This document shows positions 1 to 44,038 of a stretch of 44,038 bases of DNA, in pieces; position 1 is the stretch's first letter, and each line of letters starts with the position of its first letter. Under the pieces are notes generated by a model that saw only the letters and a list, made by a program, of their open reading frames with translations, made no database searches and was not told where the DNA came from. The position numbers were made by a program, and so were the translations under genes. Origin of the DNA: Bryobacterales bacterium (GTDB lineage Bacteria; Acidobacteriota; Terriglobia; Bryobacterales; Bryobacteraceae); the NCBI GenBank assembly GCA_025462965.1, contig JAOAPQ010000596.1:1-44038 (forward strand), written 5' to 3'.

Positions 1-2
1 GC

Positions 3-2567
3 GAGCGGCTCGAACAGCAGCTGCTTCTCCTTGTAGAAGCCTCCGGAACCTTGCTCTCAGCTTCGGATTCCGGCACGATCGTCGAGACGATCATCGAACT
101 GGGGCGTCGCTTCGTCGCTGCGGACGCTTATGCGCTCTGGCGCACGGGCCCCACCGCCCGAAACGAATGGTGCGTCGTCTCCGCTGCGGGACTTTCGGAC
201 ACCTATAGCCGGCACACGCTCCCAGGTTCCACCGAGGTCCCTCTACCGGAGCACGCCGTGGCCACCGAAGATGTCTACGCCGAACCGTTGCTCGCGGGCC
301 GCCACGAGGAATATTGTTCCGAAGGGATCCGTTCCATGCTCACCGTTCCGCTGCGTATGCACGGCGCGGTGAACGGCATGCTGGTTTTCTACTACCGCGA
401 CCGGCGTTCTTTTGAGCCCTCCGAAATCACCGTCGCCACAGCACTCGGCAACCTCGCCGCGGCCGCTCTCGCTAATGCGGATCTCTACGACGAGCAGCGC
501 ACGCTCCGGCAAGAAGCCGAGAAGGCTCACGAACGCAGCCTCTTTCTCGCAAAGACCGGCGCCCTTCTCGCAACCTCTCTCGATATCGACCGCACCCTCG
601 CCGCTATCGCCGATCTCGCCGTCCCCTCCATCGCGGATTGGTGCGCCGTCGACCTGCTCGAACCCGGAGAACACTTCCGCCGCGTGTCCGTAAAGCACTC
701 CGACCCGGAGAAGGTCGCCATAGCCCGCGCCTTCCATGAACGATATCCGCCCGAACCCGGGTCGAGCGTCTGGGGGGCGATGCACGGCGAGACCGTCTTT
801 GCGTCGGAGATTATCGAGGAAAAGCTGCGGGCCACTGTGCACGATGAAGAGCATCTGGCGCTTCTTCTCCAGCTTGGCCTCAAGTCTTTCGTCATCGCCC
901 CCCTAATAGTGCATGGTGAGCAGCTGGGGATGCTCACCCTCGTAGCAGCGGAATCCGGCCGCCGTTACGATTCGGGCGATATCCAGTTCGTCGAAGAGGT
1001 GGCTCAGCGCGCCGCTTTCGCCGTTCACAGCGCGCGCCTCCACCAGGCGCTCAGGGAAAGTGTGGCCCGCTTACGCGCGGCCGCTGCCGCCGCTGAGGTC
1101 GGTATTTTCGAGTGGCAGATGGATGCGGACGAGGCCCTATGGGAAAACCCGCGCATGTATGAGATCTTCGGTCGCACACTGGAAGACGGACCCCTCGGCC
1201 GCCACGAGTTCTTCAGCCTCGTGGCTCATCCGGACGACGCCGATACCATGATGCGCGGCCTGCTGGCGGCCATGGAGCCCGGCGGAGTGTTCAAGACTGG
1301 CGGCCGCATCTTTCGCAAGAACGGAGAGGTGCGGTGGGTGGAATTGTCCGGACGTTTCGAATTCACGCCCAAAGGAAAGCCCCATCGCCTCATCGGGGCT
1401 GTCTCCGATGTTACCGAGCGCAGGCGCATGGAGGACCGCCTGCGGGAAACCGCGAAACTCGAGAGCATCGGAATCCTCGCGGGAGGAATCGCTCATGATT
1501 TCAACAATCTGCTTACCGGTATTCTCGGCAACGCCAGTCTCTCCAGCGAGCTGCTGGATTCCGACCATCCCGTCCAGGATTTTCTAAACGACGTCGTGAA
1601 GGCCAGCGAGCGCGCCGCCGCGCTCACTGGTCAGATGCTCGCCTACTCCGGCCGCGGGACATTCGTGGTCAGCGAAATCGACCTGGCCGCCCTGGTCCGG
1701 GAGATCGCCCCGCTGATCCGAACGTCGGTAGCTCGAACCGTCGATCTGGATCTCCATCTCGGCTCCAAACTTTCCCCCATTTCCGCCGATGGCGCCCAGA
1801 TGCAACAGATCGTTATGAACCTGATCATCAACGGCGCGGAGGCTATGGGAGACAAACCGGGCAAAGTCACGGTTAGCACGCACGAATGTACCCTTGATGC
1901 CGATTACGTGCGAGTTTTAAGCGCCCCCATGGAAGTCACGCCGGGTCGGTATGTTTGTCTCGAAGTGGAAGACCATGGTTGTGGCATGGATCAGGCCACT
2001 ATCGCCAGGATTTTCGATCCTTTCTTCACCACCAAATTCACCGGGCGCGGGCTCGGTCTCTCCGCCGTTCTTGGAATTGTGCGGGCACACCACGGAGCGC
2101 TGAACGTATACAGCGACCCCGGCGTCGGAACCACTTTCAAAGTTTTCTTCCCTGTGCGCATCGCAACGCCGCAGCCTGTGCCGGCCGAACGGCCCCACCG
2201 GGAATCCGGCCCAACTGTGCTTGTGATCGACGATGAGGACATCGTCCTCCGCACGGCACAAATCATGCTGGATCGTGCCGGGTACCGCGTCGTCACAGCG
2301 AAAAACGGCGACGAAGCGCTCCAGATATTCCGCCGCCTGCACGATGAGATCGCCCTGGTGTTTCTGGATCTCACCATGCCGGTGATGGGCGGCGAAGAAA
2401 CGCTCTCACGCCTCAAGGAGATCCGGCCGGGCGTCCGTGTCGTCCTATCCACTGGTTTCACTGACGGGGCAACCCTCAAACGGCTGGATGATCGCCTGGT
2501 CGGGCATCTCGAGAAACCCTACAGTGCGGGCCGCCTCCGCGAACTCCTGCGCGAACTCCTGCCATAA
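3..2567 (+). CDS. Hybrid sensor histidine kinase (GAF-GAF-PAS-HisKA-HATPase-receiver), 5'-truncated by window edge
   Basis: Frame 3 is open from base 3. Protein has H-box GGIAHDFNNLLTGILGNASL, HATPase motifs (NLIINGAEAM, DHGCGMD, GRGLGLSAVLGIV) and a C-terminal receiver (VLVIDDEDIVLRTAQIML...VFLDLTMPVMGGEETL). Confidence 0.93.
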   Translation, partial: ERLEQQLLLLVEASGTLLSASDSGTIVETIIELGRRFVAADAYALWRTGPTARNEWCVVSAAGLSDTYSRHTLPGSTEVPLPEHAVATEDVYAEPLLAGRHEEYCSEGIRSMLTVPLRMHGAVNGMLVFYYRDRRSFEPSEITVATALGNLAAAALANADLYDEQRTLRQEAEKAHERSLFLAKTGALLATSLDIDRTLAAIADLAVPSIADWCAVDLLEPGEHFRRVSVKHSDPEKVAIARAFHERYPPEPGSSVWGAMHGETVFASEIIEEKLRATVHDEEHLALLLQLGLKSFVIAPLIVHGEQLGMLTLVAAESGRRYDSGDIQFVEEVAQRAAFAVHSARLHQALRESVARLRAAAAAAEVGIFEWQMDADEALWENPRMYEIFGRTLEDGPLGRHEFFSLVAHPDDADTMMRGLLAAMEPGGVFKTGGRIFRKNGEVRWVELSGRFEFTPKGKPHRLIGAVSDVTERRRMEDRLRETAKLESIGILAGGIAHDFNNLLTGILGNASLSSELLDSDHPVQDFLNDVVKASERAAALTGQMLAYSGRGTFVVSEIDLAALVREIAPLIRTSVARTVDLDLHLGSKLSPISADGAQMQQIVMNLIINGAEAMGDKPGKVTVSTHECTLDADYVRVLSAPMEVTPGRYVCLEVEDHGCGMDQATIARIFDPFFTTKFTGRGLGLSAVLGIVRAHHGALNVYSDPGVGTTFKVFFPVRIATPQPVPAERPHRESGPTVLVIDDEDIVLRTAQIMLDRAGYRVVTAKNGDEALQIFRRLHDEIALVFLDLTMPVMGGEETLSRLKEIRPGVRVVLSTGFTDGATLKRLDDRLVGHLEKPYSAGRLRELLRELLP

Positions 2568-2576
2568 CTTTCCATC

Positions 2577-3995
2577 ATGACCTACTTGCTTCCCATCGGC
2601 GGCGAATGGCTTCAAACGGAAACGACGGACACCATTCGCCTCCCATACGACGATTCGCCAATTGCCGAGGTCCCGCAAGGCAACCCCGCCCTGGTCGACC
2701 GGGCCGTCTCCGCGGCTCGGGCCGCCGCCGCTATCCTCGAAAACTGGACGAACTACCAGCGTGCCGAACTCCTCGACCGTATCGCCGCACTCCTGAGAAG
2801 GGATCGCACCGGGTTCGCCAATGCCGTAAGTTCAGAAACCGGCAAACCCATCACCGAAGCGCGTGCCGAAGTGGACCGCGGCCTGCAAACGTTGCTGGCC
2901 TCCTCTATAGCCGCTCGCGAACTGCATGGCGAAGTCGTGCCGATCGATGCGGCGCCCACCGGCGCTGGCCGTCTCGCGATGACCATTCGCCAGCCGCTCG
3001 GCGTGATCGGCATCATCACGCCCTTCAACTTTCCGCTCAATCTGACGCTGCACAAACTCGGCCCCGCGCTTGCCGGCGGCAACGCTGTCGTCCACAAACC
3101 ATCGGAGCAGACGCCGCTCAGCGCGCTTATGCTCGCCCGTATCGTTCAGGAAGCGGGGGCTCCCGCCGGAGCCTACAACGTTGTCACCGGCCCGGGCGAA
3201 ACGGTTGGCTCCGCACTCGTCGAGTCGCCTGGAGTCGACATGATCACCTTCACGGGCAGCGTTCCGGTCGGCCGCGCCATTCGCGCCCGCGCCGGATTGA
3301 AGAAGGTGACACTGGAGCTCGGTGGAAACGGGGCCGTCATTATCGAGCCCGACGCCGATCTGGATGCGGCCGTCCCGCGCGTGGTTCAGGGCGGCTACGG
3401 GTATAGCGGCCAGAGCTGCATTTCGGTGCAGCGTGTCTACGTTCATGAAAGCATCGCCGCAAATTTCCGCGATCGCCTCGTCGCCGCCGTTGAAAAGCTC
3501 AACGTCGGGCACCCTGCTGAGGAGACCAGCCAGATCGCTTCGCTCATCACCGTCCAAGCCGCCGAGCGCGTCGAGCAGTGGACCCGGCAGGCCGCGCAAG
3601 CGGGAGCGAAGATCTTGACGGGCGGAGACCGCACCCGAGCCACGATCCGTCCGGGCATCCTCACCGAAGTCCCGGAGGACTCGCGATTCATGCGCGAGGA
3701 GCTTTTCGGCCCGCTCGTCGCTGTGAACGCCTATCGCGATCTCGATCGCGCCATCGAACTGGTCAACGGCACTTCCTACGGACTTCAGGCGGGCATCTAC
3801 ACGCAGCACTTGCAGCGGGCATTCCAGGCCGCGCAAAAGATCCGGGCGGGCGGCGTCCTGATCAACGACGTACCCACCTTCCGCGCCGACCTCATGCCCT
3901 ACGGCGGCACCAAGGAAAGCGGCCTGGGCCGCGAAGGCCCGCGCTATGCCGTCCAGGAAATGACGGAGCCGAAACTAATCTGCTGGCACGCATAG
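2577..3995 (+). CDS. Aldehyde dehydrogenase family protein
   Basis: ALDH motifs: PFNFPLNLTLHKLGPALAGGNAVVHKPSEQTP, FTGSVPVGRAI, LELGGNGAVI (Glu), YSGQSCISVQRVYV (catalytic Cys), EELFGPLVAV. Confidence 0.95.
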   Translation: MTYLLPIGGEWLQTETTDTIRLPYDDSPIAEVPQGNPALVDRAVSAARAAAAILENWTNYQRAELLDRIAALLRRDRTGFANAVSSETGKPITEARAEVDRGLQTLLASSIAARELHGEVVPIDAAPTGAGRLAMTIRQPLGVIGIITPFNFPLNLTLHKLGPALAGGNAVVHKPSEQTPLSALMLARIVQEAGAPAGAYNVVTGPGETVGSALVESPGVDMITFTGSVPVGRAIRARAGLKKVTLELGGNGAVIIEPDADLDAAVPRVVQGGYGYSGQSCISVQRVYVHESIAANFRDRLVAAVEKLNVGHPAEETSQIASLITVQAAERVEQWTRQAAQAGAKILTGGDRTRATIRPGILTEVPEDSRFMREELFGPLVAVNAYRDLDRAIELVNGTSYGLQAGIYTQHLQRAFQAAQKIRAGGVLINDVPTFRADLMPYGGTKESGLGREGPRYAVQEMTEPKLICWHA

Positions 3996-4031
3996 CCGCA
4001 GACGTGTCTACCTTATCCGAAGGACAAACAA

Positions 4032-4066
4032 GGGACACGCAATGGGACACGCGGCGACAGCCGCGT
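4032..4066. repeat. Intergenic 9-bp direct repeat (GGGACACGC x2, 12-bp period) merging into a perfect 7-bp hairpin ACGCGGC-GACA-GCCGCGT
   Basis: Read directly: gggacacgc at 4032-4040 and 4044-4052; stem 4049-4055 / 4060-4066. Confidence 0.5.
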
Positions 4067-4255
4067 CCTTCGATGCTGATACCCAATGTCCCGACTTACT
4101 GATATCCAACTGGGCTTCCTCACAGGCGCTCGACCCGCGGGTAACTGAAAGCGTCACCGGAGGAACTACTGGATTCACGACATCGGGGAGCGGAACCCTG
4201 ACTGCGGCGGGGGTCTCGCCCGAGCTCAACGTAGTTTATTTTCTTGAAACGTGCA

Positions 4256-5185
4256 CTAATCCTTCACCGTAAGAATGCGGTTTTCGAACTTCGGATTGAT
4301 ATAAACATCCTTCCGGATACCCTCCAGATACTCCTGCCGCCACGCCGCCGGACTCCGCTTCTCCAGCGCGGCGAACTGTCTGGTGAAGTGATACACCGTC
4401 TGAAACCCCACTTGCCGCGCAATATCCTTGAGCGCATAGTCGGAGAAACAGATCAGCGCCTTGGCCTGCTCGATCCGGTACCCCTGCAGAAACGCCAGCG
4501 GACGCATCCGCAGCACATTCTGAAAATGCAGCCGCAGCGTGCGATCCGTGCAGCCGCACGCCCGGGCGATCTCCTGGATCGTCAGGGGCCGGCGATACTC
4601 CGCCTTGATGCAGGCAAACGCACGCTGCAAGACCGCATCGCGCATCGCAACCTCGGTAGCCGCCGCGGAATTGCCCGCGAACGTGCCGTCGTGGATCTGG
4701 CGCAGGTAGAGATAAAGCACCTCTGTCATCAGGACGCTGCACAGTTCGCGATACAACGGGGATTTCAGTTCGCCTTCGGTCCGGATCCGTTCGAGCAGTG
4801 CGACTGCGTTCGGCCCGCTCCACTGCATTACCTTCGGAGCCCGGCTCAGATTTCGAGCCAGAGGGCCTGCCGCCACCCGGAACTTCACATCGAGGGTACG
4901 CATCTGCGTCTCGGCCCGCAGTCCATGCGTTGCATCAGCCAGAATCAGGAACAACTCGCCGCCCTGAACATCGAACTTCTTCCCGGACAGGCTGAACACG
5001 CCCTTACCATCAAGGAAGAAGATCATCTGCAGATAGTCGTGACGGTGAAGTCGCAGGCTCCACCCCGCATCGTAGTCGTACCGGGCGATCCAGAGCACGT
5101 CCACCGGCAGGTAAGGCATGGGCACATTGTACGATTTCCGATTTCCGTTCCGGACAAAAGAGTTACCGATTCTGGCCCTCGACAC
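4256..5185 (-). CDS. AraC family transcriptional regulator (cupin-like N-terminus); start may be 5119 (MPYLPVDV...)
   Basis: C-terminal double HTH: RRPLTIQEIARACGCTDRTLRLHFQNVLRMRPLAFLQGYRIEQAKALICFSDYALKDIARQVGFQTVYHFTRQFAALEKRSPAAWRQEY. Confidence 0.9.
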   Translation of the reverse strand: MSRARIGNSFVRNGNRKSYNVPMPYLPVDVLWIARYDYDAGWSLRLHRHDYLQMIFFLDGKGVFSLSGKKFDVQGGELFLILADATHGLRAETQMRTLDVKFRVAAGPLARNLSRAPKVMQWSGPNAVALLERIRTEGELKSPLYRELCSVLMTEVLYLYLRQIHDGTFAGNSAAATEVAMRDAVLQRAFACIKAEYRRPLTIQEIARACGCTDRTLRLHFQNVLRMRPLAFLQGYRIEQAKALICFSDYALKDIARQVGFQTVYHFTRQFAALEKRSPAAWRQEYLEGIRKDVYINPKFENRILTVKD

Positions 5186-5241
5186 CGGCGCTTCTGAGAC
5201 ATAGTCTGGTCAAGAAGCATTTTGCTCAGGAGGTCCGGACG

Positions 5242-8200
5242 ATGCGCGCCCTGTTTGCCGTTTCCGTTTTGCTCCCCATTCTGGTGGGTACTTTACCGCC
5301 GTTGATCGCCCAGGATTCCCGTGGCGTGATCGGAGGCCGTATCCTCGATACACAGGACGCCGTTGTCGTCGGCGCCCGGGTCACGGCTACCAATCGCGAG
5401 TCCGGTGTAGCCACGTCGGCCGGCACGAATAACGCCGGAGCCTTTCGGTTGCCCTTTCTGCTTCCCGGCACCTACCGTCTCACGGCCGAAATGGCAGGCT
5501 TCCGGACCTACTCACAAAGCGACCTGGAACTGCGCGTGGCAGACTCACTCGATCTCACCCTGCGCCTCGAAGTCGGCAGTGTTTCCGAAACCGTGGATGT
5601 GAAGGGCGGCGCACCCCTGCTCGACACTGCGGGCAGTTCCGTGGGCGACGTGATCGACGTCCGGCGGCTCTCCGAATTGCCGCAGCGCGGCGGCAACCCT
5701 CTGGAACTCGAACGCCTGAGCCCCGGCGTCGCCAACACGACCACGCTGCGCATCATGAAACTCTCCTCGCCCGATGCCACGTCCGCCAACACCGTAAACG
5801 GCAGCGGCAACGATCAGACGCAGTACAACATTGATGGCGTCAGCGACACCACGAATGACCGCGGCAAGGGCTATGCGCGCGTCGCGTTCATCCCGCCTTC
5901 GGCTTCCATTCAGGATTTCAAGCTGCAGGCCAACCCGTACGACGCCAGCGCCGGCCACGTCCTCGGCCCCGTGATTAACGTAGGCACGAAGAGCGGAGGC
6001 AACGCCGTTCATGGGGAGGTCTACTACTGGGGCCGCAACAGTGCCTTCGATTCCTCCAACTTCTTCGACAACAAAGCCGGGTTAAAGAAGTCCGTCTATC
6101 CGGACCATCGCTATGGCGCGGCCTTGGGCGGCCCGGTCTTCATCCCTCACTTCTATGAAGGGCGCAACAAGACCTTCTGGTTCTACTCGTGGGAGGAGAA
6201 CCGGTTTGGGCAACCTTCCATCTCGAATCAGACCAGCACCGTCCCGACCGCCGCGGAGCGCGCCGGGGACTTCTCAGCATTGCTCGCGCTGGGAAGCACC
6301 TATCAGATCTACAATCCGTTTTCGACCCAGGCCATTGCGGGCGGCCGCTACCAGCGGACCGCGTTCCCCGGCAACATTTTGCCGAAGAGTCTCCTGAATC
6401 CTGTGGGACTGAACCTGGCGGCGTTCTATCCGCTCCCCAGCCAGACCGGCACCTCCAACGGGCAAAACAACTACTACTTCCCGGACGTCCGCATCCAGCG
6501 CTACGACTCCCATCTGGCGCGGTTCGACCATGTCTTCAACGCGAACCATCGCGTCTTCGCCCGCATCAATCACTTCGGCTACACCATTCCGAAAGACCTG
6601 CTGGGCGTTCCCGCCACCAAAGAGATCTTCCACCAGTTCAACCAGGGCCTGGCTCTCGATTATGTCGGTGTTCTCAGTCCGACGCTGGTCCTGAACGTGC
6701 GCTACGGAGTGACGGCGGCGATCTTCCCGGAAGTGCGGGTGACCCAGGGCACGGACCTGGGCGCACTGGGCTTTTCGAGTGCTCTCACAAAGCTGGTCAA
6801 TCCGGCCGCCGTCACCGTCCCGCGCGTTGGGGTGGCGGGCTTCGCAACACTCTCGAACTGGTCCGATGGCGACGGTTTCGCCTCCGCCATCACGCACAAT
6901 CTGATAGCTGATCTCACCAAACAGAAGGGCCCTCACACCGTCCATTTCGGCGCCGATTTTCGTCTGTTCCGCACCTTCGGGAACCGCTATCCGGGCTCTG
7001 CGTCGCCCGATCTGAGCTTCGCCAACACTTACACCAAAGGTCCGCTCGATAACTCGGCTGCGGCCCCGCTGGGACAAGAGTTAGCCGCGCTCTTATTGGG
7101 GATTCCCGGCGGCAGTCTGACTTCGGGCTCCATTCAGAACTACGCAACTCAGAACAAATACATGGGCGCTTACGTTCAGGATGACTTCAAGCTGACCCGG
7201 AAGGTCACCATCAACGTGGGCTTGCGCTATGAACGGGAACTGCCCGTCACCGAGCGCTACAACCGGCTGCTCGGCACTTTCGACACCTCCGTCAACAGCC
7301 CGGTGGCGGCGCAGGCCGCGATCAACTATGCGAAGAGCCCGATTCCGGAACTGCCGGTGGCGGCCTTCGCCGCGAAGGGCGGTTTGACCTTTGTGACCCC
7401 GAACGCTCGCAGTCCTTATGGCGCAAGCAACAACTGGCTACCACGTGTGGGCCTCGCGTATCAGATCAACGACAAGACCGTATTCCGCTCGGGCTACGGC
7501 ATTTACTTCGGAACCATCGGTGTCGATACGTTTCAGCCAGTCCAGACGGGTTTCTCCCAGAGCACACCCATTCAGGCCTCGCTCGATAATGGCGTGACAT
7601 ATACGTCCACCCTCGCGAACCCTCTGCCCAATGGACTGATTCCGGCCGCGGGCTCGGCCGGGGGACTCGCCACCAACCTGGGGCAGGCGATCCAGTTCTT
7701 CGATCCCAACATGAAGGCTCCCTACTCGCAGCGCTGGTCGGGCGGGATTCAACGGTCGCTTCCGGGCCAGTTCGTCCTTGACGTCAGTTACGTGGGTAAC
7801 CGTACCACCCACCTGGCCGTGACCAAACAGATCAATTTCACACCTGCCAAATACCTGAGCACCTCGCCGGTTCGTGATGCCACCACCATCAACTTCCTGA
7901 CCGCCCAGTTCCCCAATCCGTTCTCCGGTCTGAACTCGGTTTACACGTTGCAGATTTCCCGCGCGGGATTGCTCACCCCGTATCCGCAGTTCGGAGCAAT
8001 CTCCGTGCTTGAGCCGCAGGGTTATTCGTGGTACCACTCGCTGCAGGTTCGTCTGGAACGTCGCTTCAGCCAGGGCCTCACTCTGCAGGCGGGCTACACT
8101 TATTCGAAGTTCATGCAGGCCACGGAATTCCAGAATGCCAGCGATCCGGTGCCTTACCGCACCGTCTCAGATCTGGACCGTCCCCGCATCCTGACGCTTA

Positions 8201-8712
8201 GCGGCGTCTGGGAATTGCCCTACGGGGCAGGGAAACGATTCGGAGCCCATGCGCCCGCGCCGGTGAAGATCGCGCTGGGCGGTTGGCAGCTGAACGGCAC
8301 CGTCGTGCGCCAGGCCGGCGCTCCGCTGGGTTTTGGCAACGCTCTGTTCACAGGCGATATCAAAAACATTCCGCTTCCCCCCGATCAGCAGAGCCCGGAT
8401 CGCTGGTTCAACACCGACGCGGGCTTTGTGAAGACCACTGCGGCGCAGCTGGCCAACAACATTCAAACGTTCCCGATCCGTTTCAGCGGAGTGCGCGCCG
8501 ATGGCCAGGCGACGTGGAGCTTCTCGCTCTTCCGGAACTACCCGATTCACGAACGAGTCACCGCGCAGTTCCGCGCTGAAGTCTACAATGTGATGAACCA
8601 CCCCAGCTTCGATGTGCCGAATACGACTCCCACCAGTTCATCTTTCGGAATCCCGACCGCGGTGGTTTCGGAGCCCAGAAACTGGCAACTGGCGCTCAAG
8701 CTGAAATTCTAA
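5242..8712 (+). CDS. TonB-dependent receptor, Oar-like, with N-terminal carboxypeptidase-regulatory-like domain
   Basis: Signal peptide; GVIGGRILDTQDAVVVGARVTATN...; plug region (YNIDGVSDT); long beta-barrel region ending ...RNWQLALKLKF; RBS caggagg upstream. Confidence 0.92.
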   Translation: MRALFAVSVLLPILVGTLPPLIAQDSRGVIGGRILDTQDAVVVGARVTATNRESGVATSAGTNNAGAFRLPFLLPGTYRLTAEMAGFRTYSQSDLELRVADSLDLTLRLEVGSVSETVDVKGGAPLLDTAGSSVGDVIDVRRLSELPQRGGNPLELERLSPGVANTTTLRIMKLSSPDATSANTVNGSGNDQTQYNIDGVSDTTNDRGKGYARVAFIPPSASIQDFKLQANPYDASAGHVLGPVINVGTKSGGNAVHGEVYYWGRNSAFDSSNFFDNKAGLKKSVYPDHRYGAALGGPVFIPHFYEGRNKTFWFYSWEENRFGQPSISNQTSTVPTAAERAGDFSALLALGSTYQIYNPFSTQAIAGGRYQRTAFPGNILPKSLLNPVGLNLAAFYPLPSQTGTSNGQNNYYFPDVRIQRYDSHLARFDHVFNANHRVFARINHFGYTIPKDLLGVPATKEIFHQFNQGLALDYVGVLSPTLVLNVRYGVTAAIFPEVRVTQGTDLGALGFSSALTKLVNPAAVTVPRVGVAGFATLSNWSDGDGFASAITHNLIADLTKQKGPHTVHFGADFRLFRTFGNRYPGSASPDLSFANTYTKGPLDNSAAAPLGQELAALLLGIPGGSLTSGSIQNYATQNKYMGAYVQDDFKLTRKVTINVGLRYERELPVTERYNRLLGTFDTSVNSPVAAQAAINYAKSPIPELPVAAFAAKGGLTFVTPNARSPYGASNNWLPRVGLAYQINDKTVFRSGYGIYFGTIGVDTFQPVQTGFSQSTPIQASLDNGVTYTSTLANPLPNGLIPAAGSAGGLATNLGQAIQFFDPNMKAPYSQRWSGGIQRSLPGQFVLDVSYVGNRTTHLAVTKQINFTPAKYLSTSPVRDATTINFLTAQFPNPFSGLNSVYTLQISRAGLLTPYPQFGAISVLEPQGYSWYHSLQVRLERRFSQGLTLQAGYTYSKFMQATEFQNASDPVPYRTVSDLDRPRILTLSGVWELPYGAGKRFGAHAPAPVKIALGGWQLNGTVVRQAGAPLGFGNALFTGDIKNIPLPPDQQSPDRWFNTDAGFVKTTAAQLANNIQTFPIRFSGVRADGQATWSFSLFRNYPIHERVTAQFRAEVYNVMNHPSFDVPNTTPTSSSFGIPTAVVSEPRNWQLALKLKF

Positions 8713-8721
8713 GAGGTTTTG

Positions 8722-9879
8722 ATGAATCGCAGAGATTTTGTTGCGGCATGCGCGTCGACTGCATTATTGTGGGGCGCGGATGCGAAGTTCGATGTCGCGG
8801 CCTTCGATCGTGCCCGCGTGCTCCGCAATGCAGGGAAGTACCTGGCGGATAAGCCCGCCACCGTCACTCAGGCTCAAAGCAAACGGAGCACGGGGGGACT
8901 TCACGACTTCTTCTCCGAGGGCGATTACTGGTGGCCCGACCCGAAGAATCCCGAAGGCCCCTATGTGCAGCGGGACGGGATGACCAATCCTGACAATTTT
9001 GTGGAACATCGCAAGTTCCTGATGAAGCTGAGCGTGCAGGTGCCTGCGCTCGCGGCGGCCTGGAAGCTTACACGGGAGCGCAGGTATTCGGACCATGCCG
9101 CCGCCCACATCCGCGCCTGGTTCGTGGACGAGCCGTCGCGCATGAATCCCAACCTGGAGTTCGCGCAGGCTATCCACGGGCGGTTTACGGGCCGCGGCAC
9201 GGGTGTGATCGACACGATCCATCTCGTGGAAGTAGCGCGCGCCATTCCCTTACTTGCCGAAGCAGGCTCGCTTTCGCGTCCGGCTTACGACGCTACGCAG
9301 AAGTGGTTTGCCGACTATGCAAAATGGATGACCACCAGCAAGAATGGCACCGACGAGCGCAACGCTAAGAACAACCACGGCACCTGCTGGCTGATGCAGG
9401 TGGCCGCCTTTGCGAAACTCACTGAGAATCGTGACCTTCTGGCCTACTCGGCGGACCGCTTTAAGACTGTGATTGTTCCCGGCCAGATCGAAACCGACGG
9501 CAGCCTGCCGCTTGAAATGGCGCGGACCAAGCCCTACGGCTACTGCCTGTTCAATCTGGAAGCCCTCGCGACGGTCTGCCAGATTCTCTCCGAAACTGGC
9601 GACGACCTTTGGAGGTTCACGACGCCCGACGGCCGCGGCATGAACAAGGCGATCGCGTATTTGTTCCCTTACATTGCCGATAAGAAATCCTGGAAGAAAC
9701 CAGCGGACGTGATGTATTTCGAATACTGGCCCATGCGTCAGGAAGCGCTGCTGTTCGGCGGTCTGGCCTATGGACGCGCCGATTATCTCGATCTCTGGAA
9801 AAAGCTGCCGGCTGATTCCGACGTGGATGAGGTGATCCGCAATTTCTTTATTCGCCAGCCGGTCCTATGGGTTGCATAG
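8722..9879 (+). CDS. Alginate lyase family protein (secreted)
   Basis: ORF track starts at 8719 with TTG, but ATG at 8722 is preferred. N-terminal MNRRDFVAACASTALLWGA signal; body resembles the alginate lyase family (DYWWPDPKNPEGPYVQRDG..., NNHGTCWLMQVAAFAKLT). Confidence 0.82.
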   Translation: MNRRDFVAACASTALLWGADAKFDVAAFDRARVLRNAGKYLADKPATVTQAQSKRSTGGLHDFFSEGDYWWPDPKNPEGPYVQRDGMTNPDNFVEHRKFLMKLSVQVPALAAAWKLTRERRYSDHAAAHIRAWFVDEPSRMNPNLEFAQAIHGRFTGRGTGVIDTIHLVEVARAIPLLAEAGSLSRPAYDATQKWFADYAKWMTTSKNGTDERNAKNNHGTCWLMQVAAFAKLTENRDLLAYSADRFKTVIVPGQIETDGSLPLEMARTKPYGYCLFNLEALATVCQILSETGDDLWRFTTPDGRGMNKAIAYLFPYIADKKSWKKPADVMYFEYWPMRQEALLFGGLAYGRADYLDLWKKLPADSDVDEVIRNFFIRQPVLWVA

Positions 9880-9899
9880 GGGATCGGTAGCGCTCGCTC

Positions 9900-10705
9900 A
9901 TTCTCCCCGGCTTTTCCCTCTCTGTCTGCGCAACGCCCGGATTCTGTATGACCTGCTTTTCCGCGCCAGCGCGGACACTATGCTCGAAGTGGCGGCTAAC
10001 CCCAAACGACTGGGGGCGCAGATCGGTTTCGTCAGCATCCTGCACACCTGGGGTCAAGGTGGATTCACCCGAAGTACGCCTTCTTCCTGCCGGTGAACGT
10101 GCTCAGCTCTGTTTTTCGAGCCAAGTTCGTTGACGGACTGCCCAACGCATTCCGAAAGGGGAAGCTCGTCTTTTCCGGCTCCATCGCCCAACTCGTAAGT
10201 CCAAGGCGATTTGCCGCTTTTCTCAGGTCACGTTTCAATGCAACGGTGGGTCGTATATGCAAAGCCGGCATTCGGCGCCCCAACCCTGGTGCTCCGCTAT
10301 CTTGGCCGTTATACCCACCGCGTTGCCATCAGCAATCACCGCTTACTCGCTTTTGACGGAGAGCACGTCACCTTTCGCTGGAAAGATTACGCGCATGGCA
10401 ACAAGCAGAAGAGGATGACTCTGGAAGCGACGGAGTTCCTCCGCCGCTTTACCCAGCACATTCTGCCGTGGGGCTTCGTCCGAATCCGGCAATTCGGATT
10501 CCTCCCGAACACCCGATGTTCAACCCTGCTGGCGCTTTCCCGAAAGCTTCTCGCCACAACGCCGAAACAGGCCGAAGCTTGTCCTACCGGCACTGCCAAG
10601 GGTTGCACATGGCAGTGCCCTCACTGCCATGGTGAAATGCGGATCGGACCAAATCTCTCTACCCGGCAACTGGCTTCCTGTTGCAGGCCTCTCGACAGCT
10701 CGTAG
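9900..10705 (+). pseudogene. IS91-family (Y2/HUH-type) transposase remnant: 5'-truncated, internally deleted, frameshifted
   Basis: Fragments in alternating frames: LCLRNARILYDLLFRASADTMLEVAANPKRLGAQIGFVSILHTWGQ (frame 2), WIHPKYAFFLPVNVLSSVFRAKFVDGL (frame 1), WVVYAKPAFGAPTLVLRYLGRYTHRVAISNHRLLAFDGEHVTFRWKDYAHGNKQKRMTLEATEFLRRFTQHILPWGFVRIRQFGFL (frame 2). Confidence 0.85.
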
Positions 10706-10950
10706 ATAATGGCAAATCCCATGGCCCAACCACACGCCCCTCGGGCGCGAGCGCACTTGTGCGTCCGCTCTCGCAGAAGTCTTCCTACATCACTACTACT
10801 CCGTCGTGCCGACCGTTACCGGGTAGACGCGATGTCCTAAAAGGCTTAAGGCTCGGCCTTCAGTGCCCCCTCGGTACATGGCCACCGACGTTACCAGCCC
10901 GAAAAACACAAGAACGAACCTAACGACTTCCGAGTACTAATCTGGCAGCG

Positions 10951-11020
10951 ACACGTCCACAACATGGCGACCATGCGCCGATGTGGATAGTTTCCCGTTT
11001 TGCCGACAGCGTGGACGTGT
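10951..11020. repeat. Perfect 10-bp inverted repeat ACACGTCCAC ... GTGGACGTGT with 50-bp spacer
   Basis: Arms at 10951-10960 and 11011-11020, between the IS91 remnant and the kinase start. Confidence 0.6.
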
Positions 11021-11082
11021 GAACGGTCCTACTGGCCCGCCAATCTGCTCCGCCTTTCAGTTTGACGTAGAATTCGAGATCT

Positions 11083-13758
11083 ATGTCCCTTGCGTCCGGA
11101 GCGCGCCTCGGCCCATACGAGATTCTGAGTCCGATCGGCGCTGGTGGCATGGGAGAAGTGTACAAAGCCCGCGACACACGCCTCGACCGCACCGTCGCCA
11201 TCAAGGTGTCCAAAGAAGCGTTCTCGGAACGTTTTGAGCGTGAGGCGCGGGCGGTCGCCGCGCTCAATCATCCCAATATCTGCCAGCTTTACGATGTCGG
11301 TCCGAGTTACCTCGTAATGGAGTTCGTCGAGGGGACGCCGATCGCGCCAGTGGATACGAACCGGAAACTGCTCGACATCGCAGTTCAAATCGCCGAGGGC
11401 CTGGCCGCGGCTCATTCGGCGGGAATTATTCATCGTGACCTGAAACCGGACAATATCTTGATCACGCGCGAGGGCCGGGTCAAGATTCTCGATTTCGGTC
11501 TGGCCAAGCCCGTGATCACGGGCACCACGCTCGCTGATGCCACCCGTACCATGGCCGTAACTGAAGCAGGCACCACGATCGGCACTATTGCGTACATGAG
11601 TCCGGAGCAGGCGCGGGCAAGCACAGAACTTACGCCGCAATCGGATCAGTTTTCGTTTGGTCTGGTGCTCTTCGAGCTTGCCACAAGGCGTCGCGCGTTC
11701 CCGCGGGACAGCGCTGCCGAAATTATGACAGCGATCATACGCGAAGACGCCGAACCGCTCCCGGCAACCGTGCCCGCACCGTTGCGATGGATTATCGAGC
11801 GCTTGCTCGCAAAAGACCCGGCTGACCGCTACGATTCCACTCGAGATCTCTATCGCGAGCTTCGGCAGGTTCGCGACCGGCTCTCCCAGACTATAAGTGG
11901 ACTTCAGCCGGCCAGCACCGCTCAGATGGCGATCCGGGCAACAACCTGGGTGAAAGTGAGGGCACTATCCGCGAGTGTGGCAATCGCGCTGTTCGCGGGC
12001 CTCGTGGGGTGGATGATTCACTCCAGTGCCAGTACCGGAACATATAGCTTCACGCCGATGGAAGTCTCCTGGGAAAACCCGTCAATCGCTATTTGGTCTC
12101 CAGACGGCAAGGCGTTCACATATGTCGCCGGCGGCCCCGGCGATCGGCACGTGTTTGTACGTTACCTAAGCTCGGCCACCCCCGTGACTCTGACGCGCGG
12201 CGCGGATGATTGGTACGCCGCCGGCTGGTCCACCGACAGCAAACGTGTATATGCTCGGGGAATAAATCCGCAGGGCGGCAAAACGCCATACGCGCTTTTT
12301 TCCGTGCCGGTTTTCGGCGGAGATCCGATGTTCATCATGCCCATGGATGCGTCCTATCAGGCGTACCCCAGAGTGTCTCCTGATGGGAAAGCGCTCGTGG
12401 TCGTCGGTTATAACCAAGGGAAGCTATCGGTCTACACTTCGTCGCGGCTCGGGTCGACACCCGAGCGATACACGCCCGCCCCGTTTGAGACCAGTTCGGC
12501 GTTTAACTTGCCGTTTGCCCAGTTCGATCCCGATAGCCGATCGATCAGTCTCGTTTTCGATGCCCTTGGCGGGAGACAGGCATGGAAACTTCCCTACCCG
12601 CCGGGAAGTGCCGCGCCCGAGCGAATCATGAAAGGTCTGAATAGCTTTGGCGGCACACCGCGTTGGTCCTGGTTCCCCGACGGCCGTAACGGCATCGTGT
12701 CATTGACAGACGAGCAAGGCGGGCGCCTCTGGTTTGCGGGCATTCATTCTGGACCGAAGCGGAAATTGATGGCTGGTACACTCTCTGAATCGGAATCCCA
12801 ACCGGCTCTATCGCCCGATGGGAAGAAGATGCTTTTTGTCCAGGCCAAACCCGACTACATGATCGTCTCGGCTTCTCTGGTCGATGCGACCGTCAAACGG
12901 GTGATCTCATCGGAAATGCCCACAGGAATGCCGGAATGGGCGCTGCATCATGATGAGTTTGTATACGACAGTGTCCGTAACGGATCGCCCGCAATCTGGA
13001 TGCGCGGCGAAGGCTGGGACCGTCCCATTGTCACCGGCGAGGCGTTTCCTCCAGGGACGACGAACGGATTCTCAACACCGGCGCTATCGCCGGGTGCGGA
13101 TCGGGTGGCCTATACACGAGACGATAAGGGTCGACAGTTCCAGACCTGGATCTCTTCGATATCCGGGGGACCTCCTGTTCGGCTGACCAACGACAAAGAT
13201 GTCGTCGAACGCGGCGGCTCCTGGTCACCGGACGGAGCCAGGATCGTCTACTGGCAGGTACGCGATGGCGTAGCTTCGCTGATGGTTGTTAACACTACCG
13301 GAGAAGCGGCTCCAGTAATGCTCCGTCAGCGCATCGGGGGCCCGCTGCCGGAGTGGTCGCCCGACGGGCTGTGGATCACGTTCCTTGATCCTGCGGACGG
13401 AGTTGGCTGGAGCCTCATTTCACCAGATGGGAAGACCGTGCGTAGCTATGGAGAATCGAAGACGGTTCAAATGACCTTTTCGGCCGACTCGAAGAAACTC
13501 TACGGTATTCGTGTCGAGCCGGACCGATGTATCTTGTATTCGCTCGACATCGTAACCAATGAGGAGCAAATCATTGGCGACATCGCCAAAGACTTTACGC
13601 CTGCGAGCTACAGCAACCCAGGCATACGGCTGAGTCTGTCTCGGGATGGCAAGAGCATCCTGTATCCGGCGATCAGGCGAAGCAGCAGTCTTTGGATGCT
13701 GGATGGATTCGATCAACCGGGCTGGCTCGACCGCTTCCGGGAAATGGTGCCCTGGTAA
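11083..13758 (+). CDS. Serine/threonine protein kinase with C-terminal TolB/WD40-like beta-propeller
   Basis: Kinase motifs GAGGMGEVYKA, VAIKV, HRDLKPDNILI, DFGLAKP, GTIAYMSPEQA; TM segment (VAIALFAGLVGWMIHS); propeller repeats IWSPDGKAFTYVAGG, RVSPDGKALVVVG, ALSPDGKKMLFVQ, SWSPDGARIVYW, EWSPDGLWITFL. Confidence 0.95.
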   Translation: MSLASGARLGPYEILSPIGAGGMGEVYKARDTRLDRTVAIKVSKEAFSERFEREARAVAALNHPNICQLYDVGPSYLVMEFVEGTPIAPVDTNRKLLDIAVQIAEGLAAAHSAGIIHRDLKPDNILITREGRVKILDFGLAKPVITGTTLADATRTMAVTEAGTTIGTIAYMSPEQARASTELTPQSDQFSFGLVLFELATRRRAFPRDSAAEIMTAIIREDAEPLPATVPAPLRWIIERLLAKDPADRYDSTRDLYRELRQVRDRLSQTISGLQPASTAQMAIRATTWVKVRALSASVAIALFAGLVGWMIHSSASTGTYSFTPMEVSWENPSIAIWSPDGKAFTYVAGGPGDRHVFVRYLSSATPVTLTRGADDWYAAGWSTDSKRVYARGINPQGGKTPYALFSVPVFGGDPMFIMPMDASYQAYPRVSPDGKALVVVGYNQGKLSVYTSSRLGSTPERYTPAPFETSSAFNLPFAQFDPDSRSISLVFDALGGRQAWKLPYPPGSAAPERIMKGLNSFGGTPRWSWFPDGRNGIVSLTDEQGGRLWFAGIHSGPKRKLMAGTLSESESQPALSPDGKKMLFVQAKPDYMIVSASLVDATVKRVISSEMPTGMPEWALHHDEFVYDSVRNGSPAIWMRGEGWDRPIVTGEAFPPGTTNGFSTPALSPGADRVAYTRDDKGRQFQTWISSISGGPPVRLTNDKDVVERGGSWSPDGARIVYWQVRDGVASLMVVNTTGEAAPVMLRQRIGGPLPEWSPDGLWITFLDPADGVGWSLISPDGKTVRSYGESKTVQMTFSADSKKLYGIRVEPDRCILYSLDIVTNEEQIIGDIAKDFTPASYSNPGIRLSLSRDGKSILYPAIRRSSSLWMLDGFDQPGWLDRFREMVPW

Positions 13759-13759
13759 T

Positions 13760-14110
13760 CAGGTCCGAGCGCGGTGATCTTCTCCCGCGCGCATAACGTC
13801 GGGTTCACGGGGTCGCAAATTGCGTACACCATTCACTCGGATGCGCCAGAACCGCTGAAGTGAACCGGTGCGACCGCCATGTCGAGCACGGCCCAGCCGC
13901 CTATGGACCCGGGGACGTCGAAGTCGTTTGTCGGCGGCTGCCCCCATGTGACCTGCTCCCAGTGCTGACCGCCATCATTAGACACCCATACGTTTGAGTA
14001 AGACCTACCAAATACCACCTGCCCATCCTGCAACCACGCAAGCGTCAGCATGCGTCCGGTCACGGACTGAATTTGGCGGGGATGCGATGTTGGTGTTTGA
14101 CGAAAACCGG
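13760..14110 (-). pseudogene. Decayed fragment of a BNR/sialidase-like (or similar propeller) protein
   Basis: Minus-strand reading LTLAWLQDGQVVFGRSYSNVWVSNDGGQHWEQVTWGQPPTNDFDVPGSIGGWAVLDMAVAPVHFSGSGASE*MVYAICDPVNPTLCAREKITALGPD has a BNR-like WVSNDGGQHWEQ motif and an in-frame stop. Confidence 0.4.
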
Positions 14111-14277
14111 ACTGACGTCGTGGATCTGAGCCATAGGAGCCTCCGAAAAAGGTAAATAGATATAACACAGTCATAACGGTTCTGCATCTTTCAAAACGAG
14201 AAACTCCGTTATGACTGGCATACCGAGATCCCGCCACCAGCGGAATGAAATGGCAGATGGAATCCCTAAGAGCATAT

Positions 14278-16830
14278 TTAGCGGTCTGCAGCTTGAACGG
14301 ACTGCCCTACAGACGAGCGGTCCGGCGGGGATGCGACCGTCGTGGCTGTCGTTACCCGGGAATCAGAAGCCCTGATGGTAGTTTCGCGGCCTTGATTATC
14401 TCCGCGCAGCCAGACATGGAGTAAAGTTCCAGGAGCCGGCGGGGCCGGTAGATTCAGCTGTATCGATTGTTTCATTCCAGGCCCCGGCAGCGGCGAAGGA
14501 AGGCTGGCGACCTCCACTCCGTTACGGTCATCCCATCCCAATTTTTCGATCATTTCCAGATTGTGACCGCTGAGCTGATACAGCCGCGTTCCGGCCTGCC
14601 GCTGCGTCTTCGCCACCGTTAAGGAATCGATTTCAGGCACGCGGAGAATGCGCACAAGCGTAAACGGCTGCGAACTGCCGGCACGACCGTTATCGATTAT
14701 CGCCTGCAGCGAACACCCGGCGGGCAGACGGCTGGTGTCAAAAGCCAGAAACAACTGGTCGGGCGAAAGCTGCTGCAGATTCCAGGTACTGGCCTGCTCC
14801 CCAATGTGGAGGGCTGCATGCTCTCCCACGCCGTCCGCACATGCCAGACGGAGAACGCTCTGCCGCTCGATATTCTTTACATCCAGCACGCCATTCAGCG
14901 TGTATCCCGCCGGGAACTCACCAGAGTGGATCGCGATCGTCATGCCTTTAGGCAACGCGATTTTCGAACTCGCAATTACTGGTGGAGGTCCAGTGATCTC
15001 GAGCGCGTTGAGAAGCGTCAGCGGTTCGCTGCGATTTTCAACATATGCTTTTACTTCCAGCGCCGTCCCCGGCGGCGGCGATGATTTCAATTCCACCGTC
15101 ACGCTCCGATCCCCGCCAGTAGTGTCCGGCGGGCCGAGGGAGAGAACGGCGCCGGCCGCCTCGAGTTTGCTCAGCTGCTCTAAACGCTCACCTTTCAGGA
15201 CGAAGTAGTGCGTGACAGCGCCCGGATTGACTGGAATCGGCAGGTTGTCGATTTTGGGTGGGTTGGGGAGAACCTTGAATTCTACCGGATGGCTTTTCCC
15301 GTCTTGCTGCGAGATCAACAGTGCATACGCGCCAGGGTCCAGAGCCTGGGTGTCGAGTTGGACGTTCATGTGGTCCTGCGGGCCCTGTCGCAGTCCTTTG
15401 GGTAAGTGAAAGCGAACGCTCTCCGGCGTGGCGAATTCGTCGCTGAGTTTCTCAACCTCCACCTTTGTAGTGAACTCGAAATCGCTGCCCACTACAGTTA
15501 CCCGAACCTTACCGGATTTCGCGAGCAGACGATCCTGTGAGACCGGGTCGAGATGCGCTTGTCTGAAGTCGCTCAGCTGCAACACATGCACGGTCCCGGT
15601 GGCCTGCCAGGGATCCCAATCCCAAAATCCGGCCAGTTGGTAATCGCCCGGTGTGAGACTGGCTTTTGTCAAATCAATCTCGAGTGCATGCTGATCACCG
15701 AGCTTTACGACCGGAATCGAGACCTTCGTCTGGCCGCCGACTAACGCCCATTCTCGCGCACGATCCAGGTATTTCCACCCCGGCTCGGGCACGTCCACGG
15801 GAAGAGGCGTTTTTTGGGAGGCGGGGAGGAAAGCCGCTTCGCCAATTCGGATTGAGGGCATAGGGATGTTGGGGACGCGGCTGGCCCAAATGTAAGCAAC
15901 TCTGGAGCGTGGCGGCAGAGGCCCTGCTTGACCACATAGGTTGATCCCCGAACCGGGAAGCGGCTGCGCGAATGACGGCCGGAACTGCGTATCGGGAAAG
16001 GCGATAGAACGCAGGTTGAGTAGCATCGCCGTTCCGCCGGCCGCCAGTCCAACGGGGCTCCCGAAAAAGAGCGCACCCGCCATCGTTGCCAAACTAGCTG
16101 TCTGTCCGGCGCGTTGGGCGGTGGAACTGGTCATCGGGTCGTAGGACGCTTGCTGCGGATTCATCGCTGCCAATACGGTCGCAGCCTGGGCCCGAATGGG
16201 AGCGTTCCTGTCGATTTGCAAAGCGTATCCATACTCCGACGCGAAGCCGTTTAAAGCCGCGTTCAGGGTCGCCGAGGAGCTCTCGCTGTTGGATAGCGCC
16301 GCCACGAGCTGCTCCGCTTGTGCGGTTTTGTCCGCATAGTCTGCCAATTGCGCGATCAGAACCTCGTCTCGCCACAGGAATTTTGCCACCTTCTTCTTGT
16401 TTAGTCCCGCGGGGCCGTACACAAGCGCTACAAGGGAAATGGTCTGAGGCATCTTCCATTCCTGCGGCTTGTCTGCGGGTTTCGGATCGGTGACGACGAT
16501 ATCCTCTTTGCCGGGCTCTTGCTTTTCCGATACAAGCACAACCGCGACCTCGCCGGGCCGCTTCTCCTTGCCGCGCAGCAAAGGGGCATAGCGCAGTCTA
16601 TCGTCTTCACTGAGATGATTGATCTTGCGAAACGGAAGACTCTGGTCACCCGCTGCTACCTCCATTTCGACCGCCCCGAGAGGCAAGCCGGCGGGACAAG
16701 CAACAAGAGGAGGGGATTTAGGTGTTGCAGCTACGGGGTTCGGTGACTGCGCTGTTGAGTCAGGACCGTTGCCTTGAGCCTGAAGCAAACCACTCGCTAA
16801 CAACGCGATCGTGGTGGTGCGCAAAACCAT
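14278..16830 (-). CDS. Large secreted protein of unknown function with IPT-like repeat units in the C-terminal half
   Basis: ORF starts at 16959, but the signal peptide MVLRTTTIALLASGLLQAQG begins at 16830. Two similar ~70-aa units: HYFVLKGERLEQLSKLEAAGAVLSL...PPPGTALEVKAY and RLYQLSGHNLEMIEKLGWDDRNGVEV...PAPPAPGTLLHVWL. Confidence 0.75.
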   Translation of the reverse strand: MVLRTTTIALLASGLLQAQGNGPDSTAQSPNPVAATPKSPPLVACPAGLPLGAVEMEVAAGDQSLPFRKINHLSEDDRLRYAPLLRGKEKRPGEVAVVLVSEKQEPGKEDIVVTDPKPADKPQEWKMPQTISLVALVYGPAGLNKKKVAKFLWRDEVLIAQLADYADKTAQAEQLVAALSNSESSSATLNAALNGFASEYGYALQIDRNAPIRAQAATVLAAMNPQQASYDPMTSSTAQRAGQTASLATMAGALFFGSPVGLAAGGTAMLLNLRSIAFPDTQFRPSFAQPLPGSGINLCGQAGPLPPRSRVAYIWASRVPNIPMPSIRIGEAAFLPASQKTPLPVDVPEPGWKYLDRAREWALVGGQTKVSIPVVKLGDQHALEIDLTKASLTPGDYQLAGFWDWDPWQATGTVHVLQLSDFRQAHLDPVSQDRLLAKSGKVRVTVVGSDFEFTTKVEVEKLSDEFATPESVRFHLPKGLRQGPQDHMNVQLDTQALDPGAYALLISQQDGKSHPVEFKVLPNPPKIDNLPIPVNPGAVTHYFVLKGERLEQLSKLEAAGAVLSLGPPDTTGGDRSVTVELKSSPPPGTALEVKAYVENRSEPLTLLNALEITGPPPVIASSKIALPKGMTIAIHSGEFPAGYTLNGVLDVKNIERQSVLRLACADGVGEHAALHIGEQASTWNLQQLSPDQLFLAFDTSRLPAGCSLQAIIDNGRAGSSQPFTLVRILRVPEIDSLTVAKTQRQAGTRLYQLSGHNLEMIEKLGWDDRNGVEVASLPSPLPGPGMKQSIQLNLPAPPAPGTLLHVWLRGDNQGRETTIRASDSRVTTATTVASPPDRSSVGQSVQAADR

Positions 16831-17051
16831 CACTACATCGAGTATATCGACCGTGTCGGCTGATATAAATGTCGGGACGAATGGCTTTGTTCGACACCTA
16901 ACGAAAGCTTCAGCCCGACGGACCGGGCACGACTTGTTGGGTAAATAAGTCCGCGGCAAACTAAACGGAAGCGAGGGTCGAAGAGTTTAATATGACAAGC
17001 CGATTGACAGCAGTATGGCCAACGGCTAGATTATTGGTGCGGTTGTGATCG

Positions 17052-17810
17052 ATGCGAAAAACATTAATTGCCCTGATTATTAGTGTTCCGATGATTGCTT
17101 CGGGCGGCTTCAACAGATATTCTCCAGCTGAAGAAACGGCGATCGGAACGAAATCTTCCGAAATGTTCAAGAGCCAGCTTCGTGTCGTACATGACGCCCT
17201 GATCGACGCATACGTGGGGCAACTGACGGCGAAGCTCGCCGGTCAGGTGAAATCGCCGTTCCATTACTCGGTGGTTGTGTTCGCCGGTGCGGTTCCCGAA
17301 AGGTCGCGACGTAATGCGTTCGTCATGCTGGCGGACTACATGAGAACAGACTTTCGAGAGCCGTTGAGCGTGGCCGGCGGCGCGATTTTTGTTCCGCTCA
17401 GCATGCTCGCCGACGCTCCCCGCGAGGAGTGGTTCGCTTTTCAAATTGCGCACGCAATGGCGCACATTGCGTCCCATCACGCCGCCCGGCTCGAGAGCCG
17501 AATGGAACTCGTAGCGATGCCGGACGTCAAGGGAAGCTTCCCGGATCCCGCCGTGGCGGGTCCGGCATTCCTGTCGTCGAGCCATGGATTCGAACTGGAT
17601 GCGGACGGGGAGGCTGTCTCCGTGTTGTCCGATGCGGGCTACGATGCGAACAGGGTTCTGCCTCTGGGCGGTCCCGCCGGAGTTAAGACCGAGCGGCGGG
17701 AGGAAAGTCTCGCCAAGGTTGTCGCCCGGCTTCCGAAGAGAGATTACGGTAATTCGCAGGCCGGTTTCGTTGAGGCGAAGCGGGCGGCCGCGAGCCATCT
17801 GCAGGAGTGA
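17052..17810 (+). CDS. M48-like (peptidase Ste24-type) secreted protein, predicted catalytically inactive (HAMAH instead of HExxH)
   Basis: Signal peptide; layout matches the M48 core: GGAIFVPLSML, EEWFAFQIAHAMAHIASHH, HGFELDADGEAVSVLSDAGYD. The metal-ligand His pair and distal Glu/Asp motif are kept; the catalytic Glu is Ala. Confidence 0.7.
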   Translation: MRKTLIALIISVPMIASGGFNRYSPAEETAIGTKSSEMFKSQLRVVHDALIDAYVGQLTAKLAGQVKSPFHYSVVVFAGAVPERSRRNAFVMLADYMRTDFREPLSVAGGAIFVPLSMLADAPREEWFAFQIAHAMAHIASHHAARLESRMELVAMPDVKGSFPDPAVAGPAFLSSSHGFELDADGEAVSVLSDAGYDANRVLPLGGPAGVKTERREESLAKVVARLPKRDYGNSQAGFVEAKRAAASHLQE

Positions 17811-17985
17811 GCTCCGCAGGCGTGGGCCAACCTACCACTCGAAACGACGTCGGCGAATGCCCAGCAGCGCCCCGGGCACATGTTAGGTACTTCAATCCGT
17901 GGCTGAAGCGCGATCCGGCGGACGATGGGTTTTGAGCTGGTTTCAGCGGGACCCGATGGGCCTCCGGTTCGTCTGATTTCCCGAC

Positions 17986-18249
17986 TCGCGGCGAATCGAC
18001 GAGCACTCCCGCCTCGGCTCGGCCTTCGCGCAACTCGCCGCCCGCCCCGAGCTCCACCTGCTCGACCGCTACGAAACCCGCCTCCACCGCATGTACCAGC
18101 GCTCGCTCCAAAACTTCCTCCCCCTGCGCAATCTCGCCGACGAAAATCCGCAGGCCCCAGAGGAACCGGCATTCCGAACAACCCGCCGAAAACACCGCTC
18201 CGCCAAACGAACCTACATCGGAACGACCCGTTCCGAATCAGGAAGCTGA
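17986..18249 (+). pseudogene. C-terminal remnant of a conserved acidobacterial hypothetical protein (LLDRYETRLHRMYQR motif)
   Basis: Frame 1 translation: SRRIDEHSRLGSAFAQLAARPELHLLDRYETRLHRMYQRSLQNFLPLRNLADENPQAPEEPAFRTTRRKHRSAKRTYIGTTRSESGS*. No start codon; a stop lies just upstream (TGA at 17974). Confidence 0.4.
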
Positions 18250-18447
18250 ACCCCCATCCGTCTCCCCTGCACCATCCAACCCCGAGCCCTCCGCGCCCCC
18301 TACGGTGACCGGAACCTTCCAATCCGGCCAACTCATCTTCCGGAGCGTTCGACCCACCTCATGCGTATCCGGGTCGAACACCGCAACTGTATGCGCAAAG
18401 CCTGCCGCCCCGCCGTGGCCTTATGTGATATGCTCCGCACGATTGAA

Positions 18448-19605
18448 ATGCGGAAATGGACACTGGCGCTCGTAGCCCTGCTCACCCTGGCCGGCAAGGT
18501 TCAAAATCAAACGGGCCCCGAATGGGTGCGGCACGTAATAGTGGAGGGCTTTCCAACCCAAACAGTAGTTGCCGCGGACTTTACGGGCGACGGCCGCATG
18601 GACGTTATCACCGGCGACATCACGCCCGGCCATGAGAGGACGATCCTCTATGTCGCGCCGGATTGGAAGCCGGTCGTCCTTCGCACCGGTATCCGAACGA
18701 TTTATAGCGTTGCCATGGACGTGGATGGCGACGGCAAACTCGACTTAGTCGCGTCGCGCTATCATCCCGGTCTCATCTACTGGCTCGAGCGGCCCAAAGA
18801 TCCGCTTCATGACGAGTGGCCCTACCACGTCGTCGACGATTCGGCGCAGAGCGGCGTTGACGGCGTTCACGGCCTCTGGGCGGGCGACGTTGATCGTGAC
18901 GGCAAGCTCGACTTGATCGCCAGCAGCGGTCAGCCGAAAGGCGCGTTTCCGGATTCGCTCGCATGGTTCCGCGTCCCGCCGAGTCCACGGAGCGCCGCGC
19001 ACTGGGATCGGTATATTGTGGCTGACCGAGATGCGCCCGGCCTGAGCCATTACATCGGATTCGGTGATGTGAACGGCGATGGTCGCCCTGACATCGCAAG
19101 TGCCGCCAAGGATTCTCCAGGCGGCAACTGGTTTGCCTGGTGGGAGCAGGGTCAGGATCCGCGGAAGCCCTGGAAGAAGCACCTGATTGCCGAAAACCAG
19201 TTCGGCGCGACGAACATTCTGATCGCTGACTTGAACGGCGATGGCAAGCCGGACTTCGTGGCATCGCGAGGGCACGGTCAAGGCATCACTTGGTACGAGG
19301 CTCCCAAGTGGACCCCTCATGACCTCAGTACGGATATCAAAGGGCCGCATTCGCTCGCGATCGGCGACATGAATGGTGACGGCGCGCCGGATGTTGTGAC
19401 GGTCGCCAAAGATTCCCGGCTCGCTGCCTGGTTTGAGAACGATGGCAAAGGTAATTTCAAAGAGCACCGCATCGCCGAAGGCCAATCCGCCTACGACATT
19501 CGCCTGGTGGACATGGATGGAGATGGAGACCTGGACATCCTTGTGGCCGGGTTTGAAAGCAACAATGTCGTTTGGTACGAGAACCGCCTCGCGAAAACGA
19601 GATAG
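18448..19605 (+). CDS. VCBS/FG-GAP repeat-containing secreted protein
   Basis: Repeats such as DFTGDGRMDVI, DVDGDGKLDLVAS, DVDRDGKLDLIAS, DVNGDGRPDIASA, DLNGDGKPDFVAS, DMNGDGAPDVVTV, DMDGDGDLDILVA. Start chosen at MRKWTLALVALL. Confidence 0.9.
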   Translation: MRKWTLALVALLTLAGKVQNQTGPEWVRHVIVEGFPTQTVVAADFTGDGRMDVITGDITPGHERTILYVAPDWKPVVLRTGIRTIYSVAMDVDGDGKLDLVASRYHPGLIYWLERPKDPLHDEWPYHVVDDSAQSGVDGVHGLWAGDVDRDGKLDLIASSGQPKGAFPDSLAWFRVPPSPRSAAHWDRYIVADRDAPGLSHYIGFGDVNGDGRPDIASAAKDSPGGNWFAWWEQGQDPRKPWKKHLIAENQFGATNILIADLNGDGKPDFVASRGHGQGITWYEAPKWTPHDLSTDIKGPHSLAIGDMNGDGAPDVVTVAKDSRLAAWFENDGKGNFKEHRIAEGQSAYDIRLVDMDGDGDLDILVAGFESNNVVWYENRLAKTR

Positions 19606-19614
19606 ATTCTGACA

Positions 19615-21783
19615 ATGCGGATCCTCTGCGTGGCCATGCTCGCCGCGACGGCGGCGATGCCCGTTCGGGCGCAAACCGATTGGCCTGTTTACGGCCATGA
19701 TCCAGGTGGGATGAAGTTTTCGCCGCTGACGCAAATTAATACAACGAATATCGCGAAATTGGAGCGCGCGTGGACATATCACACCGGCGAAAAAGGCCGG
19801 CAATTCGAATCCACGCCTCTGGTGGTTGGCGGTGTGATGTACGTCTCCACTCAGCAGCAGCGCATCGTTGCGCTGGAGCCCGAGACCGGTAAAGAGATCT
19901 GGAAGTACGATCCGAAGGCCCGCGCCAGAGAGCATAGGGGCGTTTCTTATTGGGCTGGCGACCGGCAGACACCTCCGCGAATTGTGTTCGGAACCGGAGA
20001 CGGCCGATTGATCGCGCTGGATGCAAGAACAGGCAATCCGGCGGTGGACTTCGGGGACAATGGGGTCGTCGATTTGCGCGTTGGGGTAGCGGATAAGTAT
20101 CCAAAAGCTGGTTATGCGATTACCTCGCCCCCGGCAATCTATCGCAACCTGGTGATCGTCGGACCCAACACGCAGGAAGGGCCTAGCCACGGGCCGAGCG
20201 GAGATCCGCGCGCTTTCGACGTTCGCACGGGGAAGCTGGTCTGGAGATTTCATACAGTGCCTCAGCCGGGCGAGCCTGGGAATGAGACGTGGGGACCGGA
20301 TGGGTGGAAGGAACGTTCCGGTCCGAGCCTGTGGGGCGTGATGACCGTGGATACGGAGCGCGGCCTTGTCTTCCTGCCGACCGGCAACCCGGCCGATAGC
20401 TTCTACGGCGGGGACCGCAAGGGAACCAACCTTTACGCCAACTGTGTCGTTGCACTGGATGCGGCCACCGGCAAGCTTCGCTGGTATTACCAGATCGTGC
20501 ATCACGATATCTTCGATTACGATGTAACCGGCGCGCCGGCCCTGATCGATGTAGTGCAAAACGGTAAGCGAATCCCCGCCGTTGCGGAGATCACGAAAAT
20601 GGGCCTGTTGTTCATTCTCAACCGGCTCGACGGTAAACCGGTCTTCGGTGCGGAGGAACGCCCGGTAGCGAAAAGCGACGTCCCGGGCGAGGAAGCCTGG
20701 CCCACCCAACCGTTTCCATTGAAGCCGCCGCCTCTCGCGCGCATGAGTTTGAAGCGGGATGAAATCGCCAGGCGGACTCCGGAATCCGAGCGCTATTGCA
20801 GGGAGCTATTCGATCAGCTTCACGAAGGAGGACCGTACACGCCGTACGGCATGGCAAAGGCAACCTTGCTGTTTCCAGGCGCAATGGGCGGAGGCAACTG
20901 GGGCGGGGTTTCGTTCGATCCTAAGTTGGGATACGTCTTCGTCAATACGAGCAACATGGGCGCGATGGGCCATATAGTTCCCGTGCCGGCGGGGTCGCCG
21001 ATGCCGTATCGCAACGAGAGCGGCTACGCGCGATTCCTCGATCAGGATCAGTATCCCTGCCAGCAGCCGCCGTGGGGCGAGTTGAGCGCGGTGAATGCGA
21101 ACACCGGCGATATCGCGTGGAAGGTGCCCCTGGGTAGTTTCGAGGAGCTGGAAGCGCAGGGTTTCAAGAATGCCGGCACGCCGAACGTGGGCGGGACTAT
21201 TGCCACGGCGGGCGGCTTGGTCTTCGTCGCCGCAACCAACGATTCGAAATTCCGCGCATTCGATTCCCGCACCGGCAAAGAATTGTGGACGGGTCGGCTT
21301 GACGCGACAGGCAACTCCACGCCGATAACATATCAGGGGCGGCATGGAAAACAATACGTGGCGATCACTGCGGGCGGTCCCGATCATTTGCGGAATGTCG
21401 GCGACAATTCAAAGAACAACGCCGACAGCCTGATTGTTTTTGCGTTGCCCGGCGGCAACGTCACGACACCCAATCTCACCAGCAAGAACGTTTCGCCTCC
21501 CTCGGCCAAAAAGGCTGCTTCCACCGCAGTCGCCGCGATCACAAATGGACGCTTGCCGGAAGGGGAGGGAAGAGACGTTGTGGTGCGGATGTGCACGAGA
21601 TGCCATGGAGCGGGGACGTTTGCCAATAGCAGAATGAATCGGAACGAATGGCAGGACGAAGTGGATGACATGATCGCCCGCGGAGCTGTTGGTACCAATG
21701 ATGAAGTCCGAACGGTCGTGGACTACTTGGCCGCCAATCTCGGCGGCAGTTCCGGATCGCAGAAACAGCCGCGGCGAAAGTAG
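19615..21783 (+). CDS. PQQ-dependent dehydrogenase (quinoprotein) with C-terminal c-type heme motif
   Basis: QTDWPVYGHDPGGMKFSPLTQINTTNIAKLERAWTYHTG, WYYQIVHHDIFDYDVTGAPALID, C-terminal MCTRCHGAGTF. Confidence 0.93.
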   Translation: MRILCVAMLAATAAMPVRAQTDWPVYGHDPGGMKFSPLTQINTTNIAKLERAWTYHTGEKGRQFESTPLVVGGVMYVSTQQQRIVALEPETGKEIWKYDPKARAREHRGVSYWAGDRQTPPRIVFGTGDGRLIALDARTGNPAVDFGDNGVVDLRVGVADKYPKAGYAITSPPAIYRNLVIVGPNTQEGPSHGPSGDPRAFDVRTGKLVWRFHTVPQPGEPGNETWGPDGWKERSGPSLWGVMTVDTERGLVFLPTGNPADSFYGGDRKGTNLYANCVVALDAATGKLRWYYQIVHHDIFDYDVTGAPALIDVVQNGKRIPAVAEITKMGLLFILNRLDGKPVFGAEERPVAKSDVPGEEAWPTQPFPLKPPPLARMSLKRDEIARRTPESERYCRELFDQLHEGGPYTPYGMAKATLLFPGAMGGGNWGGVSFDPKLGYVFVNTSNMGAMGHIVPVPAGSPMPYRNESGYARFLDQDQYPCQQPPWGELSAVNANTGDIAWKVPLGSFEELEAQGFKNAGTPNVGGTIATAGGLVFVAATNDSKFRAFDSRTGKELWTGRLDATGNSTPITYQGRHGKQYVAITAGGPDHLRNVGDNSKNNADSLIVFALPGGNVTTPNLTSKNVSPPSAKKAASTAVAAITNGRLPEGEGRDVVVRMCTRCHGAGTFANSRMNRNEWQDEVDDMIARGAVGTNDEVRTVVDYLAANLGGSSGSQKQPRRK

Positions 21784-21869
21784 CAGGACTCGTCGTTATG
21801 CTGTCGTTATGCTTGACACTCCGGGACCCTGTGAATAGACTGTGAGGCGCCAAAGGTGGGAGGTCCCGT

Positions 21870-24800
21870 ATGAAAGCCGGTTTAAACGCCCGCGTTCTCT
21901 GGATTGGCTCGGTGTGCTGGAGCGTGTCCCTCGTCCTTTTCACGATTGCGCCGGATCAGGCGCGAGGACAACTCCTTCAGGGCGCCATCGACGGTAATGT
22001 CAACGATTCGAGCGGGGCGGCGGTCGTCGGCGCCAAAGTAATCGCCACGGATCAGGCAACCGGTTTTGTGCGCGATACCGTGACCATTACGACGGGGGCA
22101 TACACGTTCCCCATCCTGCTGCCGGGAATTTATACCGTTACCATCGGCATGCCGGGTTTCCAGACTTACACGCGCACGGGAGTCGAAGTGACAGTGCAGA
22201 CGGTCACGCGCGTGGACGTCTCGCTGAGCGTTGGCGCAGTGAACGAGAACGTGACCGTATCGGCCCTGGCAGCGACGCTCCAGGCGGACCGGGCCGACGT
22301 TCGATCCGAACTCAGCGGAAAGCTTTTAGAAAGCCTGCCGGTACCAATTGGCCGCAACTATCAGATGCTCTTCACTACGATTCCCGGTGTTTCGCCGCCC
22401 CAAAACTCGCACTCGTTCAGCGCCAACGGCAGCCGGTCTCTTGCGTTCACCGTCAACGGTGGGAACGTGAACGCCAACGACACGCGCGTCGATGGCGCCG
22501 GCACGAGGAACTACTCCGCTTCGGATGTCATTCTGTATATCCCTTCGCTGGATGCCATTGAGACGGTGAACATAGCGACCAACTCGTTCGACGCGGACCA
22601 ATCCGCGGGCGGCGGGTTCGTCAGCGTCACCGTTAAGAGCGGAGCCAACGCACTCCATGGATCTTTGTTTGAGACCCACGCCGACCAGCATCTCGAAGCT
22701 TATCAGTGGTCCGCGAATCGCAGCCGGCCGAAACTGCCTTTCATCAACAACCAGTTCGGCGGAACGCTTGGCGGCCCAATTATCAAAGATAAGTTATTCT
22801 ACTTCGCGAGCTATGAGGGAGTCCGCCTCGTTCAGGGCAACGCAGTACAGGCCCAGGTTCCCACCCCCGCAATGAAAGCGGGTAATCTTTCCGCTTCTTC
22901 GACTCCGATCTACGATCCGTCGACGGGGAATGCAAACGGCAGCGGCCGAACCCAGTTCCCTGGTAATATCGTTCCGGCATCGCGGATCGACCCGGGCGTC
23001 CAGGCCTTGATCGCCAACGGCGCGTGGCCCAATCCGAACCAGCCGGGCACGGGAGTCTTCGGCCTGGGCCAGAACTTCCAATGTACGGGCTGCCAGGGGA
23101 ATAGCGGCACGCGGCGGGATCAGATCGACGCAAAAGTGAACTGGAATCCGAGCTCTAAACTAAGCACTTTCGTCCGTTTCGGCCTGAACAACGGCGACTG
23201 GTACAACCCTCAAATTTTCGGCTTACTCGGTGGACCCGTCGTGAGTCCGACTAACATATCCGCCGGAGTTGGAGGAGCCACCGTTTATAACGATACGGTT
23301 TCGGCAACTTACGTATTCAGTCCCCACCTGCTGGCCGACGCATACTTCGGCTACTCTCGCATTAATATGTACAGCAGGCAGCCATATCAGGACCAGAACC
23401 TTGGCTCGACGTTGCTGGCGATTCCAGGCCTATCCACCGCGGGTCTGCCGCGGAACAAACAACTTGATTATGGCGGACTGCCCCTGCTCACCATTGATGG
23501 CTTCGCGAGTCTTGGTCCGGCTAATACTTTCCAGCCGCAGGCCTATAGCGATCCGGAGAAGAACTTTAGCGCGAGTATCAACTGGCTCAAAGGCGCCCAC
23601 AACGTTCGCTCAGGTTTCGAAGCCGACCTGCAGGACTCCAACGAGGCTCAGTATCAGACCGCCAGTTCCAGTTTCATCACCAATGCCGGAGGTTTTCATT
23701 TTACTCAGGGCACTACACAAATCCAGGGCGGTCCGGCCGGCAATGACTTGAACGCGTTCGGTTCGTTTCTGCTGGGCCTTCCGCAAGACTCCGGTAAGAT
23801 CTATCAGTTTCCGAACGAGTATTACACGCGTAACAAGACCTTTGCCGTCTACTTTAGAGATCGCTGGGAGGTTACCCCGAAGCTGACTCTGAGTTATGGG
23901 GCTCGTTGGGACTATTTCCAGTTTCCCAGGCGCGTAGGTACGGGTGTCGAGTTCTACAATCCACAAAGCGCTACCATGTCGATCTGCGGAATCGGCTCCG
24001 TTCCTGCCGATTGCGGAATCACCAGAGATCGGCAGCGCATCGACCCGCGGCTGGGAGTCGCGTACCGCGTTACGAATTCGACAGTCATCCGGGCCGGATA
24101 CAGCATGGCTGTTGATCCAATTCTCTTTCTTGGTTTTACAAACCTAGGAAGCAGGAACTTCCCGTACGTGTATGCGCAGGTTCTCCTCCCGCCCAATAGT
24201 CTTTCTTACGCCACGACTCTGCGCCAGGGTATCCCCGTGGTGACGGCGCCCGATCTCAGCACCGGGACCGTTACCGTGCCGTTCTTCGCTTCTGTCAATA
24301 CTTACAACAACGCCAACTACGTCCGGGGCTATGTCCAGACATGGAACTTCACGGTCGAGCAGCGGCTAAAGAGCTGGCTTGGCTCTGCGGGCTATGTCGG
24401 TTCGCGAGCCATCGATCCGCAGAACAATCTGCAGATGAACTGGTCGCCGATTAACGGCGGCACGGCCGGGGAAGTCCTGAATAAGCTGACCGGGCGTACC
24501 GCTTCCACCCAGTACATCGGCACGCTGGGAACGAACACGTATGACTCGCTGCAGATGCGCACGCAAGGCCGCTTCAGCGGAACCCAGGTGAATCTGACCT
24601 ATACATTCAGTAAGGCTCTGGGCTACGCAATCTCCCCTCAGGTGGTGATCCCTCAGTACTATCATTTGAACCGCGGACCTCAAGCCACTGATATCGCCCA
24701 TGCGTTTTCAGCGAGCACCTTCGCCGACCTGCCCTTTGGCACGGGCAAGCCCTGGGCATACACCGGACTCGCGTCGAAGCTGGCCGGTGGGTGGCAGATT

Positions 24801-25238
24801 AGTGCGGTCGTTGTCGCTCACAGCGGACTTCCATTTACCGCCACCGCCTCAACCGCGACGCTGAACGCCCCCTTTTCGGGTCAGTTTGCGGATTGCATCA
24901 GCTCCCCGCAAAAGATCGGCAGCATCTATCAATGGTATGACCGATCGGCTTTTGCGGTGCCCGCGTCCGGACGCTTCGGGACGTGCGGAACCAACAGCCT
25001 GAGAGGCCCCGGGCTCTTCAACGTCAACCTCGGAGTAAACCGTAATTTCAAGATCCTGGAGCGATTTCAGTTAAGTTTTCGGGCAGACATGTTCAATACG
25101 GCGAATACGCCGCACCACTCGCTCGGGAATACTTCGATCAACAGCGGCACGTTTTTGCAGGCGATCGGCATCATTAACACCGGACTGGAAGGCATCGAAC
25201 AACGGGCCGTGCGGTTCTCGCTCCGCTTAAGTTGGTGA
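21870..25238 (+). CDS. TonB-dependent receptor, Oar-like, with N-terminal carboxypeptidase-regulatory-like domain
   Basis: GAIDGNVNDSSGAAVVGAKVIATDQATG..., plug and barrel with typical C-terminus ...AVRFSLRLSW; RBS gtgggagg. Confidence 0.92.
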   Translation: MKAGLNARVLWIGSVCWSVSLVLFTIAPDQARGQLLQGAIDGNVNDSSGAAVVGAKVIATDQATGFVRDTVTITTGAYTFPILLPGIYTVTIGMPGFQTYTRTGVEVTVQTVTRVDVSLSVGAVNENVTVSALAATLQADRADVRSELSGKLLESLPVPIGRNYQMLFTTIPGVSPPQNSHSFSANGSRSLAFTVNGGNVNANDTRVDGAGTRNYSASDVILYIPSLDAIETVNIATNSFDADQSAGGGFVSVTVKSGANALHGSLFETHADQHLEAYQWSANRSRPKLPFINNQFGGTLGGPIIKDKLFYFASYEGVRLVQGNAVQAQVPTPAMKAGNLSASSTPIYDPSTGNANGSGRTQFPGNIVPASRIDPGVQALIANGAWPNPNQPGTGVFGLGQNFQCTGCQGNSGTRRDQIDAKVNWNPSSKLSTFVRFGLNNGDWYNPQIFGLLGGPVVSPTNISAGVGGATVYNDTVSATYVFSPHLLADAYFGYSRINMYSRQPYQDQNLGSTLLAIPGLSTAGLPRNKQLDYGGLPLLTIDGFASLGPANTFQPQAYSDPEKNFSASINWLKGAHNVRSGFEADLQDSNEAQYQTASSSFITNAGGFHFTQGTTQIQGGPAGNDLNAFGSFLLGLPQDSGKIYQFPNEYYTRNKTFAVYFRDRWEVTPKLTLSYGARWDYFQFPRRVGTGVEFYNPQSATMSICGIGSVPADCGITRDRQRIDPRLGVAYRVTNSTVIRAGYSMAVDPILFLGFTNLGSRNFPYVYAQVLLPPNSLSYATTLRQGIPVVTAPDLSTGTVTVPFFASVNTYNNANYVRGYVQTWNFTVEQRLKSWLGSAGYVGSRAIDPQNNLQMNWSPINGGTAGEVLNKLTGRTASTQYIGTLGTNTYDSLQMRTQGRFSGTQVNLTYTFSKALGYAISPQVVIPQYYHLNRGPQATDIAHAFSASTFADLPFGTGKPWAYTGLASKLAGGWQISAVVVAHSGLPFTATASTATLNAPFSGQFADCISSPQKIGSIYQWYDRSAFAVPASGRFGTCGTNSLRGPGLFNVNLGVNRNFKILERFQLSFRADMFNTANTPHHSLGNTSINSGTFLQAIGIINTGLEGIEQRAVRFSLRLSW

Positions 25239-26696
25239 ACGCTGTCGTTCCGGTGGTATCGGTACACCCGCGGCCTTCATCACCTTCACCAGCGCTGCTA
25301 CCGTCTCAGGCGACGGTTTGAAATTTCCGAATCTGTAGCCTTCTGCAATCGTCAACGGCGTCCACCCATGCTTATTCTTCTGGTTCCATATCTCGATCTT
25401 CGCGCCCTTTTCGGCGAGGAATTGCACCGCCCCGGGCAGGTTCTTATAAGCGGCGCCGTGCATGGCCGTCTCGCCCTTATCGTCCACCGCGTTCAAGTCC
25501 GCGCCAAGGTCGAGCGCCACTTGCATCGCCTCCACAACTTCGCTCTCCGTCCCGGCATCCTCGCCTGGAGAACGCGTCCCCAGCCCGGCGGCCGCCATCA
25601 GCGGTGTGGAATGGTCCGCATTCAGAATCAGGGGATCCGCGCCAAGTTTCGCCAGCAGCCGCATCAACTCGGCGTCCGCCGTTTTCGCCGCCAGGAAGAA
25701 GGGAGTCGCGCCGATGGTATTCAGACCCGTTAATCCGAAATTGACGCGCTTGGTCATCCGGGCGTTCAGATTCGCTCGGTGCTCAACCAGCTTTTTCACC
25801 AGCTCGAGGCTCGTCATGTTTCCGGAGCCTTGTGGAGGAGGATCGTTGTCGCCGCCGCCCGGTTTGCGGACCTGGGTAACCATGTGGAGCGCCGTATACC
25901 CAGGGCCCGCCGCATTCGGGTCCGCGCCCGCGTCCAGCAACTTCGCCGCAAGCTCGAAATGTGCGTTGGCGACCGCCAGCACCAACGCGCTCGTGCCCAC
26001 CTTGGGCGCGCCCGCTCCGGAAGCGATCTTCGGTCCGGTACCCTGGCTTGTCTGCACGGTCTCGTTTACGTCGGCCCCGGCCTTCAGTAACGCCTGCGCG
26101 GTGCCGATACGCCCTTCGCGCACTGCAAAGAGAAACGGGGTGAATCCCGAACCGACGCGCGCATGAATATCCGCTCCTGCATGAATCAACGTCTCCACGG
26201 CTTCAACGTTGCCTTCCGCTGCCGCCCACATGAGGGCCGTCTGTCCGTGTGCCTTTTCTCTTGCGTCGACCACAGCTCCTCGTGCGAGCAGCGGCGCAAT
26301 GGCCGCCACCTTGCCCGTGCGCGCTGCCGTCATCAGAACTGTCTCGCCGCCGGGCAGGGAAGTGTTCGGGTCCGCGCCTGCTTTCAAGAGCGCTTGAACA
26401 ATTTCGCCGTTTCCATTCGTGCAAGCAAGCGAGAGCGGAGTCACTCCATACCGGTTCACCGCTTTTGCGTTCGCGCCGGCGCGGAGCAGCATCTCCACGG
26501 TCTCTGTATCGTCTTGATTCACAGCCCAGTGCAGCGCGGTCGCGCCATCGGCCTGTGGTGCATTCACGTCCACGTGCTTCGCCAGCAGCGTTCTGATCGC
26601 TGCCTTGTTTCTCGCTTTCGCGGCCTCGGCAAGCTGCGAATCAGGTTGGACGCCGGCTAAGAGACTCGCTGATAGCAGCAACGAGAAGTAGATCAT
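25227..26696 (-). CDS. Ankyrin repeat protein (secreted)
   Basis: Multiple ANK repeats (DGATALHWAVNQDDTETVEMLLRAGANAKAVNRYGVTPLSLACTNGNGEIVQALLKAGADPN...). Signal peptide MIYFSLLLSASLLAGVQ gives start 26696. Confidence 0.93.
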   Translation of the reverse strand: MIYFSLLLSASLLAGVQPDSQLAEAAKARNKAAIRTLLAKHVDVNAPQADGATALHWAVNQDDTETVEMLLRAGANAKAVNRYGVTPLSLACTNGNGEIVQALLKAGADPNTSLPGGETVLMTAARTGKVAAIAPLLARGAVVDAREKAHGQTALMWAAAEGNVEAVETLIHAGADIHARVGSGFTPFLFAVREGRIGTAQALLKAGADVNETVQTSQGTGPKIASGAGAPKVGTSALVLAVANAHFELAAKLLDAGADPNAAGPGYTALHMVTQVRKPGGGDNDPPPQGSGNMTSLELVKKLVEHRANLNARMTKRVNFGLTGLNTIGATPFFLAAKTADAELMRLLAKLGADPLILNADHSTPLMAAAGLGTRSPGEDAGTESEVVEAMQVALDLGADLNAVDDKGETAMHGAAYKNLPGAVQFLAEKGAKIEIWNQKNKHGWTPLTIAEGYRFGNFKPSPETVAALVKVMKAAGVPIPPERQRSPT

Positions 26697-26700
26697 GTTC

Positions 26701-28047
26701 TTACAGCGAGAGCGGTTCGAGCAGTTCTTCCATCTTCCCTTTGCTATCCGCAAAGGAATCGACCTTCACGCCGACCTTGTCGAGCAGCGTGAGATGAAGA
26801 TTGGCTAGCGGTGTGGGCTCGGCGTAACGGATATGGCGGCCGCCCTTCATCTTGCCCGCTCCGCCGCCCGCCACCAGAATCGGCAGATTTACATGATCGT
26901 GTAAGTCGGGGTTGCCCATGCCGCTGCCATACAGGTACACCGAATGATCCAGCAGCGTGCCGTTACCATCGCGCGTTGACTTCAGCTTGTCCAGGAAATA
27001 TGCAAACAGCGATACATGAAATTCATTTATCTTGGCAACCCGCGCCAGCTTTGCCGGATCGCCGGCGTTATGCGTGAGCGGGTGGTGCGGATCGGGAACT
27101 CCGATCTCGGGATATGTTCGGGTGCTCGTCTCGCGAGCTAGTTGGAAAGTAATCACCCGCGTGACGTCTCCCTGAAGCGCCAGCACCTGCAGGTCGAACA
27201 TCAATCGCGCATGGTCCGCATAAGCGGTCGGCACTCCCACCGGGCGGTCCAGATCCGGCAGTTGCGAATCGGCGGTTTCCGCCTCCGCTTTTTGGATCCG
27301 TCGCTCCACCTCACGAACGGTCTCCAGGTACTGGCTGACCTTAGTGCGGTCATCGGCACCGAGCTTATTCTGAAGGCGGGAGATGTCTTCATTCACCCAG
27401 TCCAAGAGGCTTGCCTTCTTTCGGAGTTCGGCGCGCCGGTCGACGGAACTGCCCCCATCGCCGAACAAGCGCTCAAACGCAACGCGCGGATGAGCCTCTG
27501 CCTGAAGTGGAGTCGTCGGTGATGACCAGGAGAGATTATTCTGATACACGCACGCATAACCGTTATCGCATTGGCCGACCGTGGTCAGCAGATCCATCGC
27601 CAGTTCGAGTGATGGCAGACGCGTGTCCGCGCCTATCTGCTTCGCCGCAATTTGGTCAACCGTGGTGCCCAGGCAATAATCGGTGCTCTCGGTCCACTTT
27701 GCTTTTGCGGCGCTCAGAAACGCAGCGTTGGAAGTCGCGTGGGTCCCGGGATATGCGTTCTTCAGTTCCAGATTACTTACCACCGTGAGCTGATCTACGA
27801 ACGGCTTCATCGATTGCAGAATCGGCGAAAGCTCCTTCAGGTCATGCCCGTCCCCGGGAGGAGTCCATTCGGCCAGGTTGGCCCCCATCGGAATGTAGAC
27901 AAACCCAAGACGGCGCACGGGTTTGGCCGGCGTTGCCGCCAGAGCTGTCATGGCGGGAATCATGGCGTCCAGTAACGGTAGGGCCACGGTCGCCCCGATC
28001 CCCCTGAGGAAAGTTCGTCTGGGTAGAGCCTTCTTGGTGATGATCAT
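26701..28047 (-). CDS. DUF1552 domain-containing protein (Tat-type signal)
   Basis: PRRTFLRGIGATVALPLLDAMIPAM...RRLGFVYIPMGANLAEWTPPGDG..., family-typical HPLTHNAGDPAKLARVAKINEFHVSLFAYFLDKLKS. Confidence 0.92.
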   Translation of the reverse strand: MIITKKALPRRTFLRGIGATVALPLLDAMIPAMTALAATPAKPVRRLGFVYIPMGANLAEWTPPGDGHDLKELSPILQSMKPFVDQLTVVSNLELKNAYPGTHATSNAAFLSAAKAKWTESTDYCLGTTVDQIAAKQIGADTRLPSLELAMDLLTTVGQCDNGYACVYQNNLSWSSPTTPLQAEAHPRVAFERLFGDGGSSVDRRAELRKKASLLDWVNEDISRLQNKLGADDRTKVSQYLETVREVERRIQKAEAETADSQLPDLDRPVGVPTAYADHARLMFDLQVLALQGDVTRVITFQLARETSTRTYPEIGVPDPHHPLTHNAGDPAKLARVAKINEFHVSLFAYFLDKLKSTRDGNGTLLDHSVYLYGSGMGNPDLHDHVNLPILVAGGGAGKMKGGRHIRYAEPTPLANLHLTLLDKVGVKVDSFADSKGKMEELLEPLSL

Positions 28048-30386
28048 TTCGATCTCCTCATCTGAAACGGAGTGCTCTCAACGATTCCCATGATAATCGA
28101 CGAGAATCGATAATCCTTTGCCTCGGCGTCATGCACTACCTTACGGATTGCAGCCGCATCATAGAATTCTACTCCCCGGCCCAGCCCATAAGTGAGAAGC
28201 TTCTCACTAACAGTACTTGCAAATACTTCCGGGCGCCTGAGTAGGGCCTTTTGCAATCCCGCGACCCCGTCGAACTTACTGCCGTCCGGAAGTCCTCCGG
28301 AAGAGTCAATAGGCTGGCCATCCTCGGCCGTCCGCCAGCGGCCCACCGCGTCGTAGTTCTCCAGCGAGAAGCCCAGAGGGTCCATCACGTTGTGACAGCC
28401 TGCGCAGGCTGGGTTGGCGCGGTGCTCGGCAATCCGCTCGCGCATAGTTTGTATCTTGCCACTCGCGCTATGTTCCTTCAGCGCCGGTACAAATGGCGGC
28501 GGGGGCAGCGGAGGCGCTCCCAGGATATTGTCCAGGACCCACTTACCCCGAATCACGGGTGAGGTGCGCGTCGCATACGAAGTCACCGTCAGGACGCTCC
28601 CTTGCCGGAGCAATCCGCCCCTCGGGACATTCTCGTCAAACGAGACCCGCCGGAAGCGGCTCCCGTAAATGTTGGGGATCCCGTAATGCTTCGCCAGCCG
28701 TTCATTCAGGAAGGTGTAGTTCGCGCGCAGCAGATCCAGCACGCTGCGGTCCTCACGCAGAATGCTCTCGAAGAAGAGGTCAGTCTCTTCCCGAAAAGCC
28801 TGCCGCAGGTTGTCGTCGAAATCCGGAAATATGCGCATGTCGGGAGTCGTCGCCGCCAGGCTGCGCAGGTGCAGCCATTGCTCCGCGAAGTTCGTTACCA
28901 ATACCCGCGAGCGGTTATCCGCCAGCATCCGCCGGACCTGCTTCTCGAGCACTGCGGGCGTTTTGAGCTTTCCCCGAATTGCTAAGTCCAGTAGTTCATC
29001 GTCTGGAATGCTGCTCCACAAAAAGAAAGACAAACGGGACGCCAGTTCCAGATCGCTAATCCGATAGGCCGTATTCGGCGCGATTCCAGCCGGATCCTGC
29101 TCCACACGGAACAGGAATTCCGGACTCACCAGAACGGCGCTCAAGCCCATTTCGATTCCAGCCTCAAACCCGGAATCCTTCCGCGCCTCCCGGTAGAACT
29201 GGAAAGGCCGTTGTAAATCCGAGTCCGTAACAGGACGCCGATAAGCGCGCCGCATCAGGGTTGTCATGATGCGCCTGGCGCAGCCGTCTTCTTCTTCCGG
29301 GCGGCCTGGCTTGCAGACAAAAATTCGCTCGCGGCTCGGTGTGGTCCCCGGTCCCTTGGCTTCGTAAGGGCCATTCACAGATATCGAATATAAGGCCGGG
29401 TGAATCCGTGGATGGCGGTCCATGTTGAAGTGTGCCTGGTAGGGCTGGCGCTCGGTCTCCAGCAGCACGGATGGACCTTTCAAAAACGCCACGCTCACCA
29501 CATGCGGGCCGGCTTTCACCGGAACCCGAATGTTCAGATCCTTGTCCACCAGGTGGTGGTCGCTTCCCTTCGGCGGTGGATTGACGGTGAACACCTTCAC
29601 GCGCGCTCCGTCCAGCATCAGTTCCACTTGATCGGGCTCTTTCAAACCTTCGACGTGCTCGTTCCTGTCCCGTGCAAGTCGGAATTGAATCTCGTACTCG
29701 GCATCCAGGGGGAACGTATAGTGCACCGTCGTTCCACCGCGGGTACCCAGAGGAAGTTCATCGAAGTGTTCCTCCTGTGTCAGGTCAGGAGGGAGATTAA
29801 TCGTGTCGCCGCCGGGGGACAGGATCGGGCTTCCGATGGCCAGCCGGCTGATCTTCCGCGCTGCCGATAAGTACCGTTCCAACAGAGTCGGAGAGAGATT
29901 CCCAACAGTTACGTTATCGAAGCCATGACTGGCGTCATCAGCCGGCAGGAGCGACGATATATCCACTTCCAACGAAAGAAGATCGCGAATGGAATTCTGG
30001 TATTCGGTTCGGTTCAGGCGGCGGAACGTATCTGTCCGCCCGGGATTCGGATGCGCCGCCGCCGCGCGATCGAGCGAGCCTTCCAGAGATGCCAGCAGGC
30101 TTTTATAAGTGGACTCATCCGGCCGCGGCAGACCCACCGGCGGCATGCTGCGGCCCCGTAGTTTGCGGACTACTTTCTCCCAGTCTTCGGAGTGCTGCTC
30201 GGGGTGGCTCACGGCGGAAAGATCCAGGACGAATCCTCCCGTCTTCAATTTTTCATTGTGGCAGCCCGCGCAGTAGCGGGTGAGGGTCGCGCTCTCTGGT
30301 GCAGCCTGCGCGTGCAACAAACTTGTCGCGCCGGACAAGAAAAACACACAAATCCAACCGGAACTCCGCGCCGCCGTGAGGCTCAT
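28044..30386 (-). CDS. DUF1592-type protein (DUF1587/1592/1588/1585 architecture) with c-type heme motif
   Basis: LTRYCAGCHNEKLKTGGFVLDLS; RRLNRTEYQNSIRDLLSLEVD; YRISDLELASRLSFFLWSSIPDDELL; NPACAGCHNVMDPLGFSLENYDAVGRWR. ATGA overlap with the downstream DUF1552 gene. Confidence 0.92.
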   Translation of the reverse strand: MSLTAARSSGWICVFFLSGATSLLHAQAAPESATLTRYCAGCHNEKLKTGGFVLDLSAVSHPEQHSEDWEKVVRKLRGRSMPPVGLPRPDESTYKSLLASLEGSLDRAAAAHPNPGRTDTFRRLNRTEYQNSIRDLLSLEVDISSLLPADDASHGFDNVTVGNLSPTLLERYLSAARKISRLAIGSPILSPGGDTINLPPDLTQEEHFDELPLGTRGGTTVHYTFPLDAEYEIQFRLARDRNEHVEGLKEPDQVELMLDGARVKVFTVNPPPKGSDHHLVDKDLNIRVPVKAGPHVVSVAFLKGPSVLLETERQPYQAHFNMDRHPRIHPALYSISVNGPYEAKGPGTTPSRERIFVCKPGRPEEEDGCARRIMTTLMRRAYRRPVTDSDLQRPFQFYREARKDSGFEAGIEMGLSAVLVSPEFLFRVEQDPAGIAPNTAYRISDLELASRLSFFLWSSIPDDELLDLAIRGKLKTPAVLEKQVRRMLADNRSRVLVTNFAEQWLHLRSLAATTPDMRIFPDFDDNLRQAFREETDLFFESILREDRSVLDLLRANYTFLNERLAKHYGIPNIYGSRFRRVSFDENVPRGGLLRQGSVLTVTSYATRTSPVIRGKWVLDNILGAPPLPPPPFVPALKEHSASGKIQTMRERIAEHRANPACAGCHNVMDPLGFSLENYDAVGRWRTAEDGQPIDSSGGLPDGSKFDGVAGLQKALLRRPEVFASTVSEKLLTYGLGRGVEFYDAAAIRKVVHDAEAKDYRFSSIIMGIVESTPFQMRRSK

Positions 30387-30423
30387 GATCTAAATACCAC
30401 GCAAACTATCTTATTACCATCGG

Positions 30424-32856
30424 TTGTATATTAATGGGGAGGTTTCCTCCATTCGCCGGAAAGCACACCTGTCGGCCGCGTTATCGCTTGCGGGCTTCGC
30501 GCTGGCTCAGGACACGAACGCCCCTGAGTATCGCAACCAGGTAGCGCCCGTCCTGTCGAAACACTGCCTCGCGTGCCACGGCGATAAGGTAAGAACGGCC
30601 GGTCTTACCCTCGAACATCCGGGGAACTCGCCGGCGCTTTGGGAGAAGGTGCTCGACAAGCTCAACACCGGCCGCATGCCGCCGCCCGGTTCGCCCACCC
30701 TCTCTAAAGGGGAGATCGCCACGGTCACTGCGTGGATCGGGAAATTCGTTGGCCAGAGCAACGCCACGGCTGGACGCGTGACCTCGCGCCGTTTGAATCG
30801 CGTCGAGTACAACAACACCGTGCGCGACCTCCTCAGCGTCGCTCTGCATCCCGCTGACGAATTTCCTCTTGACGACGCGGGCTACGGATTCGACAACATC
30901 GGCGACGTTCTCTCCGTCTCCCCGCTGTTGATGGAAAAGTATATAGCTGCGGCACGCAAGGTCTCCCGCGCCGCCGTGTATGGCGAACCGGTTCCCGCGA
31001 AGCCGACGAAGATCATCCGCTTCATGAGCAAGAAGTCGCAGGACGATCCCACGCCGAACGCTCTGCCCTACTCATATCGGGGCGCCATTTACGGAAGTTT
31101 CGATTTCCCGGCCACAGCGGAGTACGAATTGCGCATGCGCGTGGGTAACTACCGTCCCCGGGATACTGGCAGCGCGCGGCACAAGGAATTGGCACACAAG
31201 CGTGACCTCACCGAAGCCGAGAAACGCGAGCTGGCAGAAGAGAACCGCAAATCCGATCCTCCCGTTAAGATGGTCCTCACGCTCGATGCCGTACCGGCGC
31301 TGACCGAAGTGGTCGAAGGCAACATCGATTATCAGTACGCTCATGGTGAATCCGTCGCGCGCGTCAAGGTAACGGCCGGAAATCATGAGTTCCGCGCCTC
31401 TTTTCCGGAGTTTGCCGGAATGGAGAATCCGCGAGATAACGTGAATCGGGATGGCCGGCGGAAGCTGTTCATCGATTACGTCGATATCGTCGGTCCGTTT
31501 CAGCCCGTTACGGTCGCGAGTGAAAGCCGCCGGCGCGTCTTCATTTGCGATCTGAAGACGCCCGAATGTGCGCGACAGATCGTCGAGCATCTCGCCCGCC
31601 GCGCTTACCGCAGGCCTCCTGCCGCGCAAGAGACAGACGAGCTCGTGAATTTGGCGACGCTGGTCCGAAACAACGGCGATTCGTTCGACGAAGGCATTCG
31701 CGTCGCTCTTCAAGCTATTCTGATGTCTCCGAACTTCCTATTCCGCATCGAACGCGAGCCTGCCGTCGCCGCCACGTACGCGCTCAACGATCACGATCTC
31801 GCGTCGCGCCTCTCTTACTTCCTTTGGAGCAGCATGCCGGATGAAGAGTTGATGCGAAGAGCGGACGAGGGCGCCCTACATAAACCCGGGGTGCTTGAAT
31901 CCGAGGTGCGGCGCATGTTGCGGGATCCCAAATCGGATGCGCTCGTCGAAAACTTCGTGGGGCAATGGCTTGGGTTGCGTTTGCTCGATCGCAGGAAGCC
32001 CGATCCGGCTCACTTCCCGTTGGTTGACGACGAACTGCTCGACGCGATGCACCGTGAGACCTTGCTGTTCGCGCGGGCAATCGTGCGGGAAGATCGCAGC
32101 GTGCTCGATTTTGTCGATGGCCGGTTCTCGTTCCTGAACGGAATTCTTGCCAGGCATTACGGCATCCCGGGAATCAGGGGAGAGGATTTCGAGCGGGTAG
32201 CGTTCGATGGAGAACAGCGCGATGGCGGGCAGCGCGGTGGCGTGGTCACGCAAGCTTCCGTCCTGACGCTGTCGTCTTATGCGACGCGAACGTCGCCCGT
32301 GCTGCGGGGCAAATGGGTTCTCGAAAACCTGCTCGGCACGCCTCCGCCTCCCCCGCCGCCCAATATTCCCGCCCTGCAGGAAGCGAATCTCGGCGCCGAC
32401 GCGTCGCTGCGCCAGCGTCTGGAGCAGCATCGCGCGAATCCAAGCTGCGCCGTCTGCCACAATCAGATGGACCCCATCGGATTCGGCCTCGAAAATTACG
32501 ACGCATCGGGTGCCTGGCGCGATCGGGACGGAAAATTTCCGATCGATAGCTCGGGCTCGCTTCCCGGCGGCGCATCCTTTACCGGACCCAAGGAACTGAA
32601 ACAGGTTTTGAAATCGCAATCCGGTCTGTTCACCCGTAATCTGACCGAGAAGATGTTGACGTATGCTCTCGGAAGAGGGGTCGAGCGCTCCGATCGCGCC
32701 ACGGTCGACCGCATCGAACAGAGGCTTGCTTCGAGCGGATATCGCTTTTCGACGCTGGTGATGGAGATCGTGAATAGCCAGGCGTTTCAGATGAGGGAAG
32801 GCATCCCGAAGCAATCGCAAACGCAAAAGACAGGAGGAAGTCTTGCTGCCAGGTAA
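30424..32856 (+). CDS. DUF1592-type protein (paralog of the divergent gene), probable TTG start
   Basis: SKHCLACHGDKVRTAGLTLEHPG; RRLNRVEYNNTVRDLLSVAL; YALNDHDLASRLSYFLWSSMPDEELM; NPSCAVCHNQMDPIGFGLENYDASGAWRD. Confidence 0.9.
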   Translation: MYINGEVSSIRRKAHLSAALSLAGFALAQDTNAPEYRNQVAPVLSKHCLACHGDKVRTAGLTLEHPGNSPALWEKVLDKLNTGRMPPPGSPTLSKGEIATVTAWIGKFVGQSNATAGRVTSRRLNRVEYNNTVRDLLSVALHPADEFPLDDAGYGFDNIGDVLSVSPLLMEKYIAAARKVSRAAVYGEPVPAKPTKIIRFMSKKSQDDPTPNALPYSYRGAIYGSFDFPATAEYELRMRVGNYRPRDTGSARHKELAHKRDLTEAEKRELAEENRKSDPPVKMVLTLDAVPALTEVVEGNIDYQYAHGESVARVKVTAGNHEFRASFPEFAGMENPRDNVNRDGRRKLFIDYVDIVGPFQPVTVASESRRRVFICDLKTPECARQIVEHLARRAYRRPPAAQETDELVNLATLVRNNGDSFDEGIRVALQAILMSPNFLFRIEREPAVAATYALNDHDLASRLSYFLWSSMPDEELMRRADEGALHKPGVLESEVRRMLRDPKSDALVENFVGQWLGLRLLDRRKPDPAHFPLVDDELLDAMHRETLLFARAIVREDRSVLDFVDGRFSFLNGILARHYGIPGIRGEDFERVAFDGEQRDGGQRGGVVTQASVLTLSSYATRTSPVLRGKWVLENLLGTPPPPPPPNIPALQEANLGADASLRQRLEQHRANPSCAVCHNQMDPIGFGLENYDASGAWRDRDGKFPIDSSGSLPGGASFTGPKELKQVLKSQSGLFTRNLTEKMLTYALGRGVERSDRATVDRIEQRLASSGYRFSTLVMEIVNSQAFQMREGIPKQSQTQKTGGSLAAR

Positions 32857-34216
32857 ATCGCTAGACCGTCGAACATTGCTCAAAGGTTTCGGATCGGCCA
32901 TCGCTCTGCCCTTGCTCGACGCTATGGTGCCGGCCTTCTCGCGCGCAGCGGCAAAGGCGGCCGCGCCGTGCCGGATGGCGTTTCTGTACGTGCCGAACGG
33001 GATCGTGATGGACCAATGGATTCCCACGCGCCAGGCGGGCGTGAGCGAATTGCCGGCCGAGCTGCCGCGCATCTCGTCGGCGCTCGCGCCGTTCCGTAAC
33101 GACGTGATGGTCCTGGGCGGGCTGACCCAAAACGGCGGCCGCGCGCTCGGCGACGGACCGGGCGACCACGGCCGCGCCGGAGCGAATTACCTGACGTGCG
33201 TTCATCCGAAGAAAACGAATGGGCGGGATTTGCAGGCGGGTATTTCGGTCGATCAGATCGCGGCGCGCCGGCTCGAAGGCAAGACGCGATTCGCTTCGCT
33301 CGAGCTCGGTTGCGAAGAGGGCGTCCAGGGAGGCAGTTGCGATAACGGCTATAGCTGCGCCTATAGCAACAGCATTTCCTGGCGGACTCCCTCGTCGCCG
33401 AACCCGGCCGAGATTCGCCCCCGCGCGGTATTTGAGCGGCTATTCGGACAGGCCGATCTCGATCCCGATCCCGCACGCCGAGCGCGGCAGCAGCGTTACG
33501 AGAGCAGCGTTCTCGACGTCGTAATGGGCGATGCGCAACGGCTCTCGTCCACGCTGGGCGGCACCGATAAACGGAAGATCGACGAATATCTGTTCTCGAT
33601 TCGCGATGTCGAAAAGCGAATTCAGAACGCTGAGCGGAATCGCGCGCCAGAGATTCTACCCGCACCCGGCATGACACCTCCCGACGCGAGCATTCCGACT
33701 GATTTTGCTGAGCATGCGCGCATCATGATGGACCTGATGACGCTCGCATTTCAGACGGACGCCACGCGGGTGGTCACGCTGCTGATGGCTCTCGAACAGA
33801 GCCCGCGCGCTTACCCTGAGATCGGAATTCCGGAAGCGCACCACGGCTTGACTCATCACCAGGGCGATAAAGAGAAGATCGCGAAAGTAGCTGAAATCAA
33901 CTGTTTCCATATCAAGCAATTTGCCTATCTGTTGGGCAAGTTGAAAGCGACGCCGGACGGCGACGGCACGCTTCTCGATCATGTGATGGTGACTTATGGC
34001 AGCGCGCTCAGCGATGGGAACGCTCACGATCACGGCAACCTGCCGCTGGTGTTGGCCGGACGCGGCTGCGGGTCGCTTCGCCCCGGGCGGCACGTTCGTT
34101 ATCCGGACGAGACCCCGATGGCGAATCTGTTCATCGCCATGCTCGACCGCATGAAAGTTCCCGTGGAACGGTTAGGCGACAGCAACGGCGAATTGAATTA
34201 CCTTTCCGATATCTAA
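32843..34216 (+). CDS. DUF1552 domain-containing protein (paralog), TTG start, Tat-type signal
   Basis: LDRRTLLKGFGSAIALPLLDAMVPAF...CRMAFLYVPNGIVMDQWIPTRQAG..., HHGLTHHQGDKEKIAKVAEINCFHIKQFAYLLGKLKATPDG; RBS aggagga; 14-bp overlap with upstream gene. Confidence 0.92.
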   Translation: MLPGKSLDRRTLLKGFGSAIALPLLDAMVPAFSRAAAKAAAPCRMAFLYVPNGIVMDQWIPTRQAGVSELPAELPRISSALAPFRNDVMVLGGLTQNGGRALGDGPGDHGRAGANYLTCVHPKKTNGRDLQAGISVDQIAARRLEGKTRFASLELGCEEGVQGGSCDNGYSCAYSNSISWRTPSSPNPAEIRPRAVFERLFGQADLDPDPARRARQQRYESSVLDVVMGDAQRLSSTLGGTDKRKIDEYLFSIRDVEKRIQNAERNRAPEILPAPGMTPPDASIPTDFAEHARIMMDLMTLAFQTDATRVVTLLMALEQSPRAYPEIGIPEAHHGLTHHQGDKEKIAKVAEINCFHIKQFAYLLGKLKATPDGDGTLLDHVMVTYGSALSDGNAHDHGNLPLVLAGRGCGSLRPGRHVRYPDETPMANLFIAMLDRMKVPVERLGDSNGELNYLSDI

Positions 34217-34239
34217 AGCGGCGGATGGTAATTCCGCGC

Positions 34240-35199
34240 CTACCGGGCTATTTCCCAGCACGGGCCGATCGCGGCGAAAATCACGATGGTCCGATGAGTT
34301 CCTGCAGCTACTCCAAACTGCCAAATCATCCCGGTTTTTCGCCGTGGACGGTTCGGCGTGGTCGTGTTGATGTCAGAATCATCGAGAGAAGCATAGTTAT
34401 TCATGGAAACACGAAGCAGATGAGACTGGGATGCGAGCCGGACATCGTAGCCAGCCAGGGCGCGGCTCTTATCGGTTGGTTCGAAAGTACCGGTGTATGA
34501 CCCCGTCTGCCGCCAATACTGATAACCGACCCGAACCCTGTTCTCGCGGAGAAAGGCAAGGTCGTGGTCAACATACAGAGAAAGAGCGGAGGTCCAACCG
34601 GGTGCGTACGAATACTTACTGCGGATCTGGTTCTGAAGATTTACTTTGGAGAACGGCGTTGCCACGCCGGCTGGAATCACTGAGCGCTTGCTCGAGTTCA
34701 GTCCACCGGCGTTGATGCTGACTCCCACGGTAATCCTGCGCCACGCGCCTGGAAGCGTTACCGCTCCGCCGCCGGAAAGCGCCACACCCGGGGCGCCTGC
34801 CGTGCCGCGATACTGCAATTGTTGGCCGTCCGGCAGGCTCACGTGAGTGTCATACGAATAGCCGGCCCAAGCCAGGACGTCAATGCCCACGAGCAGAGCC
34901 AACCGGACTCCCTGGACGCGGGGCTCTGCTGACGGCTTTACCGGTGCTGGCGGTCTTTGATCTGAAGCAGAGCCGTGCTGATCCAAGGTGGCTGCTCCCG
35001 CCTCCGGTTCATCGCTCTCCGGCGAAGTCGCCGCGGAGGACGCCCCAAGACTCAGGCAGAGCCCCAGGAGGAGCAGGTCCACCGCATTCGTCAGTGAATT
35101 CCTGACAGACAACTCGTCGCAAATATAGCACCTGTACGGCCGAACGCGGGATGCCGCTGCGGGAGGCTTGACATCCGGCAAGCGCCAGTCTAAAACCAA
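34240..35199 (-). CDS. Hypothetical secreted / outer-membrane beta-barrel-like protein; true start may be TTG at ~35112
   Basis: Long ORF with hydrophobic segment AVDLLLLGLCLSLGASSAA and barrel-like alternating strands (VGYQYWRQTGSYTGTFEP, IWQFGVAAGTHRT). Confidence 0.6.
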   Translation of the reverse strand: MVLDWRLPDVKPPAAASRVRPYRCYICDELSVRNSLTNAVDLLLLGLCLSLGASSAATSPESDEPEAGAATLDQHGSASDQRPPAPVKPSAEPRVQGVRLALLVGIDVLAWAGYSYDTHVSLPDGQQLQYRGTAGAPGVALSGGGAVTLPGAWRRITVGVSINAGGLNSSKRSVIPAGVATPFSKVNLQNQIRSKYSYAPGWTSALSLYVDHDLAFLRENRVRVGYQYWRQTGSYTGTFEPTDKSRALAGYDVRLASQSHLLRVSMNNYASLDDSDINTTTPNRPRRKTGMIWQFGVAAGTHRTIVIFAAIGPCWEIAR

Positions 35200-35214
35200 C
35201 GTAGGTGGGAAGGT

Positions 35215-36804
35215 GTGATGCCGGGGCCCCTCACAGCCCGCGACAAAACTCCGGGCAAGCGCCCCCTGGCGATCGCTGCTCGGAATCCTCCGGCAAACTG
35301 TGCATCGCGCCGCCTCTGCTGCTGGGTGTTGTTTCTCACGGCGATCCTTCTACCTTCCGTCCCCATAACAGCTCAGACGCCCCCGCAGGCGCGGGGCTGT
35401 GGCTGTCAGGATGGGAGAAAGTTCGCGACAGGAGCATCGCTTTTCGGAAAGAACAGCGCACGGGTCCTTGTGACAGGGTTTCGTCCGCAACCTCCCGCGA
35501 GCGCCTCAGCCGGGGAACTGACCCAATGTACGGACCTTCTGGTTCTGGGCCAGGTTATCCGGCTCTTGACCACTCCTGATGGGCGTCCGTTTCTAAAACG
35601 AGACAGCCTCAAGCGCGGAGTCATCCACAACATCTGCGACACAAAGATCCACTTTGTCGAGGCAAAGAAATCCTACGATTTCTTTAGGGATGATGGAACC
35701 GCACTGACATTGACCGGAAACGACGCGGACCCGACATCGACGTCCGCAGATGCGAACAGCACGACTGGTTCCGTGCCGGAGGAATCTTCCGAAGTGGAAC
35801 TGGACCAAAATCTGACGGGCCGGGATTTGCTTCAACTCATTCCGGCAAACGGTTTCGGAGAATCGCTGCCAGGTCATTCTGCTTTCGATGAAGAAGATCT
35901 CAAGGAGGGAGCATATCTTGTCTGCACGCGCCGGTCGAAAGCTCCTCTGGCCGGAGATGCTGTGTCGCCGGAAGTGAGTGTATTCGCGGGAACGTTTGGG
36001 AAGATCGAGAAACGCTCGGGCTTTCGCTCTGAGCCGCTATGGGTCGTGGAAGTGCTTCCCGACTCGGCGCCACAACCGTTCTGGCGATCGCTGATTTCCA
36101 TTCCTCGAATGCTTGCCGGGCCGCGCGAGCCCATCCTTCCGAAAAAAGTAATCCTTGCCTCCAGCCGGGTGATGGAGGTCAATCATTTGCTTGACCGTTC
36201 AGGAGTCGAATGGACTCGCTTCGGGAACCTGTCCGACGAGACCGGCGATCGGGAAGAGCCGGGCAGATTCCGGTTGCCGGAGATCTATGCGCCGCCTGAA
36301 CTGCCGCTCGAGGAAAATGTAGCGACGGCGCAGGCCAGCCGGATATTTGCCGCCATACGAAAAACGACGCCGGGGCTCCGCCTGATTCCAAAGAATCCGG
36401 AAATCCTTTCGCGGCGCGGCACGCTCGTTTTGGAAGAACGGCCCTCTGATAGTCGCCGCGGCAACGCTATGCCCGATCTTCTCCGGCGGCAGTGTTTTAT
36501 CGGACTGGATGGCCTTGGGACCTCACAGGCGCCAGCCGCGGATGCGTCGACGGTGGAGCTTTTGGTCACGGGCGCCGACATCAAGGTGTTTCGCCCGAAT
36601 GAATATTCGCAGGTTCCGCCCAGTTACTACGCCATCGACCTCGAACTGAAGCTTCGGTCCAATTTCAGTGCGAAGCAAGTGCCCCTCGTGTGCCGATTCC
36701 CCTCCGCTTCCATCGATCTCGCTCTGCTTGATATGGCCGAGCGAATTCTTTCCAGCAATTTCCACATTCACCGGGAGAGTGCGGACTCATGGCCAAAAAA
36801 CTGA
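35215..36804 (+). CDS. Uncharacterised secreted protein with N-terminal CxCxDGR domain (paralog A)
   Basis: Hydrophobic leader (CCWVLFLTAILLPSVPITAQ), then ARGCGCQDGRKFATGASLFGKNSARVLVTGF; 16-bp overlap with the next gene. Confidence 0.75.
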   Translation: MMPGPLTARDKTPGKRPLAIAARNPPANCASRRLCCWVLFLTAILLPSVPITAQTPPQARGCGCQDGRKFATGASLFGKNSARVLVTGFRPQPPASASAGELTQCTDLLVLGQVIRLLTTPDGRPFLKRDSLKRGVIHNICDTKIHFVEAKKSYDFFRDDGTALTLTGNDADPTSTSADANSTTGSVPEESSEVELDQNLTGRDLLQLIPANGFGESLPGHSAFDEEDLKEGAYLVCTRRSKAPLAGDAVSPEVSVFAGTFGKIEKRSGFRSEPLWVVEVLPDSAPQPFWRSLISIPRMLAGPREPILPKKVILASSRVMEVNHLLDRSGVEWTRFGNLSDETGDREEPGRFRLPEIYAPPELPLEENVATAQASRIFAAIRKTTPGLRLIPKNPEILSRRGTLVLEERPSDSRRGNAMPDLLRRQCFIGLDGLGTSQAPAADASTVELLVTGADIKVFRPNEYSQVPPSYYAIDLELKLRSNFSAKQVPLVCRFPSASIDLALLDMAERILSSNFHIHRESADSWPKN

Positions 36805-37745
36805 GAATAAGCCTCCCTTACGTCCGACTCATGGTGACCATCGGGATTGGCGGAGCACTCTCGACAACTGCCCAAACCGTTACGGAGGGCGGGCCCCGCT
36901 GCACTTGCGTGGACGGACGGAACGTCCAGGCCGGCGTGGTCAGCTACAACCAGAACAGCGACCGTGAAACGATTACCCGGGTCGAGCCGGAATTGAGCAA
37001 TCCCGCGGGGCGATGTGGAGCGGTGTGGATCGGGAGCACGGAGATTCGCCCAATTGGCACTCCCTACGATTTCCATCTCGAGCGTACAGCCGTCAGAGAG
37101 CGACGGATCTATGGATGCGACTACCCAACCGAACGCTTTTCGAGTCGAACGAAGACCTATCAGTTCGCGTTCGACACGAATTCTGTACCCATTCGCGAGA
37201 CTGGCAACCTCCCTCCGCCGGGATCTCCCCGAACGCTGGATGCGGACCCGAAGTCGAAATCAAACGGGAATCTTTGGAACTCGATTGCGGAAATCCCGGC
37301 TGAAGCCAAAGGAAACCGGAAAACCCCCTCGCAAATCGATTCGACACGGGAATTCAATCGAACGTCGTGGATACTCGCCCGCACTGAGATCAAGGCCCAT
37401 TATGTGGCAATAGTGAAGGACGGTTATCAGCGCGAAAGGCTGGTACCGCTGAAGAAAACCCGAGCGGTCAAGGCCGGCGAGTTGGGCCAGATCGAAGCCG
37501 TGAGCGCGGGCCGGGCGATTGTGCGCTTCTATGAGGGAAGTAGAACCGGAGAAGGAAGGGGAACCGGAAAAGTTACCGGGGCCGTGAACTCACTCAGGCG
37601 TTGGTATGACAGGACCGGTGGGCCTTACCGGGAAACCGACGATGTTCTGTATACGCCACGTAGAGCATCGATTCTCGAAGTGTCTCTGGACGACATCATC
37701 GAGGTCAACGACTATCTGGATCAGAAACAAAGAGACCGGACATGA
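36789..37745 (+). CDS. Uncharacterised secreted protein with N-terminal CxCxDGR domain (paralog B)
   Basis: N-terminal leader, then PRCTCVDGRNVQAGVVSYNQNSDRETITRVEP, similar to paralog A; RBS gggag. Confidence 0.75.
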   Translation: MAKKLRISLPYVRLMVTIGIGGALSTTAQTVTEGGPRCTCVDGRNVQAGVVSYNQNSDRETITRVEPELSNPAGRCGAVWIGSTEIRPIGTPYDFHLERTAVRERRIYGCDYPTERFSSRTKTYQFAFDTNSVPIRETGNLPPPGSPRTLDADPKSKSNGNLWNSIAEIPAEAKGNRKTPSQIDSTREFNRTSWILARTEIKAHYVAIVKDGYQRERLVPLKKTRAVKAGELGQIEAVSAGRAIVRFYEGSRTGEGRGTGKVTGAVNSLRRWYDRTGGPYRETDDVLYTPRRASILEVSLDDIIEVNDYLDQKQRDRT

Positions 37746-37772
37746 TCGCGCAGCAGCAGAGGAGTTGAGCGG

Positions 37773-39479
37773 ATGAAGCAGGAAATCGAGTGGATGACCG
37801 GGAAGCGTGCCCTGCTGGCGGTCTTTCTTTGGGCCGTCGCGGTTGCGGCTACGACTGTACCTCTCTCATCACAGTCAACAGAGCAACGCGTTGCGGCCGG
37901 AGCGTCTCGAAGCGCAGATTTCAAATCCGACGTCCGGGAGGTTTCGGTGGTCTTCCGGGTTGTCGACAAGCAGAACCAGCCGGTTTCCGGAATCACTCCG
38001 GCTGACATTCAGATCGATGATCAAGGGATCTCGCGCAACATCACCAGTTTCCGGGCCAATGTCGGGAACGCACAGGTGGTCATTCTTCCCGATGTCAGCG
38101 GGAGCATGGGACCGGTTCTGGAGCCTCTGCAGGGAGCTCTTTTCACTTTTGCCGACATAGTCTCGAAAGATTTCAATCACGAACCTGGCGATATTCTGCT
38201 CAGCCTGGTTCCTTTTGGCGATACCGCGACGGTGCTCATCGACCGAACGTCAAATCCGATGGAGTTCAAGGACGCTGTGCGACGTCTGCGCCCGAGCGGA
38301 CGCACCGCTCTGGTCGATTCCGTCATGGCGACCTTGCTGAATGCGTTCGGCAGCAAAGACATCTCCAGTCCGCCAAAACCCACCGCAGCCTCCGGTCAGG
38401 ATGACGACAGCCCGATACCCAGCCGGTATCGTCCCAGGCGGCCGGCGGCTGGAGTCGTGGGCGATAAGCGATCCAAGTTTCTGATCATCTTCACTGACGC
38501 CGGGGAAAACGCGTCGAGTCATGCGTGGTCCAATATTGCGTCCGCGATGCTGGGCAGGGACATCGTAATTTACGCGGTTGAGTTTGATACCGGTTCGCCC
38601 GACAGTAATTTTCCAATGCTTTCAAAAATCGCGCTCCAATCGGGAGGTAAAGTCTACCGGGCCAGGATGGATAACCTTGAGAGTCTTTACTCCGAAATTG
38701 CGACGGATATCCGCAGCCACTATCAATTGACGTTCTCCGCCGGCGATGTCGAGAATCCTCGCATCTGGCGGACAATACGTCTTTCGACGAAGCGCCCGGG
38801 CGTTACGCTCTTCGCGCGAACCGGATATTGCCCCGAGACGCCCTGCCAGAAGGCGGATGGAACCTTTGCCGGCGGACAACCGAAAACCTGGAATGAGGTG
38901 CTGGCTATCAGCCGCGATCCAGGCGTTATCTTCTCTGTCCGGCAGCGCCTCCAGGACGTGCAGTTTGAGTACACAGCGGAAACCGAGAGAATCATTAAGG
39001 ACCTCGCAAACGATCCTCTGCTGATTGAGAAAGTCTGGAGTTCCGACGGAAAGGGTTCCGGCAAGGTTGATTCCTCACGATTCGTAGCCCGCAGGGCCGG
39101 CGGCGGGAATCGCCTGGTTGGTATAGACACCGAGGTCTGTGGGATCACAGTGGATCCTGAGACCAATTCGTTTCCGCAGCCCCGGATAGCCAGTGACCCT
39201 TCATCAGCACCTTCCGGTGAGCGGAAGTTTACCGTGCTCAATCCCGAGATCCGGATTGCTCGAAGGCCCGGCGAGAAGGAGGTGTCGGGCTCCGTGGAAA
39301 GCGCCTATTTCCAATCGCAGGCGATCTTTTACCTGAAAGACCGTTCCGGCCGGATCCCGTCGCGCATTCGCGTCCAGTGCAATCGACCGCATTTCCTGAT
39401 AGGGGACGATCTCGTTCAGTTTTCTTTGCAGGCGGTGGAAAACGGGTTGAAGGTCCGATCCGGGGCGCGGCGGGACTGA
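37773..39479 (+). CDS. VWFA-related acidobacterial domain protein (TIGR03436-like)
   Basis: DVREVSVVFRVVDKQNQPVSGITPADIQIDDQGISRNITSFR..., MIDAS DVSGSMG, FADIVS...DTATVLIDRTSNP, SEIATDIRSHYQLTF; RBS gaggag. Confidence 0.88.
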   Translation: MKQEIEWMTGKRALLAVFLWAVAVAATTVPLSSQSTEQRVAAGASRSADFKSDVREVSVVFRVVDKQNQPVSGITPADIQIDDQGISRNITSFRANVGNAQVVILPDVSGSMGPVLEPLQGALFTFADIVSKDFNHEPGDILLSLVPFGDTATVLIDRTSNPMEFKDAVRRLRPSGRTALVDSVMATLLNAFGSKDISSPPKPTAASGQDDDSPIPSRYRPRRPAAGVVGDKRSKFLIIFTDAGENASSHAWSNIASAMLGRDIVIYAVEFDTGSPDSNFPMLSKIALQSGGKVYRARMDNLESLYSEIATDIRSHYQLTFSAGDVENPRIWRTIRLSTKRPGVTLFARTGYCPETPCQKADGTFAGGQPKTWNEVLAISRDPGVIFSVRQRLQDVQFEYTAETERIIKDLANDPLLIEKVWSSDGKGSGKVDSSRFVARRAGGGNRLVGIDTEVCGITVDPETNSFPQPRIASDPSSAPSGERKFTVLNPEIRIARRPGEKEVSGSVESAYFQSQAIFYLKDRSGRIPSRIRVQCNRPHFLIGDDLVQFSLQAVENGLKVRSGARRD

Positions 39480-39617
39480 TGAAGCAGCGACGTCGGCCTC
39501 GCGACCGCAGGCACTCATCCGCCGCTATAGTTCAAACTCGCCAAGAACTGTGTCCTTTCGGCAAGGCTCCGTAAGGCGATGAATTCGGGATAATGGCCGA
39601 ATAATGGTCTGCTAACG

Positions 39618-39629
39618 ATTATGCATAAT
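39618..39629. repeat. 12-bp perfect palindrome ATTATGCATAAT
   Basis: Self-complementary; directly abuts the left inverted repeat in otherwise GC-rich DNA. Confidence 0.75.
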
Positions 39630-39659
39630 GGCGAGGTGTCAATAATGAGGAGGAAAGTG
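39625..39659 (+). repeat. Left inverted repeat of a putative recombinase-type mobile unit
   Basis: ATAATGGCGAGGTGTCAATAATGAGGAGGAAAGTG; 28/35 identical to the reverse complement of 43778-43812. Confidence 0.75.
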
Positions 39660-39981
39660 TTGGGCTCCAGATGTGGCTGCGACACTCGCGACTACTGAAT
39701 TTTGGCGCGCCAACGTCTCACGGAGGGGCCCGCAGGCTGTTGGCCGGATGACGAAAGCTGACTTCTGAGGAGTTTTCTCCGCCTCGGTTGCCGAGTTCTT
39801 CCTGGATAAACGCTGCGCCGTCAGGGGATGATCTATTCAAACGCACCGCCCGGCCGACAGCCGAGTACCTTGCGCACTCAACCGAATACTGACTTGTGCC
39901 ATTCTCGCCTGCGACTCTCCGACACCGGTGCGCTGTGCGGATGGCCTCGACTGCAAAACGGCTCCATTTCCCTGTTGATTT

Positions 39982-40012
39982 CCTACATGGAAATCAGTTA
40001 CACTCCTGTAGG
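39982..40012. promoter_or_regulatory. Candidate PadR operator: CCTACA-N19-TGTAGG immediately upstream of the padR start
   Basis: Perfect 6-bp inverted arms at 39982-39987 and 40007-40012, ending 7 bp before the proposed GTG start at 40020. Confidence 0.4.
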
Positions 40013-40019
40013 TTCCCAA

Positions 40020-40391
40020 GTGAAAAACGATCGTACGGACAAAGCCGATGTTTTCCAGGGTACTCTTATGCTCCTTGTTCTACGGACTTTGGAGGCTCTT
40101 GGGCCACTTCACGGGTACGGGATCGCGCGCCGAATCGAACAAATCAGCCAGGACCTTCTGCAACTCAACCAGGGCACAATGTACCCTGCTCTCCTTCGAA
40201 TGGAGCAAGAAGGATGGGTTTCGTCCCGGTGGGGAGCCTCGGAAAAGAATCGCAAGGCAAAGTTCTACTCGATCACCGCGGCCGGACGGAAGCAACTGGC
40301 GCAGGAAACGAAGGACTGGCATCGCATGTCTTCGACCATCAATCGATTCCTGGGGCCGATCCGGGATCTTGTGCCAGAGAAGACCTCATGA
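40020..40391 (+). CDS. PadR family transcriptional regulator (acidobacterial type, TIGR03433-like)
   Basis: VKNDRTDKADVFQGTLMLLVLRTLEALGPLHGYGIARRIEQISQDLLQLNQGTMYPALLRMEQEGWVSSRWG.... GTG start at 40020 chosen over the ORF-track start at 39828; ATGA overlap with the permease gene. Confidence 0.9.
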   Translation: MKNDRTDKADVFQGTLMLLVLRTLEALGPLHGYGIARRIEQISQDLLQLNQGTMYPALLRMEQEGWVSSRWGASEKNRKAKFYSITAAGRKQLAQETKDWHRMSSTINRFLGPIRDLVPEKTS

Positions 40392-43057
40392 GTCGGCGGA
40401 GTGTATTTGCCGCACGGTTCCGAGGCTTGTTTGTCCGAAATCGGCTGGACCGCGAAATGGACGACGAGGTTCGCTTTCATCTGGAAATGCAGGCTGAGGA
40501 CAATCTGCGAACAGGGATGAGTCCTCTCGATGCACACTATGCCGCGATACGCAGCTTTGGAGGAGTGGAGCCGATGAGGGAAGTCTACAGGGAGCAGCGG
40601 AGCCTTCCGCTGATCGAAAGGACGCTCCAGGACGTTCGCTATGCGCTTCGAACGATGCGTGGGAGTCCCGCGTTTACAGTTGCGGCCATTCTGACCCTGG
40701 CGCTGGGTATAGGCGCCAATACCACGATTTTCCATGTGCTCGACGTGGTTGTGTTGCGGCCGCTCCCGGTGCGCGATCCAGATGGATTGGTCCTCCTGCA
40801 AGGTGTCAGCAACGGCAAGCAGGTGGGCTTCAGTTATCCGTTGTTCCGTGAGATGTCGGCGCGTCAACACGAGGTGGAGGGCATGTTCGCGGCATACGAC
40901 TTTCCCGTTCATACCGCGACGCTTCAGGATTCCGTTACGTTGAGTCCGGTGAGCGCGCGTCTGGCCACAGGTGGATACTTCCGGCTACTCGGCGTTAACG
41001 CGCGACCCGGCCGCACATTTACTGAGGAGGACGACGCGCCATCGGCGCAGCCGGTCGCTGTGATCAGTTATGGTTTCTGGCAGCGGGCTTTCGCCGGCAG
41101 AACAGACGCGATCGGGCAGCGGCTGCATATCAACAACACGGTCATCACAGTGGTTGGCGTGACTCCGCCCGAGTTTTTCGGAGAGCGCATGGGATCCGTT
41201 CCCGACGTTTGGCTGCCCATCAGCCTGGCGCGACGCGTAGAGGCGTCTAACTGGCTGGATCAACCGGGTTGGGGACTCCTCTCGCCAATGGCGCGTCTGC
41301 GGCCGGGTATTTCGCGCGAGCAGGCACAGGCAGCGCTCAATGTGCTCTACGCGCAAATGGGCGACATTATGTTCAATGGGGAGAAAACAAAGCAAATCCA
41401 TTTGGATGTGAAGCCGGGCAGCCAGGGAATTCGGGAGATTCGCGAAAAATTCTCAAGTCCGCTCTGGCTGTTGATGGGGATTGTCGGATTGGTGGTTCTA
41501 ATCGCCTGTTGCAATCTGGCCAACCTGCTGCTTGCACGGGGGGAAGCTCGTTCCCACGAGATCGGCGTAAGACTGGCGCTGGGTGCAGGGCGAACCCGGC
41601 TGGTACGGCAGTTGCTTACGGAGAGCCTGCTGCTCGCTATTCTCGGGGGCCTCCTGGGAATCGGTTTCGCGGTGTTTGGCTCGCGCGAGTTGGTTGCGTT
41701 AGCTTCAAGCGGGCCTGGATCGGGAATTGCGCTTCAAATGGATTGGCGCGTCCTCTGCTTCACGGCCGGGCTTTGCGTTCTTACGACCGGTATCTTCGGG
41801 CTCGCGCCCGCGTTGTTGGCCACCAAAATCGATTTGCAGCCAACTCTGCAGGCTAACCGGCGGACGCAGAGCGGAAGCCATTCGGCGCAGGTGTTGGCAA
41901 AGGGGTTTGTGGTTGCACAGGTTGCGGTTTCACTATTGCTTTTAGCCGGCGCTTCCGTTCTGGTGCGATCGTTCTGGAATCTGACACATCAGGATTTTGG
42001 GTATCGGCAAGAGGGGGTACTGATGCTGCGGTTGCCATTCGATATCTCCAATTTCAGACAGACGAGGAATGCAGCTTTTTGCGACACGATTGTGCAGCGA
42101 ATGAGCAAACTTTCCGGTGTGAGGTCGGCGGCATTGGCGGGCTCAGGGCTACTCGACAGCCTGCAGAAGATGGGAAAGGTGGCTCTTCCGAATCGCGTTC
42201 CGCAGGGTGGCGATCAGGCGCGATACGTCTCTGTGTCACCGCATTATTTTGAGGCCATGGGTATTCCGATCATTGCGGGCCGTCCAATCACGGACCGGGA
42301 CCGCATCGCAACGGAGAGGGTTGCGGTGATCAGCGAAACGGCCTCACGCCGGCTTTTTGGGTCTGATAATCCGGCGGGACTTTTCTTTTCAGACGGAGAT
42401 AGCTTCGATGCGAAACATTCGATTCAGATTGTCGGAGTGGCGCGTGATGTACGATTCTCGGGACCTCGGGAGCCATTCGGAGTCGTAGTATTTGAGGCTC
42501 TGTGGCAGTCGCCGGCGCCGCTCGGTGCGGTGGTGTTGCGGACGGCGGGAGACCCAAAGCTGTTAGCGAAGCCAGCTCTGGCTGCTCTGCGCGAGGTTGC
42601 GCCCAACCTGAAAATTACGGGCGCCCTGTCTCTGACGGAACTCCTGGAATCAAAGCTGGGACAAGAACACATGATGGCTCTGCTCTCGGGCGCCTTCGGG
42701 ACGCTGGCGCTCCTGCTGGCAGGTGTCGGTCTCTACGGAGTTATAGCCTACGCGGTGGAGCGACGCACGAAGGAGATTGGTGTACGACTGGCGCTCGGCG
42801 CGAACCAGCGCCAGGTCATCGTGTTGTTGCTGCGCGAACTCCTGCTCTTGGTCTCGATGGGCCTGGCCATTGGGGGCGCCGCGATCCTCGTGCTGGGACC
42901 GTGGGTGCGGGCTCTGCTCTTCGGCCTCAGTCCGTACGATCCGATCATGTTGAGTCTTTCGGGCGCGCTGCTGGTGACAGTGGCGTTGTTCGCGGGATAT
43001 CTTGCCACCCATCGTGCCGCGCGGCTTAACCCTCTCGATGCGCTGCGTCAGGGGTGA
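40388..43057 (+). CDS. ADOP-type ABC transporter permease (acidobacterial duplicated orphan permease; two FtsX/MacB-like domains)
   Basis: MSRRSVFAARFRGLFVRNRLDREMDDEVRFHLEMQAEDNLRTGMSPLDAHYAAIRSFGGVEPMRE, LQDVRYALRTMRGSPAFTVAAILTLALGIGANTTIFHVLDVVVLRPLPV, two GEARSHEIGVRLALGAGRTRLVRQLL / ERRTKEIGVRLALGANQRQVIVLLL blocks. The 39896 ORF start is too far upstream. Confidence 0.95.
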   Translation: MSRRSVFAARFRGLFVRNRLDREMDDEVRFHLEMQAEDNLRTGMSPLDAHYAAIRSFGGVEPMREVYREQRSLPLIERTLQDVRYALRTMRGSPAFTVAAILTLALGIGANTTIFHVLDVVVLRPLPVRDPDGLVLLQGVSNGKQVGFSYPLFREMSARQHEVEGMFAAYDFPVHTATLQDSVTLSPVSARLATGGYFRLLGVNARPGRTFTEEDDAPSAQPVAVISYGFWQRAFAGRTDAIGQRLHINNTVITVVGVTPPEFFGERMGSVPDVWLPISLARRVEASNWLDQPGWGLLSPMARLRPGISREQAQAALNVLYAQMGDIMFNGEKTKQIHLDVKPGSQGIREIREKFSSPLWLLMGIVGLVVLIACCNLANLLLARGEARSHEIGVRLALGAGRTRLVRQLLTESLLLAILGGLLGIGFAVFGSRELVALASSGPGSGIALQMDWRVLCFTAGLCVLTTGIFGLAPALLATKIDLQPTLQANRRTQSGSHSAQVLAKGFVVAQVAVSLLLLAGASVLVRSFWNLTHQDFGYRQEGVLMLRLPFDISNFRQTRNAAFCDTIVQRMSKLSGVRSAALAGSGLLDSLQKMGKVALPNRVPQGGDQARYVSVSPHYFEAMGIPIIAGRPITDRDRIATERVAVISETASRRLFGSDNPAGLFFSDGDSFDAKHSIQIVGVARDVRFSGPREPFGVVVFEALWQSPAPLGAVVLRTAGDPKLLAKPALAALREVAPNLKITGALSLTELLESKLGQEHMMALLSGAFGTLALLLAGVGLYGVIAYAVERRTKEIGVRLALGANQRQVIVLLLRELLLLVSMGLAIGGAAILVLGPWVRALLFGLSPYDPIMLSLSGALLVTVALFAGYLATHRAARLNPLDALRQG

Positions 43058-43095
43058 GAGTCGTCTGACACCCGGCGAAGTGTTAGAAGCGAATC

Positions 43096-43716
43096 GTGGT
43101 TCGCCGCCGAAAGTTTAGAGCGCGCGGAAAATTGCTCCTGCCCACGTGCAACACCAGACACGTGCTGTTGGCGGTCCTTTACAACACCGGTGCCCGCATT
43201 CAGGAGGCGCTGGATCTCTCTCCCCAAGCCGTTCGCTGGGAATCGCCGTTCCAGGTTCGACTGCGCGGTAAAGGGCGAAAAGAGCGGCGCTGCCCACTCT
43301 GGCCCGAGACAATCGAACTGCTGAAGGCTCTTTTGAAACGAAAACCTCGCGGGGAGGGCGAACCCATCTTCGTGAATCGGTATGGACATCCTCTTAAGGC
43401 TTCGGGCGTTCGCTTCAAGTTGAAGCAGTATGTGGAGGCCGCAGCCCGGAAGGTACCCTCACTCGCCGGCAAGCGAGTGTCCCCGCATAAGTTTCGACAC
43501 GCCACTGCGGTAAGTCTTGTCGCTGCAGGTGTTGACGTGACCGTGATACGTGACTGGCTGGGACATGAAAGCCTCGACACAACAAACATCTACGCCAGGG
43601 CGAGTTTGGAAACCAAACGCAAGGCTCTGGAGAAAGTAGATTCTTCCGCGCGACCGGCCAAACCTCCACGATGGAAACGGGAGGTGGAGCTGTTGGAGTG
43701 GCTCGACTCGCTCTAA
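43096..43716 (+). CDS. Short tyrosine recombinase/integrase catalytic domain; N-terminal DNA-binding domain apparently missing
   Basis: Catalytic signature present: TGARIQEAL (R), GKGRKERRCPLW (K), HKFRH (HxxR), LGHESLDTTNIYA (H, Y). Only ~35 aa precede the catalytic domain. Confidence 0.88.
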   Translation: MVRRRKFRARGKLLLPTCNTRHVLLAVLYNTGARIQEALDLSPQAVRWESPFQVRLRGKGRKERRCPLWPETIELLKALLKRKPRGEGEPIFVNRYGHPLKASGVRFKLKQYVEAAARKVPSLAGKRVSPHKFRHATAVSLVAAGVDVTVIRDWLGHESLDTTNIYARASLETKRKALEKVDSSARPAKPPRWKREVELLEWLDSL

Positions 43717-43746
43717 GAACACCGGAAATTATCGAGTGGTACACTT

Positions 43747-43778
43747 GGCCGGGCACCTGCACACACAGATGTCCGGCC
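43747..43778 (+). terminator. Candidate intrinsic terminator downstream of recombinase
   Basis: Stem GGCCGGGCA (43747-43755) / TGTCCGGCC (43770-43778), 9 pairs with one G-U, followed by tctttcct. Confidence 0.45.
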
Positions 43779-43812
43779 TCTTTCCTCGCCATTATTGAAA
43801 CCTCGTCATGAG
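43778..43812 (-). repeat. Right inverted repeat of the putative mobile unit
   Basis: Reverse complement CTCATGACGAGGTTTCAATAATGGCGAGGAAAGAG matches the left repeat at 28/35 positions. Confidence 0.75.
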
Positions 43813-44038
43813 CTTAAAGGGCTATTCGGTGAACTGGGTGCCTGTGGAGTCGAGTGTTTTCACTGCGGCCGCGTACCTCAGTAGCAGGCATTTGCTTTAT
43901 TTGAGGTTCCAGAGTGGCGATGTCTATCGCTACTTCGATTTTCCACCGGAACAGTACGATGAGTTCTTCGCGGGCCGAATCTAAGGGCGGCTATTTCGGT
44001 TACAACATTCGTGACCAGTTCCGTTGCGAACGGGTTTC
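43808..44038 (+). pseudogene. KTSC-domain protein with an apparent +1 frameshift; runs off the window
   Basis: MSLKGYSVNWVPVESSVFTAAAYLSSRHLLYLRFQSGDVYRYFDFPPEQYDEFFAGRI* (stop 43982-43984). Dropping one G of the GGG in gcgggccgaa gives FFAAESKGGYFGYNIRDQFRCERV, the expected KTSC C-terminal half. Confidence 0.75.

Follow-up and report, generated by a model that had tools for sequence, protein, structure and literature searches.

RIT (recombinase-in-trio) elements, built on the three tyrosine-recombinase genes ritA, ritB and ritC, have been described (Van Houdt et al., 2012, PMC3414803), including those of C. metallidurans CH34 (PMC2864759). In the literature consulted, their mobility is without experimental demonstration, and their ends and choice of target are unclear. 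Also relevant here are mobile insertion cassettes (MICs), which derive from insertion sequences, and transporter ISs (PMC3129680), as well as the GInts and the strand-biased circularizing elements (SEs) (PMC5385486, PMC10214605). No RIT MIC was described in the papers within the scope of our literature search, which excluded most subscription papers, the principal survey of RITs (Ricker et al., 2013) among them.

The window analysed here (the whole stretch of 44,038 nucleotides) belongs to a metagenome-derived assembly of a Bryobacterales bacterium (6.9 Mb, 929 contigs, 85% complete). Its positions 39596-43811 are probably an integrated, non-autonomous RIT derivative in which a PadR-ADOP gene pair has replaced ritA and ritB as well as the 5′ portion of ritC. 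The features are given below in window coordinates; the two ends were scored with a matrix built from 10 RIT-end sequences.

37773-39479, + strand: left flanking gene, not part of the element, for a VWA-domain protein; other Bryobacteraceae have homologues (84-86% in G155)
39596-39625, no strand: RIT spacer, present on this side only, a decayed palindrome adjoining the outer edge of the left inverted repeat; 39596-39623 agrees with the JOPF118 spacer at 25/28 positions
39626-39657, + strand: left terminal inverted repeat (RIT end), 48.3 bits
39658-39830, + strand: non-coding left module, ~200 bp; common to contig C642 of the same genome (L009) and contig C54 of RYN_21 (L051), absent from intact RITs
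40020-40391, + strand: PadR regulator, TIGR03433, 145 bits (cut-off 101.8)
40388-43057, + strand: ADOP family duplicated permease, 889 aa, TIGR03434, 826 bits (cut-off 622)
43159-43716, + strand: 3′ part of ritC (RitC residues ~148-333), in a frame open from 43096; 82% amino acid identity to RitC of L045 and 70% to that of L046, 79.5% nucleotide identity to the intact RIT L072
43717-43779, + strand: RIT right subterminal region, co-linear with L072 up to RIT position 3830
43780-43811, - strand: right terminal inverted repeat (RIT end), 43.8 bits; no palindrome outside
43831-43981, + strand: KTSC-like gene flanking the element on the right and not part of it, starting ~20 bp past the right end; early stop or frameshift at 43982

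The initial annotation had bounded the unit by an inverted repeat, 39625-39659 against the reverse complement of 43778-43812, and the 28 matches that it counted over 35 positions are confirmed. The element reaches slightly further left than annotated, to take in the RIT spacer. This repeat pair tops all inverted repeats found by a repeat search in 37000-44038 (30 nt, 87%). The best 30-nt inverted repeat matches at 26 of 30 positions, as against 20-22 in 12 dinucleotide-Markov simulations of 5 kb of the window, so that the repeat is genuine, well beyond what chance would give. Its two arms are the terminal repeats of a RIT element: RIT-type terminal inverted repeats are present at both element ends, and the best matrix score elsewhere in the window is 18.5 bits. 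Across the 6.9-Mb assembly the end motif (at most 3 mismatches) occurs at only three sites, the two window ends and contig C642, while a reversed-pattern control gives 0 matches. The flanks of the element read ...GGATAATGGCCGAA on the left and AGGGCTATTCGG... on the right. The inner arm of the spacer has decayed, so that the spacer taken alone fails to score as a palindrome; beyond the right end there is nothing resembling a RIT spacer. Read outward-in, the core on the right side is TTAAG, unlike the TTYGG of the JOPF118 sites.

The tyrosine recombinase annotated at 43096-43716 was rightly called as a gene (Phage_integrase, PF00589, 98 bits), but the gene is incomplete. RitC homology in its 206-aa open frame is confined to residues 22-206 and absent from 1-21; the catalytic domain is complete (R, K, HxxR, H, Y) and the N-terminal domain absent. 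The closest relatives that a first search gave are parts of open frames of 351 and 419 aa (82% and 70% identity); on their contigs the homologous gene comes last in a row of three tyrosine-recombinase genes, which makes it ritC. Window 43159-43813 aligns with the terminal 655 bp of L072, an intact RIT (L072:3176-3830), at 79.5% nucleotide identity, co-linear to the terminus, with the right end directly downstream of ritC; on the left side the terminal ~32 bp alone match. The window has therefore neither ritA nor ritB, and its ritC is without the initial ~147 codons. The alternative that had been put forward, a RIT-type element whose first recombinases were replaced by PadR-ADOP, is supported by these losses, by the 655 bp on the right and by the two ends. 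Of the trio that defines these elements nothing but the 3′ part of ritC is left, and we therefore call the unit RIT-derived and do not claim membership in RIT proper. Since the split from JOPF118 the window branch of ritC has acquired 30 synonymous and 7 non-synonymous changes, the intact gene 36 and 9 (pairwise dN 0.054, dS 1.23). These substitution counts show a remnant apparently still under purifying selection, at a ratio like that of the intact copy, and so either the truncation is recent or the catalytic domain is still in use.

We scanned 84,980 genomes for the end pattern and found it in JOPF118 and RYN_21 only; the relatives with the same ends are Bryobacteraceae/Solibacter. An intact ritA-ritB-ritC set with window-type ends is found in the Bryobacteraceae MAG JOPF118 (L072), where both ends were scored, and the window repeats match these RIT termini on both sides, a comparison that the initial annotation had suggested. 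G127 has a trio with related ends in which ritA and ritB are split into shorter ORFs. In RYN_21 contig C472 there is a ~0.4-kb miniature RIT derivative (L052:2931-3320), retaining both ends and the last ritC codons and lying in an ISL3-like transposase gene. All 12 related Rhodobacterales plasmid RITs with pairable ends measure ~3.83 kb, a size that leaves no room for cargo, and these plasmid RITs are thus cargo-free. Paracoccus plasmid p1 (L184:5156-7820) has a RIT left end and an intact ritA with a short ORF in the place of ritB, a decayed or rearranged RIT adjoining AbiEii-type genes.

The 45 bp outside every RIT end were listed for an attachment pattern. A 26-32-bp palindrome stands outside one end in JOPF118, in G127 and in the RYN_21 miniature element; where both sides are visible in the intact RITs examined, it is on exactly one side, left or right, never both. 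Four identical RIT copies on Pseudosulfitobacter plasmids share a block that stops at the inverted repeats. Three of them have the palindrome, CGGACGTTATGCGCAGCTGCGCATAACGTCCG, on the right, one of these with a changed inner arm; the fourth has it on the left. The side opposite has the short core only. The hexamer GCCATC beside the repeat in L180 (7087-7115) is the target-side sequence of the identical copy L181 (7087-7095), which suggests a short coupling sequence that, Tn916-like, travels with the element. The JOPF118 insertions hit a conserved NIPFG/NVPFG-coding motif of a helicase-like gene, with the palindrome on the downstream-of-motif side whichever the RIT orientation. More broadly, RITs repeatedly interrupt helicase/methylase-like genes of conjugative elements (L070, L069, L066, L065 and L067 of JOPF118; L182, L183; several Rhodobacterales plasmids). 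The interrupted genes carry the NIPFG motif in JOPF118 and are 'strawberry notch' genes on the plasmids, in two distant phyla; such genes are likely a target preference.

This arrangement is most simply explained by a model in which the three RIT recombinases would excise the element as a circle, the junction of which would hold the two inverted repeats around the palindromic spacer; each arm of that spacer would contain a core of 5-6 bp, the two cores being inverted. Either core could then recombine with a matching target core to give integration, which would leave the whole spacer on one side and the core alone on the other. The window copy would not move by itself; an intact RIT could act on its ends in trans and take PadR-ADOP along as passenger, and the pair may have moved in this way. 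Given an intact RIT, the element would be expected to behave as a mobile insertion cassette. No intact RIT able to act in trans was found in the assembly (85% complete, 929 contigs). This counts against the favoured reading, as do the divergent right-side core and three negative results given below: no second copy of the unit, no empty site, and no right end at the two other left-module loci.

DNA homology of the VWA gene to that of relatives stops at its stop codon, and no RIT, PadR or ADOP unit follows the gene in the relatives' VWA loci. Homologues of the KTSC-like gene occur in 16 genomes (the host's own included), and the three inspected start at an equivalent GTG/ATG. The relatives' DNA beyond the VWA and KTSC genes does not align to the window flanks; an empty site was sought through six VWA loci and through KTSC in the 16 genomes and none was found, the relatives lacking the unit. 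The last 127 bp of the window (43912-44038) are identical to G000:C291:1-127, making C291 the likely continuation, and the KTSC-like gene there has a frameshift or early stop. No second copy of the PadR-ADOP unit was found. The window right end, sought in nine genomes, recurs only in the RYN_21 miniature element. A scan of viral contigs for the end pattern and an Rfam search gave nothing.

Other sites do share the left part of the element. A left-module query matched 3 of 237 family genomes, and the module itself is present only in the window, C642 and RYN_21 C54 copies, which are 71-72% identical over about 230-250 bp, end included. At C642 and C54 it sits behind RIT-type left ends and is followed by unrelated genes, a VOC/glyoxalase gene in C642 and a hypothetical gene in C54. 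All three sites, in two genera, have a RIT-like spacer outside the left end, and the sequence outside that of C642 belongs to the helicase-like gene family into which intact RITs have inserted in JOPF118. A RIT right end was sought in L051 (2.85 kb present) and in C642/L009 (to the contig edge) and none was found, so the passengers there are only putative. The sole stretch of L051 that is syntenic within its genus excludes the element. The left module with its varied contents suggests a ritA-less RIT derivative.

How the pair came to lie between these ends may be read in several ways. It is very unlikely that a resident PadR-ADOP pair came by chance to lie between two solo RIT ends unrelated to each other: C642 and L051 do offer apparent solo left ends, but the window ends face each other correctly, there are only three such ends in the whole 6.9 Mb, and the spacer is on the left only, as it is one-sided in intact RITs, which makes a single integration event likely rather than two solo ends. 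A RIT may instead have integrated first, PadR-ADOP entering later by ordinary recombination that deleted ritA, ritB and the start of ritC. This we regard as a real possibility that falls short of an even chance; it concerns the timing of the cargo alone and leaves the structure the same, and the pair would never have been moved by RIT recombination. It accords with the abundance of ADOP genes in the 6.9 Mb (63 matches), which would be frequent rearrangement partners, with the purifying selection in the ritC remnant (30 against 7 changes), suggestive of recent truncation, and with the lack of a second copy of the cargo unit. Against it, the left module is non-canonical and common to two other insertions that also have no ritA beside the left end, so that the left half was probably ritA-less before landing at the window site. 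That same module at three sites in two genera, each with a RIT-like spacer and each followed by different genes, leads to a stronger version of the favoured reading, the tentative and somewhat doubtful proposal of a MIC-like family of RIT-derived carriers in Bryobacteraceae, with the ~200-bp left module, a variable passenger (PadR-ADOP, glyoxalase, others) and a RIT right end. The internally deleted 0.4-kb element of L052 is an actual case of a RIT derivative that has no recombinase genes, but neither C642, which meets its contig edge, nor the 2.85 kb of L051 supplies the right end. Were such a family real, RITs would be gene-transfer vehicles between Bryobacteraceae, not cargo-free parasites.

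The integrated RIT derivative favoured above does hold PadR-ADOP between RIT ends in place of recombinase genes, and both genes, as first called, score above their curated cut-offs. The initial annotation had gone further, proposing that a mobile unit of this kind may spread the pair and could help explain its expansion; we consider this extremely improbable. The host genome has 63 ADOP matches in 6.95 Mb and three RIT-type end sites, and the two coincide at the window locus only. No RIT ends or ritC were found at the ~20 closest ADOP loci of other genomes, so that the expected flanking of other PadR-ADOP loci by the same ends and a recombinase did not materialize. ADOP lies within 1.5 kb at 1 of 29 ritC-like loci; from the density of ADOP genes about 1.5 would be predicted (an estimate), and the adjacency is compatible with chance capture. 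There are intact RITs that have the same ends but lack ADOP, an observation that the initial annotation had listed as refuting dissemination, and RITs as a rule carry no cargo. In favour of dissemination are the one pair between RIT ends, a truncated ritC beside an ADOP gene on the opposite strand in G070 (L018/L047) and a decayed ADOP tail inside L051. In the G070 case (contig C36, L047:4121-4465) the 5′-truncated ritC appears fused to a RIT-like left end and is tail-to-tail with the ADOP gene. The L051 tail (1752-1940), a decayed ADOP C-terminus ~0.9 kb inside the RYN_21 C54 left end, has the same orientation relative to that end as in the window and is possibly there by chance. The closest ADOP, 57% identical, is in G127 (genus g45), and the genus with the flanking VWA gene in common (84-86%) gave no close match, making the pair patchy. 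GC and GC3 of PadR, ADOP and ritC do not depart from those of the neighbouring VWA gene. A literature search on PadR/ADOP expansion gave nothing on point. What this says about ADOP biology is mostly negative, in that the RIT route does not account for the expansion.

The window is a single cargo-bearing case, real and unusual, and it indicates that ordinary cellular genes can be bracketed by RIT ends. The comparison of RITs also yields a testable attachment model, comprising a one-sided palindromic spacer, two inverted cores, a short coupling sequence and a helicase/methylase target preference. Like described RIT elements, the unit has ~30 bp terminal inverted repeats, a palindrome overlapping an end region and RitC homology at the right end; unlike them, it is without ritA, ritB and 5′ ritC and has PadR-ADOP and a different left module. 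GInts and SEs resemble RITs as integrative elements with several tyrosine recombinases, and the SE circle carries 6-bp flank sequence, for which the 6-nt coupling sequence of the RIT copies suggests a counterpart. They differ from RITs and from the window unit in having an extra fourth gene, large cargo and different recombinase families. As in MICs, element ends flank passenger genes in the place of the recombinase and could in principle be mobilised in trans; unlike MICs, the window unit comes from a three-tyrosine-recombinase element and has kept part of one recombinase.
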